Assembly (NCBI RefSeq): GCF_936928535.1
Contig: NZ_CAKZHY010000055.1
Coordinates: 33,539 to 97,538, forward strand
Source of the DNA: an uncultured Bradyrhizobium sp.
GTDB taxonomy: Bacteria; Pseudomonadota; Alphaproteobacteria; Rhizobiales; Xanthobacteraceae
Length of the DNA stretch: 64,000 bases
Reading direction: 5' to 3'
Shown here one piece after another: positions 1-64,000 of the stretch. The translations under genes and the position numbers were made by a program. The first letter of the stretch is position 1; each line of letters opens with the position of its first letter. The notes beneath the pieces are model-generated. The model had not been told where the DNA came from and ran no database searches. It was given only the letters and a program-made list of their open reading frames with translations.

Positions 1-408
1 AAAGACTGCGCGGCTGCCCTGATGGTGTCGGAGGCCGAGGCGAGGCGCCAAAAAAAGGGCAGTTGGGCTGACCCGTCGGCCATAAAAAACGCGGAAAGTC
101 CGGACGATATTTTGGCGGGGATCGGGCGCTTTATGGTGGTCGAGGGCAAAGTCCTGTCGGTCCGGCAAGCTGGGGCAATGACCTACCTCAACTTCGGACG
201 GAGCTGGACACGCGGCTTTGCGGTGACTATTTCAAAGCGCAATCTGCCGGCCTTCGAAAACGCCGGAATGATCCTTAAGTCCCTGGAAAACAGACGTATT
301 CGTGTCCGGGGCTGGGTTGAGGGGACGACGGGGCCGCGTATCGATGTGCTCCGGGTGGGACAAGTCGAGTTGCTGGGCGCAAACGAGCCGACAGGGGTAA
401 GGCCTTAA
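1..408 (+). CDS. C-terminal part of a thermonuclease-like / OB-fold hypothetical protein (5' end outside window)
   Basis: Frame is open from base 1 (KDCAAAL-MVSEAEARR...); EGKVLSVRQAGAMTYLNFGRSWTRGFAVTI resembles OB-fold/SNase-associated C-terminal region. Confidence 0.55.
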   Translation, partial: KDCAAALMVSEAEARRQKKGSWADPSAIKNAESPDDILAGIGRFMVVEGKVLSVRQAGAMTYLNFGRSWTRGFAVTISKRNLPAFENAGMILKSLENRRIRVRGWVEGTTGPRIDVLRVGQVELLGANEPTGVRP

Positions 409-436
409 GATCAAGGCCAGGCACGGGTTAAGCGAC

Positions 437-1936
437 GTGAATGGGGTGCTAGAACGGCACGGACGAGGTGATGACCGCCGCCTGCGGGCTGCGCCGGCCG
501 TGCTTTGCCTGCTGCTCGGCACGGGCCTGGCCGGTTGCGGCGACATGGGCCGGTTCCAGACCGCCGCGACCCCGGCAACGGTGGCGATGCCCAAGCCCAA
601 GCCGGCCGTGGCCCAGACAGCCGCCACCGAAAAGGAACACGAGCGCATCCTGGCGAGCTACGGCGGGACCTATGACGACCCCCGGCTCGAATCACTGGTC
701 AGCAAGACTGTCGACCGCCTCGTTGCCGCTTCCGATCGCCCTGATCAGGGCTACAAGGTCACCATCCTCAATTCCGGCGCGGTCAATGCCTTCGCGCTGC
801 CGAACGGCCAGCTCTATGTGACCCGCGGCCTGCTCGCGCTGGCCAGCGATACCTCGGAATTGTCCTCCGTGCTCAGCCACGAGATGGCGCATGTGCTGTC
901 CAAGCACGCCGCGATGCGTGAGGACCAGGCCCGCCAGGCCGCGATCGTGACCCGTGTCGTCACCGACATGAGCAACGACCCTGACCTGACCGCGCTCGCG
1001 CTCGCCAAGACCAAGCTCACCATGGCGAGCTTTTCGCGCAACCAGGAATTCGAGGCTGACGGCATTGGCGTCGGCATCTCCGCCAAGGCCCATTTCGATC
1101 CCTATGGTGCCGCCCGCTTCCTCTCTGCAATGGAACGCAATGCCGAGCTGAAGGCCGGCAAGAGCTCGCTGGATCCGCGCGCGCAGGATTTCACCTCGTC
1201 GCATCCGGCGACGCCCGAGCGGGTGCAGAATGCGCAGACCATCGCGCGGCAATATGCGGCGCCCGAAGACACCGAGCGCGACCGCGAGAGCTATCTCGCC
1301 GCGATCGACAACCTCGTCTATGGCGAGGACCCCAGCGAGGGCTTTGTCCGTGGCCGCAGATTCCTGCACCCGAAGCTGGGCTTCACCTTCCAGGCGCCTG
1401 ATAACTTTACGCTCGACAACACCGCGCAGGCGGTGATCGGCGTGCGCGAGGGTGGCTCGCAGGCGATGCGGTTCGATGTCGTGCGCGTGCCGGCCGAGCA
1501 GTCGCTCGGCGACTACCTCAATTCGGGCTGGATGGAAGGCGTCGAGAAGGCCTCTACCGAAGACCTCACCATCAACGGATTTCCGGCCGCGTCCGCCACC
1601 GCCAAGGGCGACCAGTGGCAGTTCAAGGTCTATGCGCTGCGCTTCGGCAGCGACGTTTACCGCTTCATCTTCGCCACCCGGCAGAAATCGACCGAGAGCG
1701 AGCGCAATGCGCGCGAGACCGTCAATTCGTTCCGCCGCCTGACGCTCGAGGAAATCCAGGCCGCGCGTCCGCTGCGCATCAAGGTGATCACCGTGCAGCC
1801 CGGCGACACCGTGGAATCGCTGTCCCACCGCATGGCCGGCGTCGATCACCCGGCCGAACGCTTCCGCGTGCTGAACGGGCTCGACCGCAACGCGCAAGTG
1901 AAGGTGCGCGACCGCGTGAAGATCGTGACGGATTGA
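437..1936 (+). CDS. M48 family metalloprotease (BepA/YfgC-like), C-terminal LysM-like region
   Basis: HEMAH zinc motif (SHEMAHVLSKH), lipoprotein-like N-terminus (LLLGTGLAGCGD), C-terminal VQPGDTVESLSHRMAG. Confidence 0.85.
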   Translation: MNGVLERHGRGDDRRLRAAPAVLCLLLGTGLAGCGDMGRFQTAATPATVAMPKPKPAVAQTAATEKEHERILASYGGTYDDPRLESLVSKTVDRLVAASDRPDQGYKVTILNSGAVNAFALPNGQLYVTRGLLALASDTSELSSVLSHEMAHVLSKHAAMREDQARQAAIVTRVVTDMSNDPDLTALALAKTKLTMASFSRNQEFEADGIGVGISAKAHFDPYGAARFLSAMERNAELKAGKSSLDPRAQDFTSSHPATPERVQNAQTIARQYAAPEDTERDRESYLAAIDNLVYGEDPSEGFVRGRRFLHPKLGFTFQAPDNFTLDNTAQAVIGVREGGSQAMRFDVVRVPAEQSLGDYLNSGWMEGVEKASTEDLTINGFPAASATAKGDQWQFKVYALRFGSDVYRFIFATRQKSTESERNARETVNSFRRLTLEEIQAARPLRIKVITVQPGDTVESLSHRMAGVDHPAERFRVLNGLDRNAQVKVRDRVKIVTD

Positions 1937-1940
1937 GGCG

Positions 1941-2339
1941 CTACTTCGCCTTCTCCTTCAGATACGCGATGATATCGGCGCGATCCTGCGCATCCGGCAC
2001 GTCGAAGAACATCTTGGTTTCCGGCACCATGGCCTGCGGCCCGGTCAGCCATTTGTCGAGATTTTCCTCGGTCCAGACGATCCCGGAGTTCTTCAGATCG
2101 GGCGAGTAATCGTAGCCGGCGACGCTGCCTGCCTTGCGGCCGACCACACCCTTGTGCATCGGCCCGACGCCGTTCTCGTTGATCGAGTGGCAGTCTGCGC
2201 AGCCCTTGTAGAGCGTCTGGCCGCGCGCGGCATTGCCGGTGGCGCCGGCGGGCCCGGCGGCGCATAGCGCAATCACGATGATCGCCAGGACCAGGCTTGT
2301 CGTGGTTCGTGGGGGGACGGAAATTGACCGAACGTTCAT
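1941..2339 (-). CDS. Class I cytochrome c (c-552/c2-like)
   Basis: Signal peptide then CADCHS heme motif and Met ligand region (PETKMFF); start trimmed from 2513 to MNVRSIS at 2339. Confidence 0.85.
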   Translation of the reverse strand: MNVRSISVPPRTTTSLVLAIIVIALCAAGPAGATGNAARGQTLYKGCADCHSINENGVGPMHKGVVGRKAGSVAGYDYSPDLKNSGIVWTEENLDKWLTGPQAMVPETKMFFDVPDAQDRADIIAYLKEKAK

Positions 2340-2394
2340 GTGAGCTCCTGTTTGCGGCAGCAAACAGGATCGCCCGGCCCGAAGTTTATTCCCG

Positions 2395-3732
2395 TCAGTT
2401 CGGCGATCCGCCCGCGTCCATGTCGCCCGCCTCGCGCTGGCCGCTGAGCCAGAGCGCCAGCAGGGTCCAGAACGCGCCCGAAAGCAGGTAGGCACCCGAG
2501 GCGATGACGCCAAGATTGGTGGCGAGCAGCAGCGCGACCAGCGGCGCGAAGCCGGCGCCGAACAGCCAGGCCATGTCCGAAGTCAGGGCGGAGGCCGTGT
2601 AGCGGTACATCTGCTTGAAGTTCGAGGCGATCGCGCCCGAGGACTGGCCGAAAGAGAGGCCGAGCAGGATGAAGCCGATTACCATGTAGATGGTCTCGCC
2701 GAACGCGCCGGCATCGAGCAGCTGCGGGGCGAAGCCGCTGTAGATCGCGATCGCGATCGCCGATCCCATCAGCAGCGATTTGCGGCCGACCCGGTCGGCG
2801 ATGATCCCTGAGGCGACGATCGCAGCAACGCCGAATACGGCGGCGACGATCTCGATGATCAGGAAGCGCACCGGGCTTTCGCGGGTGAACAGGAACACCC
2901 AGGACAACGGGAACACCGTGACCATGTGAAACAGCGCAAAGCTTGCCAGCGGCGCGAAGGCGCCGAGCATGATGTTGTGGCCTTCGCGCGCAACCGTGTC
3001 GGAGATGCGCGAGGGCTGCAATTCGCGGGTCTCGAACAGCGAGGCATATTCTTCCGTCGTCACCATGCGCAGGCGCGCGAACAGCGCCACGACGTTGATG
3101 GCGAAGGCAACGAAGAACGGATAACGCCAGCCCCAGTCGAAGAAATCTTCGGCCGAGAGGTTGCCGGCGAAATAGGCGAACAGCGCGCTCGCCACGATCA
3201 GCCCGAGCGGGGCGCCGAGCTGCGGCACCATTGCGTACCAGCCGCGCTTGGAGGCCGGCGCGTTCAACGCCAGCAGCGAGGCCATGCCGTCCCAGGCGCC
3301 GCCCCAGGCCAGACCCTGCGCGAGACGCGCCAGCGCCAGCAGCCAGATCGCGGCAACGCCGATCTCGGAATAGCCGGGCAGGAACGCCAGCGCCACGGTG
3401 GCGGTGCCGAGCAGGAACAGCGCCGAGACCAGCTTGGCGGTCTTGCCGTATTCGCGATCGACGGTCATGAAAATGACGGTCCCGATCGGCCGCGCGACGA
3501 AAGCCAGCGCGAAGATCATGAAGGAATAGAGCGTGCCGGTCAGCTCGCTCGTGAACGGGAACACCAGGCGCGGGAACACGATCACCGAGGCGATCGCGTA
3601 GACGAAGAAGTCGAAGAACTCCGAGGTGCGGCCGATGATGACGCCGATGGCGATCTCGCCGGGACTGGCCTGGTCGTGGCCGTGCTCGCCCGAGTGGATA
3701 TCCGCCATTGCGGGGGTCTGTGCCGTCGCCAT
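2395..3732 (-). CDS. MFS transporter (metabolite:H+ symporter-like)
   Basis: 12-TM hydrophobic pattern, VGRKSLLMG and RPIGTVIFMTVDREYGK MFS motifs. Confidence 0.85.
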   Translation of the reverse strand: MATAQTPAMADIHSGEHGHDQASPGEIAIGVIIGRTSEFFDFFVYAIASVIVFPRLVFPFTSELTGTLYSFMIFALAFVARPIGTVIFMTVDREYGKTAKLVSALFLLGTATVALAFLPGYSEIGVAAIWLLALARLAQGLAWGGAWDGMASLLALNAPASKRGWYAMVPQLGAPLGLIVASALFAYFAGNLSAEDFFDWGWRYPFFVAFAINVVALFARLRMVTTEEYASLFETRELQPSRISDTVAREGHNIMLGAFAPLASFALFHMVTVFPLSWVFLFTRESPVRFLIIEIVAAVFGVAAIVASGIIADRVGRKSLLMGSAIAIAIYSGFAPQLLDAGAFGETIYMVIGFILLGLSFGQSSGAIASNFKQMYRYTASALTSDMAWLFGAGFAPLVALLLATNLGVIASGAYLLSGAFWTLLALWLSGQREAGDMDAGGSPN

Positions 3733-3824
3733 GCGTTAAGCCCTTAACGTCCTGAAAACCAAAGCCGACCGCCCGGCGGACGCCAGGCAAGCTACCCCTG
3801 TTTGACCTAGCCTCCCGCAGTGCA

Positions 3825-3847
3825 ACATTGGACAAATTGTCCAATGT
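3825..3847. promoter_or_regulatory. Perfect 11-bp inverted repeat ACATTGGACAA-A-TTGTCCAATGT, candidate operator
   Basis: Read directly; lies between the divergent MFS gene (start 3732) and cyoA (start 3915). Confidence 0.6.
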
Positions 3848-3914
3848 CCGGATTGCTGCGCCGCAGCTACCCCTTGGCCCCGCAAAGGAAACTCATTCTC
3901 ATAAGGCTCGGCCC

Positions 3915-5075
3915 GTGTCCCGTCTCAAGATCCTGGCGCTGCTACCCCTGGCCGCCGCGCTCAGCGGCTGCAACTACGTCGTGCTGGCGCCAGCCGGCGA
4001 TATCGCGGCGCAACAGCGCGACCTCGTCATCATCTCCACCATCCTGATGCTCCTGATCGTCGTCCCCGTGATGGCGCTGACGGTGCTGTTCGCCTGGCGC
4101 TACCGCCAGTCCAACACATCCGCCCGCTACGAGCCGGATTGGGACCACTCGACCAAGCTCGAGCTGGTGATCTGGTCGGCGCCGCTGCTGATCATCGTTT
4201 GCCTGGGCGCGCTGACCTGGATGGGCACGCATCTGCTCGACCCCTATCGCAACATCGGCCGCATCCATGCGGAGCGCGCCGTGGACCAGTCCAAGGCTCC
4301 GCTCGACGTCGATGTCGTCGCGCTCGACTGGAAGTGGCTCTTCATCTACCCCGACTACGGCATCGCCACCGTCAACGAGCTCGCAGCGCCTGTTGACCGC
4401 CCGATCAACTTCCACATCACCGCGTCCTCGGTGATGAACTCGTTCTACATTCCCGCACTCGCCGGACAGATCTATGCGATGCCGGGCATGGAGACATCGC
4501 TCCATGCCGTGATCAACCACGCCGGCACTTACAGAGGCTTTTCCGCGAACTACAGCGGCGCCGGCTTCTCCGGCATGCACTTCAACTTCCATGGCCTCGA
4601 CGACAAGGGATTTGATAGCTGGGTAGCGCAGGCCAAGTCTGCCCGCGGCTCGCTCGGCCGCGCCGAGTATCTCCAGCTCGAGAAGCCCAGCGAGAACGAG
4701 CCGGTGCGCCGTTGGGGCACGGTCGATTCCGATCTCTACCGCCTGATCCTCAACATGTGCGTCGAGACCGGCAAGATGTGCCAGAGCGAGATGATGGCGA
4801 TCGACGCCAAGGGCGGCAATGGCCATGAGGGCCTGAACAACACCCTGCCGCTGTCCTACGACAAGTACGCCCGCCGCGGCACCGTGCTTGGTCCCGAACC
4901 GACCTTCGTCGTCGGCACCTGCACGCCGGATGCACCGCAAGGCCAGACCACAGCCGCGATCAAGGCACCCCTCGACACCGCGCCGCTCCTCGGAGCCGGC
5001 CTGAAGCGGCCGACCTTCGCGCCGCTGAAGTCCTCGTCCTTCTTCCTGGGACAGCGTCCCAAATCAGACTCCTGA
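3915..5075 (+). CDS. cyoA: Cytochrome o ubiquinol oxidase subunit II
   Basis: Lipobox LSGC; two TM helices; downstream cyoB/C/D; GTG start at 3915. Confidence 0.92.
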
Positions 5076-5100
5076 AGTCAGACTCGTAAAGAGATCCAGC

Positions 5101-7098
5101 ATGTCTCCTGATCTTCTCAAGTTCATCTTCGGCCGTCTCGGCATCGATTCGCTGCCGCTGCACGAGCCGATCTTGGTCGGCACCTTCATCATGGTTGCGC
5201 TCGGCGGCATCACTTTGCTTGCCGGCGTTACTTACTTCCGCCTCTGGGGCTATCTGTGGCGCGAATGGTTCACCACCGTCGACCACAAGCGCATCGGCGT
5301 CATGTACATGATCCTCGGCATCGTGATGCTGCTGCGTGGCTTCGCCGACGCACTGATGATGCGCGCGCAGCAGGCGATGGCCTTCAACGGCTCGGAAGGC
5401 TTTCTGCCGGCCCATCACTACGACCAGGTCTTCACCGCCCACGGCGTGATCATGATCTTCTTCGTGGCGATGCCGCTGGTGACGGGCCTGATGAACTTCG
5501 TTGTGCCGCTGCAGATCGGCGCGCGCGACGTGTCGTTCCCATTCCTGAACAATTTCAGCTTCTGGATGACGGTCGGCGGCGCGGTGCTGGTGATGCTATC
5601 TCTGTTCATTGGCGAATTCGCCCGCACCGGCTGGCTGGCCTATCCGCCACTGTCCAACATCGGTTACAGTCCAGACGTCGGTGTCGACTACTACATATGG
5701 GGATTGCAGGTCGCCGGCGTCGGAACGACCTTGTCCGGCATCAACCTGATCTGCACCATCGTCAAGCTGCGCTGCCCCGGCATGACGATGATGCGGATGC
5801 CGGTGTTCACCTGGACCTCGCTCTGCACCAACATCCTGATCGTCGCCTCCTTCCCCGTCCTGACCGTCGTGCTCGCGCTGCTCTCGCTCGATCGCTACGT
5901 CGGCACCAACTTCTTCACGAACGACTTCGGCGGCAGCCCGATGATGTACGTGAACCTGATCTGGATCTGGGGTCACCCTGAAGTCTACATCCTGGTTCTC
6001 CCGGCCTTCGGCATCTTCTCCGAAGTCACCTCGACGTTCTCCGGCAAGCGCCTGTTCGGCTACACCTCGATGGTCTACGCCACGGTCGTCATCACCATCC
6101 TGTCGTACCTGGTCTGGCTGCACCACTTCTTCACGATGGGCTCGGGCGCCAGCGTCAACTCGTTCTTCGGCATCACCACGATGATCATCTCGATCCCGAC
6201 GGGCGCGAAGATGTTCAACTGGCTGTTCACGATGTATCGCGGCCGCATCCGCTACGAGCTGCCGATGATGTGGACGATCGCCTTCATGCTGACCTTCGTG
6301 ATCGGCGGCATGACCGGCGTGCTGCTGGCGGTGCCGCCGGCCGACTTCGTGCTGCACAACAGCCTGTTCCTGATCGCGCACTTCCACAACGTGATCATCG
6401 GCGGCGTGGTGTTCGGCGCATTCGCCGGCATCAACTACTGGTTCCCGAAGGCGTTTGGCTTCAGGCTCGATCCGTTCTGGGGCAAGTGCTCGTTCTGGTT
6501 CTGGGTCACCGGCTTCTACATGGCCTTCATGCCGCTCTATGTGCTCGGCCTGATGGGTGTGACCCGCCGCCTGCGCGTGTTCGACGATCCCTCGCTCCAG
6601 ATCTGGTTCGTCATCGCCGCAATCGGCGCCGTCCTGGTCTTCCTCGGCATCCTCTCGATGCTGATGCAGTTCGCGGTCTCCTTCCTCAAGCGCGAGCAGC
6701 TCAAGGACGTCACCGGCGATCCCTGGGACGCACGCACGCTGGAATGGGCGACCTCCTCGCCGCCGCCCGACTACAACTTCGCCTTCACTCCCGTCGTTCA
6801 CGACAATGACGCGTGGTGGGACATGAAGAAGCGTGGCTACCAGCGTCCGCTCCTGGGATTCAAGGCGATCCACATGCCCAGCAGCACCGGCACCGGTATC
6901 ATCCTCGCCGGCTTGGCTACCGCGATGGGGTTCGGTCTGATCTGGTACATCTGGTGGCTGGCCGCCTTGAGCTTCATCGCGATGCTCGCCGTCGGGATCG
7001 GTCACACCTTCAACTATCACCGCGACTTCGACATTCCGGCTGACGACGTCATCCGGACCGAGGATGCGCGCACCAAACTGCTCGCCGGAGCCAAGTAA
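5101..7098 (+). CDS. cyoB: Cytochrome o ubiquinol oxidase subunit I
   Basis: Heme-copper oxidase signature [19 protein letters not shown] ... HHFFTMG. Confidence 0.97.
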
Positions 7099-7728
7099 AT
7101 GACTGTCGCTGTCAACCCCACCCAAACCGGCGAGCCGGTCTTCTATCTCGCCGACGAACATCCGCATCCGGAAGGCTACAGCACCTCGCTCGGCTTCTGG
7201 ATCTACCTGATGAGCGATTGTCTCATCTTCGCAATGCTGTTCGCCGCCTTCGGCGTGCTCGGCGCCAACTACGCCGCCGGGCCCGCGCCGAAGGACCTGT
7301 TCGACCTCAACCTGGTTGCGGTGAACACCTCGATGCTGCTGCTGTCATCGATCACCTACGGTTTTGCGATGCTGACGATGCAGCAGAACAAGGTCGCGCA
7401 GACGCAGATGTGGCTCCTGATCACCGGGCTGTTCGGCGCTGCCTTCATCGGCATCGAGCTCACCGAGTTCACCCACATGATCCATGAGGGCGCGACGCCG
7501 CAGCGCAGCGCCTTCCTGTCCGCCTTCTTCACCCTGGTCGGTACCCACGGCCTGCACGTCTCCTGCGGCCTGATCTGGCTGGTGACGCTGATGATCCAGG
7601 TCTGGCGCTTCGGCCTGATCGAAGCCAACCGCCGCCGCCTGATGTGCCTGTCGATGTTCTGGCACTTCCTCGACGTGGTCTGGATCGGCGTCTTCACCTT
7701 CGTCTATCTCCTGGGAGTTCTGCGATGA
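7099..7728 (+). CDS. cyoC: Cytochrome o ubiquinol oxidase subunit III
   Basis: Heme-copper oxidase subunit III pattern (GTHGLHVSCGLIW, FWHFLDVVWI). Confidence 0.95.
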   Translation: MTVAVNPTQTGEPVFYLADEHPHPEGYSTSLGFWIYLMSDCLIFAMLFAAFGVLGANYAAGPAPKDLFDLNLVAVNTSMLLLSSITYGFAMLTMQQNKVAQTQMWLLITGLFGAAFIGIELTEFTHMIHEGATPQRSAFLSAFFTLVGTHGLHVSCGLIWLVTLMIQVWRFGLIEANRRRLMCLSMFWHFLDVVWIGVFTFVYLLGVLR

Positions 7729-8105
7729 GCACCGATAGCCACGCCGCCCACGCCGGCGACCATCACCTCGACGACGGCCACGCCCACAGCACGTTCTCGG
7801 GCTACATGCTCGGCTTCGTGCTCTCGGTGGTGCTGACCGCGATCCCGTTCTGGCTGGTGATGAGCGGCACGCTGCCGAGCAAGCAGATCACCGCGCTGGT
7901 CATCATGGCCTTCGCGGTCGTGCAGATCGTCGTGCATATGATCTACTTCCTGCACATGAGCCCGAAGTCCGAGAACGGGTGGAGCATGATGGCGCTGATC
8001 TTCACCATCGTGATGGTGGTGATCGCGCTATCAGGTTCGCTGTGGGTGATGAACCACCTCAACAGCAACATGATGCCGATTCACGAGATGACGGGAATGA
8101 AGTGA
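7725..8105 (+). CDS. cyoD: Cytochrome o ubiquinol oxidase subunit IV
   Basis: Three-TM small protein overlapping cyoC by ATGA; start trimmed to ATG 7725. Confidence 0.92.
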   Translation: MSTDSHAAHAGDHHLDDGHAHSTFSGYMLGFVLSVVLTAIPFWLVMSGTLPSKQITALVIMAFAVVQIVVHMIYFLHMSPKSENGWSMMALIFTIVMVVIALSGSLWVMNHLNSNMMPIHEMTGMK

Positions 8106-8953
8106 GCGATCCCGTGAGACAAGAGGATGCCGAAGCGCGCAGTCCCGCAAGGGCCGCGCCTCCACGCCTCTGGCTCACGCTTCTCTCGCTGACTGCGTTC
8201 GTCGTTCTGATGGCCCTCGGCGTCTGGCAGGTCGAGCGTCGCACCTGGAAGCTGGCACTGATCGACCGCGTCGAGCAACGCGTTCATGCGCCGGCGCAGC
8301 CGATCCCCTCGCCGGCTTCGTGGCCGACGATCACCGCCGCAAACGACGAATACCGGCATATCGGCGTCTCCGGCCGCTTCCTGCACGACCGCGAGACACT
8401 CGTTCAGGCCGTCACCGAGGAAGGTCCCGGCTATTGGGTGCTGACGCCGCTCCTGCGTGCGGATGGCACGACTATCCTGATCAACCGCGGCTTCGTGCCG
8501 TCGGAGCGGCGTGACCCATCGACGCGCCAGGGCGGCAATCCGGACGGCCAGGTCGCGGTCACCGGCCTCTTGCGCGTCACCGAGCCGAAGGGCGGATTCC
8601 TCAGGGACAACGTGCCCCAGCACAACCGCTGGTTTTCGCGGGATGTCGCCGCGATTGCGGCGGCCCGCGATCTCCACAATGTGGCGCCGTTTTTCATCGA
8701 TGCCGACGCCGGATCACAAGAAGCTGGCGGTCCAATCGGCGGATTGACCGTGGTCCGCTTTCCCAATAACCACCTGATCTACGCGCTGACGTGGTTTGCC
8801 CTGGCTTTCATGCTGGCCGGCAGACTTTTCGTCACATTTCGCGGCGGCGGGCTGTTCCGCCGCAAACGCTTCGTCCACGAACCGGCCGGCGGCGCAAGCG
8901 CCTCCGCCCGCAGGACGGGATCAGATGCTGGAACGATCGTCGAACCGACCTGA
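8102..8953 (+). CDS. SURF1 family protein (oxidase assembly)
   Basis: LGVWQVERRTWKLALIDRVEQR, INRGFVP; GTG start at 8102 overlapping cyoD stop. Confidence 0.9.
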   Translation: MSDPVRQEDAEARSPARAAPPRLWLTLLSLTAFVVLMALGVWQVERRTWKLALIDRVEQRVHAPAQPIPSPASWPTITAANDEYRHIGVSGRFLHDRETLVQAVTEEGPGYWVLTPLLRADGTTILINRGFVPSERRDPSTRQGGNPDGQVAVTGLLRVTEPKGGFLRDNVPQHNRWFSRDVAAIAAARDLHNVAPFFIDADAGSQEAGGPIGGLTVVRFPNNHLIYALTWFALAFMLAGRLFVTFRGGGLFRRKRFVHEPAGGASASARRTGSDAGTIVEPT

Positions 8954-10310
8954 CGACGGGACTAATCTTGGCGAGCTGGCCGTCACGCTGCAATCGCAGG
9001 CGGACGCGCGCAGCGAGTTGATCGGCGCTGCCCCCACCGACGACGAAACCAACCGCAAGAACATGGCCCTGCTGATCCAGCTGCGCTGGACTGCCGTGGT
9101 CGGCCAGATCGTGACGATCGGCGGCGTGCATTTCTGGCTCGGCATTCCCCTGCCCCTGGAGCGCATGGGCGCGGTGATCGGCGCGCTGGTGCTGCTTAAT
9201 GTCTCGAGCCTGATCTGGGTGCGCCATCGTGCCGCCATCACCAACAACGAGCTGCTGGTGGCGCTGATGCTGGATGTCGCGGCGCTGACTGCGCAGCTCT
9301 ACCTCAGCGGCGGTGCCACCAATCCCTTCACCTCGCTGTTCCTGCTCCAGGTCACGCTTGGCGCTGTCCTGCTCGACGCCCGCTCGACCTGGTCGCTGGT
9401 GGCATTGAGCTGCGCGAGCTTCGTGTGGCTGACGATGGCCTACCGGCCGCTCGACCTGCCGCCGAACCCGCTGAGCGAGACCTATACGCTCACCGTGGCC
9501 GGCATGCTGCTGGGCTTCGTTCTCAATGCAGTGTTGCTGGTCGTGTTCGTCACCCGCATCAACAGGAATTTGCGCCAGCGCGACGCACATCTGGCAGCGC
9601 TGCGCCAGCACGCTGCCGAGCAGGATCACATCGTCCGGATGGGCCTGCTCGCCTCCGGTGCCGCGCATGAGCTCGGCACGCCGCTCGCCTCGCTCTCCGT
9701 CATCCTCAGCGACTGGCGCCGCATGCCGGACCTCGCCGCCGATCAGGAGCTCGCCGAAGACCTCACGGAGATGGAAACCTCGCTGCAGCGCTGCAAAAGC
9801 ATCGTGACGGGGATTTTGGTGTCGGCCGGCGAAGCGCGCGGCGAAGGATCGTCGCCGACGACAGTCACCGCCTTTGTCACCGCGCTGGTCGAGGAATGGC
9901 GCGATGCCCGCTCGGCACGCACGCTTTATTTCACCAACACCTTCGGCGAGGACGTCGCGATCGTCTCCGACATCGCGCTGAAGCAGGTGATCTTCAACGT
10001 GCTCGACAACGCCTATGAAGTTTCGCGCGAATGGGTCGAGCTACTCGCCGAACGCGAGGGCGATAATCTGGTGCTCTCGATCAGCGACCGCGGCCCGGGC
10101 TTCGCACCGGAAATGCTGGCGCAGCTCGGAAAACCCTATCAGTCGAGCAAGGGCCGCGCCGGAGGCGGGCTCGGCCTGTTCCTGGTGGTGAACGTGGTGC
10201 GCAAGCTGGGGGGCAGCGTCACGGCTGAGAACCACAGGAAACGTGGCGCCACCGTGCGCCTGACCTTGCCGCTCGCCACGCTCGCGATCGGAGGCAGCTT
10301 TGACGCCTGA
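8925..10310 (+). CDS. RegB/PrrB/ActS-type redox sensor histidine kinase
   Basis: GGATNPF heptapeptide (9310-9330), H-box AHELGTPLASL, conserved Cys in LQRCKSI, HATPase motifs DNAYEVS/GPGF/GGLGLFL. Confidence 0.88.
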   Translation: MLERSSNRPDDGTNLGELAVTLQSQADARSELIGAAPTDDETNRKNMALLIQLRWTAVVGQIVTIGGVHFWLGIPLPLERMGAVIGALVLLNVSSLIWVRHRAAITNNELLVALMLDVAALTAQLYLSGGATNPFTSLFLLQVTLGAVLLDARSTWSLVALSCASFVWLTMAYRPLDLPPNPLSETYTLTVAGMLLGFVLNAVLLVVFVTRINRNLRQRDAHLAALRQHAAEQDHIVRMGLLASGAAHELGTPLASLSVILSDWRRMPDLAADQELAEDLTEMETSLQRCKSIVTGILVSAGEARGEGSSPTTVTAFVTALVEEWRDARSARTLYFTNTFGEDVAIVSDIALKQVIFNVLDNAYEVSREWVELLAEREGDNLVLSISDRGPGFAPEMLAQLGKPYQSSKGRAGGGLGLFLVVNVVRKLGGSVTAENHRKRGATVRLTLPLATLAIGGSFDA

Positions 10311-10833
10311 CCGTTCGCTCATCGTCGTCGAGGACGACGAAGGCTTTGCGCGCACGCTGAAACGCTCGTTCGAGCGCCGCGGCTACGAAGTCGTGCTCGC
10401 CGCATCGATAGAGGACGTCCGGAAGGTTCTGGAGGACCGAACCTTCGGCTACGCCGTTGTCGACCTCAAGCTCGGCGGCGCCTCTGGGCTCGCCTGCGTC
10501 GAGCTGCTGCATGCCCACGACGAGGAGATGCTGATCGTGGTGCTGACGGGCTTCGCCAGCATCTCGACCGCCGTCGAGGCCATCAAGCTGGGGGCCTGCC
10601 ACTACCTCGCCAAACCTTCCAACACCGACGACATCGAAGCCGCCTTCACCAAGGCCGAGGGCAACGCCGAGGTCGCGCTGGACGTGCGGCCGACCTCGAT
10701 CAAGACGCTCGAATGGGAGCGCATCCACCAGACGCTGATCGAGACGGATTTCAACATCTCGGAAGCGGCAAGGCGGCTGGGGATGCACCGGCGCACGTTG
10801 GCGAGGAAGCTCGAGAAGCGGCCGGTGAAGTGA
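10300..10833 (+). CDS. RegA/PrrA/ActR-type response regulator
   Basis: Receiver VVEDDEGFARTL...VVDLKLG..., Fis-type HTH NISEAARRLGMHRRTLARKL; TTG start overlaps the kinase stop. Confidence 0.9.
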   Translation: MTPDRSLIVVEDDEGFARTLKRSFERRGYEVVLAASIEDVRKVLEDRTFGYAVVDLKLGGASGLACVELLHAHDEEMLIVVLTGFASISTAVEAIKLGACHYLAKPSNTDDIEAAFTKAEGNAEVALDVRPTSIKTLEWERIHQTLIETDFNISEAARRLGMHRRTLARKLEKRPVK

Positions 10834-10873
10834 GCGGTTCGCCGCGCGGAGAGGAAAACGCTCACCCGAGCTG

Positions 10874-12361
10874 ATGACCTCGCGGCCATGCATCACTAGA
10901 CTGTCGGATGCGGCGGCCGACGGCCGCCCCCGTGCTGCAACGGCCCAAGCGAGGAGACCGCCCCGTGACAATGCTCGTCGAGCGCCTCGGCTCGTCCGTC
11001 GCGCTGTCGCCCACCCCAGCCAGCGCGAGACCGAAACCGTTCAGTTTGCGCAGGCCGCCCTCGAGGCCGGCAAGAAGGAGGGCCTGCAACTCGCCGTACG
11101 GGCGCGCTATGTCGCGCTGGCCGTCATCGCCTGCTTGCTGCTGGTCATCAACCCGGCATGGGATCAGCTCTATTACGTGGCGTTGCTCGGCCTGTTCGCG
11201 CTGATCGGCTGGGCGCAGGTCAGGGTCGGGCGGGTCGGCGTATCGCGATCGGAATTGGCGCTTTTGTTCTGCGACCTGGCGTTGCTCACAATCGTCATCG
11301 TTGTCCCGAACCCCTTCGGAACGACGCACTGGCCGGTGGCGATGCAATACCATTTCGGCAATTTCATCTACTTCTTCGTGCTGCTCGCGGGCGCCACGCT
11401 AGCCTATTCCTGGCGAACGGTTGTTGCGGTCGGAACCTGGACGGCGGCGCTCTGGGCGATCGGCGCGGCCTGGGTGTGGTGGCAACCTGATCGCGATCCC
11501 GCACTGACCGCCCGCATTGCAGAGGCGGTGGGCAGCGATCACAGACTGTTCGCGCTGATCTCACCCACTGCGATTGGATTCGGCCTCCGCATCCAGGAAA
11601 TCGTCGTCTTCATGATCGTGGCCATAACGCTGGCGCTGGCGGTTCGCCGCAGCAATGATCTCTTGATCCGACACGCCGCGGTGGAGCGCGAACGCGGCAA
11701 CCTTGCGCGGTACTTCTCACCCAATGTCGTCACGGAATTATCGAAGCACGACGAGCCGTTGAAGCAGGTGCGCACCCAGGACGTCGCTGTGCTGTTCGTG
11801 GACATCGTCGGATTCACGGCCTTTGCCGATGTGCGCTCTCCGGACGAAGTGGTGCGGACGTTGCGCGAATTCCACGGATTGATGGAGCAAGAGGTTTTCC
11901 GTCACGACGGCACGCTGGACAAATATCTGGGCGATGGATTGATGGCGACATTCGGCACGCCCTTCGCGGGCCCGCGCGATGCCAGCAACGCGTTGCGCTG
12001 TGCCCAGGCCATGATCGCGGCGGCGGACGGCTGGAATGCACGGCGAACAGCACTCGGTGAACCGTCGATGCGCGTCGGCTTTGGCCTGCATTACGGACCG
12101 GTAGTGCTCGGCGACATCGGGCACACCTGCCTGGAATTTGCCGTGATCGGTGCGACCGTCAATGCCGCAAGCCGACTGGAGGGGCTGACGCGCGCGCTCG
12201 ACTGCGCGCTGGTGGCAAGCCACGATCTCGTCAGCCGCGCCAAGCTGGAGCTCGGCGGCACAGCCGAACCATTTGCATCGTTGACTGCCCTGGAGCCCCA
12301 GGCGATCCGCGGGCTCGAGCGGCCGATCGCGATCTGGACCCAGCCGCGCACAAGGCCGTAG
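10874..12361 (+). CDS. Adenylate/guanylate cyclase domain protein with N-terminal TM region (start uncertain)
   Basis: Class III cyclase motifs VLFVDIVGFTAFAD ... YLGDGLMATFGTP. Confidence 0.85.
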   Translation: MTSRPCITRLSDAAADGRPRAATAQARRPPRDNARRAPRLVRRAVAHPSQRETETVQFAQAALEAGKKEGLQLAVRARYVALAVIACLLLVINPAWDQLYYVALLGLFALIGWAQVRVGRVGVSRSELALLFCDLALLTIVIVVPNPFGTTHWPVAMQYHFGNFIYFFVLLAGATLAYSWRTVVAVGTWTAALWAIGAAWVWWQPDRDPALTARIAEAVGSDHRLFALISPTAIGFGLRIQEIVVFMIVAITLALAVRRSNDLLIRHAAVERERGNLARYFSPNVVTELSKHDEPLKQVRTQDVAVLFVDIVGFTAFADVRSPDEVVRTLREFHGLMEQEVFRHDGTLDKYLGDGLMATFGTPFAGPRDASNALRCAQAMIAAADGWNARRTALGEPSMRVGFGLHYGPVVLGDIGHTCLEFAVIGATVNAASRLEGLTRALDCALVASHDLVSRAKLELGGTAEPFASLTALEPQAIRGLERPIAIWTQPRTRP

Positions 12362-12392
12362 GCGGGTCAGGACGGCCGATGGATCAGGCATC

Positions 12393-12423
12393 CAAACAAA
12401 AAGCCCGGCCGAGAGGCCGGGCT
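12393..12423 (-). terminator. Intrinsic terminator for carD (convergent intergenic)
   Basis: Stem AGCCCGGCC-GAGA-GGCCGGGCT with A-tract on + strand (T-tract on - strand). Confidence 0.75.
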
Positions 12424-12455
12424 CTTGAACTGTTGCGATTGACGCGACGAGATGC

Positions 12456-13265
12456 TTACGCGGCCTCGTCGGCGACGGTGGTATCGTCGCCATCGCTATC
12501 GTCGGTATCGCCCTCGGCATCGGCCTCACCCTCGGCGGCTTCCGCCTTGGCGTTGCGGCGCGGGCTCTTGGCGAGCTGGGCCTCGATTTCCTTGACCGCT
12601 TCGGTCTCGGTCGAGTGCTGCACCACTGCGATCTCGCGGGACAGGCGATCGAGCGCCGCTTCATAGAGCTGGCGCTCGCTGTAGGACTGCTCGGGCTGCG
12701 ATTCCGACCGGTAGAGGTCGCGCACGACTTCCGCGATCGCGACGATGTCGCCCGAATTGATCTTTGCTTCGTATTCCTGGGCACGGCGCGACCACATGGT
12801 GCGCTTGACGCGGGCACGGCCCTTGAGGGTCTCCAGCGCCTTCTTCACCAGCGCCGGCTCGGACAGCTTGCGCATGCCGACGTTGGCGACCTTGGCGGTC
12901 GGAACGCGCAGCGTCATCTTGTCCTTGATGAAATTGATGACGAACAGCTCGAGCTTCGCACCGGCGATCTCCTGCTCCTCGATGGCCAGGATCTGGCCGA
13001 CGCCGTGAGCGGGATAGACCACGAATTCGTTGGCCTTGAAGCCCTGACGCTGGGTCACAACTTTCTTTTCCTCGACCTTCGGCGCAGGTGCAGCGGCCTT
13101 CACGGCCGGCTTGGCAGCGGCAACGGGGGCCTTGGCAGGGGCGGCAGCAACAGGAGCCTTCGGAGCAACAGGCTTGGCAGCGGGAGCCTTGGCGACAGCA
13201 GGCTTGGCAGCAGCAGGCTTGGCAACGGTCGCTTTCGCGGCCGGTTTGGCAGTCTTGTTAGGCAT
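12456..13265 (-). CDS. CarD family transcriptional regulator with Lys/Ala/Pro-rich N-terminal tail (ORF also open to 13457)
   Basis: FVVYPAHGVGQILAIEEQEIAGAKLELFVINF; CarD_CdnL core; alternative start 64 aa upstream. Confidence 0.9.
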   Translation of the reverse strand: MPNKTAKPAAKATVAKPAAAKPAVAKAPAAKPVAPKAPVAAAPAKAPVAAAKPAVKAAAPAPKVEEKKVVTQRQGFKANEFVVYPAHGVGQILAIEEQEIAGAKLELFVINFIKDKMTLRVPTAKVANVGMRKLSEPALVKKALETLKGRARVKRTMWSRRAQEYEAKINSGDIVAIAEVVRDLYRSESQPEQSYSERQLYEAALDRLSREIAVVQHSTETEAVKEIEAQLAKSPRRNAKAEAAEGEADAEGDTDDSDGDDTTVADEAA

Positions 13266-13615
13266 TGCGCTTCTTTTGTTCTTCGAGGACTTTGCAGCCG
13301 GCGGCGCCTTGGCAGCGGCCCGACCCTTGGATGCGCTACGGCTGGCCGCGGCGACTTTTTTGGCCTCCTTATGGGAAGCCCTCGCTGAAGTACTCTTTTT
13401 ACGCGTTTTCTGTGACACAGCCTGCGCGCGGAAACTGCCACGCCCCTGTTTCGACATTCGGTTTCACGGGAACCCAACGGGGCCAACTGGGCTGACGGGG
13501 GTTCGGCTTAATGTGCCCAATATAGCACATTTCCCGCAAAAATCAATGATTTAGGGGTCTTGAGGGCTGGTTTTCGGCGCTGACGAAGCTATTAGGGTTA
13601 AGTTTGCGCCGGATT

Positions 13616-13954
13616 TTAGTCGCCGGAGCCAGGGTTCGGAGAAAAATATTTCTCGAACTTCCCTTCCATCCCGTCGAACTCCTTGGCGTCTTCGGGTGAT
13701 TCTTTCTTCTGGGTGATGTTCGGCCAGCTCTTGGCGTACTGGGTGTTCACTTCCAGCCACTTTTCCAGCCCCGGTTCCGTGTCCGGCTTGATGGCGTCGG
13801 CGGGGCATTCCGGCTCGCACACGCCGCAATCGATGCACTCGTCCGGGTGGATGACGAGCATGTTGTCACCCTCATAGAAACAATCGACCGGGCAGACCTC
13901 GACGCAGTCGGTGTACTTGCACTTGATGCAGTTTTCAGTGACGACGTAAGTCAT
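13616..13954 (-). CDS. fdxA: Ferredoxin FdxA (7Fe-type)
   Basis: [21 protein letters not shown] ... [12 protein letters not shown]. Confidence 0.93.
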
Positions 13955-14090
13955 CCAACGCTCCGAAAAGCTCTTTTAAAAGTCGCGGCTTGCGTAGCGC
14001 GGATGGCTCCGCGCTGCAAGGTCGGGAAGCCCCGATCATGACGGCTTTGCGTGATTGATCGACCAAGAAATGAACGAACAGCGCAATTAA

Positions 14091-14357
14091 TTACTCTTTG
14101 CGCTCGCCGAACTCCTCGTAGAGCAAGCGTGCTGAGGCTGCATCGCCGCGGCGCTCGTTGAAGCCGGTCACCTTCAGCACGCGCACGGTGCGATCGAGCG
14201 CGACGGTGATGACGTCGCCGAGCTTGATCGCATGCCCGGGCGATTTCTCGCGCGTGCCGTTGATGCGGACATGGCCGGACTCGACGAGCTCAGCCGCTGA
14301 GGTCCGCGCCTTCACCACCCGCGCGTGCCACAGCCATTTGTCGAGGCGCTGCCGCTC
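14091..14357 (-). CDS. S4-domain RNA-binding protein (HslR-like); start codon unclear
   Basis: Frame ERQRLDKWLWHARVV-KARTSAAELVESGHVRING; conserved DKWLWHARVV lies upstream of the first GTG (14318). Confidence 0.8.
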   Translation of the reverse strand, partial: ERQRLDKWLWHARVVKARTSAAELVESGHVRINGTREKSPGHAIKLGDVITVALDRTVRVLKVTGFNERRGDAASARLLYEEFGERKE

Positions 14358-14380
14358 GGTGGTCGTGGCTCTATTCCTTC

Positions 14381-14432
14381 TGACGCGTTTTCTTCACGCG
14401 AACCGCTCCGCACTTCGCTTGAAAACGCTATG
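14381..14432. repeat. Short interspersed palindromic repeat, family B copy 1
   Basis: TGACGCGTTTTCTTCACGCGAACCGCTCCGCACTTCGCTTGAAAACGCTATG; second copy at 47744. Confidence 0.8.
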
Positions 14433-17400
14433 CTACTCCTTGCGCCCCGAAAGCTGCTCTTTCAGCGCGGCGAGCTTGGCGAAAGGCGAGTTCGGGTCGG
14501 CCGGACGATCGCGCTCGCGCGGGTTCGCACTCGAAGCGTAGGGACGCAGCGACGGACCGGACTCGCGATCGCGGCGGTCGCGGCCCTTGTCGCGGTCACG
14601 GCCCCTGTTGTCGCGGCCCTTGTCACGATCGCCGCCGAACTTCTTGTTGTCGCGGTTGCGATCGCGATCCTTGTCGCGGTCCTTGCCTTGTTCTCGACCT
14701 TGGAAGTTGCGATTGCGGTCGTCGCGGCCTTCCTGGCGCGGCGCGCCCTCGCCACCTTCGCGCGGCTTGCGGAAGTCTCTGCCGCCGTCACGACGATGAC
14801 CGCCGTGACGATGACGCTCACCACGCTTCTCGCCATCCGCTGATTGCGCGGCCTCTCCTTCGGCCGGCGCGGCGCCCGCTTCGGCACCCGCCTGCTGCGG
14901 GCGCTGATTGTGGTGACGCTGATGGCGATGACGCTCGTGACGCGGCTTGCGATCCTCGTGACGGCCGCCGGGACGCCAGACTTCGACGAGCTCGGGCTCG
15001 GCGGGCGTGGCCGCAGCTTCAGCCGGCGCAGCCTCGGGCGCAGCGGCATCGGGAGATGCGGCGGCTTCAGTTGCCGCGGTCTCGGCGGGAGCGGCTTCTG
15101 CGGCCGCCTCTGCCGGTGCAGCGGTCTCTTCCGCCGGCGGCGCGATGCCGGGGGCATCTTCCGGCGTGACCGGCGCTTCGGGTGAGGCTTCGAGCGCCGG
15201 CACTTCGTGCGCGGGCTCGTCGTGCTGCTCCATGCCGGGGGCGTCTTCAACGGTGACGGCTTCCGGAGCGGCTTCAATCGCGGCGTCAACGGGTGCAGCC
15301 GCCTCTTCGGTCGCAGGCGCTTCCGCAGATGGCTCGGCAGCCGGCATTTCCGTAGCAACAGGCGCAGCCGGCTTCGGCGGCAGCGGCGCGCGCTTCTCCA
15401 TGCGATAGCCGAGCGCGCGCAGCACCGAGGCAAAGTCCTCGCCGGCGGAGCCTGTGAGCGAGGTCATCGCCTGCGTCACCACGAAGCCGCGGCCGTCGAA
15501 TGCACCACCGGGCTTTTCGCCGGGCGAATTCTCGCGCCAGGCCAGCGCCGGACGGATCAGATCCGCAAGGCGCTCCAGGATGTCGACGCGCACGGCGCGC
15601 TCGCCGGCCTGCTTGTAGCCGAGCACGCGATAGGCATCGCGCGGCAAGCTCTTGTCGACCGGGAACGAGGTGCGGCCGGATGAGGCCAGATGCTGCGCGC
15701 CCGACAGCGCCGACAGATCGACATTGTCCTGCTTCAGCGCCCACAGCAGCGCGGCGAGCGCACGCGCAGCGGGCTTCAGGATGCCGGGGAAATAGATGTG
15801 ATAGGCGCCGAAGCGGACGCCGTATTTGCGCAGCGTCGCGCGCGAGGGCTGATCGAGATCCTTCAGCTCGTTGGCGATCTTCGGCCGCTCGAGCACGCCG
15901 AGCGCCTCGACCAGCTGATAGGCGATGCCGCGGGCAATGCCGGTGACGTCCTCGGCCTTGGACAGCTCGAACATCGGCCCGAGCAGCTTTTCGATATGCG
16001 TCTTGAGCCAGAGGTCGAGCCGCGCCTGCACTTTGTCGCGCGGGCCGCCGGTCAGCCGCTCATCCGAGATGATGCGGATGCGCGGATGCAGCGCCTCATC
16101 GGCGGCGGTCAGCCGCGCGACCGCATCGCCGGTCCAGCGGATGGTGCCATCCGAGGTCAGCACGAACTGGTCGTCCGGCGCGTTGCCGAGTTTTTCGGCG
16201 CGCGTATTGATCTCGCCGGCGAGCACCGCTTGCGCGGCAGCCTGCAAGGCTTTCGCATCGGAGCCGGCTTCCGCCGCATCCGGTGCAAAGGTGAAGCCAT
16301 CGAGGCGGCCGATGACATGGCCTTCGACGATCACTTCGCCGGTCTTGCCGATTTCCGTATTCAAGCTCGTGTTCTCCCGCAGGCGGCGCATCAATACACT
16401 GGTCCGGCGATCAACGAAACGCTCAGTCAAGCGTTCGTGGAGCGCATCCGATAATTTATTTTCGACCTCCCGCGCGGTCCCCTGCCAGCGATCGGGGTCT
16501 TTCAGCCAGTCCGGGCGGTTGGCGACGAAGGTCCAGGTGCGGATCTGCGCGATTCTGGCCGAGAGCGTGTCGATGTCGCCATCGATGCGGTCGGCCTGGT
16601 CGATTTGGGCCGCGAACCAGGAATCGGGGATGCAGCCCTTCCGCATCAGGAAGCCGTAGAGCGTCGTCACCAGTTCGGCATGGGCGGCCGGCGACAGTTT
16701 GCGGTAATCCGGGACCTGGCAGGTCTCCCAGAGCCGCTCCACCGCGGCCTTGCCGTGCGCGATATCGCGCACCTCGGCGTCGCGGGCGGCATGGTCGAGC
16801 ACGCGCATGTCTTCGGCGATCGGGGCGCGCGTCAGCGTCTCGTGGCCCGGGGCGAGGTTCAGCGAGACCTGGAGCGCGCCGAGGGAAGAGAAATCCAGTT
16901 TCGAGTTGCGCCATTGCAGCATCTTCACGGGATCGAAGATGTGGTTCTGCAGCGCGTTCACGAGCTCGGGCTCGAACGGGCCGCAGCGGCCGGTGGTGCC
17001 GAAGGTGCCGTTGCGCGTGGCGCGGCCCGCACGGCCGGCGACTTGCGCGAACTCGGCCGGCGTCAGCCTTCGGAACTGATAGCCGTCGAACTTGCGGTCG
17101 GAGGCGAACGCGACGTGGTCGACGTCGAGATTGAGGCCCATGCCGACGGCGTCGGTGGCGACGAGATAATCGACGTCGCCGTTCTGGAACATCTCGACCT
17201 GCGCGTTGCGCGTGCGGGGCGACAGCGAGCCCAGCACCACGGCAGCACCGCCATGCTGGCGCTTGATCAGCTCGGCGATGGCGTAGACCTCGTCGGCGGA
17301 GAAGGCGACGATCGCGGTGCGGCGCGGCTGGCGCGTGATCTTGCGGTCGCCGGCGAATTCCAGCTGCGACAGGCGCGGCCGTGTGATCATGGAGACGCCC

Positions 17401-17861
17401 GGCAGCAGCCGCTCGATGATCGGGCGCATCGTGGCAGCGCCAAGCAGCAGCGTCTCGTCGCGGCCGCGACGGTTGAGGATGCGGTCGGTGAAAACGTGGC
17501 CGCGCTCGAGATCGGAGGCGATCTGGATCTCGTCGACGGCGAGGAAAGACACGTCGAGGTCGCGCGGCATCGCCTCGACGGTCGACACCCAATAGCGCGG
17601 GCTCTTCGGCTTGATCTTCTCCTCGCCGGTCACCAGCGCGACGGCCTCGGGGCCGACGCGGGCGACGATCTTGTTATAGACCTCGCGCGCGAGCAGGCGC
17701 AGCGGCAGGCCGATCATGCCAGAGGAATGCGCGAGCATCCGTTCGATGGCGAGATGGGTCTTGCCGGTGTTGGTCGGCCCGAGCACCGCGGTGACGCCAG
17801 CGCCAGGCACCCGATCGGACAGCGCGCGCTCGGAAGCGAAGGAGGAGGAAGAAAAGGGCAT
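14433..17861 (-). CDS. SUV3-like DEAD/DEAH-family RNA helicase with long low-complexity C-terminal tail
   Basis: GPTNTGKTHLAIERM, DEIQ, DAVGMGLNLD, QVAGRAGR motifs. Confidence 0.92.
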   Translation of the reverse strand: MPFSSSSFASERALSDRVPGAGVTAVLGPTNTGKTHLAIERMLAHSSGMIGLPLRLLAREVYNKIVARVGPEAVALVTGEEKIKPKSPRYWVSTVEAMPRDLDVSFLAVDEIQIASDLERGHVFTDRILNRRGRDETLLLGAATMRPIIERLLPGVSMITRPRLSQLEFAGDRKITRQPRRTAIVAFSADEVYAIAELIKRQHGGAAVVLGSLSPRTRNAQVEMFQNGDVDYLVATDAVGMGLNLDVDHVAFASDRKFDGYQFRRLTPAEFAQVAGRAGRATRNGTFGTTGRCGPFEPELVNALQNHIFDPVKMLQWRNSKLDFSSLGALQVSLNLAPGHETLTRAPIAEDMRVLDHAARDAEVRDIAHGKAAVERLWETCQVPDYRKLSPAAHAELVTTLYGFLMRKGCIPDSWFAAQIDQADRIDGDIDTLSARIAQIRTWTFVANRPDWLKDPDRWQGTAREVENKLSDALHERLTERFVDRRTSVLMRRLRENTSLNTEIGKTGEVIVEGHVIGRLDGFTFAPDAAEAGSDAKALQAAAQAVLAGEINTRAEKLGNAPDDQFVLTSDGTIRWTGDAVARLTAADEALHPRIRIISDERLTGGPRDKVQARLDLWLKTHIEKLLGPMFELSKAEDVTGIARGIAYQLVEALGVLERPKIANELKDLDQPSRATLRKYGVRFGAYHIYFPGILKPAARALAALLWALKQDNVDLSALSGAQHLASSGRTSFPVDKSLPRDAYRVLGYKQAGERAVRVDILERLADLIRPALAWRENSPGEKPGGAFDGRGFVVTQAMTSLTGSAGEDFASVLRALGYRMEKRAPLPPKPAAPVATEMPAAEPSAEAPATEEAAAPVDAAIEAAPEAVTVEDAPGMEQHDEPAHEVPALEASPEAPVTPEDAPGIAPPAEETAAPAEAAAEAAPAETAATEAAASPDAAAPEAAPAEAAATPAEPELVEVWRPGGRHEDRKPRHERHRHQRHHNQRPQQAGAEAGAAPAEGEAAQSADGEKRGERHRHGGHRRDGGRDFRKPREGGEGAPRQEGRDDRNRNFQGREQGKDRDKDRDRNRDNKKFGGDRDKGRDNRGRDRDKGRDRRDRESGPSLRPYASSANPRERDRPADPNSPFAKLAALKEQLSGRKE

Positions 17862-18320
17862 GTCTGGCTGATTAGGTAATGGCTAATGCGGCGAATGTCA
17901 GTGCTATCTGGAGCGGTGGGATGCGGGGCGCTCGCCCGCCGCGCAACTGTCTCACTTTGCGACGCTTTTCCCTCTGCTCTTTAAGCTTCGGAACGACTCT
18001 AGAACGAATCGCGGCCGAATCGCTGACTCCCCCGTGAGTCCCGTTACGTTCACGCAAGGTGTCGTGGGACCCGTTTTGCGTGTGCACTAGATGGAGTTTT
18101 CAAGTGCCGCACAAGCGGCGATTTGGCGACTGAAATCCTTAAGTTGGGGATGGCGCGGAGTCGAATCAGAATCGGGACGGAGTCAAATGGATTCCCGGGG
18201 GATGAGGGCATGCTCACCAAAACTCGAAAACAACCCCATGCACAGTAGAAACGGGCGAGTGGGGGAAGGTGGGGTGATGGCTGGCAAGCCATTGATATCA
18301 CAAGGTAGTTTGGCAAACCC

Positions 18321-18480
18321 GTCATCCTGAGGTGCGAGTGGTGCGATGCGCAGCATCGCGCCGGGAGCCTCGAAGGATGGACGGCCCGGGTCGGGCGGCG
18401 GACGCTGACATTCGCCGCGGGAACGGCCGGGCTGTCGCCCTTCGAGGGCCGCCGAAGAGGCGGCCACCTCAGGGTGACGG
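18321..18480. repeat. Imperfect palindromic interspersed element, family D copy 1
   Basis: CGTCATCCTGAGGTGCGAG ... CCTCGAAGGATGG ... TTCGAGGGCCGCC...CACCTCAGGGTGACGG termini. Confidence 0.65.
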
Positions 18481-18509
18481 TCTGAGAGGGGAATGCGCGG
18501 CCTTAGCCC

Positions 18510-19373
18510 CTACTGCGTCTTCGCCACCTTTGGCGGCTGGGCTGTGGTGATGAAGCTCGTGGCTTCCAGCATGGCGGGGCCGAGCGGGGTCGGCACTTTC
18601 AGCCAGAACGGAACCAGGATCCGCGTGCCGGCGACAGGCGCCAGCGCGATCTCGATGTTGCGCTGGGCGGCGAGGTATTTGATCACGGGGCGGTCGGGGA
18701 TGTAGCCGGCCACAGGCACGAAATAGAGCGCGCAGACCACGACCGGGCCATGATAGCCCTTCTCCGCCTTCACGGTCTCCATGCGCTTGAAATCGAGCTT
18801 GAGCTCGTAGCGCATGCGGCCGTCGAAGATGGGTGCCGAGCCGTGGCAGGCCTCCGGCGACAACGGATCGCCGGTGCCCGGCACGCGCACCAGCGAGGCC
18901 GTCATCGGATCGAACACGCCGCGGCGATGCGCCTCGGTGACGACGATGCGGTCGGCATCGACGGGCGGCTCGGGAATGATGCCGAACTCCTTCACATTGC
19001 CCTTGTCGAGGGTGATGTGGATCTCTTCGGTCTTCTTCGAGGTGGTGGTGGAGGCCTGGTAGGCGGTGGCGACCAGCGCGCCATTGACGACGCGCCCCTG
19101 CGAGGCGCCGGTGCCGGACCCGCCCGCGAAGGTTTTCAGGATGCCGGTGGTGCCGCCCGAGGCCGCTGCGGAGAACAAATCATCCTGGATATCGATATTC
19201 CAGGCACCGCGGCCGACCGGAATGCCCGACAGCGAAGCCTCATATTGCGCCTCGAGCTTGCCCTGCGCGGCCGCAGGCGCAGCCCCCCACGCCAAAACCA
19301 GCCCACCGGCCGTGGCCAAAGCCATCCTGCCGGCCGCGCGCAGCCGCGGCGGAATGAGGGAGAACGTGTGCAC
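18510..19373 (-). CDS. DUF3108 domain-containing exported protein
   Basis: Signal peptide; YEASLSGIPVGRGAWNIDI ... RYELKLDFKRMETV pattern. Confidence 0.8.
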   Translation of the reverse strand: MHTFSLIPPRLRAAGRMALATAGGLVLAWGAAPAAAQGKLEAQYEASLSGIPVGRGAWNIDIQDDLFSAAASGGTTGILKTFAGGSGTGASQGRVVNGALVATAYQASTTTSKKTEEIHITLDKGNVKEFGIIPEPPVDADRIVVTEAHRRGVFDPMTASLVRVPGTGDPLSPEACHGSAPIFDGRMRYELKLDFKRMETVKAEKGYHGPVVVCALYFVPVAGYIPDRPVIKYLAAQRNIEIALAPVAGTRILVPFWLKVPTPLGPAMLEATSFITTAQPPKVAKTQ

Positions 19374-19562
19374 GAGTCGATCCAGTCGGAAGGCGAGTAG
19401 TTGTTACTTAAGCCAGTTACGGCACTAAGCAATGCATCCGGGCAGTCCATGCCGGGAACTCACCATTGTTTTCGGCGGCGATTGCGCCCTTTATGTGATG
19501 GTAAGGCATTTTAAACATTGCCGTTTTGGTGATTTTCCCGTGCCCCCGCCCCGGGCTCCGAT

Positions 19563-19692
19563 ACCTCTCCCGCCTGCGGGAGAGGTCGCGCGAAGCGCGG
19601 GTGAGGGCTTTCTCCTCTGGGGGGCTCTCACTAACGGCCCCGTCGCGGTGATACCCTCTCCCCAACCCTCCCCCGCGCGCGCGGGAGGGAGC
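19563..19692. repeat. GC-rich palindromic intergenic element (family H)
   Basis: CCTCTCCCGCCTGCGGGAGAGGTCGCGCGAAGCGCGGGTGAGGG ... CCCTCTCCCCAACCCTCCCCCGCGCGCGCGGGAGGGAG. Confidence 0.6.
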
Positions 19693-19858
19693 GCACCCAC
19701 CGCGGGCGCGGGAGCGTGAAACCCCGCCCAAAACCTTGACGTCCCGGCCCTCACCCCCTATACGTCCGCCCGCTCCCTACAAGGACGAAAGAATTAGCCC
19801 CCGTGGCGCCCCGAATGGCGGCCGCAATCGTTGGGGGTTCGAACCAAGGATTTTTGCC

Positions 19859-20164
19859 ATGTCTCGCCGCTGCGAACTGACGGCCAAGGGCCCCCTCGTC
19901 GGCCACAAGGTCAGCCACTCCAACATCAAGACCAAGCGCCGCTTCCTGCCGAACCTGGTCAACGTGACCTTCATCAGCGAAGCGCTGGAGCGCAACGTGC
20001 GCCTGCGCGTCTCCACCAACGCGGTGAAGAGCGTCGACCACAATGGCGGGCTCGATGCCTTCCTGCTCAAGGCCAAGGCCGACGCGCTGTCCCCGCGCGC
20101 CCTCGAGCTGAAGCGCGCCATCCAGAAGAAGGTCGGCGACGCGCCGGCCAAGAAGGCCAGCTAA
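19859..20164 (+). CDS. rpmB: 50S ribosomal protein L28
   Basis: [33 protein letters not shown]. Confidence 0.97.
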
Positions 20165-20236
20165 GAGATTTTTCGAGTTGGGCGGGGGCTAGGTTGCGTC
20201 GCGTGGCGTAGGCTTAGCCGAGTAGAGTTTGCGTTG

Positions 20237-20274
20237 CGGCCGGGTCGAAAGATCCGGCCGTTTTTGTTTTTGCT
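20237..20274 (+). terminator. Intrinsic terminator downstream of rpmB
   Basis: CGGCCGG-GTCGAAAGAT-CCGGCCG followed by TTTTTGTTTTT. Confidence 0.85.
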
Positions 20275-20337
20275 AGCGGCGGCATTATACCTCCGCATAC
20301 CTTGCCCTGCATCCATTGCCCGCTATGATCGCGAAAA

Positions 20338-20751
20338 ATGATAATTCAACTAGGGGGTAGTGGGTTGGGGCTCAGTGTCAGCCAGCTGCGGGCCATCGCG
20401 CAGCAGCGCGATCGATATAAAACGCAACTGTCTCGTCTCAAAGAGTCCGGCAAACAGACCTCCTGTATCGAGACGGCCGTCACCAGCGCTTGCGAGACCC
20501 TCAGCAGCAAAACGACTTCATTCGTGATCTACGGCGAGCCGCAGAGCGGCAAAACCGAGATGATGATATGCCTCACTGCAAGGCTCTTGGATGATGGACA
20601 TCGAGTTGTCGTGCACCTTCTGAATGACAGCGTGCAGCTTCTCCAACAAAATCTGGATCGCTTTCAGAGGTCGAAACTTTCACCCGCCGCTCGCAATTTC
20701 TCAGAAGTTATCGACCCCGACTATTCGCTGTCGACCGGGTATAGGAGTTAA
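20338..20751 (+). CDS. P-loop ATPase N-terminal fragment / small ATPase (Z1-helicase-like Walker A region)
   Basis: VIYGEPQSGKTEMMICLTARLLDDGH (Walker A 20533-20556) then early stop; lower GC than flanks. Confidence 0.5.
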   Translation: MIIQLGGSGLGLSVSQLRAIAQQRDRYKTQLSRLKESGKQTSCIETAVTSACETLSSKTTSFVIYGEPQSGKTEMMICLTARLLDDGHRVVVHLLNDSVQLLQQNLDRFQRSKLSPAARNFSEVIDPDYSLSTGYRS

Positions 20752-20755
20752 GACC

Positions 20756-21541
20756 GTGCCCTTCATGCCGAGCCTCGTCCAAGAGGATCAGCTCGGGTTT
20801 GACGTTGGATTTAAGAAGCCCGGCGTGCCAATTCTACTGCAATTCAAGTTGGGCCAATCTTTGCGCCGTTTTGTCCGGAAAGATAAAGGCTATCTGGCTC
20901 CCATACTTGAGAGCCCGTTCTTTCGATTTTCGATCGACACAGCGGAGCCAGATGGACAGTTTGAGACCTTGCTGAAGGCCGAGCAAGACGGCGCCGAAAC
21001 TTACTACGTAGCTCCGCGATTTGCAGATTGGCCTCAATATGCGAGCTTCTTTGAGGCCGGGGCTGTGCTGGAGAATTCTATATCGGTGACCCCAAGCACA
21101 ATCCGCAATGCTCTTGATGCTCGCGAGTCGCCAGATGGAGTTCACCGTATAGTTTACGATACCACCTCTATACACGTTTGTTCGGAGCCCACTCAGGTAA
21201 GTGACACTCGACCTAGTTCACTTGCCGAAAATGTTCGGACTAGATTAGCCGAAGATCCAGGTGACCTTAGCCAAATAGTTCATAGAATTTATGAAGGGTT
21301 TGATCATCGCGCGCTGATCCGGCGTCCCAAGCTAGAGGAATCCGCGCAGGGCGCGTTTGTGTTCTCCATCCACAGTTCGATGGCAGAACGAACGCCCGAG
21401 GCTCAGAGAAAGATTGAGCGTAGCCAGCGATTAGAGCAGTTGCGAGCACGCGCACGCACCGAAGATGATGCATTCGGCGCAGCGCTGGGACTCGAATTAT
21501 GGGCGCTAGGTATCCAATTGCTATTTGCAACCGGAGACTAA
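20756..21541 (+). CDS. Uncharacterised protein with PD-(D/E)xK-like N-terminal motif; start uncertain (ORF open from 20624)
   Basis: EDQLGFDVGFKKPGVPILLQFKL (D at 20801, QxK at 20840-20848); AGGAG 8 nt before GTG 20756. Confidence 0.5.
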   Translation: MPFMPSLVQEDQLGFDVGFKKPGVPILLQFKLGQSLRRFVRKDKGYLAPILESPFFRFSIDTAEPDGQFETLLKAEQDGAETYYVAPRFADWPQYASFFEAGAVLENSISVTPSTIRNALDARESPDGVHRIVYDTTSIHVCSEPTQVSDTRPSSLAENVRTRLAEDPGDLSQIVHRIYEGFDHRALIRRPKLEESAQGAFVFSIHSSMAERTPEAQRKIERSQRLEQLRARARTEDDAFGAALGLELWALGIQLLFATGD

Positions 21542-21643
21542 TCCCGATCGGGAGGCGAGTAGCGACTGGCCACTAACAGACTGCCCTTCCTTTCCTCCTT
21601 TCAGCTATACTCGCCCCGGTAGCATCACCCGGAGGCGCATCCC

Positions 21644-23026
21644 ATGGAGCACGCAGCCAGCCTAGCCCCGAAAAACCTCGTTATCTGCTGCGACGGCACC
21701 GGCAACGAGATCTCGGAGAACATCTCCAACGTCCTGAAGCTCTATCGCTGCCTGCGCAAGACGGACAAGACCTCGCCGCGGCAGATGGTGTTTTACGATC
21801 CCGGGGTCGGCACGGTGACGGAGCCGTCGACCTGGAACAGGTGGAAGGCCAACATCAAGCTGGTGCTGGGGCTCGCCACCGGCTACGGGCTCGATGACAA
21901 CGTGCTCTCGGCCTATTGCTTCCTGATCGAGCATTATGCGCCGGGCGACCGCATCTATTTGTTCGGCTTTTCGCGCGGCGCCTACACCGTACGCGTGCTG
22001 GCGGGGCTGATCCACAAGGTCGGGCTGATCTCGCCGGAGCAGGCGAACCTCGCAGGCTCGGGCCTCGTCGCCTACAAGCAATATTCCGGGCTCGGGCGCG
22101 GCAACGACATCGAGGACCTCAAGAATATCGTGGTCGACGACGAGGGGCCGCTGCCGAAGGACGAGTTCGACCTCGCCGCCCAGTTCGCGCGCATCACCTC
22201 GACGCGCTGGCCGACCATCCACTTCATCGGCGTGTGGGACACGGTGGCGAGCGTGATCGTGCCGCGCCGCGACGTCTTCTTCCTCGTGTTCACCCTGGAG
22301 GAGCTCGCCTTCACGCGGCGCAATCCGAGCGTCAACATCTTCCGCCAGGCGATCGCGATCGACGAGCGGCGCCGCATGTTCCGCCTCAACAAATACTGGG
22401 AGCCGCAGGAGTTCTGGAGCAACCGCTACGTGCCCGACGAGAAGAAGGTGGCGCAGGACATCATGCAGGTGTGGTTTTCAGGCGTGCATTGCGACGTCGG
22501 CGGCGGCTATCCGGAAGCTGTTAGCGCGGAGTCGAAATATCCGCTGATCTGGATGATCGACGAGGCGGAAAAGGCCGGGCTGAACTTCAACAAGCGCACC
22601 GTGAACCAGCTCGCCTGGGGCATCCAGCGCAAGAACTCGCCGTTCCAATATGTCCCGCCTGCCGTCACCGGCGCGTCGGGCGCCTTGCACGATTCGATGA
22701 CCGCGGCCTGGCGCGTGCTGGAAGTTCTGCCGAAGAGCGCGAAATACCGGGAATGGCCTGAGCGGAAGGTGGTGCTGGGATTCTACATTCCCGATTGCGA
22801 ACCGCGCTTCATCCCCGACGGCGCGCATGTGCATGAGAGCGTGATCAAGCGGATGGACGCGGATGCGACGTACCGGCCGGTGAACCTGCCGGCGCAGTAC
22901 GAAACGGTGCCGATGCCGGTGCCGCCGGGGGTGGACCTCGCGGCGGGGGCGGAGGTCGATGAGCGCTCGCTGCCACCCTCCCCTGGAGGGGGAGGGTCGA
23001 CTCACGTTGAGCGTAGCGAAACGTGA
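21644..23026 (+). CDS. DUF2235 domain-containing hydrolase (Tle1-like alpha/beta hydrolase)
   Basis: NLVICCDGTGNE, LFGFSRGAYTVR (GxSxG), FIGVWDTVAS, WFSGVHCDVGGGYPE. Confidence 0.9.
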   Translation: MEHAASLAPKNLVICCDGTGNEISENISNVLKLYRCLRKTDKTSPRQMVFYDPGVGTVTEPSTWNRWKANIKLVLGLATGYGLDDNVLSAYCFLIEHYAPGDRIYLFGFSRGAYTVRVLAGLIHKVGLISPEQANLAGSGLVAYKQYSGLGRGNDIEDLKNIVVDDEGPLPKDEFDLAAQFARITSTRWPTIHFIGVWDTVASVIVPRRDVFFLVFTLEELAFTRRNPSVNIFRQAIAIDERRRMFRLNKYWEPQEFWSNRYVPDEKKVAQDIMQVWFSGVHCDVGGGYPEAVSAESKYPLIWMIDEAEKAGLNFNKRTVNQLAWGIQRKNSPFQYVPPAVTGASGALHDSMTAAWRVLEVLPKSAKYREWPERKVVLGFYIPDCEPRFIPDGAHVHESVIKRMDADATYRPVNLPAQYETVPMPVPPGVDLAAGAEVDERSLPPSPGGGGSTHVERSET

Positions 23027-23134
23027 GTCGGGGTGGGGTGACGGTCCCTCCGCGATGGACACCGCCCGTGTGGAGAGATCACCCCACCCCGCTCGCGCTG
23101 GCGCGCGATCGACCCTCCCCCTCGAGGGGAGGGT
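22975..23134. repeat. Palindromic MITE-like element, family C copy 1
   Basis: Begins ACCCTCCCCTGGAGGGGGAGGGTC and ends GACCCTCCCCCTCGAGGGGAGGGT; aligns with the reverse complement of 23542-23700. Confidence 0.8.
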
Positions 23135-23228
23135 AGCACCCCGCTACCTCCGCTTTCCCCGATCGCCGCTACTTTTCATTAAAATTCTCTGACACGCTTT
23201 AGCGTGATCGCATCACATCGCCGGCATC

Positions 23229-23525
23229 ATGGTTCCCGAGACCTCCGCAAGAACAGCGGAGCAGGAGGACCACGTGTCACAATTTCCGCGAAAGTTTGCA
23301 CGCGTGAAGCCCGCGGGCCTGATGTCCCGCCAGGCCAAGATCATCACCGACCCGCGCGCGCCCGTGATCCCGTGCACGCTGATCGACTATTCGCCCGGCG
23401 GCGCCTGCGTCGATCTCGGCGGCCAGGTGAAGATCCCCGATCGGTTCGAGCTGCTGCACGTCAACACCAAGAAGCGCTGCCGCATCGCGTGGAAGCGCGG
23501 CACGCGGGTGGGCGTGGTGTTTTAG
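23229..23525 (+). CDS. PilZ domain-containing protein
   Basis: RKFARVKPAGLMSRQAKIITDPRAPVIPCTLIDYSPGGACVDL ... KRCRIAWKRGTRVGVVF. Confidence 0.8.
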   Translation: MVPETSARTAEQEDHVSQFPRKFARVKPAGLMSRQAKIITDPRAPVIPCTLIDYSPGGACVDLGGQVKIPDRFELLHVNTKKRCRIAWKRGTRVGVVF

Positions 23526-23541
23526 GGGCTGCTGCTTGCTT

Positions 23542-23700
23542 ACCCTCCCCTGGAGGGGGAGGGTCGATCGCGCGCAGCGCGAGCGGGGCGGGGTGATCTC
23601 TCCACTCGGGCGCTGTTGGCCGCGGAGAGACCGTCACCCCACCCCGTCTCATATTTCGCTGCGCTCAATCTGAGCCGACCCTCCCCCTCCAGGGGAGGGT
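23542..23700. repeat. Palindromic MITE-like element, family C copy 2 (inverted relative to copy 1)
   Basis: Reverse complement collinear with 22975-23134, including GGGGTGGGGTGACGGTC and GTGGAGAGATCACCCC blocks. Confidence 0.8.
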
Positions 23701-23707
23701 AAGAGAG

Positions 23708-24115
23708 CTACGCCCGCATCCTTGCCTTTGCGCCGGCGATGATCTGCATGGCGACGCCGCCGATCCAGCCCAGCAGCACCAGCCAGGTCAGCGCGTCGTG
23801 CGGTTCGAGGCGGAGCACGATGACGGCGACGGAGGCGAGCGCGGTGAGCGTGGCGCAGAGCGTGCCGGCGGAACTCAGGAGCTCGGCGGCATCGATCTGG
23901 CTGTGGGCGTCGTCGAACGGCAGTTGCGGCGTGTCGATGCCGAGATAGAAGCCGACGACGCCGAGCAGCATCATCAGCAGCAGGAAGCCCTGGGTGGTGA
24001 GCGCAGGGATCGCCGATCCGACATAGGCGCCGACGAACAGCCCGCACGCAGCCCCCGCCATCGCGAGGCCCAATCGCTCTAATAAATGGGCAGTCTTGCG
24101 AACACGAAACCGCAT
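23708..24115 (-). CDS. Hypothetical multi-pass membrane protein
   Basis: Four hydrophobic segments, R/K-rich N-terminus. Confidence 0.6.
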   Translation of the reverse strand: MRFRVRKTAHLLERLGLAMAGAACGLFVGAYVGSAIPALTTQGFLLLMMLLGVVGFYLGIDTPQLPFDDAHSQIDAAELLSSAGTLCATLTALASVAVIVLRLEPHDALTWLVLLGWIGGVAMQIIAGAKARMRA

Positions 24116-24241
24116 GACGGACCTCCGTGATGATCTCGGGAGGTTAGGCCAGTTTGGGCCGGTGCGAAAGCTAAGGGGAGTTACGGATGCGTGAGGTGGG
24201 TGATGAGGGAAGGAAGCGAAGGCCTCGCATCACTCTCCGCT

Positions 24242-24411
24242 GTCATCCCGGACAAGCGAAGCGCAGATCCGGGATCCAAACCCCAGGGAGCAGTTTATGG
24301 CGCGAAGTGGCAACTCCGAGTGTTCGCAAAACTATTGCTGCGGCGTATGGCGACGAGCGCAAGCGCTCGCGCTGGGGTCCCGGATCTGCGCTTGCGCTTG
24401 TCCGGGACGAC
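24242..24411. repeat. Long imperfect palindrome, family A copy 1
   Basis: GTCATCCCGG ... CCGGGACGAC termini; inner ACTATTGCTGCGGCGTATGG shared with other copies. Confidence 0.65.
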
Positions 24412-24456
24412 ACCGTTGGTGGGGCACCCGCCGTCGCACTCAATGTGCAGCTGCCC

Positions 24457-25569
<1,113 letters not shown>

Positions 25570-25730
25570 GCGGGGGATCCGGGGATGGAGGGCGATCGGG
25601 ATGGATGGAAGCAATTGCATGAAGTTTAGTGGCCGCCGCGCGAATTGCGAGATGCGCAGGCGTCATGGCCGCGCGCGGGGGATGCATTGCGGGGGGTGGG
25701 TGAGGCGCGCTCGGAAGGCGACAACGCCCC

Positions 25731-26426
25731 CTACTGCAAATCCTCGAACTTGCCCGGCTGCGGCTTGGCCATCCGGATCTTGCCGTCGGGCAGAAGTTCG
25801 CCGTCGGCCTCGGCCGAGAACTGGATCGTGTTGCCGCCGCCGTCGCGCGGGCTCGCCTTGCCGAGTACCCCTAACTTGTCGGCGAGCTTGGCGTCATCGG
25901 CAACGAAGACGCGATAATCGGTGAGGTGAAAGCGGCGCGGGGCCGTCCAGGTGAAGGCGGGCACCGAGGTGCGCATGTCGAGGTCGTTGTTGCTGGAGAC
26001 GCTGAGGCCGGTGACATCGCGGAACAGATCCGGACCGTCGAGCAGCTTCGCGCGTGCACCGTCGACGGCATAGATGTTCAGCGTGACGATGTGGCGCTCG
26101 CTGCGGAACGACACCGCGAGGTTGCGCGAATCCGCCGCCCACGCGGCATGGAAAGCATCCGGCCCGGTGTCGAGGATGTTGTCGTCGTTGACATCGTCAA
26201 GCGTCATCAGCTTGCGATGGCCGGGCTCGGCCATCAGGTAGATGCGGAAACCGTCACTGCCGGATTCGCCGCCGCCATGGGCGGCAACCGAGAGCTTTCC
26301 GTTCGGCGCCTTGCCGCCGAGGATGATGGCGTATTCGTTCTTGCCGTATTGATGCTCGGCCGTCGCCAGCGCCGGCGATGCGGCGAAGGCGAGGAGAAGA
26401 GCGAGGATGGCGCGGCGGTGGGGCAT
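25731..26426 (-). CDS. Hypothetical exported protein
   Basis: Signal peptide (AILALLLAFAASPALA); no recognised domain; start trimmed to 26426. Confidence 0.6.
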   Translation of the reverse strand: MPHRRAILALLLAFAASPALATAEHQYGKNEYAIILGGKAPNGKLSVAAHGGGESGSDGFRIYLMAEPGHRKLMTLDDVNDDNILDTGPDAFHAAWAADSRNLAVSFRSERHIVTLNIYAVDGARAKLLDGPDLFRDVTGLSVSSNNDLDMRTSVPAFTWTAPRRFHLTDYRVFVADDAKLADKLGVLGKASPRDGGGNTIQFSAEADGELLPDGKIRMAKPQPGKFEDLQ

Positions 26427-26467
26427 GTGGATGTGTCCTTGCAGAAAGCGCACAAGTTCACTTTGTC

Positions 26468-26599
26468 GTCGTCCCGGCGAACGCCGGGACCCATACGCCG
26501 CAGCAGTGGTTGTCGCGCGATATGGTCATTGCCTGTCTTCGCCAAACTCTTGCTCCGGCGTATGGGTCCCGGATCTGCGCTTCGCTTGTCCGGGACGAC
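26468..26599. repeat. Long imperfect palindrome, family A copy 2
   Basis: GTCGTCCCGGCG...CCGGGACGAC outer and GGGACCCATACGCCG / CGGCGTATGGGTCCC inner arms. Confidence 0.75.
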
Positions 26600-26625
26600 G
26601 GCGGGGGTCGGCGGGACAGCTAGAG

Positions 26626-27711
26626 CTACTCCACCAGCGTGAATTGCAGCAGCAGCGTGCGCTGGAGCATGGAGAAATTGTCGTCCGACACCATGGTCAG
26701 CACGGTCTCGCCTGTAGCAGTGACGTGGGCATCGATGCCTTCCATGTTGTCGACCTCGTGGCCGAGATCGGCCCTGAAGAGCTCGGGGCCGTCGACCAGC
26801 GCGCCCGGGGCGATCGACGCCAGCGGGATCGCGCGGATGCGGATGTCGATGCCGGTGAACCAGGAGAATTTGCGTTCGAGAATCAGAACCTCGCCGGAGG
26901 CGAGCAGCACGGCGTCGCTGATGTCGAACTTTTCGGTGCGGCGTACCGCGAACTGGCCGGGCGAGGCGCCGCCGATCAGGAAGGCGAGGAGATTGCCGTC
27001 GGCATCGAGCCCGCGCTCGGAGAACGCGATCAGCGTGCCCGCGAGCGGCGTGCTCTTGTCCTTGTCTTTTTCCTTGCCTTTCGGCACGAACACCATCGCC
27101 TCCAGGCCCTTGTTGTAAGGCAGCTTGCGGATCGCAGAAGGCGAGGCGATCACTTCGCCATGCGCGCGCGTGCCGCCCTTGGCGAAGTCGAAGCGCATGA
27201 TCTGGTTGACGCGTTCGAGCCCGACATAAAAGGTCGAGCCGTCGCGCGCGAGCGACTCGGTGTCGTACCAGAGCCGCTTCTCGGTGATCGGCCGCCCCTC
27301 GGCATTCAGCATCGGCGCCGTCTCGACGTCGTCGAGCCCGGTCATCCTGCTGCCGTCATAGCGGATGGCGCCGGTGAACCAGGTGCCTTGATCGGACAGC
27401 GCGAGGAAGCGCTCGCCCTTGTCGTCGAGAAAGCGAAGACCGGAGAGGCCGCCAAAACCGCGATGCGGCGAGGTCAGGACCAGCCCGCTGCGATAAGCGA
27501 GCCGCCCGAAGCGCACGCGTGAGCGGTCGCGCGGCTCGAAGAACGGAATTGGCCGCGCGTTGACCTCGATCGAGACGGGCGCATCGACGGTGTGCTCGGG
27601 CTGCCCCGGTTTGGGCGCTCCTTGCGCGTGCGCGAGCCGAGGCAGTGCGAGGGTGGAAAATCCCGCCGCCGCGTGGGCGATGAAGCTGCGGCGGGATGTG
27701 GTGTTGCTCAC
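26626..27711 (-). CDS. Esterase-like/phytase-like family exported protein (Tat-type signal)
   Basis: [19 protein letters not shown] signal; [36 protein letters not shown]. Confidence 0.75.
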
Positions 27712-29612
27712 GAATGCAGTTTGCGTCGCGGGCGATTGGGTGCTTGCGTGGGCGCCGTGTTGGTCTCGCTGAAGAGTTCGGCGAGCTTTTCGGTGATGGC
27801 GCCGCCGAGCTCTTCGGCGTCCACGATCGTCACCGCGCGGCGATAGTAGCGCGTCACGTCATGGCCGATGCCGATCGCGATCAGCTCGACCGGCGAGCGG
27901 GTCTCGATCTCCTCGATGATGTGGCGCAGGTGCCGCTCAAGATAATTGCCGGGATTGACCGACAGCGTGGAATCGTCGACCGGCGCACCGTCCGAGATCA
28001 TCATCAGGATCTTGCGCTGCTCGGGCCGGCCGAGCAGGCGCTTGTGCGCCCAGTCCAGCGCCTCGCCGTCGATGTTCTCCTTGAGGAGACCCTCGCGCAT
28101 CATCAAGCCAAGGTTTTTCCGCGCGCGACGCCACGGGGCATCCGCCGACTTGTAGATGATGTGGCGGAGATCGTTGAGGCGGCCGGGATTGGCCGGCTTG
28201 CCGGCGGCAAGCCACGCCTCGCGCGATTGCCCGCCCTTCCAGGCGCGCGTGGTGAAGCCGAGGATCTCGACCTTGACGCCGCATCGCTCCAGCGTGCGCG
28301 CGAGAATGTCGGCGCAGGTGGCGGCGACCGTGATGGGCCTCCCGCGCATCGAACCGGAATTGTCGAGCAGCAGCGTGACGACCGTATCGCGGAACGTCGC
28401 CTCCTTCTCGTGCATGAAGGACAGCGGATGATAGGGATCGGTGACGACGCGCGAGAGGCGCGCGGGGTCGAGGATGCCCTCTTCGAGGTCGAACTCCCAG
28501 GCGCGGTTCTGCTGCGCCATCAAACGCCTCTGAAGCCGGTTGGCGAGGCGCGCCACGATGCCTTGCAGATGCGCGAGCTGCTTGTCGAGATAGGCGCGCA
28601 GGCGCTCCAGCTCGTCATGGTCGCAGAGATCCTCGGCGGCGATGACCTCGTCGAACTTGGGCGCGAAGGCGTGGTATTCCGGCCCGCGCGGCTCGTTCTT
28701 GCCGTGCGAATTCGGACGCGTCGCCTCGCCCGGCGTCTCGTCGTCGCCGAGCTCGCCGTCGTCGAAGGTGTCGGAGGTCGAGGCCTGCGCGCTTTCCATC
28801 GCGCTCTCGCTCATCTCTTCCGACGAGGCCTGCGCCTGGTCGGCGCTCATCTCCTGCGCGGCGTCGGAATCGGGCGAGCCCTCGGCACCGGACTGGTCGT
28901 TGTCGCCGTCCTGGTTCTCGTCGTTGTCTTCGTCGTCCTCGCTGTCGGCGCTGCGCTCGTCGCCGAGCTCGAGCGCGGTCAGGAGATCATGCACGGCATC
29001 GCCGAACTTGGTCTGGTCCTCGACCACGCCGTCGAGCCGGTCGAGCCGCTTGCCGATCTTGTCTTCGAGGATCGGCCGCCAGAGATCGACCATCTTCTTG
29101 GCGGCCGCGGGCGGCGCCAAACCCGTGAGGCGTTCGCGCACCAGCATCGCCAGCGCGTCGGCGAGCGGCGCGTCGGCACGGTCGGTGATCTCGTCGAACT
29201 TGCCGCGATGGAAATGGTCGTCGAGCATCGCGGTGAGGTTCTTGGCAACGCCCGCCATGCGGCGCGCGCCGATCGCCTCGACCCTCGCCTGCTCCACCGC
29301 CTCGAACACGCCGCGCGCCTGCGGATTGCCGGGCATCAGCTTGCGATGCAGTTTTGCGTCGTGACAGGCGAGCTTGAGCGCGATGGAATCAGCATGGCCG
29401 CGCACGATCGCCGCATCGCGCTTGGTCATCTTGCGCGCAGGCTCGGGCAGCCGCGCCTTGCCGGGCGCGAGTCCCGGGCGCTCGGCGGCGAATGAGACGT
29501 CGAGCTCGGGCGCTTTCGCGATCGCCTTCAGGCAGGAGGCCACCGAGCGCTTGAACGGCTCGGTCGGGGCTTCCTTGGTGTTGCGAAATTTGGAGTTGGA
29601 GGGTGTGCTCAT
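27708..29612 (-). CDS. cobT: Cobaltochelatase subunit CobT
   Basis: Acidic central region and VWA MIDAS-like DNSGSMRG; adjacent to cobS. Confidence 0.93.
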
Positions 29613-29665
29613 ATCGCCTTAATCCATCGTCCCGGCGAAGGCCGGGACGACATGCCGCGAAGAGA

Positions 29666-30664
29666 TCAGCTGAGCGCCACGTTGACGGCCGATTCCGGCA
29701 GCTCCGCGTTGAAGCAGCGCTGATAGAACTCGGCGACCAGGGGACGCTCGAGCTCGTCGCACTTGTTGAGGAAGGTGACGCGGAAGGCGAAGCCGATATC
29801 GCCGAAGATGTCGGCGTTCTCGGCCCAGGTGATCACCGTGCGCGGGCTCATCACCGTCGACAGATCGCCATTGGCGAAGGCGTTACGGGTGAGGTCGGCA
29901 AGGCGCACCATCTTGTTGACGATGTCGCGGCCTTCCTGGGTGCGATAGTGCTTGGCCTTCGCAAGCACGATCTCCACTTCCTCGTCGTGGCTGAGGTAAT
30001 TGAGCGTGGTGACGATCGACCAGCGGTCCATCTGGCCCTGGTTGATCTGCTGGGTGCCGTGATAGAGGCCGGAAGTGTCGCCGAGGCCGACCGTGTTGGC
30101 GGTCGCAAACAGGCGGAACGCCGGGTGCGGCTTGATCACTTTGTTCTGGTCGAGCAGCGTCAGGCGGCCGGAGACTTCCAGCACGCGCTGGATCACGAAC
30201 ATCACGTCCGGGCGGCCGGCGTCGTATTCGTCGAACACCAGCGCGATGTTGTGCTGGAGCGCCCAGGGCAAAATGCCGTCACGGAATTCGGTGACCTGCT
30301 TGCCGTCGCGGACCACGATCGAGTCCTTGCCGACGAGGTCGATACGGCTGATGTGGCTGTCGAGGTTGACGCGCACGCAGGGCCAGTTCAGGCGGGCGGC
30401 GACCTGCTCGATATGGGTGGATTTTCCGGTGCCGTGATAGCCTGTCACCATCACGCGGCGGTTGCGGGCGAAGCCGGCGAGAATGGCGAGCGTGGTGGCG
30501 CGGTCGAAACGGTAGTCGGAATCGACTTCAGGAACGTGAGGATCGACTTCGGAATAGGCCGGCACTTCGAGATCGCTGTCGATCCCGAACACCTGGCGCA
30601 CCGACACCTTCATGTCGGGCAAACCGGAAACTTCCTCAACTTTGGACATCGCGGCGGTCGTCAT
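29666..30664 (-). CDS. cobS: Cobaltochelatase subunit CobS
   Basis: AAA+ [33 protein letters not shown]; start trimmed to 30664 (or 30649). Confidence 0.93.
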
Positions 30665-30970
30665 CAATCCTCCGAGGCCCCGGGCGGTCCCGAGACCAGT
30701 TATTTGCACGTTGGCTGCGGCTGGGTGCGACTGCGAACCTATCAGAGACAACGTGCCGGCAGAAGCCCGCCCCGCAATCAAAGTTCCGTTGTCTTTTCAT
30801 TTAGATAGGTAAGGAACGCGATTTTGGGAAGGCTGCAATGCAAATCCCGCCCAAATTTCGCCCTGGACAGGCTTCCTGCCCAAAGGAACAGCGCGAATGG
30901 CACTTTCAGTGCCCGGCCCTATTTATGTAAGGCTCTGAACCCAATCGCTCCAGCCCGCTACAGAGACCTC

Positions 30971-31630
30971 GTGACGTCCTTCCTTGATCCCCTGATATCG
31001 TTTGTCTCAGTCCATGCGTGGCTGGCCTACCTGACCTTATTCCTGGCCGCACTGCTCGAAGCAGTCCCGGTGGTGGGCTCGGTCATTCCCGGCTCGACCA
31101 TCATCCTGGCACTGAGCGCACTAGTTCCGGGCGGCGATCTGAAGCTGCAATGGGTGCTGCTCGCGGCCGCCAGCGGCGCCGTGATCGGTGACGGCTCGGC
31201 CTACTGGCTCGGGCACCGGCAGCAGCGCAAGATCCTCAACACCTGGCCGCTGACCAATTACCCGCGCGTGGTCGAGGAGAGCGAGACCTTCTTCCACCGC
31301 TTCGGCACTTGGGCCGTGTTCTTCGCCCGCTTCGTGCCGCCGATCCGCGCTTTCGTGCCCATCACTGCGGGTGCGCTCGACATGCCGCCCGCAAAATTCT
31401 ACGCGGTCAACATCCCGGCAATCCTGGTCTGGGCGCCCGCCCATGTGCTGCCGGGCGTGCTGGCGGTGTCCGCCTTCCACGAATATTTCGGCGTGTCGCA
31501 CGACGGGCATCCGGGCAAGCATCTCTGGATTTTGACCGTGGTCGCGGTGGCCATCATCGGCGGCCTCGGCGTCTGGTACTACCGCCGCCGACAGAACGGC
31601 GTCGTCGCAGAGGCGAAGCCGCGCGCGTAG
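30971..31630 (+). CDS. DedA family membrane protein
   Basis: EAVPVVGSVIPGSTIILALSALVPGG; RFGTWAVFFARFVPPIRAFVPITAG; GTG start at 30971. Confidence 0.88.
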   Translation: MTSFLDPLISFVSVHAWLAYLTLFLAALLEAVPVVGSVIPGSTIILALSALVPGGDLKLQWVLLAAASGAVIGDGSAYWLGHRQQRKILNTWPLTNYPRVVEESETFFHRFGTWAVFFARFVPPIRAFVPITAGALDMPPAKFYAVNIPAILVWAPAHVLPGVLAVSAFHEYFGVSHDGHPGKHLWILTVVAVAIIGGLGVWYYRRRQNGVVAEAKPRA

Positions 31631-31641
31631 GCATCTCCCCG

Positions 31642-31669
31642 CGTCGTCCTGGCTTTCGCCAGGACGACG
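31642..31669. repeat. Perfect 12-bp stem hairpin between convergent genes
   Basis: CGTCGTCCTGGC-TTTC-GCCAGGACGACG. Confidence 0.7.
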
Positions 31670-31697
31670 GCGGAGAAAATGGCGCGCTCCCGGTTTT

Positions 31698-32912
31698 CTA
31701 ACTCGCAGCCCTTCTTCCCGGCGCCGGCCCCACATACCGCGCCCGCGGCCGGATCAGCTTGCCGAACTGCAATTGCTCGCTGGCATGCGCGATCCAGCCG
31801 ACGCTGCGAGCCATGGCGAACAGCGCGAGTTCGCTGCCGGCAGGTAGCCGCAGCGCGTGCACGAGCACGGCGAGCACGTAGTCGATGTTGACGAACTCGC
31901 CGGTCGCCTCCGCAATCCGCTCCGGCACCTCTTTGGTGAATTTGCGCGGCGCGCCGGCGCGAGCCAGCGCGTTCAACAGCGATTGCGCGCGGGGATCGCC
32001 GCGCTTGTAAACGCCATGGCCGAAGCCCGGAAAACGCTCGCCGAGCGCAACGCGCTCGCGCACCATCGGCTCGACGTCGCGATCGATCAGCGTCTTGACG
32101 AGCTGCGAGGCCAGCACGCCGGCGCCGCCGTGCTTTGGGCCTTTCAGCGCGGCGAGGCCCGCGATCACGGCGTCATAGAGATTGAGCCCGGTCGAGGCCG
32201 CGCAGCGCGCGGTGAAGGTCGACGCATTCAATTCGTGGTCGGCGAGCAGCACCAGGGTGCGGCGGATCAGATCAGGCGCGTGCTTGTTGTCGGCCGCCCA
32301 GATGCGCGCGATCTGCTGGTGCAGCGGCTCGGATGACGGCTCGGAATTCAGCATCGTGGCAACCAGAAGCCGGACGATGCGCGCGCCGACCAGCGCGCGG
32401 CCATCGGGGGCACGGGTGAAAGCGCGGGAATCGGCGCTAGCAGCCAATGCGAGCACAGCGATGGCGCGATCGATCGGCGCTGCGCGGCGCGCCGCTTCCG
32501 CGATCGCGCGCATCTCGTCGGAGATCTTCGGCTGATTGTCGGGCGCGAAGGGATCGACATCGGAGACGTCCCAGAGCAGCGTTGCGGTGTGCTCCAACGT
32601 GTCGTTTTCGGCGAGATCGATGCAGTTGACGCCGCGATAGATCGCCCCCTCCTCGGTGATGGTCGAGATCTCCGTGTCCATGACGGGCAGATCCGCGTCG
32701 AAGCTGCGCAGGCCACGCGGCTCGGGCGACGGCACCCGACGCTCCTTCAGGGCGCGGACGTCCTCGGCGCGGTAGCGGTTCTTGCGCGAATCCGGCGTCG
32801 GCTCGGAGCGGATCAGGCCGCGGCTGACATAGGCGTAGAGGGTTGCCGGCGAGATCGCGAGCTCGGCCGCGGCTTCCCGGGCGGAGAGATAGAGCTCTTC
32901 GGAATTATTCAT
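31698..32912 (-). CDS. Citrate synthase family protein with N-terminal MerR-type HTH
   Basis: SAREAAAELAISPATLYAYVSRGLIRSE HTH; KGPKHGGA, FGHGVYKRGDPRA, NIDYVLA. Confidence 0.85.
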   Translation of the reverse strand: MNNSEELYLSAREAAAELAISPATLYAYVSRGLIRSEPTPDSRKNRYRAEDVRALKERRVPSPEPRGLRSFDADLPVMDTEISTITEEGAIYRGVNCIDLAENDTLEHTATLLWDVSDVDPFAPDNQPKISDEMRAIAEAARRAAPIDRAIAVLALAASADSRAFTRAPDGRALVGARIVRLLVATMLNSEPSSEPLHQQIARIWAADNKHAPDLIRRTLVLLADHELNASTFTARCAASTGLNLYDAVIAGLAALKGPKHGGAGVLASQLVKTLIDRDVEPMVRERVALGERFPGFGHGVYKRGDPRAQSLLNALARAGAPRKFTKEVPERIAEATGEFVNIDYVLAVLVHALRLPAGSELALFAMARSVGWIAHASEQLQFGKLIRPRARYVGPAPGRRAAS

Positions 32913-32995
32913 ATTGATTTATGTAATCAAGATTGATCAATCTGTCGAGTGGCCCGATTTTCTTACCGTGCAGTGCAAAATGGGAGATTTGGGCC

Positions 32996-34090
32996 ATGAA
33001 CATCCACCTCACCAAGAGCCAGATCGGGCTGGACGGCATTCCCGCAGCCGAAACCGTGCTGAGCCATGTCGACGGCGAACGCGGCGAACTGATCATCGCC
33101 GGCGAGCATGTCGGCCGCCTCGCCGCAGTCTCGAGCTTCGAGGGCGTCACCGCCCGGCTTTGGAACGGCGCGAGCAAGACCACCCTCACGGAAGCCAATG
33201 TCCGGGCGAGCCTCGGCGCGGCGCGCGAGCGGGCCTTTGGACGACTGGACGAGTTGCTGCCGGCAACGCGCGGCATGGGGATCATCGACGGCTTCCGTGC
33301 GGCAGTCGCAGGACTTCGCGCCGAGCACGGGCTGGAGCATGAGGCGACCATCGTCGGCGCATTTCCTGTCATTGCGGGCGCGCTGGTCCGGCGCGCAAAG
33401 GGGCTGGACCCTATCGCACCAGATCCGACCGTGAGCCATGCCGCCGATACGTTGCGCATGCTGCACGGGCGCACGCCCGCCGCGCGCGAAGTGACCGCGC
33501 TCGATGCCTATCTCGTCACCGCCAGCGACCACGGCATGAACGCCTCGACCTTCACCGCGCGCGTCGTGGCCTCGACGCAAGCCAATCTGTTTGCGGCCGT
33601 CACCGCCGGCTATTGCGCCCTGACCGGCCCGCTGCATGGCGGTGCGCCAGAGCCGGTGCTGGAAATGCTGGATGCGATCGGCACGCGCGAGCGCATCCAG
33701 CCCTGGGTCGATGCGGCACTGGCGCGCGGCGAGCGGATGATGGGCTTTGGCCACCGCGTCTATCGCGTGCGGGATCCGCGCGCGGACGTGCTCAAGACCG
33801 CGGTCGAAGCGCTGGCCTCGAACGGCACCGATCTGCCGTTTGCCGGCGAGGTCGAAGCCTATATCCGCGCCGCCTTGCGCAAGAAGAACCCGGAGCGGCC
33901 GCTGGAGACCAATGTGGAGTTCTTCACCGCGATCCTGCTCGATGCGCTGGCGATCCCGCGGCAGGCCTTCACGCCGATCTTCGCGGTGGCGCGTAGCGCA
34001 GGCTGGACCGCGCATGCACGCGAGCAGCAACGGAATGGGCGGTTGATTAGGCCGAGCTCGTCCTATGTGGGGGCGATGCCGGAGGGGTGA
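32996..34090 (+). CDS. Citrate synthase / methylcitrate synthase family protein
   Basis: TGPLHGGAPEPV, MGFGHRVYRVRDPRADVL, TNVEFFTAILLDALAIP. Confidence 0.9.
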   Translation: MNIHLTKSQIGLDGIPAAETVLSHVDGERGELIIAGEHVGRLAAVSSFEGVTARLWNGASKTTLTEANVRASLGAARERAFGRLDELLPATRGMGIIDGFRAAVAGLRAEHGLEHEATIVGAFPVIAGALVRRAKGLDPIAPDPTVSHAADTLRMLHGRTPAAREVTALDAYLVTASDHGMNASTFTARVVASTQANLFAAVTAGYCALTGPLHGGAPEPVLEMLDAIGTRERIQPWVDAALARGERMMGFGHRVYRVRDPRADVLKTAVEALASNGTDLPFAGEVEAYIRAALRKKNPERPLETNVEFFTAILLDALAIPRQAFTPIFAVARSAGWTAHAREQQRNGRLIRPSSSYVGAMPEG

Positions 34091-34131
34091 GGGCGTAAAT
34101 GAAGCGCGACGGCGGAGCCTATCGCTCCGCT

Positions 34132-34273
34132 GTCGTCCCGGCGAAGGCCGGGACCCATACGCCGCAGCAGCCGTTTTTGCGTGAGATGGTCATTGCCTGT
34201 CTTCGCCAAACTATTGCTGCGGCGTATGGGTCCCGGATCTGCGCTCCGCTTCGCTACGCTTATCCGGGACGAC
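34132..34273. repeat. Long imperfect palindrome, family A copy 3
   Basis: Same outer/inner arms as 26468-26599 and shared ATGGTCATTGCCTGTCTTCGCCAAACT core. Confidence 0.8.
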
Positions 34274-34308
34274 ACCGGGAGTTTGGCTACAACCGTGGCA
34301 AGAGGCTC

Positions 34309-34941
34309 TTACGCCTCCCGCACCACGGTCTTCAAATAATTATACGCCTTGATGATCTCGATCAGGCGATCTTCGGTGGAGCGGTCGCCGCCATTGGCGT
34401 CGGGGTGGTGCTGCTTCACCAGCGCCTTGTACTTGCTCTTGACGTCGGCGAGCGTGGAATTCGGGCCGAGGCCCATGACCTGGAGCGCCTTGCGCTCGGC
34501 GTTCATCACCTTGCGCGTTTCGGCCTTGGGCTCGGCCTCCGGACCCTTCCGCCAGTTGGCGCGGCCGTTGATCTCGCTGAACATGCTGAACGGATCGGAC
34601 GCCATGTCGATCTCGGCTTCCGGACCCTTCTTGCCGCCATTGGCGCCCATCTTCCAGGTCGGGCGGTGGCCAGTCAGCGCATCCTTCTGATAGCGCGCGA
34701 CGGCGTCGGCATTCATGCCGGAGAAGAAATTGTAGTTCTGATTGTACTCTCGGACGTGGTCCAGGCAGAAGTGCCAGTACTCGCGCTGGTTCTCGCGTCC
34801 CTTCGGCGCGCGGTGCGCGCCCTTGTTCTGACATCCGGCCCATTCGCAGGCCACGATGGTGTCGCGCGGCTTCACCTCGGGCTGCTTGCCCCGCGGCTTC
34901 ACGCGGATGGAGTCGAAGAACTTTGATGAATCGATCGGCAT
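34309..34941 (-). CDS. J-domain (DnaJ-like) protein
   Basis: C-terminal ALQVMGLGPNSTLADVKSKYKALVKQHHPDANGGDRSTEDRLIEIIKAYNYL (HPD). Confidence 0.9.
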   Translation of the reverse strand: MPIDSSKFFDSIRVKPRGKQPEVKPRDTIVACEWAGCQNKGAHRAPKGRENQREYWHFCLDHVREYNQNYNFFSGMNADAVARYQKDALTGHRPTWKMGANGGKKGPEAEIDMASDPFSMFSEINGRANWRKGPEAEPKAETRKVMNAERKALQVMGLGPNSTLADVKSKYKALVKQHHPDANGGDRSTEDRLIEIIKAYNYLKTVVREA

Positions 34942-35037
34942 GGCTGACTTTGACTACGCAATGCAAAAACCTTCAAGTCTTGACATTGCAATTAGCTTGA
35001 AACCCCGGGTGTTGACGGAGTGCGATCGCAGGATTTA

Positions 35038-35322
35038 ATGACGCTCATGGTTATGAAAGACACTATCAGCAACAAGTTGCAGGAAGCTTTCACGCCGGAA
35101 AGCCTGCAAGTCGTTGACGAGTCACATTTGCATGAGGGCCACGCCGGCCATCGGCCGAGCGGCGAGACGCACTTCCGCGTTTATATCGTGTCCCAGGCCT
35201 TCAAAGGGAAGAGCCGGGTCGACCGTCACCGCATGATAAATGCGGCGCTATCAGCGGAACTCTCAGGCAGCGTGCATGCCCTGGCCATCCACGCGCAGGC
35301 GCCGGGGGAAGGCGGGACGTAG
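35038..35322 (+). CDS. BolA family protein
   Basis: LQVVDESHLHEGHAGHRPSGETHFRVYIVSQAFKGKSRVDRHRMINAAL. Confidence 0.93.
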   Translation: MTLMVMKDTISNKLQEAFTPESLQVVDESHLHEGHAGHRPSGETHFRVYIVSQAFKGKSRVDRHRMINAALSAELSGSVHALAIHAQAPGEGGT

Positions 35323-35357
35323 TCTCCGCCAAATGAGCGGCAAATCAGGTGATTTTT

Positions 35358-35470
35358 CCCTCATCCTGAGGAGCGCGCTTTTGCGCGCGTCTCGAAGGAT
35401 CGAGGCCCCGCTGCGGCATCTTGGCCTGCATGGTTCGAGACGCGCCTTGCGGCGCTCCTCACCATGAGGG
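35358..35470. repeat. Imperfect palindromic interspersed element, family D copy 2
   Basis: CCCTCATCCTGAGGAGCGC...GTCTCGAAGGAT ... GGTTCGAGACGCGCC...GCGCTCCTCACCATGAGGG. Confidence 0.75.
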
Positions 35471-35471
35471 G

Positions 35472-36776
35472 CTAGAACGACGTCCCCGCCCGTCTCGGCT
35501 TGGCCTCTTCCATCTCGGCGTCACGCGGGACCGGTGAAATACGGAGCGCGGTGATGCGGTTGCGTTCGCGGCGGAGCACGCGGAAGCGGAAGCCGTGGAA
35601 GGTGAAGCTCTGGCCGCGATCGGGGATCGAGCGCGCCTCGTGAATCACGAGGCCGGCGACGGTGGTTGCCTCTTCATCAGGCAGGCGCCAGTCCATGGCG
35701 CGGTTGAGGTCACGGATCGGCACCGAGCCATCGACCACGACTGAGCCGTCAGGCTGGGCGCGCACGCCGGCGACAACGACGTCGTGCTCGTCGGAGATGT
35801 CGCCGACAATCTCTTCCAGAATGTCTTCCAGCGTCACGAGACCTTCAACTTCGCCGTACTCGTCGACCACGAGCGCGAAATGGGTCTTGCGGCGTCGGAA
35901 CGCCTTGAGCTGCTCGGAGACGGGCCGCATCTCCGGCACGAACCAGGGCGGCAGCGCGATGGTGGAGACGTCGATGCGGGAGGTGTCGCCATCGGAGGCG
36001 CGGATCGCCCGCAGGAGATCCTTGGCGTGGAGCACGCCGATGATGTTCTCCGGCTTCTCGCGCCACAGCGGGATGCGGGTGTATTCGGTCGCCAGCACCT
36101 CGCGCACCAGTTCCTCCGGCGGCAGATCGGCGTTGATCATCATCATCTCGGTGCGATGGATCATGACGTCGGAAACCTGGAGCTCGCGCAAATCCAGGAG
36201 GCCGCCGAGCATGTCGCGGTCCTGCTTTTCGACCTTGCCCTCGTGATGCAAGAGGTCGACCGCACCGCGCAGACGTTCGGTCGGCGACAGGATGGCCTGG
36301 TGCTCGCCGGCAAGGCCGAAGCCGCGCATCAACAGGCGCACGATGACTTCCACCACCCGCAGCAGCGGCCCGAGCACGTACATCGTCAACCGCATCGGGC
36401 GCGCGACCGCGAGCGCCATGCGGTCAGGCGCGTTGATCGCGATGGTCTTGGGCAGCACTTCCGCGAAGATCACGACCAGCGCCGTCATCATGCCGGTGGC
36501 ATAGAGCACGCCGACATCGCCGAACCAGGCGGTGAAGATGGAGGTCGCCAGCGCTGAGGCGGTGATATTGGCGATGTTATTGCCGAGCAGCAGCGCGCCG
36601 ATCAGGCGCTCGCGCATGTCGAGCAATTGCGAGACCACGTCGGCGTCGCGATTGCCCTGCTTGGACAGCCGCAGCATGCTGGCGCGGGAGGCGCCGGTCA
36701 GCGCGGTCTCGCTCGCGGCGAAGAAGCCCGAGACCAGCAGGCAGATGATGACGATGGTGAAGCCGAGCCAATCCAT
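35472..36776 (-). CDS. HlyC/CorC family transporter (DUF21-CBS-CorC_HlyC)
   Basis: N-terminal TM, MIHRTEMMMI CBS, FALVVDEYGEVEGLVTLEDILEEIVGDI. Confidence 0.92.
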   Translation of the reverse strand: MDWLGFTIVIICLLVSGFFAASETALTGASRASMLRLSKQGNRDADVVSQLLDMRERLIGALLLGNNIANITASALATSIFTAWFGDVGVLYATGMMTALVVIFAEVLPKTIAINAPDRMALAVARPMRLTMYVLGPLLRVVEVIVRLLMRGFGLAGEHQAILSPTERLRGAVDLLHHEGKVEKQDRDMLGGLLDLRELQVSDVMIHRTEMMMINADLPPEELVREVLATEYTRIPLWREKPENIIGVLHAKDLLRAIRASDGDTSRIDVSTIALPPWFVPEMRPVSEQLKAFRRRKTHFALVVDEYGEVEGLVTLEDILEEIVGDISDEHDVVVAGVRAQPDGSVVVDGSVPIRDLNRAMDWRLPDEEATTVAGLVIHEARSIPDRGQSFTFHGFRFRVLRRERNRITALRISPVPRDAEMEEAKPRRAGTSF

Positions 36777-36802
36777 GCAGCACTCAACAGACGTTCAGCG
36801 GG

Positions 36803-37951
36803 TCACGCCTCTTGCGCGAGCTTCTCTTGCAGGAAGTCGCGCACCGGGCCGGGCTCGACATCTTTCGCGATCACTGCGCGCCCCACAGCCTCCAGCAGGA
36901 TGAAAGTGAGCTTGCCGCGCTTGACCTTCTTGTCCTGCGCCATCAGCGCCATCAGCGCGTCGGCATCGGCGAGACCTTCCTGCGAGAAACCGGCGATGTC
37001 CTGCAAGCGCGTCGGCAAGCCGGCCTCGATCAGATGCCGCTCGACCCGGGTCGCCTCGAGCTCGCCGATCATGCCGAGCCTTGCGGAAAATTGCGCCGCC
37101 AGCGTCATGCCGATCGCGACGCCCTCGCCGTGGAACAGGCGATCCGAGAAACCGGTCGCGGCTTCCAGCGCGTGACCGAAGGTGTGGCCGAGATTGAGCA
37201 GCGCGCGCTCGCCGGTCTCGCGCTCGTCGCGCGACACCACGCCGGCCTTGGCTCGGCACGAGGTCGCGACCGCGTGCTCGCGCGCCGAGCCACCCTTGAA
37301 GATGTCAGCGTGGTTCTTCTCAAGCCAGGTGAAGAAGGCTTCGTCACCAAGCACGCCGTATTTGGCGACCTCGGCATAGCCAGCGCGGAATTGCCGCGGC
37401 GACAGCGTGTCGAGCACGGCGGTATCGGCGACGACGAGCACAGGCTGGTGAAAGGCGCCGAGCAGATTCTTGCCCTGCGGCGAGTTGATGCCGGTCTTGC
37501 CGCCGACGGAGGAATCGACCTGCGCCAGCAGCGAGGTCGGCACCTGCACGAAATCGACGCCGCGGCGCAAGATCGCAGCGGCAAAGCCGGCGAGATCGCC
37601 GACGACGCCGCCGCCGAGCGCGATGACGAGATCGTTGCGCTCGATCTTGGCCGCGATCAGCGCCTCGCTGACCTTTTCGAGGCCGGCATAGGTCTTTGAA
37701 ATCTCGCCTTCCTCGACGATGACGCGCGAGGTCGGAATGCCGCTCGCCGCGAGCGAGGCCTCCGTCGGCTCGAGCCAGTATTTTGCGACGGTGCGGTCGG
37801 TGACGATGGCTGTGCGCACACCGGGGCGCAACGCGGCAACCCGCATCCCGAGCGAGGACAGCACGCCGCGGCCGATGACGATGTCATAGGCGCGGTCACC
37901 GAGCGCGACGTCGACGTTGACAGGATCGGAATGTTTCAAGGGGGCGGTCAT
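36803..37951 (-). CDS. aroB: 3-dehydroquinate synthase
   Basis: ALGGGVVGDLAGFAAAILRRGVDFVQVPTSLLAQVDSSVGGKTGIN. Confidence 0.97.
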   Translation of the reverse strand: MTAPLKHSDPVNVDVALGDRAYDIVIGRGVLSSLGMRVAALRPGVRTAIVTDRTVAKYWLEPTEASLAASGIPTSRVIVEEGEISKTYAGLEKVSEALIAAKIERNDLVIALGGGVVGDLAGFAAAILRRGVDFVQVPTSLLAQVDSSVGGKTGINSPQGKNLLGAFHQPVLVVADTAVLDTLSPRQFRAGYAEVAKYGVLGDEAFFTWLEKNHADIFKGGSAREHAVATSCRAKAGVVSRDERETGERALLNLGHTFGHALEAATGFSDRLFHGEGVAIGMTLAAQFSARLGMIGELEATRVERHLIEAGLPTRLQDIAGFSQEGLADADALMALMAQDKKVKRGKLTFILLEAVGRAVIAKDVEPGPVRDFLQEKLAQEA

Positions 37952-38559
37952 CGAACGGCACTCGCGACATCGGCTGGTGGTGGACTACAGAGATACGCGT
38001 GCAGCGTCTCGATGCATTCCTCGACGATCTTGTCATGCGGCACGTCGCGCGAGGCGATGGTGAGGTTGGCCTTGCCATAAACAGGCTCGCGCTCGGTGAG
38101 CAGGCGCGTCACGGTTCCCTCGGGGTCGGCGGTTTGCAGCAACGGGCGATCCGCGCGACGGCGCACGCGGCGCATGATCACGTCATGGTCCGCCCTGAGC
38201 CAGATCGAGACCGCCTTCGCAGCGATGCGGTTGCGCGTCTCCTCGCGCATGAAGGCGCCGCCGCCGGTCGCCAGCACCACCGGCCCGCCCTCGAGCAGGC
38301 GCGCGATCACCCGCACCTCACCATCGCGAAAGTGCTGCTCGCCATGGCGCTCGAAGATCTCCGGTATGGTCATGCCAGCCGCCGCCTCGATTTCGGTGTC
38401 GGCGTCGACAAAGGGCAGCTTCAGCCTGGCAGCCATCCGGCGGCCAATGGTCGATTTGCCGACACCCATCATGCCGACCAGCACGATCGAACGCGCCCCC
38501 AGGGCCGACAGGATGTCGGCCTCGGGGCTCGCTTGTGCTGGCACTACGGCGTCGGACAT
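37948..38559 (-). CDS. aroK: Shikimate kinase
   Basis: GMMGVGKSTIGRRMAARLKLPFVDADTEIE; overlaps aroB by 4 nt. Confidence 0.95.
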   Translation of the reverse strand: MSDAVVPAQASPEADILSALGARSIVLVGMMGVGKSTIGRRMAARLKLPFVDADTEIEAAAGMTIPEIFERHGEQHFRDGEVRVIARLLEGGPVVLATGGGAFMREETRNRIAAKAVSIWLRADHDVIMRRVRRRADRPLLQTADPEGTVTRLLTEREPVYGKANLTIASRDVPHDKIVEECIETLHAYLCSPPPADVASAVR

Positions 38560-38729
38560 ATTTCGCTCGATTGGATCTCGCTCAAACTGCCGCCAAAGGC
38601 GGCATCCCGGCCACCTATACGACCCCCTCGGGGCCCTCGCCAGAGGACTCTTGCCACGAAACGGCGAACATGTTGGATGATTTCATTGGTTAATTTGCCC
38701 GTTCAAGTCCCTCGCCGAGACCTTGCCCG

Positions 38730-38876
38730 ATGCCCAGCCTGTTCCGCTTCCTGACGGTCGTCGCCGTGATCGCCGGCATCGTCTATGGCGTGGTGTTTGC
38801 GCTGGCCAACTTCGTCAATCCGAAGCCGCGCGAAATGACGGTGACGATCCCGCCGGATAAATTTCTCAAGAAATAG
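38730..38876 (+). CDS. 48-aa single-TM small protein
   Basis: ATG...TAG read directly: MPSLFRFLTVVAVIAGIVYGVVFALANFVNPKPREMTVTIPPDKFLKK; below the ORF-track cutoff. Confidence 0.7.
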   Translation: MPSLFRFLTVVAVIAGIVYGVVFALANFVNPKPREMTVTIPPDKFLKK

Positions 38877-38893
38877 GAGCTAGCCTGAAGGGC

Positions 38894-39859
<966 letters not shown>

Positions 39860-39865
39860 ACGGGT

Positions 39866-39995
39866 CTCGTGCCCCGGACGCGGCGCAGCACGCAGTGATG
39901 CGCTGCTGAGCCGGGGCCCATTCCGCCGCCGCTTACTGGGTCCCGGCTCTGCGCAGCAGCACTGTAGAAGTGCTGCAGCGCGTCCGGGACACGAG
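39866..39995. repeat. Palindromic interspersed element (family F)
   Basis: CTCGTGCCCCGGACGCGGCGCAGCAC ... GTGCTGCAGCGCGTCCGGGACACGAG. Confidence 0.75.
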
Positions 39996-40182
39996 AGCTC
40001 AGCCGGGGCGACCGATGAAACCGCCTTGACTTCGGCCACATCTCCGCAGAAAGAGCCGTGGCCTTATTCTTGATTTGGCGCCCTCGCACGAGCACACAGG
40101 TCAAGCCCTTGAAGAAGCTACACTTCTTTATCTGAAGCCAACCTCGCTTCGCCTCGTCGTCCTGTCCCCCTATATTGAAACG

Positions 40183-41145
40183 ATGCCAGACCAGATGCGC
40201 AGCTATCTCGACTTCGAAAAGCCCGTCGCCGAGCTCGACTCCAAGGTCGACGAATTGCGCACGCTCGCTGCCTCCGGCACCGACATTGCCGAGGAGATCG
40301 GCCGGATCGAGGACAAGGCCGCGCAGGCGCTGGCCGACCTCTATCTCAACCTGACGCCGTGGCAGAAGACGCTGGTGGCGCGACATCCGCAGCGGCCGCA
40401 TTTCAACGACTTCATCAAGGGCCTGATCACCGAGTTCACTCCGCTCGCCGGCGACCGCAAGTTCGGCGAGGACGAGGCGCTGGTTGCGGGCTTCGGCCGT
40501 TTCCGCGGCGAAGCCATCTGCGTGATGGGCCAGGAAAAGGGCGATTCCACCGAGAGCCGCATCAAGCACAATTTCGGCATGGCGCGGCCTGAGGGTTATC
40601 GCAAATGCGTGCGGCTGATGGAGATGGCCGAGCGGTTCGGCCTGCCGGTGCTGTCGCTGGCCGATTCCGCCGGCGCCTATCCCGGCATCGGCGCCGAGGA
40701 GCGCGGCCAGGCCGAAGCCATCGCGCGCTCGACCGATGCCTGCATGGCATTGACCGTGCCGAACGTCGCCATCATCACCGGCGAGGGCATGTCGGGCGGG
40801 GCCATCGCCATCACCACCGCCAACAAGGTCTTGATGCTGGAGCACGCGATCTACAGCGTGATCTCGCCGGAAGCCGCCTCCTCGATCCTCTGGCGCGACG
40901 GCTCCAAGGCGCAGGAAGCCGCCAACAACATGAAGATCACCGCCCAGGACATGCTGCGCTTCGGGGTGATCGACAGCATTCTGAAGGAGCCGGTCGGCGG
41001 CGCCCACCGCGACCCCGCCGCCATGATCGCCACCACCGGGGACGCCATCGCCAAGGCTTTCGACGAGCTCCGCGGCATGGACGGCGAGGCCATCCGCAAG
41101 CAGCGCCGGCAGAAATTCCTCGATATCGGCCGGAAACTGGGCTGA
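40183..41145 (+). CDS. accA: Acetyl-CoA carboxylase carboxyltransferase subunit alpha
   Basis: MRSYLDFEKPVAELDSKVDELR, HPQRPHFNDFI, SEGAY-type LADSAGAYPGIGAEERGQ. Confidence 0.96.
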   Translation: MPDQMRSYLDFEKPVAELDSKVDELRTLAASGTDIAEEIGRIEDKAAQALADLYLNLTPWQKTLVARHPQRPHFNDFIKGLITEFTPLAGDRKFGEDEALVAGFGRFRGEAICVMGQEKGDSTESRIKHNFGMARPEGYRKCVRLMEMAERFGLPVLSLADSAGAYPGIGAEERGQAEAIARSTDACMALTVPNVAIITGEGMSGGAIAITTANKVLMLEHAIYSVISPEAASSILWRDGSKAQEAANNMKITAQDMLRFGVIDSILKEPVGGAHRDPAAMIATTGDAIAKAFDELRGMDGEAIRKQRRQKFLDIGRKLG

Positions 41146-41175
41146 TTCGGGCTGGTTTTGACCGGATTCGGTACC

Positions 41176-41265
41176 GTAGGGTGGGCAAAGCGAAGCGTGC
41201 CCACGGATCCTGGGCCGTCGAAACAGCTCGTGGGCACGGCGCAAGCGCGCCTTTGCCCACCCTAC
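41176..41265. repeat. Palindromic interspersed element (family G)
   Basis: GTAGGGTGGGCAAAGCGAAGCGTGCCCACG ... CGTGGGCACGGCGCAAGCGCGCCTTTGCCCACCCTAC. Confidence 0.8.
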
Positions 41266-41561
41266 AGCACCTCCCCGGAGCACCCGGTAACCCCGCGTTA
41301 ACCCTTTTTTTGCCCAAATCGGCGATCTCAGTACTGGTTTGGCTGCAAAGTCCAAGTTCCGGCCCAGTTTAAGTCTCTGTTGACCACGCCGCCGCGCCAA
41401 CGGGCTCGTGATCCCCGGTCGGGTTGCGACCTCAAGGGGCGGAGGTTAGAATTTTAATCAATGGCTTCAGGGCATAAGCGCTGGGGCTTGGTCTGAACAA
41501 ATCCGGCTGTCCGGTCAGGCCAAGCTCTGAAATCGGGGTTCGCGCTTCCGCCCGGCACGTT

Positions 41562-43079
41562 GTGGGGTCCATCTTGAATTCTCGTTCGCTTGCTCGCGCG
41601 CTCTTGGCTTCGGTTGCGCTGGCCGCCAGCATTTTGCTCGCCGGCTGCGATACCGATCAGGTGTCGCTGGCGACCAATGCCAAGGCCAACCAGCCGGTCT
41701 CGCCAAAGCTCGTCGCCGCGATGGCCGAGAAGGACATGGATCTGAATTCGCCGATCCTGATCCGCCTGTTCAAGCAGGAAGCCGAGCTCGAGATCTGGAA
41801 GCAGACCCGCAACGGCCAGTTCGCGCTGCTCAAGACCTATCCGATCTGCCGCTGGTCCGGCGATTTGGGACCGAAGGTGCGCGAAGGCGACCGCCAGGCG
41901 CCGGAGGGATTCTACTCGATCAATCCGAGCCAGATGAATCCGCAGTCGGCCTATTACCTCTCGTTCAACACCGGCTTCCCCAACGCGTTCGACAAGGCGC
42001 TCGGTCGCACCGGCTCGCAGCTGATGGTGCATGGCGATTGTTCGTCGCGCGGCTGCTACGCCATGACCGACGAGCAGATCGCGGAGATCTATTCGCTTGG
42101 ACGCGAGTCGTTCTTCGGCGGCCAGAAGGCGTTCCAGTTCCAGGCCTATCCATTCCGGATGACGCCGGTGAACATGGCCAAGCACCGCAACAATCCGAAC
42201 ATGGCCTTCTGGAAGATGATCAAGGAAGGCTATGATCATTTCGAGGTGACGCGGCAGGAGCCGAAGGTCGACTTCTGCGAGAAGAAATACGTGTTCGACG
42301 CGGCGAAGGCGCCCGATGCCAAGCACGATCCCGTGTTCGACGCCGCGGCCAAGTGCCCGGCCTATGTGATCCCCGAGGACATCGCCAGCGCCGTGCGCGA
42401 GAAGCAGCAGCGCGACGAGGCCGAGTACGCCAAGCTCGTCGCCAAGAACATTCCGGTCGCGCGGATGAACACCGGCATCGACGGTGGCATGAACAAAATC
42501 TTCGCGGCCAAGATTCCGGAAGGCTCGACGGGCCTGTCGGAAGGCGCCGAAGGCAATACGCTGCAGATGCTGGCGATGTCGAAGGCCCCCGGCACGATCC
42601 CCGGCACCGTCAACCCGCCGAAGCCGAATCTCGAGCCGGTCGCCTCCACGCCGCAGCAAGAGCCGGTCGTTGCCGTCAGCGCGCCCGCGACCAACGCCCG
42701 CGTCGCCTCGGCTCAGCCTGCCGAGAAGTCCGGCTTCTTCTCGGGCCTCGGTCGCAAGATGGGCTTTGGCACCGCCGACACCACGGCGACCACGCCGCCG
42801 CCGCAAGCAACCGCATCGGTGGCACCGGCCCCAGCTCCGGCCGCGCCGAGCACGGCCTCCAAGCTGAAGGCCGCGGTGACCCACCTCGTCCATCGCGAAC
42901 CCGCGAAGGACAAGCCGGCCGTTGTTGCCGCGAAGCCCGCGGAGACCAGGGTCGCTGCAACACGTCCCGCACTGAAGCCGTCGGCGGCCGATGGCGGTGG
43001 CGACAGCGGCCAAATGGCCGGCGCCGCGCCGGTCGTGTCGGCAAACTCGTTCGACAGCCGTTTTGGCGCGCTGAAGTAG
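41562..43079 (+). CDS. YafK-type L,D-transpeptidase family lipoprotein
   Basis: Lipobox LLAGC; LMVHGDCSSRGCYAMTDEQI. Confidence 0.88.
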   Translation: MGSILNSRSLARALLASVALAASILLAGCDTDQVSLATNAKANQPVSPKLVAAMAEKDMDLNSPILIRLFKQEAELEIWKQTRNGQFALLKTYPICRWSGDLGPKVREGDRQAPEGFYSINPSQMNPQSAYYLSFNTGFPNAFDKALGRTGSQLMVHGDCSSRGCYAMTDEQIAEIYSLGRESFFGGQKAFQFQAYPFRMTPVNMAKHRNNPNMAFWKMIKEGYDHFEVTRQEPKVDFCEKKYVFDAAKAPDAKHDPVFDAAAKCPAYVIPEDIASAVREKQQRDEAEYAKLVAKNIPVARMNTGIDGGMNKIFAAKIPEGSTGLSEGAEGNTLQMLAMSKAPGTIPGTVNPPKPNLEPVASTPQQEPVVAVSAPATNARVASAQPAEKSGFFSGLGRKMGFGTADTTATTPPPQATASVAPAPAPAAPSTASKLKAAVTHLVHREPAKDKPAVVAAKPAETRVAATRPALKPSAADGGGDSGQMAGAAPVVSANSFDSRFGALK

Positions 43080-43101
43080 GCGGGCGTTCGCCCGCCGCTT
43101 C

Positions 43102-43797
43102 CTACGGCGCCAGATACCGCATCAGCTCCGGATTGCCCCTCACCTCGCCCGCTGCGCCCTGCAGGGCGACGCGGCCGCGGTCGAGCACATAGGCGTAGTC
43201 GGCGACGCGCAATGCGAGGTCGAGGTGCTGCTCGACGATGATGACAGCGATGGTCTTGGCGAGCTCGATCAGGCGCTCGGTGATCTCCTCGATCACGCCG
43301 ATCCAGACGCCTTCGGTCGGCTCGTCCAGCAGCAGCAGCTTTGGATCGCCCAGCATGGCGCGGCCGATGGCGAGCATCTTGCGCTCGCCGCCGGAGAGCG
43401 TGCCGGCGGGCTGATCGAGACGCTGGCCGAGTTTCGGGAAGATCGCCAGCACGCGGTCGACCGCGGTGGCATCCTTGTTGAAGAGCGAGCCGACCGCGAG
43501 ATTGTCGCGCACCGAGAGGCGCGCGAACACCGAATGCTCCTGCGGCACGTAGCCGATGCCGGCGCGGACGCGCTCCTCGGGCCGGCGGCGGCTGATGTCG
43601 CGGCCGTCGAAGCCGACCTCGCCGTTCCACGCCGGCAGTTCGCCGACGATGGTCTTCATCAGCGTGGTCTTGCCGGCGCCGTTGCGCCCGAGCACGGCGA
43701 CGCCGCCACGCCAGGGAATGCCGAGGTTGACGTCGAACAGGACCTGGCTGCGGCCATAACCCGTGTCGAGATGCTTGATGTCCAAAAATTCAGGCAC
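43102..43797 (-). CDS. ABC transporter ATP-binding protein (LivF/UrtE-like)
   Basis: GRNGAGKTTLMKTIVG, LSGGERKMLAIGRAML, LLLLDEPTEGVW. Confidence 0.93.
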   Translation of the reverse strand: MPEFLDIKHLDTGYGRSQVLFDVNLGIPWRGGVAVLGRNGAGKTTLMKTIVGELPAWNGEVGFDGRDISRRRPEERVRAGIGYVPQEHSVFARLSVRDNLAVGSLFNKDATAVDRVLAIFPKLGQRLDQPAGTLSGGERKMLAIGRAMLGDPKLLLLDEPTEGVWIGVIEEITERLIELAKTIAVIIVEQHLDLALRVADYAYVLDRGRVALQGAAGEVRGNPELMRYLAP

Positions 43798-44524
43798 GGC
43801 GCAGATAGATCTCCTGGACGGACGAGTTGGCCTGGATCTCCGACACGGTGCCCGAGGCCAGCACCCTGCCCTGGTCGAGCACGGTCAGACGATCACAGAT
43901 GTCGCGGATGAAATCGAGGTCGTGCTCGACGATGACGAGCGAGCAATGCTTCTTGATCGGCTGGAGCAATTCGCCGGTGACGCGGCGCTCCTCGAGACTC
44001 ATGCCGCCGGTCGGCTCGTCGAGCAAAAGAAGCTTGGGCTTGCCCGCGAGCGCCATCGCGATCTCCAGCCATTGCTGCTGGCCGTGCGAGAGTGCGGCGG
44101 CCGCATCGAACGCGCGGTCGGCGAGGCGGAATTGCCTGAGCATGGTCATGACCTGATCGTGCAGCGCGCCTCTGGTGCGCGAGAATACGAGGTCGAACAG
44201 CGAGGAGTGCGCCTGCAGCGCGAGCAGGATGTTGTCGTACAGCGTCAGCGACGGCAGCACGGAGGTGATCTGGAATTTCAGGCTCATGCCGGCCCGGGCG
44301 CGCTCGGTCGGCGTGAACGCGGTGATGTCGGTGTTGACGAAGCTCACCTTGCCTTGCGTCGGCACCTCCGCGCCGGCGATGCACTTCATCAGGGTGCTCT
44401 TGCCCGAGCCGTTCGGACCGATCAGGCCGTGAAACTCGTTCTCACCGACGGTGAGCGCGGCGCCGTCGAGCGCGGTGAGCTTGCCGAATATTTTCGAGAT
44501 GCCCGCGGCCTCAAGGAGCGGCAT
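43790..44524 (-). CDS. ABC transporter ATP-binding protein (LivG/UrtD-like)
   Basis: GPNGSGKSTLMKCIAG, LSHGQQQWLEIAMAL, LLLLDEPTGGMS. Confidence 0.92.
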   Translation of the reverse strand: MPLLEAAGISKIFGKLTALDGAALTVGENEFHGLIGPNGSGKSTLMKCIAGAEVPTQGKVSFVNTDITAFTPTERARAGMSLKFQITSVLPSLTLYDNILLALQAHSSLFDLVFSRTRGALHDQVMTMLRQFRLADRAFDAAAALSHGQQQWLEIAMALAGKPKLLLLDEPTGGMSLEERRVTGELLQPIKKHCSLVIVEHDLDFIRDICDRLTVLDQGRVLASGTVSEIQANSSVQEIYLRRA

Positions 44525-45617
44525 GGCGCTTCTCCTTGTCGGTCTCCTTACGGCTGGCGCCAAAGCTGCCGACCCGCTCGCGTTCGCCCAGCACAAAGCT
44601 GATCAGGCCGAGCGGCCGGAACAGGATCACGAGCAGCAGCAACACGCCCAGAATGATCGGCCAGATGTCGCGATAATTGTCCGACAGCCAGAAGCTGACG
44701 CCCTCGACGATGACGGTGCCGATCACGGCGCCGATCAGCGTGCCGGAGCCGCCGAACAACACGTACAGCACGACCTGCGTCGAGACGACGACGCCAACCA
44801 TGTTGGGCCAGACGAAACCCTCGTGGAAGGCGTAAAGGCTGCCGGCGAGCCCTGCGATGGCGCCGCCGATCGCGAAGATGATCGCCTTGAGGTGCTGCGC
44901 CTTGTAGCCGAAGAAGGCGATGCGCTGCTCATTCTCACGCAGGCCCGCGAGCGCAAGGCCGAACTGAGAGCGCACCAGGAAGCGGCAGAGCAGATAGACC
45001 ACGACGAGGATGCCGAGCACGAGATAATAGAACGCCGGCCCTTCCGAGAATTCGTAGCCCCCAAGCGTCATGGATGAGATCGAGGGAATGCCGTTCTGGC
45101 CACCGAGATAATACCAGCCGCGCGCCAGGCGATCGGCGGCATAGGAGCCGGTGAGCGTGCCCAGCGACACGAAGATCACGCTGGAGGGATGCCGGCCCAG
45201 CAGCAGGAAGCCGCCGAGCAGCAGCGCGAAGGTCAGGCCGATCAGCGTGCCCGCGGGGAGCACCAGGAAGATGTTGGTGATGTCGAGGTCGCGCGCGAGC
45301 AATGCCACGCCATAGCCGGCAGAGCCGAAGAACAGGGCCTGACCGAAGCTCATGATGCCGGCATAGCCCCAGACCAGGTCGAACGACAGCGCGAACAGCG
45401 CGAGGATGATCACGCGCGTCGCGAACACCGTCAGGTAATCCTGCAGCACCAGCGGCGCGATGAGCGCGGCGACCAGCACCACGCCCTCCACGACCGGCAG
45501 GATCTTTCGTCCCGCGACGGCCTGCGCCGTCGCACCGCCTTCAGTCATTGCGACGTCCGTCCCCCCGCCGATCTCGGCGGGGATCGCCTGTTTCACCGCG
45601 CTCATCGACTTCGACAT
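44511..45617 (-). CDS. ABC transporter permease (LivM/UrtC-like)
   Basis: LSFDLVWGYAGIMSFGQALFFGSAGYGVALLA; many TM helices. Confidence 0.92.
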   Translation of the reverse strand: MSKSMSAVKQAIPAEIGGGTDVAMTEGGATAQAVAGRKILPVVEGVVLVAALIAPLVLQDYLTVFATRVIILALFALSFDLVWGYAGIMSFGQALFFGSAGYGVALLARDLDITNIFLVLPAGTLIGLTFALLLGGFLLLGRHPSSVIFVSLGTLTGSYAADRLARGWYYLGGQNGIPSISSMTLGGYEFSEGPAFYYLVLGILVVVYLLCRFLVRSQFGLALAGLRENEQRIAFFGYKAQHLKAIIFAIGGAIAGLAGSLYAFHEGFVWPNMVGVVVSTQVVLYVLFGGSGTLIGAVIGTVIVEGVSFWLSDNYRDIWPIILGVLLLLVILFRPLGLISFVLGERERVGSFGASRKETDKEKRHAAP

Positions 45618-45649
45618 GCGAGCTTAGCATTCCCTCTCGGCATTGCGTC

Positions 45650-46864
45650 TCAGCATTCCTTGGGATCGACCAGACCGTCGCTGCGTCCGACGATCTCGTA
45701 GTTCCCGCCCTTGGCGACCGCGGTGTACATCTTCATCTTGCAGTGCCGCTTGCCCGGCACCATCTCGGCCGGCCCGCCCGGACCTTCGGCGATCTTGGCG
45801 TGGTCGAGCGCAGCGGCGACCGATTCACGGTCGATCTTGCCGGCTTCCTTGACGGCGGCTTCCCACAGCTTCAGGCCGCGATAGGTGCCGGTCGCCGCGC
45901 TGCCGGCGGCGAACAGGAAGTTGCCCGGAAAATCCTTCTCGTAGGCCGCCTGGATCTTGGCGTCGAACGGGTTCTCCTTGGTCAGCACCTTGAAATAATC
46001 GAGGCAGCTCGCAAGGCCCTCGATCTCGTTGGCCTGATTGATGTTGAGCGTGTTCTCGTCATAGTAGACGCAGGCGAGACGCCCGCCGTTCTTGAGGAAG
46101 CCGGCTTCATAGAGCTGCTTGAAGAAAGGACCGACACCAGGCGGGATGACGGTGTTGAAGACGACGTCGACCTTGTTGGAGATGATGCGGTTGACGGTCG
46201 CGGAGAAGTCGATCTGGTCGAGCGGATAGTATTCCTCGAACACGACCTCGCCGCCGTTGGATTCGATCACCTTGCGCGCATAGACGTTGAGCGTATGCGG
46301 CCAGACATAGTTGGCGCTTGGCAGCGCGAACTTCTTGCCGCCGTTCTTGATCAGCCAGGGAATGAACTCGTCGCATTGCTGCGCCGGCGTCGGGCCGGTG
46401 CAGAACAGATAGGGCGTGCACTCCTTGCCCTCGTAGAGTTGCGGATAGATGTAGAGCGTCTTGCCGCGCGCCACGATCGGATCCTTGATCGCGTTGCGCA
46501 TCGACGAGGTGATGCCGCCCAGCACCATGTCGACCTTGTCGCGCTGGATCAGCTTTCGCACGTTGCCGACCGCAACGGATTCGTTCGACGCGGTGTCCTC
46601 GATGTAAAGCTCGAGCGGGCGGCCGAGCAGGCCACCTGCTGCGTTGATGTCCTTGATCACCATCTTGGCGACATTGGCGTCGGCGTTGCCGGCGTAGGCG
46701 ATCGGGCCGGTGAGGTCGGTCGCGATGCCGACCTTGATCGGGGCTTCGGCGGCATTGGCCCAGGGCGCCGGGATCACCCAGCTGCCGACGCCGGTCGCGA
46801 CCGCGCCGGAGGCGAAAGCGAAATTGGACAGGAAGCGGCGGCGTGAGAGTTGACGATCAAACAT
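45650..46864 (-). CDS. Periplasmic substrate-binding protein (amide/urea type, UrtA-like), Tat-type signal
   Basis: SRRRFLSNFAFASGA signal; PIKVGIATDLTGPIAYAGNADANVAKMVIKDINAAGGLLGRPLELYIEDTASN. Confidence 0.92.
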   Translation of the reverse strand: MFDRQLSRRRFLSNFAFASGAVATGVGSWVIPAPWANAAEAPIKVGIATDLTGPIAYAGNADANVAKMVIKDINAAGGLLGRPLELYIEDTASNESVAVGNVRKLIQRDKVDMVLGGITSSMRNAIKDPIVARGKTLYIYPQLYEGKECTPYLFCTGPTPAQQCDEFIPWLIKNGGKKFALPSANYVWPHTLNVYARKVIESNGGEVVFEEYYPLDQIDFSATVNRIISNKVDVVFNTVIPPGVGPFFKQLYEAGFLKNGGRLACVYYDENTLNINQANEIEGLASCLDYFKVLTKENPFDAKIQAAYEKDFPGNFLFAAGSAATGTYRGLKLWEAAVKEAGKIDRESVAAALDHAKIAEGPGGPAEMVPGKRHCKMKMYTAVAKGGNYEIVGRSDGLVDPKEC

Positions 46865-46868
46865 ATGA

Positions 46869-47726
46869 CTAAACCCCTTTTCCAGCGATGAGGCCCTGCG
46901 GCCGGAATTTGATGAAGGCAATGGCAAGGACGAAGACGAGGACATCGGCGACGACAGGCGCCATGATCCACGGCAGCGCGGCGCTGAGCGTGCCGATGAC
47001 GCCGGCGCCGGCAACGGGACCGATGAAGGAGCCGACCCCGCCGACCATGACGGCGACAAAGCCCTGGATCAGGAAGCGGATGCCGAGATCGGCATAGAGG
47101 CTGAACACCGGCACGATCAGCGCGCCGGCAAGGCCGGCGAGCGCCGAGCCGAACGCAAACGTGGCGCCGTACATCAGAGGCGTGGAAATGCCCGAGGCCC
47201 GCGCCAGCGACGGATTCTCCAGCGTGGCGCGCATGCGCAGACCAAAGCTGGTGCGCGATAGCAACAAATAGCACCCGACCATCACGAGCAGCGTGATGAC
47301 GATGATGGTGAAGCGCCAGGCCGAGATGTGCATGGTGCCGATATCGATCGAGCCGCCGATCGGCTCGGGCACGGTGAGATAGAAGCCGCCGATCAGCCCG
47401 CGCACGGATTCGCGGATGATCAGGCCGAGCGCGTAAGTGCCGAGCATGGCGACGATCGGCGCGGCGTAGAAGCGCCTGATAATCAGCGCCTCCAGCACGA
47501 AGCCGAGCGCGCCGACCAGGAAAGGCGCGGCGACCATGCCGGCCCAGATCGGCAGGCCCTTGGCATAAGCGAGATAGGTGATGTAGGCCCCGAGCAGGAC
47601 AAACTCGCCCTGCGCGAAGTTAAAGATACCCATCATGCTGGCGATGATCCCGAGCCCCAGCACGATCAACACGATGATCGCGCCGAAGCTCAGGATTTCG
47701 AACGCCGCGACGAACGCGTTAGCCAT
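46869..47726 (-). CDS. ABC transporter permease (LivH/UrtB-like)
   Basis: GLGIIASMMGIFNFAQGEFVLLGAYITYLA. Confidence 0.93.
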   Translation of the reverse strand: MANAFVAAFEILSFGAIIVLIVLGLGIIASMMGIFNFAQGEFVLLGAYITYLAYAKGLPIWAGMVAAPFLVGALGFVLEALIIRRFYAAPIVAMLGTYALGLIIRESVRGLIGGFYLTVPEPIGGSIDIGTMHISAWRFTIIVITLLVMVGCYLLLSRTSFGLRMRATLENPSLARASGISTPLMYGATFAFGSALAGLAGALIVPVFSLYADLGIRFLIQGFVAVMVGGVGSFIGPVAGAGVIGTLSAALPWIMAPVVADVLVFVLAIAFIKFRPQGLIAGKGV

Positions 47727-47743
47727 GCGATCATTTCTTGTTT

Positions 47744-47794
47744 TGACGCGTTTTCTTCACGCGAACCGGGATCCACTTCGCTCGAAAACGCTTT
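47744..47794. repeat. Short interspersed palindromic repeat, family B copy 2
   Basis: TGACGCGTTTTCTTCACGCGAACCGGGATCCACTTCGCTCGAAAACGCTTT. Confidence 0.8.
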
Positions 47795-47825
47795 GCTGTC
47801 CCGCCCGCCAGGATCAATTCCCCGC

Positions 47826-49424
47826 TCACATCTTCTTCCAGTCGCCGATCTGCTCGAAGGCATGCGCGGCGCGGTAGATGGTGGATTCCTCGAACATGCG
47901 GCCGACCAGCATCAGGCCGGCAGGCAAGCCATCGACCATGCCGCAAGGCAGCGACATCGCGGGATGGTGGGTGATGTCGAACGGTGCCGTGTTGGAGATC
48001 ATCTCCAGCGCGCGGGCGACATACTCCTCGCGGCTGGCGTGGGGCTCCGGCAGCTTGGTCGCCTTCATCGGCGTCGTCGGCATCAGCAGCAGATCATAGT
48101 CGCTGAACGCCTTGTCGTAGGCCGCGGTCAGCCGTCGCGAGATGTTGAGCGCCTTGCCATAGAAGCGCGGACCGAAATTATTGTTGATGTAGGTGCCGAG
48201 CATCATGAACAATTTCGTGGTCTCCGACAGCGAGTCGGCCTGCCGGCGCCAGCCACGGTGAAAATCCATCAGCGAGGTCGAATAGAGATCGCCGCGGGAA
48301 AGCCCGTAACCATCACCGAACATCATGGTCTGGGTCAGGCCTTCGGTGCCGATCGGAGTCCAGATCGCGCCGCCCAGCAGGTGCATCGGGATCGATACCG
48401 TCTCCACGCTGGCGCCAAGATCCTTGAAGCGCTTCGCCGCCTCGCGAACGCTTTCATTGACCGCGGCCTCGGCGCCCGGCTGCTCGAAGCCTTCCTTGAC
48501 GATCCCGATCTTCATGCCCTTGACGCCCTGGCCGAGCGCCTTGGTGTACTCCTCGACCGTCGGCGACTTGATGCGCGGATCGTAGCCGTCGTCGCCGGCG
48601 AGCACTTCGAGCAGCAGCGCGTTGTCGGCAACCGTCGCCGTCATCGGGCCGGTATGGTCGACATAGATCTCGATCGGCATGATCCCGGTGTACGGCACCA
48701 GACCCCAGGTCGGCTTCATGCCGTAGATGCCGCAGAACGAGGACGGCATGCGGATCGAGCCGCCCTGGTCGCCGCCGATCGCCATGTCCACCTCCCCGAG
48801 AGCCACGACGACGCCCGACCCCGACGACGAGCCACCGGCCGAGTAACCCATCTTGTGCGGGTTATGCACCGGCCCATAGGAGCCGGTGTGGCTGCCGCCG
48901 GACAGGCAGAAATGCTCGCAATGCACCTTGCCCTTGATCTCGGCGCCGGCGTCCAGCATGCGCGTGACGATGGTCGCGTCGAAATCGGGCACATAGCCTT
49001 CCAGGGTCGACGAACCATTGGTCATGGGAACGCCGGCCAGCATGATGTTGTCCTTCAGGGCCACCGTCTTGCCCTTGAGCTTGCCGCTGGCGGCGCCCTT
49101 CACGGTCGATTTGCGGTACCAGGCATTGCGAGGGTTCTCCTCCGCGGACGGCCGATAGCCCGGCGTGCGCGGGTATTTCACCTCGGGCACCTCGTCGGGC
49201 ATTGCGGCGACGAGATTGTAGGCCTCGATTGAGCCCTGCATCAGGCCGCGGAACGAAGCGACGTCATCGTCGGTCAGCGAAAGGCCGCACTGCTTGGCGA
49301 CATCGCGAAGTTGGGCTGGCGTGGGAAGGACAACTGTCACGGCGCTCTCCTGAAGTTTCTTGAAACGATCCTTGGGCGTGGCCGCCCCGGCGCGACGCAC
49401 CACCGGCCTCGCCGAAACATTCAA
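47826..49424 (-). CDS. Amidase (amidase-signature family)
   Basis: VALKDNIMLAGVPMTNGSS; YSAGGSSSGSGVVVALGEVDMAIGGDQGGSIRMPSSFCG. Confidence 0.94.
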   Translation of the reverse strand: MNVSARPVVRRAGAATPKDRFKKLQESAVTVVLPTPAQLRDVAKQCGLSLTDDDVASFRGLMQGSIEAYNLVAAMPDEVPEVKYPRTPGYRPSAEENPRNAWYRKSTVKGAASGKLKGKTVALKDNIMLAGVPMTNGSSTLEGYVPDFDATIVTRMLDAGAEIKGKVHCEHFCLSGGSHTGSYGPVHNPHKMGYSAGGSSSGSGVVVALGEVDMAIGGDQGGSIRMPSSFCGIYGMKPTWGLVPYTGIMPIEIYVDHTGPMTATVADNALLLEVLAGDDGYDPRIKSPTVEEYTKALGQGVKGMKIGIVKEGFEQPGAEAAVNESVREAAKRFKDLGASVETVSIPMHLLGGAIWTPIGTEGLTQTMMFGDGYGLSRGDLYSTSLMDFHRGWRRQADSLSETTKLFMMLGTYINNNFGPRFYGKALNISRRLTAAYDKAFSDYDLLLMPTTPMKATKLPEPHASREEYVARALEMISNTAPFDITHHPAMSLPCGMVDGLPAGLMLVGRMFEESTIYRAAHAFEQIGDWKKM

Positions 49425-49491
49425 AACGGAAATATTTTCCTTTTCAAGTATTATTTTGCCCCTGATGCGCCCGGCGGATCGCCCGTGCGAG

Positions 49492-50751
49492 TCAGATCGG
49501 CTTGATCAGCTTGAAGTCGAGGCCATCGGCCTCGGCGAGATGCATCGGCATCCGCGCGCGCCCGTTGCGAACGGTGACCGTTCCGCGGGCGCCGCTGTAG
49601 ACGATGTTGCGGCCGGCCGCGAGCATCGGCCCCATCGCCAATGAGCCCGCCTTGTTGGCGACCGCTTCGAGAAAGCGCATGCCTTCATAGCCGGACTGCC
49701 CGACCGAACCGATCGGCGGTGCATTCGGCCCGAACATCGCGCGATAGCGGCTCTGAAAGTCGTCATTGGCGCGCGCGCCGGTGCCGGTGAAATAGCCGGA
49801 CGCACAGAACATGTTCTCGCTGTTGTCGGCCCCGATACCGAGCAGGACGGTGTCGTCCATGGCGCCGGCAAGCCGCAGCGTGGTGCCCCCCAGGCCGCAT
49901 TCGCCGAAGGCGCGATTGAAGGCGCTACTGTCAGTGCCGATCAGCGAGATCAGCACCACGTCGGGCCGTGCGGCGCGGATGCGCGCCAGGTGCGGCTCGT
50001 GATTGTCCTCGCCCAAGGGGACGAACTCCTCGCCGACGACGTGGCCGCCGGTTTCCTTGATGTAGTTCTTCACCGCGCGGTGCGACTGCCAGGGCCAGAC
50101 GTAATCGCTGCCGATCAGGTACCAGCGCTTGGCCTTCTTGACGTCCGCGAGCCAGTGGATCGACGGCCGGCTTTGCCAGCGCGGCGTCTCGCCGATCGCC
50201 ATCACGCCCGGCGTGCGCTCGCCGCCTTCATAGACCGGCGTGTAGATATAGGGGATGCGATGACGCGTGGTGATGTCGCGCAAGGCCACGCGAACCGCGC
50301 TGGTGTGCAGGCCGACGATGAGATCGAGTTCGTCGTAGGCGATCGCCTGCTCGGCGCGGTTCAGCACCTCGTCCAGCGGACCGCCGGCGTCGTAGACGGA
50401 AAACTCGACCTCGCGACCGAGAATGCCGCCACGCTTGTTGATTTCGGCAACCGCGAGCTGCGCGGAGTTGGTCGCGCAGGGACCCCAGACCCCCGGAGAT
50501 CCCGTGCAGCAGATGAAGCCGCCGACACGCAGCCTGTTGGTGCCGCGCCGCTTGAAGAAGGCGTGATCGCTCGGCGACAACGAACCGTCAGCCGCCGATG
50601 ACGACAGATTCCTGAACAGCAAGGACGGCGGCAACGCCGGACCGCCGTGAGCCGGGAAGTTTACCGTCGCGCGCACGCCAACTCCTGTCTGGCACCAGAC
50701 CTGAAAGCACATTGAGCAGGCGGCCGCGGCATCCGCCCTTTTGTTGGGCAA
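49492..50751 (-). CDS. AmiC-like amide-binding protein/sensor (start uncertain)
   Basis: AQLAVAEINKRGGILGREVEFSVYDAGG ... IYTPVYEGGE ... RWYLIGSDYVWPWQSHRAVKNYI; no obvious signal peptide. Confidence 0.85.
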   Translation of the reverse strand: MPNKRADAAAACSMCFQVWCQTGVGVRATVNFPAHGGPALPPSLLFRNLSSSAADGSLSPSDHAFFKRRGTNRLRVGGFICCTGSPGVWGPCATNSAQLAVAEINKRGGILGREVEFSVYDAGGPLDEVLNRAEQAIAYDELDLIVGLHTSAVRVALRDITTRHRIPYIYTPVYEGGERTPGVMAIGETPRWQSRPSIHWLADVKKAKRWYLIGSDYVWPWQSHRAVKNYIKETGGHVVGEEFVPLGEDNHEPHLARIRAARPDVVLISLIGTDSSAFNRAFGECGLGGTTLRLAGAMDDTVLLGIGADNSENMFCASGYFTGTGARANDDFQSRYRAMFGPNAPPIGSVGQSGYEGMRFLEAVANKAGSLAMGPMLAAGRNIVYSGARGTVTVRNGRARMPMHLAEADGLDFKLIKPI

Positions 50752-50831
50752 TGATCCTATTTTGAAAATATTGAATATTCAACAATTGAAGTGCATATAG
50801 ATGCAGCATTGATTGCAAGACATTCACTCAT

Positions 50832-51290
50832 TTGGGTCAAGACGAAGTCTTAGCCGTGGCAAAATCGAACGCTCCCATCACCGAACACCTCGCCTACCTG
50901 CTCGCGCAAGCCAACCGGGAGATCAACCGGCAGTTAGAACTGCGGCTCAGCAAGGAGGGGGTTCCCGTCGAGCAATGGCGCATCCTGAAAGTGCTGTCTG
51001 ATGGCGACGGCCATTCGATGGGCGAGCTTGCGGACGCGGTGCTGCTCAACCATCCGACGCTGACCAAGATGATCGACCGCATGGTTTCCGACACGCTGGT
51101 CTATCGCGTCCAGGACCCCAATGACCGCCGCAAGGTCCTGATGTTCATCTCCGACCGCGGCAAGGTGCTGTGCAAGAAGCTCAACTCGCTCGCGGTGGAC
51201 CAGGAGGAGCACATCCTGGAGAGCTACGGCGACAAGTCGACGAGCGAATTGAAGCGGCTGCTGGAGAGCTTGATCGATAGCTCGAATTGA
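50832..51290 (+). CDS. MarR family transcriptional regulator
   Basis: QWRILKVLSDGDGHSMGELADAVLLNHPTLTKMIDRMVSDTLVYRVQDPNDRRKVLMFISDRG. Confidence 0.92.
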   Translation: MGQDEVLAVAKSNAPITEHLAYLLAQANREINRQLELRLSKEGVPVEQWRILKVLSDGDGHSMGELADAVLLNHPTLTKMIDRMVSDTLVYRVQDPNDRRKVLMFISDRGKVLCKKLNSLAVDQEEHILESYGDKSTSELKRLLESLIDSSN

Positions 51291-51416
51291 GGGAAGGCTA
51301 ATCGTGAGAGTTGCGACGCGATGGCGATTGAACTGAGAGGCCGCGGCGCCTCGGACAGCCGGGCCAAACCAGTCAACCTATGCGGCAACTACACCTTCAT
51401 TCACTGAAGGCATTTG

Positions 51417-52907
51417 CTAGCTCTGGCCGGTAGTCGAGGCTGGTCTACCCAGCTTGTAGAGGCGGTAGACGTCCGAAGCGGGCGTGCCTGCGGAGGCTTT
51501 TCCGGCGTACACTTCCTCCACCGCCCAACCCTCTTCGCGCAAACCATCGACAAGTCCGAACGTCTCGTTCCACTCTTGGAGCGCCAACAGATATTGCGCG
51601 TCAAACGACCGAGCGATGGCGGAGATCGCCTTTGGCCTCAGGGCCCCGACACTTGGGTACGTCAGCTGCTTGTGAAATTCGATCGCGGCCGGTGTCTTCA
51701 GTCCCACGAGGTCGACAAGCGGAACATGTCCGGCATATGCGACATAGCCAGCGTCATGGACAAGTATTGTCGGTCGATCAGGCAAATTCTCATTGATCCA
51801 CTGCACGGCGTCGTAAAGGCTTTTCTGATTGCCCGTTATGTGCGTCCAATAGTTGGAAAGTTGCCAACCGAAGGCCAATGGCAGAAAGAAAGCCGAAATC
51901 CCGATAAATCGAAGCGTTTTCGCGCGCGCCGCCGACGTGAGGCCGCACGCAACTGCAAAGAGTATGATCGGCGCAAATATGTAGAGATATCGACTGCCAT
52001 TATGGGAGAGGCCGCTAGGGAGTTTCCAGAAATACGAGCCTATGAAAATGGCCGCGAACACGGCCAGCAGAATCCCGACCGAGCGCGGCCGTACGAAACG
52101 AACGCACAGAAAAAGAGGGAAGCAGGCCACCGCAGCTCGAGCCATTGCCAATGACACGAAGAGCAATTTGGTCGACCAATCTGCGTATCGGTCCGCGAAG
52201 TAGTACGTTTTGGCGCCGACAGTGCTGGGAATCAACGAGCCCGTGTCGACCCAGTACCAAACGAGGAACGGCACAGCACTTAGAAGCGCGGTCGCGCATG
52301 CGCTGATCTTGAAGCGGGACGAGTGACCGCTGTCCCGAAGCAAGATGAACATCGATCCGACAGACAGAAGACCAAGCTCCGGCCGAACAAAGGGCATGAT
52401 CCCGCAAAGAAGAGAGAGCCAGATCGTCCTTCTCTTGTCTGTGAGCAGCTTGATGTTCCAAGCCACCGCAGCCATCGCGAGCCCGGTGTCCATTCCGTTC
52501 AAGAGCTGAAACAGCGTGCCCGCAAAGATCAGGCCGCCGAGAGCGACGAGCGTCGCCTCCCGGCGGGTGCATCCAACGTTGATGCAGCTGAAAAATAAGC
52601 CGAGCACATACGAGACGCCGCAAAGCGCGCCGAGCACGTACAATGCGAAAGTGTCTGAGAGGGTGGCTTTCTCGATAGCCAGCAGCAGAGCGAGATGCAC
52701 ACCACTCGTGGCCCCAACGAGGGCGGGAACTCCGAGATAATTCTCATCGTGGCCCTGGTGAATAACCTGCGCATTGTGCAAGTTGATGAAGGCATCATCC
52801 GTCGGGAATACAGCTCCTCCGACAACCCAATAGACCATCGCGAAAATCGAGGCCGTAGCGAATACGCAGGCCGCGATGGCCCATTGACCCTTCAGGAGCG
52901 GCCCCAA
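51417..52907 (-). CDS. Polytopic membrane protein, glycosyltransferase-like
   Basis: Multiple TM helices, N-terminal VFPTDDAFINLHNAQ loop, soluble C-terminal domain (TILVHDAGYVAYAGHVPLVDLVGL). Confidence 0.65.
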   Translation of the reverse strand: MGPLLKGQWAIAACVFATASIFAMVYWVVGGAVFPTDDAFINLHNAQVIHQGHDENYLGVPALVGATSGVHLALLLAIEKATLSDTFALYVLGALCGVSYVLGLFFSCINVGCTRREATLVALGGLIFAGTLFQLLNGMDTGLAMAAVAWNIKLLTDKRRTIWLSLLCGIMPFVRPELGLLSVGSMFILLRDSGHSSRFKISACATALLSAVPFLVWYWVDTGSLIPSTVGAKTYYFADRYADWSTKLLFVSLAMARAAVACFPLFLCVRFVRPRSVGILLAVFAAIFIGSYFWKLPSGLSHNGSRYLYIFAPIILFAVACGLTSAARAKTLRFIGISAFFLPLAFGWQLSNYWTHITGNQKSLYDAVQWINENLPDRPTILVHDAGYVAYAGHVPLVDLVGLKTPAAIEFHKQLTYPSVGALRPKAISAIARSFDAQYLLALQEWNETFGLVDGLREEGWAVEEVYAGKASAGTPASDVYRLYKLGRPASTTGQS

Positions 52908-53285
52908 GTCGAACTACCTTCATCTAGCCGGATAAGAAATTATTGCCTGAAGGCAATAACGCTTTCCTAATGGGGCCGGTCATTGCGGCCCGATGAGGCC
53001 TATGCCCTAACAACCGTCTCGGATTTGAGCGCGGAGCGGCCGGCTTGTCCGACTGACGCAATGACTCAGGCTGTTGCCGCGAGGACGTACCGCCGAGTGC
53101 GCAAGCGCAAATCCAAGCGGTGCGCGCGCGTGGCGTTCAACTGTAATTTTGCCATCCTCACGATAGCGAGCGCCGTCCACTCATGGCGCCCCTGAAGATC
53201 AGCAAGGAGACGAAGCGCTTTCAAGCGTTAGATAAAAACGACCGAGTTCTGAACGGCCGCAATATTTAACCCGTCGAATTACTGG

Positions 53286-56126
<2,841 letters not shown>

Positions 56127-56478
56127 GCCTAGTTCCTGTGTTCGCGATTTAACCGCGTTGCAGCCAAGAAGTTGTCACCCTCCGGCCTATCAACTCACCG
56201 TGACGCCTTATGGCGCCAGAGCCCGGACTGCGGGAGGTCATCCGCCATATGGGTGGGAATTGGGCTAGTCTGGGTTCAACGGCCAAAAACGCAGCAAAAT
56301 AAACGCCATCGCCATGGTCGCGACCGGGCAGAGATATGGCCCGGTCAGGGCCTTGTCAACGGCGGGCGCATTGCCGCTAATTCATCATTTTGACAGACTT
56401 TTCGCGTTGCCAAGCCCCCGTGATTGGGCGAGTGTCCGCCCCGCTCGAGCAGACCCTGCTTCAACATAAGGATTTTCC

Positions 56479-57453
56479 ATGACCACCTCGTTCCCGGTAA
56501 CCACCGGCCAGCGTTTTCGCCATGCGTCCGCCCTGGCTGGCTCCCTGGGACTGGCAGCCTGCTTGGCGCTGACCCTGGCGTTCGCAGGCCCGCTCCGGGC
56601 GGCCGATGATCCGGTCCTGGCGAAGGTCAATGGCGCTGAAATCAAGAAGAGCGACGTCACCATGGCCGAGGAAGAGCTCGGACCGAGCCTCGCCCAGATG
56701 GATCCGGCGACCAAGGACGAGAACGTCCTGTCGTTCCTGATCGACATGAAGATCGTGTCCAAGGCCGCCGAGGACAAGAAGGTCGCCGATGGCGAGGATT
56801 TCAAGAGGCGTATGGCATTCGCCCGCAACCGGCTGCTGATGGACAGCCTGCTGGCCCAGGAAGGCAAGGCGGCGACCAACGACGACGCCATGAAGAAGGT
56901 CTATGAGGAGGCCTCCAAGCAGATCACCGGCGAGCAGGAAGTGCGCGCCCGCCACATCCTGGTCGAGACCGAGGACGAGGCCAAGGCGGTCAAGGCCGAG
57001 CTCGACAAGGGCGCCGATTTCGCCGAGCTCGCCAAAAAGAAGTCCAAGGATCCGGGCTCGGCCGACGGCGGCGACCTCGGCTTCTTCACCAAGGAACAGA
57101 TGGTGCCGGAATTCTCGGCCGTGGCCTTCGCGCTCGAGCCGGGCAAGATCTCCGACCCCGTGAAGTCGCAGTTCGGCTGGCACGTCATCAAGGTCGAGGA
57201 AAAGCGTAACCGCAAGGCGCCGGAGTTCGATCAGGTCAAGCCCCAGATCGAGCAGTACGTCACCCGCAAGGCCCAGGCCGATTACGTCGCCAAGCTCCGC
57301 GCCGAAGCCAAGGTCGAGCGCATGGACCAGCCGGCGGCGGACGCCTCCAAGGATGCCAAGCCGGCCGACGCAGCCAAGCCGACCGACGCAGCCAAGCCGG
57401 CCGACGCAGCCAAGCCCGCCGACAGCAAGATGGCGCCGCCCGCCAAGAAGTAA
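56479..57453 (+). CDS. Parvulin-type peptidyl-prolyl cis-trans isomerase
   Basis: VRARHILVETEDEAKAVKAELDKGADFAELAKKKSKDPGSADGGDLGFFTKEQMVPEF. Confidence 0.93.
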   Translation: MTTSFPVTTGQRFRHASALAGSLGLAACLALTLAFAGPLRAADDPVLAKVNGAEIKKSDVTMAEEELGPSLAQMDPATKDENVLSFLIDMKIVSKAAEDKKVADGEDFKRRMAFARNRLLMDSLLAQEGKAATNDDAMKKVYEEASKQITGEQEVRARHILVETEDEAKAVKAELDKGADFAELAKKKSKDPGSADGGDLGFFTKEQMVPEFSAVAFALEPGKISDPVKSQFGWHVIKVEEKRNRKAPEFDQVKPQIEQYVTRKAQADYVAKLRAEAKVERMDQPAADASKDAKPADAAKPTDAAKPADAAKPADSKMAPPAKK

Positions 57454-57499
57454 GAATTCGCTGTCACTTCGGTGACGCGAAGAGTATCTAAGCCTACCA

Positions 57500-57532
57500 G
57501 ATGCCCGGCCCCGCACAGAGGGGCCGGGCATC
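57500..57532 (+). terminator. Strong GC-rich hairpin after the PPIase gene (no clear T-tract)
   Basis: GATGCCCGGCCCC-GCACAGA-GGGGCCGGGCATC. Confidence 0.5.
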
Positions 57533-57575
57533 TGCATATCCAGACCTCACCAAGGCACAAGCCAAGGCACCCGCG

Positions 57576-58817
57576 ATGTCCTCCTCCGTCTCTCCGCTCG
57601 CCCCCAAGAACGTTCCTGATATGCCCGTGATCGCGGGCGTCCGCCTTGCGACGGCCGAGGCCGGCATCCGCTACAAGAACCGCACCGACGTGCTGCTGGC
57701 GATCATGGACAAGGGCACGGCGGTCGCCGGCGTCTTCACCAAGTCGAAGTGCCCCTCCGCGCCGGTCGAATGGTGCCGTGCGAAACTCAAAGGCGGCAAG
57801 GCGCGGGCACTGGTCGTCAATTCCGGCAATGCCAATGCTTTCACCGGCAAGACGGGCCGCAGCTCCACCGCGATGACCGCGAAGATCGCGGCCAAGGCGG
57901 TCGGCTGCAGCGAGAGCGAGATTTTCCTGGCCTCGACCGGCGTGATCGGCGAGCCGCTGGACGCGACCAAGTTCGACGGCGTGCTGGGCAACCTCGCCGC
58001 ATCAGCGGAAGCCGGCGATTACCTCGCCGCCGCCAAGGCGATCATGACCACCGACACGTTCCCCAAGGTCGCGACCGCGACGGTGAAGCTCGGCAAGGCC
58101 AAGGTCACCATCAACGGCATGGCCAAGGGCGCCGGCATGATCGCCCCCGACATGGCGACGATGCTGTCCTTCATCTTCACCGACGCGCCGATCGCGCCCG
58201 CCGCGCTGCAGGCGCTGCTCAAGGCCGGTGTCGAGGACACGTTCAATGCGGTCACGATCGACGGCGATACCTCGACCTCCGACACGCTGCTGGCGTTCGC
58301 GACGGGCGCTGCGGCCGAGCACGGCGCACCAAAAATCAGCCGCGCCAGCGACCCGCGCCTGAAGGCGTTCGTGAAAGCCTTCAACCAGATCCTCGCAAAT
58401 CTTTCCGAGCAAGTCGCCCGCGACGGCGAAGGCGCGCGAAAACTGGTCGAGATCACCGTCGAGGGAGCCAAGACCAAGGCCTCCGCGCGCAAAATCGCGA
58501 TGTCGATCGCCAACTCGCCGCTGGTGAAGACTGCGATCGCGGGCGAGGACGCCAATTGGGGTCGCGTGGTGATGGCGGTCGGCAAGGCCGGCGAGCCGGC
58601 CGATCGCGACAAGCTGTCGATCTCCTTCAACGGTATCCGCGTCGCCAAGAGCGGCGCGCGCGATCCCTCCTATGACGAAGCGCAGGTGTCGGAAGCGATG
58701 AAGGCGCCGGAGATCGCGATTCTGGTTTCGCTCGGCCTCGGCAAGGGCCGCGACCGCGTGCTGACCTGCGACCTCACCAAGGAATATGTCGCGATCAACG
58801 GCGATTACCGGTCTTAA
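57576..58817 (+). CDS. argJ: Bifunctional glutamate N-acetyltransferase / amino-acid acetyltransferase ArgJ
   Basis: [41 protein letters not shown] (autocleavage region), [12 protein letters not shown]. Confidence 0.96.
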
Positions 58818-58822
58818 GGGTC

Positions 58823-59233
58823 ATGGCCGAGCTGAAGCTGACACTGGTGGTGGCCTGCGCGCTCGTCGACGCCGACAAGCGCGTCCTGATCGCGCAGCGC
58901 CCGGAGGGCAAGACGCTCGCCGGCCTCTGGGAGTTTCCCGGCGGCAAGTGTGAACCGGGCGAGCGTCCGGAGCAGAGCCTGATCCGCGAGCTCCACGAGG
59001 AGCTCGGCATCACCGTTGCCGAGCCGTGCCTCGCGCCATTGACCTTCGCCAGCTACGGCTACGAGACGTTTCATTTGTTGATGCCGCTCTATATCTGCCG
59101 GCGCTGGGAAGGTGTGGTCACGCCGCGCGAGGGGCAAAACCTCGCCTGGGTCCGCGCCAACAAGCTGCGCGACTATCCGATGCCGCCCGCGGACATTCCG
59201 CTGATCCCGCATTTGATCGATTTGCTGATGTGA
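58823..59233 (+). CDS. mutT: (deoxy)nucleoside triphosphate pyrophosphohydrolase, MutT type
   Basis: Nudix box GGKCEPGERPEQSLIRELHEELGI. Confidence 0.9.
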   Translation: MAELKLTLVVACALVDADKRVLIAQRPEGKTLAGLWEFPGGKCEPGERPEQSLIRELHEELGITVAEPCLAPLTFASYGYETFHLLMPLYICRRWEGVVTPREGQNLAWVRANKLRDYPMPPADIPLIPHLIDLLM

Positions 59234-59247
59234 CGATGCTCTTGCAT

Positions 59248-59342
59248 CGTCATTCCGGGGCGCGCGATAGCGCGAACCCGGAATCTCGCGCCACAACATC
59301 TGGATTCCGCGTTCGGTCCTGCGGACCGCCCCGGAATGACGG
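59248..59342. repeat. Palindromic interspersed element, family E copy 1
   Basis: CGTCATTCCGGGGCGCGCG ... GCGGACCGCCCCGGAATGACGG. Confidence 0.75.
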
Positions 59343-59353
59343 CGCTAATAGGT

Positions 59354-60202
59354 CTACGTCTCTCCAGCCTTCTTCACCGCCTCCGCGAGGCTCGCCTTCG
59401 CCGAACCAGGCTTCAACGGCTGCTGCTGGCTCGCATGCGGCGCCCAGCCGGACAGCCAGATGATGTCGAACGTCGCGCGAATGCGGCCGTCGGCATCGGC
59501 AAAGCGCTCGGCATAGATTTCGGCCATGCGGAGCAATGTCGCGCGACGGCTCGGCGTGCGCCGCCGTTCGATCAGCACATTGGCCGCGCCCATGCGACGG
59601 AGGTCCTGCATCAGCGCGAACGCGTTGGAATAGCGCACCACGACACGATCGACGTCGGTAACAGGCAGCGCAAAGCCCGCCCGCTGCAACAGCGCGCCGA
59701 TGTCCCTGAGATCGGCGAACGGCGCGACGCGCGGGGAGACGCCGCCTTCGCATTCGGCCTCCGCCGCGGCGAAGGCCTGCCGCAGCTCGGTCAGGCTGTC
59801 GCCGCCGATCATCGCAGCGAGCAGCAATCCGTCCGGCTTCAGCGCGCGGCGGATTTGCGCGAGCACGCCGGGCAGATCATTCACGAATTGCAGCGCCAGC
59901 GCGGAGACGACGAGATCGAGGCTTTCGGGCGCGACGGGCAATTTTTCCGAGCCGGCCGCATCGAGCGCGATCCGTTCGATCGAAGGCAGCCGCGCGCGAA
60001 GCACGGCGATCCCTTCGCCAGGTGTCCACAGATCAGCCGGAGCATGAAATTCCCGCATCACCGCCGCCAGCCGATCGGACATATCCTCGGCGGCCCGGTC
60101 GAGCAGGAACGTCACCTCGCCTTGAGCCTGCGCACGCCGCTGCCGCGCATGCAGCAAGGCGCGATCGAACAAGGCGGGCGGGGTCTGCGGGGTCTGAGCC
60201 AT
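59354..60202 (-). CDS. SAM-dependent methyltransferase (BioC/NDUFAF5-like)
   Basis: LFDRALLHARQRRA, ESLDLVVSALALQFVNDLPGVLAQIRRALKPDGLLLAAMIGG. Confidence 0.85.
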   Translation of the reverse strand: MAQTPQTPPALFDRALLHARQRRAQAQGEVTFLLDRAAEDMSDRLAAVMREFHAPADLWTPGEGIAVLRARLPSIERIALDAAGSEKLPVAPESLDLVVSALALQFVNDLPGVLAQIRRALKPDGLLLAAMIGGDSLTELRQAFAAAEAECEGGVSPRVAPFADLRDIGALLQRAGFALPVTDVDRVVVRYSNAFALMQDLRRMGAANVLIERRRTPSRRATLLRMAEIYAERFADADGRIRATFDIIWLSGWAPHASQQQPLKPGSAKASLAEAVKKAGET

Positions 60203-60267
60203 GCCGCTGGTTACGCCGATCACGACGGTTCTGGCAATCCGTTGCGTGCGGCGCTAGCCTTCCCCTC

Positions 60268-61065
60268 ATGGACGCCGACGCCGCCCCCACCCGCCCCATC
60301 GCCGCACCCTTGCGTGCCGCGTGGACGGCTGGCCGCCACGCAATGTCGCATGTGGCGAAGCTCGCGCTCGACATTGCGCTGCCGACGCTGTGCGTGTCCT
60401 GCCGCGAGCCTGTCGATGGCGAGGGCGTGTGCGCTGCGTGCTGGTCGCGGCTGTCGTTCATCGAACGGCCCTATTGTCCGCGGCTCGGCATACCCTTCGT
60501 CTACGATCCCGGCCCCGACATGCTGTCGATGGAGGCGATCGCGAGCCCGCCGGCCTATCAGCGCGCCCGTGCGGCGGTGCGCTATGACGATGTCGCGCGC
60601 ACGCTGGTGCATGCGCTGAAATACCAGGACCGCACCGATCTCGCGCCCGCCATGGGCCGCTGGATGGCGCGCGCGGGCGGCGAACTGCTCGACGGCGCCG
60701 ACATGCTGGTGCCGGTGCCCCTGCATTGGCGGCGGGCCTGGCGCCGCCGCTACAACCAGTCGGGCGCGCTGGCCCAGATCATCGCTCGGCAGAGCGGGGT
60801 GAAAGTGCGAGCTGAGGTGCTGCGCCGGGTGCGCGCCACCGAGCAGCAGATCGGCCTGTCGCGGGCCCAGCGCGCCACTAATGTGCAGGGCGCATTCCAG
60901 GTATCCCCCGACCGTCAGTCCGAGGTCCAGGGCCGACGCATCGTCCTGGTCGACGATGTCCTGACATCGGGTGCGACCCTGGACGCCTGCGCCCGCGCTT
61001 TGCTGCGCGCCAAGGCCGCCCAGGTCGACGTCCTGGTCTTTGCCCGGGTTGTCGAGACCAGGTAA
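60268..61065 (+). CDS. ComF family protein
   Basis: CVSCREPVDGEGVCAACW, WRRRYNQSGALAQIIA, IVLVDDVLTSGATLDACARAL. Confidence 0.92.
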   Translation: MDADAAPTRPIAAPLRAAWTAGRHAMSHVAKLALDIALPTLCVSCREPVDGEGVCAACWSRLSFIERPYCPRLGIPFVYDPGPDMLSMEAIASPPAYQRARAAVRYDDVARTLVHALKYQDRTDLAPAMGRWMARAGGELLDGADMLVPVPLHWRRAWRRRYNQSGALAQIIARQSGVKVRAEVLRRVRATEQQIGLSRAQRATNVQGAFQVSPDRQSEVQGRRIVLVDDVLTSGATLDACARALLRAKAAQVDVLVFARVVETR

Positions 61066-61094
61066 ACCCCCATATAATTCAATAAATTCATGAC

Positions 61095-61388
61095 ATGAGA
61101 GCGCTTGATCCCATGACCGCCGCTGTCGAGATCTACACTAGGCCGGGATGCGGCTATTGTTCCGCCGCGAGGTCGCTTCTGACCCGCAAGAAGGCGGCCT
61201 TCACGGAATTCGACGTCGCCCAGAACCCGTCCTGGCGCGAGGAGATGTACGACCGCGCCGGCGCGGGCTCGACCTTCCCGCAGATCTGGATCGGCGGCAC
61301 CCATATCGGCGGCTGCGACGACCTCTACGCGCTCGACCGTGAGGGCAAGCTCGACGGCCTGCTCGAAAGCGTGAAGGCAATCTCATGA
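61095..61388 (+). CDS. grxC: Glutaredoxin 3
   Basis: IYTRPGCGYCSAARSLL, STFPQIWIGGTHIGGCDDLYAL. Confidence 0.94.
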   Translation: MRALDPMTAAVEIYTRPGCGYCSAARSLLTRKKAAFTEFDVAQNPSWREEMYDRAGAGSTFPQIWIGGTHIGGCDDLYALDREGKLDGLLESVKAIS

Positions 61389-62263
61389 GTGAGGACAGGA
61401 CCTTCACCGCCGCCATGGTGCAGATGCGCACCGGTCTGATGCCGCAGCCGAGCCTCGCACAGGCGACGAAACTGATCCGGGAAGCGGCGGCCAAGGGCGC
61501 CGACTACGTGCAGACACCCGAAGTCAGCAACATGATGCAGCTGAACCGCAAGGCGCTGTTCGAACATCTGCAGAGCGAGGAGGACGACGCCTCGCTGAAG
61601 GCCTATCGCGCGCTTGCGGCCGAGCTGAAGATTCACATCCATGTCGGCTCGCTGGCGCTGCGCTTCTCGCCCGAAAAGGCGGTCAACCGCTCCTTCCTGA
61701 TCGGGCCCGAGGGCAATGTGCTCGCGAGCTACGACAAGATCCACATGTTCGACATCGAGCTGCCGGACGGCGAGAGCTACCGCGAATCCGCCAATTACCA
61801 GCCCGGCGAAACCGCCGTGATCTCCGACCTCCCCTGGGGCCGCGTCGGCCTCACGATCTGCTACGACGTGCGCTTCCCCGCGCTCTATCGCGCACTGGCC
61901 GAGAGCGGCGCGTCCTTCATCACCGTGCCGTCGGCCTTCACCCGCAAGACCGGCGAGGCGCACTGGCACATCCTGCTGCGCGCGCGCGCGATCGAGACCG
62001 GCTGCTTCATCTTCGCGGCGGCCCAGGCAGGTACCCATGAGAACAAGCGCGAGACCTATGGCCACTCGCTGATCATCGACCCCTGGGGCGAGATCCTTGC
62101 CGAGGGCGATGTCGAGCCGGGCATCATCATGGCCAAGATCGACCCGGCCAAGGTCGAGACCGCGCGCAGGGCGATTCCATCACTCCAGCACGGCCGCCGC
62201 TTCGGTGTCGCCGACCCCAAGGCCGGGCCGGATCATCTGCATCTGGTGCGGGGCTCGGCATGA
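61385..62263 (+). CDS. Carbon-nitrogen hydrolase (Nit/omega-amidase-like)
   Basis: [33 protein letters not shown] overlap with grxC. Confidence 0.92.
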
Positions 62264-62742
62264 TCCGCTACGCGCTGCATTGCGACCGCAACCATGAGTT
62301 CGAGAGCTGGTTCCAAAGCTCGTCGGCCTATGACCAGCAGGTCAAGCGCAAGCTCGTGACCTGCCCGATCTGCGGCTCGGCCAAGGTCGACAAGGCGATC
62401 ATGGCGCCGCGTATCGTCGGCAAGAAGGGCCGTGGCCCTGCCACGCCGCCGCCGGAGCCGGCGACGACAGCCGCGCCCGAGGCTGCGCCGTCAGGACCGA
62501 CCTCGCTGATGATGGCGCAGGAGCGCGAGCTGCGCTCCAAGCTGAAAGAGCTGCGCGATCACATCGTCAAGAATGCCGACAATGTCGGCGAGCGCTTTGC
62601 GAACGAAGCCCGCGCCATGCATTACGGCGACAAGGAGCACCGCCCGATCTACGGCGAGGCCTCGCCTGACGAAGCGAAGTCGCTGATCGACGAAGGCATC
62701 GACGTCTCGCCGCTGCCGACCCTGCCGGAAGACCGGAACTGA
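62260..62742 (+). CDS. DUF1178 family protein
   Basis: [50 protein letters not shown]. Confidence 0.93.
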   Translation: MIRYALHCDRNHEFESWFQSSSAYDQQVKRKLVTCPICGSAKVDKAIMAPRIVGKKGRGPATPPPEPATTAAPEAAPSGPTSLMMAQERELRSKLKELRDHIVKNADNVGERFANEARAMHYGDKEHRPIYGEASPDEAKSLIDEGIDVSPLPTLPEDRN

Positions 62743-62755
62743 CACGCGAAGCGTG

Positions 62756-62832
62756 TCATCCCGGATGGTCCGAAGGACCAGATCCGGGATCTCGAGATTC
62801 CGGGTTCGCCCTGCGAGCGCCCCGGAATGACG
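62756..62832. repeat. Palindromic interspersed element, family E copy 2
   Basis: GTCATCCCGGATGGTCCGAAGGACCAGATCCGGGATCTCGAGATTCCGGG...CCCCGGAATGACGA. Confidence 0.7.
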
Positions 62833-62841
62833 ACGAAACAG

Positions 62842-63741
62842 CTACACGCCCACCAGCAGCGCCACGCCGACCACGATCAGCACGATCCCAACAATCTCGC
62901 GCGGTGCGATCGGCTGCTTGAACGAGTAATACGCCACGGCTTGCGCGAACAGCACCTCGATCAAGGCGAGCGTGCGGACATTGGCGGCGGCCGTCAGCGC
63001 GAACGCCAGGAACCAGAACTGCGAGGCGAAGGCGCCCATGAAGCCCGCAAGCAGCGACGGCCGCCATAATCCCAGGATCGATTGAAGTATCTGTGGCGCA
63101 CGCCAGAGCAGATAAACCGTCAGGATCAGCGTCTGCACGAACAGGCCGAGCACCAGCGTGAACGACGATGCCGTCACGAAGGACACGTTCGGCACGGTGA
63201 TGATGGCGCCGCGGAAGCCGACCGCCGACAGCGCGAACGCCGCTGCGGCGACGAGACCCGTGATGGTCGGCTTCAGCTCCGCAAAACTCTTCTCACCACC
63301 CGGACGCAATGCGGTGACAACGACGCCAACGGTCGCGATCACGATCGCCAGCACCCTCAGCCAGGTCAGGTGATCGCCCAGGAAGACAAAACCGAAGATC
63401 GCGGTTTGGATCGCCTCGGTTTTCAAATAGGCCGTCGTCACCACGAAAGAGCGGTCGTTCATGGCGAGCAGCATCAGGCCGGTCGCGATGATCTGGCTGA
63501 GCGCGCCCAGCAGCAACCACGGCCAGAACATCGATGGCGGCATGCCGATATGGTCGCCGGTCGCAACCAGCACGGCGCCCAGGAACAGCAGCGAGAACGG
63601 GAAGCCGAACAGGAAGCGGATATTGGTCGCGCCCCAGGTCCCCAGCGGCTTGGTCAGCGACCGCTGCATCGCATTGCGCGCGACCTGGCCGAGCGCGGCG
63701 ATGACGGTGAAGGGAATCCAGAGGCTGGTGACGGTGAACAT
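62842..63741 (-). CDS. DMT/EamA family transporter
   Basis: About 10 TM helices in two repeated halves; start trimmed to 63741. Confidence 0.85.
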   Translation of the reverse strand: MFTVTSLWIPFTVIAALGQVARNAMQRSLTKPLGTWGATNIRFLFGFPFSLLFLGAVLVATGDHIGMPPSMFWPWLLLGALSQIIATGLMLLAMNDRSFVVTTAYLKTEAIQTAIFGFVFLGDHLTWLRVLAIVIATVGVVVTALRPGGEKSFAELKPTITGLVAAAAFALSAVGFRGAIITVPNVSFVTASSFTLVLGLFVQTLILTVYLLWRAPQILQSILGLWRPSLLAGFMGAFASQFWFLAFALTAAANVRTLALIEVLFAQAVAYYSFKQPIAPREIVGIVLIVVGVALLVGV

Positions 63742-64000
63742 GGAGGGGTCGGAGGCGTTAGGAGTGTCTGGATGCAAACTGCCGAGCGCACGACAGCAGG
63801 TCAATCACACTCATGTCATAGGAGCGATGCTCTCGCGACAAACTCCCTGTCGTCCCTGCGAACGCAGGGACCCATAACCCCAGGGAGTGGTTTTGCGAAG
63901 ACTGCCAACCCGCGCATCTCATACCTTCCGCCATCGATAAATTCCGCGGTGATGGGGTGGACGGCCCCCTACGGCATCAGTGTGCCAGAATGAGGTTGTC

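Follow-up and report, generated by a model that had tools for sequence, protein, structure and literature searches.

A low-GC island behind rpmB

Between rpmB and a DUF2235 gene of a Bradyrhizobium genome lies a short island with two open reading frames, ORF1 and ORF2, raising the question of whether these form a compact two-protein system or are what is left of a larger ATPase module. The window, i.e. the whole 64,000-nt stretch of DNA that was analyzed, has a GC content of 0.643 as compared to 0.530 over positions 20338-21541, and only 84 of the 62,797 possible start positions of 1.2-kb segments give 0.530 or less, all of them overlapping the island. The drop in GC after the rpmB terminator, noted in a preliminary description made from the letters of the window, is thus real, with the island representing the lowest-GC 1.2-kb stretch of the window. 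The terminator itself was recovered by a terminator scan, as an 11-bp stem followed by a T-rich tail, and the low-GC cassette begins 3' of it. The DUF2235 assignment of the neighbor was confirmed by Pfam (T6SS_Tle1-like_cat, E 8e-83), and rpmB is detected in 142 of 149 genus genomes. The features are as follows.

19859-20164, forward strand: rpmB (ribosomal protein L28), the conserved left flank, collinear with at least 13 relatives
20236-20261, forward strand: intrinsic terminator of rpmB, from the terminator scan (11-bp stem and T tail)
20338-20751, forward strand: ORF1 as it stands (137 aa), i.e. the gene A fragment, out-of-frame junction codons and a stop
20338-20742, forward strand: 5' fragment of gene A, the first ~135 codons, 96% amino acid identity to the intact G221 protein
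20533-20556, forward strand: Walker A motif GEPQSGKT, read from the sequence
20742-20744, no strand: deletion junction; last position matching A 20742, first position matching E 20742-20744, overlap ~1 bp
20743-21541, forward strand: 3' ~90% of gene E (accessory protein), N-terminal ~30 residues lost
20801-20848, forward strand: D...QFK motif conserved in gene E (D16, Q29, F30 and K31 counted from GTG 20756), invariant in 9 homologs
21644-23026, forward strand: DUF2235/Tle1-like alpha/beta hydrolase gene, the conserved right flank, assigned by Pfam

ORF1 as the start of a DEAD-Z1 helicase

As initially described, ORF1 encodes 137 aa with GEPQSGKT and then stops. Used alone as a query it yields weak P-loop/ResIII matches. 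Matches to it are present in 17 of 272 same-genus genomes (the named records being Bradyrhizobium), the close ones mostly lying in open frames that are longer (654 codons at most); a partial match in G220 at 36% identity was excluded from the A copies. Intact A genes of 618-621 codons occupy the same chromosomal place and are collinear through rpmB. As reference for the parent cassette we used the close relative Bradyrhizobium sp. CCGUVB4N (G221), where a collinear match starts in the gene preceding rpmB, spans rpmB and extends into a 618-aa protein, with 96% identity over 136 residues. This protein harbors the Pfam domains ResIII and Z1 (Z1 E 4.8e-26), and the DEAD-Z1 helicase domains recur in 12 of 12 diverse A members, of which the window retains about the first 136 residues only. 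Across the same 12 homologs the Walker A residues are invariant or nearly so and the DTYIQRARMFG motif is invariant. Since the collinear G221 protein carries ResIII, Z1 and DTYIQRARMFG, ORF1 is the severed start of a DEAD-Z1 helicase, here termed gene A, and the early guess of a Z1-type helicase proved right. The frame stops directly after the Walker A region; both the DEAD motif and Z1 of intact homologs are missing. In the C-terminal domain of A (~residues 460-618), H, N and R residues are conserved, and the domain could be a nuclease.

A single deletion joins gene A to gene E

Relative to G221, ~3.94 kb is missing between the A and E parts. In G221 this gap holds the rest of A, B (160 aa), C (411 aa) and D (186 aa), followed by E. 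The junction is devoid of repeats, and the A and E frames are joined out of phase, with the stop of ORF1 at 20751. The alignment shows the island as the remainder after one ~3.94-kb deletion, by which A codon ~135 was joined to E codon ~30. Assuming a G221-like parent, the deletion took the rest of A, all of B and all of C; with only 57% identity between the window's E and that of G221, the missing part need not equal the G221 one. In the window's genome, a 100% complete assembly, we detected no B, no C and no Z1 domain anywhere, the Z1 control, Corynebacterium glutamicum (home of CglI), being positive. Because B, C and Z1 are absent genome-wide, we regard the locus as a deletion remnant rather than a two-gene system. 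Congruent with this, the second option of the preliminary description, an internally deleted remnant of an ATPase defense module, is upheld by the intact collinear G221 locus together with the lack of B, C and Z1 in the window's genome.

An intact cassette collapsed during assembly would give a similar picture, and the genome was indeed examined as a single draft assembly of 173 contigs. However, the junction is internal to a 97.5-kb contig and lacks repeats that could cause a collapse, B, C and Z1 are absent from the entire assembly, and eight other genus copies have each decayed in their own, different way, making such an artefact extremely unlikely.

ORF2 as a truncated gene E

The open frame of ORF2 was listed as 20624-21541, its first ~40 codons being out-of-frame ORF1 sequence, while the homolog-bearing part starts at the deletion junction, ~20743. 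Possible starts of E are GTG 20756 and ATG 20765, and an AGGAG at 20743-20747, formed at the junction, is located 8 nt before the former. Most E homologs start at a conserved LHERLSEFS, the exception being that of G093, itself at a deletion junction, and LHERLSEFSYGYGVTRE, a segment conserved in most homologs, is lost from the window's E.

The nuclease-like reading of ORF2 draws solely on the D-x12-Q-x-K pattern, which is invariant in E and which we take to resemble the Mrr-type PD-QxK motif, from which an Mrr-like nuclease function may be read. On the other hand, Pfam returned no significant family for ORF2/E, PADLOC no family match, and an AlphaFold model of E from 4 sequences reached a pLDDT of 39, too low for use. 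A Pfam candidate, MutL_C (E 0.047), was judged a chance match.

E is matched in 8 of 272 genus genomes, the window's included: G264, G004, G071 and G155 have it without any A homolog, G221 has it together with A-B-C, and in G137, G093 and the window the A next to it is broken. Gene E is thus an optional accessory protein, separate from A-B-C. No match to E was detected among the viral contigs scanned. In G264 the same site (L042 7592-9388) holds E and a 275-aa low-GC gene (DUF3800-like by eye), without A-B-C.

These data bear on whether anything in the island still works. A compact two-protein system, in which ORF1 would be a small P-loop ATPase and ORF2 its nuclease-like partner, the first of the two options in the preliminary description, is scarcely credible: ORF1 ends at the junction without the DEAD and Z1 parts present in every intact homolog, the ORF1-ORF2 pair is found in no other genome of 272, E homologs occur elsewhere without an ORF1 homolog, and E lacks its first ~30 residues including LHERLSEFSYGYGVTRE; this despite both frames being open, an intact Walker A, a low ORF1 dN/dS (see below) and the AGGAG 8 nt upstream of GTG 20756. 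It is also improbable, albeit conceivable, that ORF1 is dead with truncated E still expressed and functional alone. E homologs do stand without A in the four genomes above, no stop codon interrupts the window's E, in which the invariant D, Q and K are all retained, and GTG 20756 has upstream of it an AGGAG that arose at the junction and resembles a ribosome-binding site, but the LHERLSEFS segment is gone, which would correspond to the first core helix if E has an RE-type fold. As ORF1 keeps Walker A only and truncated E lacks the conserved N-terminal segment, the remnant is most likely inactive.

Selection and decay in the genus

Comparison of ORF1 with its G221 counterpart gave a dN/dS of about 0.06 at a dS of 0.44, with a dN of 0.025 that exceeds the 0.007 between G221 and G053 at similar dS (G180 comparisons, taken in a wrong frame, were left out, and the dS of E is saturated). 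The low ORF1 dN/dS, which had been counted against the remnant reading, is explained by a recent deletion; long purifying selection with such an event after it would be expected to leave dN somewhat raised in this way.

A search for an intact locus with a full-length ATPase, suggested at the outset, was successful: 7 of the 16 A-bearing genus loci are intact for A-B-C (G221, G053, G270, G180, G015, G175 and G059). G180 is counted here because the 'stop' in its tblastn alignment is upstream of the A start, leaving a 609-aa open frame. The remaining 9 of 16 have decayed (the window, G093, G112, G137, G275, G144, G012, G046 and G232). All nine have a broken A, and G137 and G232 retain C; a broken C next to intact A and B is seen at none of the 16 genus loci. 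Such a pattern is what an R-M-type pair of toxic and protective activities would give, an argument on decay order from 9 loci only, in which A is also the largest and first gene. In G012 (L037 7494-10448) the site is rearranged, with a truncated A inverted inside a split DUF2235 gene.

The parent cassette A-B-C

To outline the parent cassette, A was scanned for across 84,980 species' genomes, yielding 96 stretches of which 80 were kept. A is present in Proteobacteria, Acidobacteria, Planctomycetes, Bacteroidetes, Actinobacteria, candidate-phyla bacteria and Nanoarchaeota, the latter with helicase and methyltransferase only and no B detected. Of the 80 loci, 60 have B directly beside A. A methyltransferase is found near A in 72: 69 have C (PF01555 N6_N4_Mtase match, TSPPY motif) and 3 have another methyltransferase with TSPP[YF]; among the other 8, 6 are at a contig end, L052 is a decayed Bradyrhizobium copy, and L092 is the only locus of the 80 with flanks and no visible methyltransferase. 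A MORC-like GHKL gene occurs in 11 of 80 loci, and since 5 of these also have B, we ruled out B as a substitute for the MORC ATPase. Beyond A, B and C, no gene family is present in more than 11 of the 80 loci, and the 80 loci show no conserved separate nuclease near A. Within the genus, all 10 B-positive genomes fall among the 17 A-positive ones (of 272; P 4e-14).

B was modeled from 55 sequences with a pLDDT of 90.7. Its 16 best PDB structure matches are all Hjc-type Holliday junction resolvases, followed by PvuII and RecU, and B therefore very likely has a PD-(D/E)XK fold of Hjc-like type in this model, the best Hjc match having a probability of 0.99 with an E-value of only 0.015 and a TM-score (query) of at most 0.51. 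K51 (55/55), R56 and W60 are invariant. No conserved acid is found across the 55 sequences at the positions expected for the catalytic D and (D/E)xK, the residue two before K51 being mostly Y/F/H. As B is without catalytic acids, no nuclease is identified in the A-B-C core. A Pfam match of B to RNase_P_pop3 (E 0.002) was judged to be chance. PDB sequence searches with A, B and D, and with profiles of A and B, returned nothing meaningful. D of G221 (186 aa; L027, minus strand, 7536-8096) displays a canonical-looking D...ExK by eye, ELDIVAYSGRDNVLSVVECKS, and weak similarity to Card1, making it a candidate nuclease acquired beside A-B-C rather than general to the cassette.

One viral contig (L137, IMG/VR) has a 44%-identical A homolog, the sole A match among the viral contigs scanned, and the cassette may thus travel on phages or prophages.

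The rpmB-DUF2235 interval as a variable, probable defense site

Where rpmB and DUF2235 share a contig and strand, as in 108 genomes, the interval between them spans 252-9,479 bp with a median of 4.8 kb (1,483 bp in the window). The comparison of this interval across relatives, as initially suggested, revealed it to be variable with differing low-GC contents: the 20 intervals that we read (L145-L164) have a low-GC segment, mostly directly behind rpmB, whose genes differ from one interval to the next. Of these, 18 encode one or more proteins matching a PADLOC defense family at E<=1e-8, a count that is not blind as the tested proteins were picked by eye; as control, other window genes gave four family hits at E<=1e-8, on at most 4 of 40 genes. 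The matches at the site comprise Gabija A (E 1e-227), Gabija B (1e-123), IetA/IetS, Dsr1, an RT-Toprim retron type I-C, DndC, QueC, ThsA-like proteins, GHKL/methyltransferase R-M and others. No integrase family was noticed in the intervals, and our literature search found no publication on the site. Throughout the genus this interval varies, being filled by different, mostly phage-defense-related cassettes.

Two genomes, G221 and G053, have a partial copy of the DUF2235 5' end (~210-230 bp) just behind the cassette, and a full or longer copy lies 4.7-5 kb beyond the partial one. This arrangement may be a trace of cassette exchange, in which a donor cassette would have recombined in at a single conserved flank. 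Separately, an FtsZ-like gene (KARIVVFGVGGAGGNA) is present between cassette and DUF2235, in the high-GC part of some long intervals, the shortest intervals being too small for it.

L027 4922-5090 and 1-206, forward coordinates: DUF2235 copies
L030 4289-4520 and 9454-10793, forward coordinates: DUF2235 copies
L153 (reverse complement) 4057-5508: FtsZ-like gene
L160 7062-8423: FtsZ-like gene
L041 8911-10362: FtsZ-like gene

Aggregated, we consider it highly probable that the island is a deletion remnant, most likely inactive, of a restriction-type A-B-C cassette, and as such a dead occupant of a defense hotspot.

A possible mechanism and its implications

A-B-C is most likely an ATP-driven, methylation-guided restriction-type system, kin to CglI/NgoAVII and the MORC-Z1 operons. 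In such a model, C would methylate and so mark the host DNA, B, with a nuclease-like fold lacking catalytic acids, would bind DNA or a DNA structure, and A would be an ATP-driven motor like N.CglI (PMC4267653). Together, A, B and C would act on unmethylated incoming DNA, either through cleavage by the C-terminal domain of A or through DNA exclusion without cutting, both being possible in the model.

Alternatively, the cassette may serve non-nucleolytic, methylation-guided exclusion (with BREX-like logic) or DNA repair rather than cleaving restriction. We hold this to be rather unlikely overall, as the DEAD-Z1 helicases studied so far, those of CglI and NgoAVII, work in ATP-dependent DNA cleavage (PMC4267653) and the conserved H, N and R of A at ~460-618 could form a nuclease, even though B is without catalytic acids, no conserved separate nuclease accompanies A in the 80 loci, and motor and methyltransferase are nearly always present.

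Returning to the restriction-type reading, the feature in the window is itself an ordinary deletion remnant, and it is the parent cassette that is of interest. The dead remnant points to an intact three-gene cassette, spread from Bradyrhizobium to candidate-phyla bacteria, without an obvious nuclease, and whether a DEAD-Z1 motor restricts DNA without a nuclease is a directly testable question. Moreover, the rpmB-DUF2235 interval, where most sampled strains hold a different cassette, represents a ready place to mine for defense genes across this large, crop-symbiotic genus. That A-B-C is a widespread, undescribed three-gene defense with an ex-nuclease as DNA sensor, and the interval an integrase-free, genus-wide hotspot of swapped and decaying cassettes, is a combined view that we deem quite possible, if somewhat short of probable.

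Comparison with known systems

With CglI and NgoAVII the cassette shares a three-gene composition of DNA methyltransferase, DEAD-Z1 helicase and partner protein (PMC4267653). However, the CglI methyltransferase is of C5-type, whereas that of A-B-C is of N4/N6-type (PF01555), and the CglI R protein combines PLD nuclease and B3 domains, whereas the corresponding partner in A-B-C is B, Hjc-like, 160 aa long and devoid of catalytic acids. No R protein with PLD nuclease and B3 recurs in the 80 A loci, B having an RE-type fold in the model.

The third helicase type of Iyer et al. 2008 carries a DThhQXuRhFG motif (PMC2292703). These MORC-Z1 operons share this motif with A, where it reads DTYIQRARMFG, as well as a nearby methyltransferase. 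They possess a MORC GHKL ATPase, which A-B-C loci have in 11 of 80 cases and none in Bradyrhizobium, and their RE-fold partner has E-D-ExK, in contrast to B. By structure comparison Hjc and B probably have the fold in common, and an invariant lysine of B falls where Hjc has that of ExK (by eye), but B is without the catalytic acids and the sequence identity is 6-14%.

The MZA system shares the Z1 domain with A, MzaC being a Z1 protein; against the NCBIfam MzaC model A scores 35.8 bits as compared to a cut-off of 1500, and no other Mza gene was seen. Among the PADLOC type II R-M models, A matches Helicase_II (PDLC03202, 2e-48) and C matches MTase_II (PDLC03322, 3e-31), both partial and moderate, and none of the endonuclease models matches B, D or E. 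By their defining features, the parent cassette is not a member of the CglI/NgoAVII systems or the MORC-Z1 operons; it would be a distinct form of the Z1-helicase restriction-type systems.
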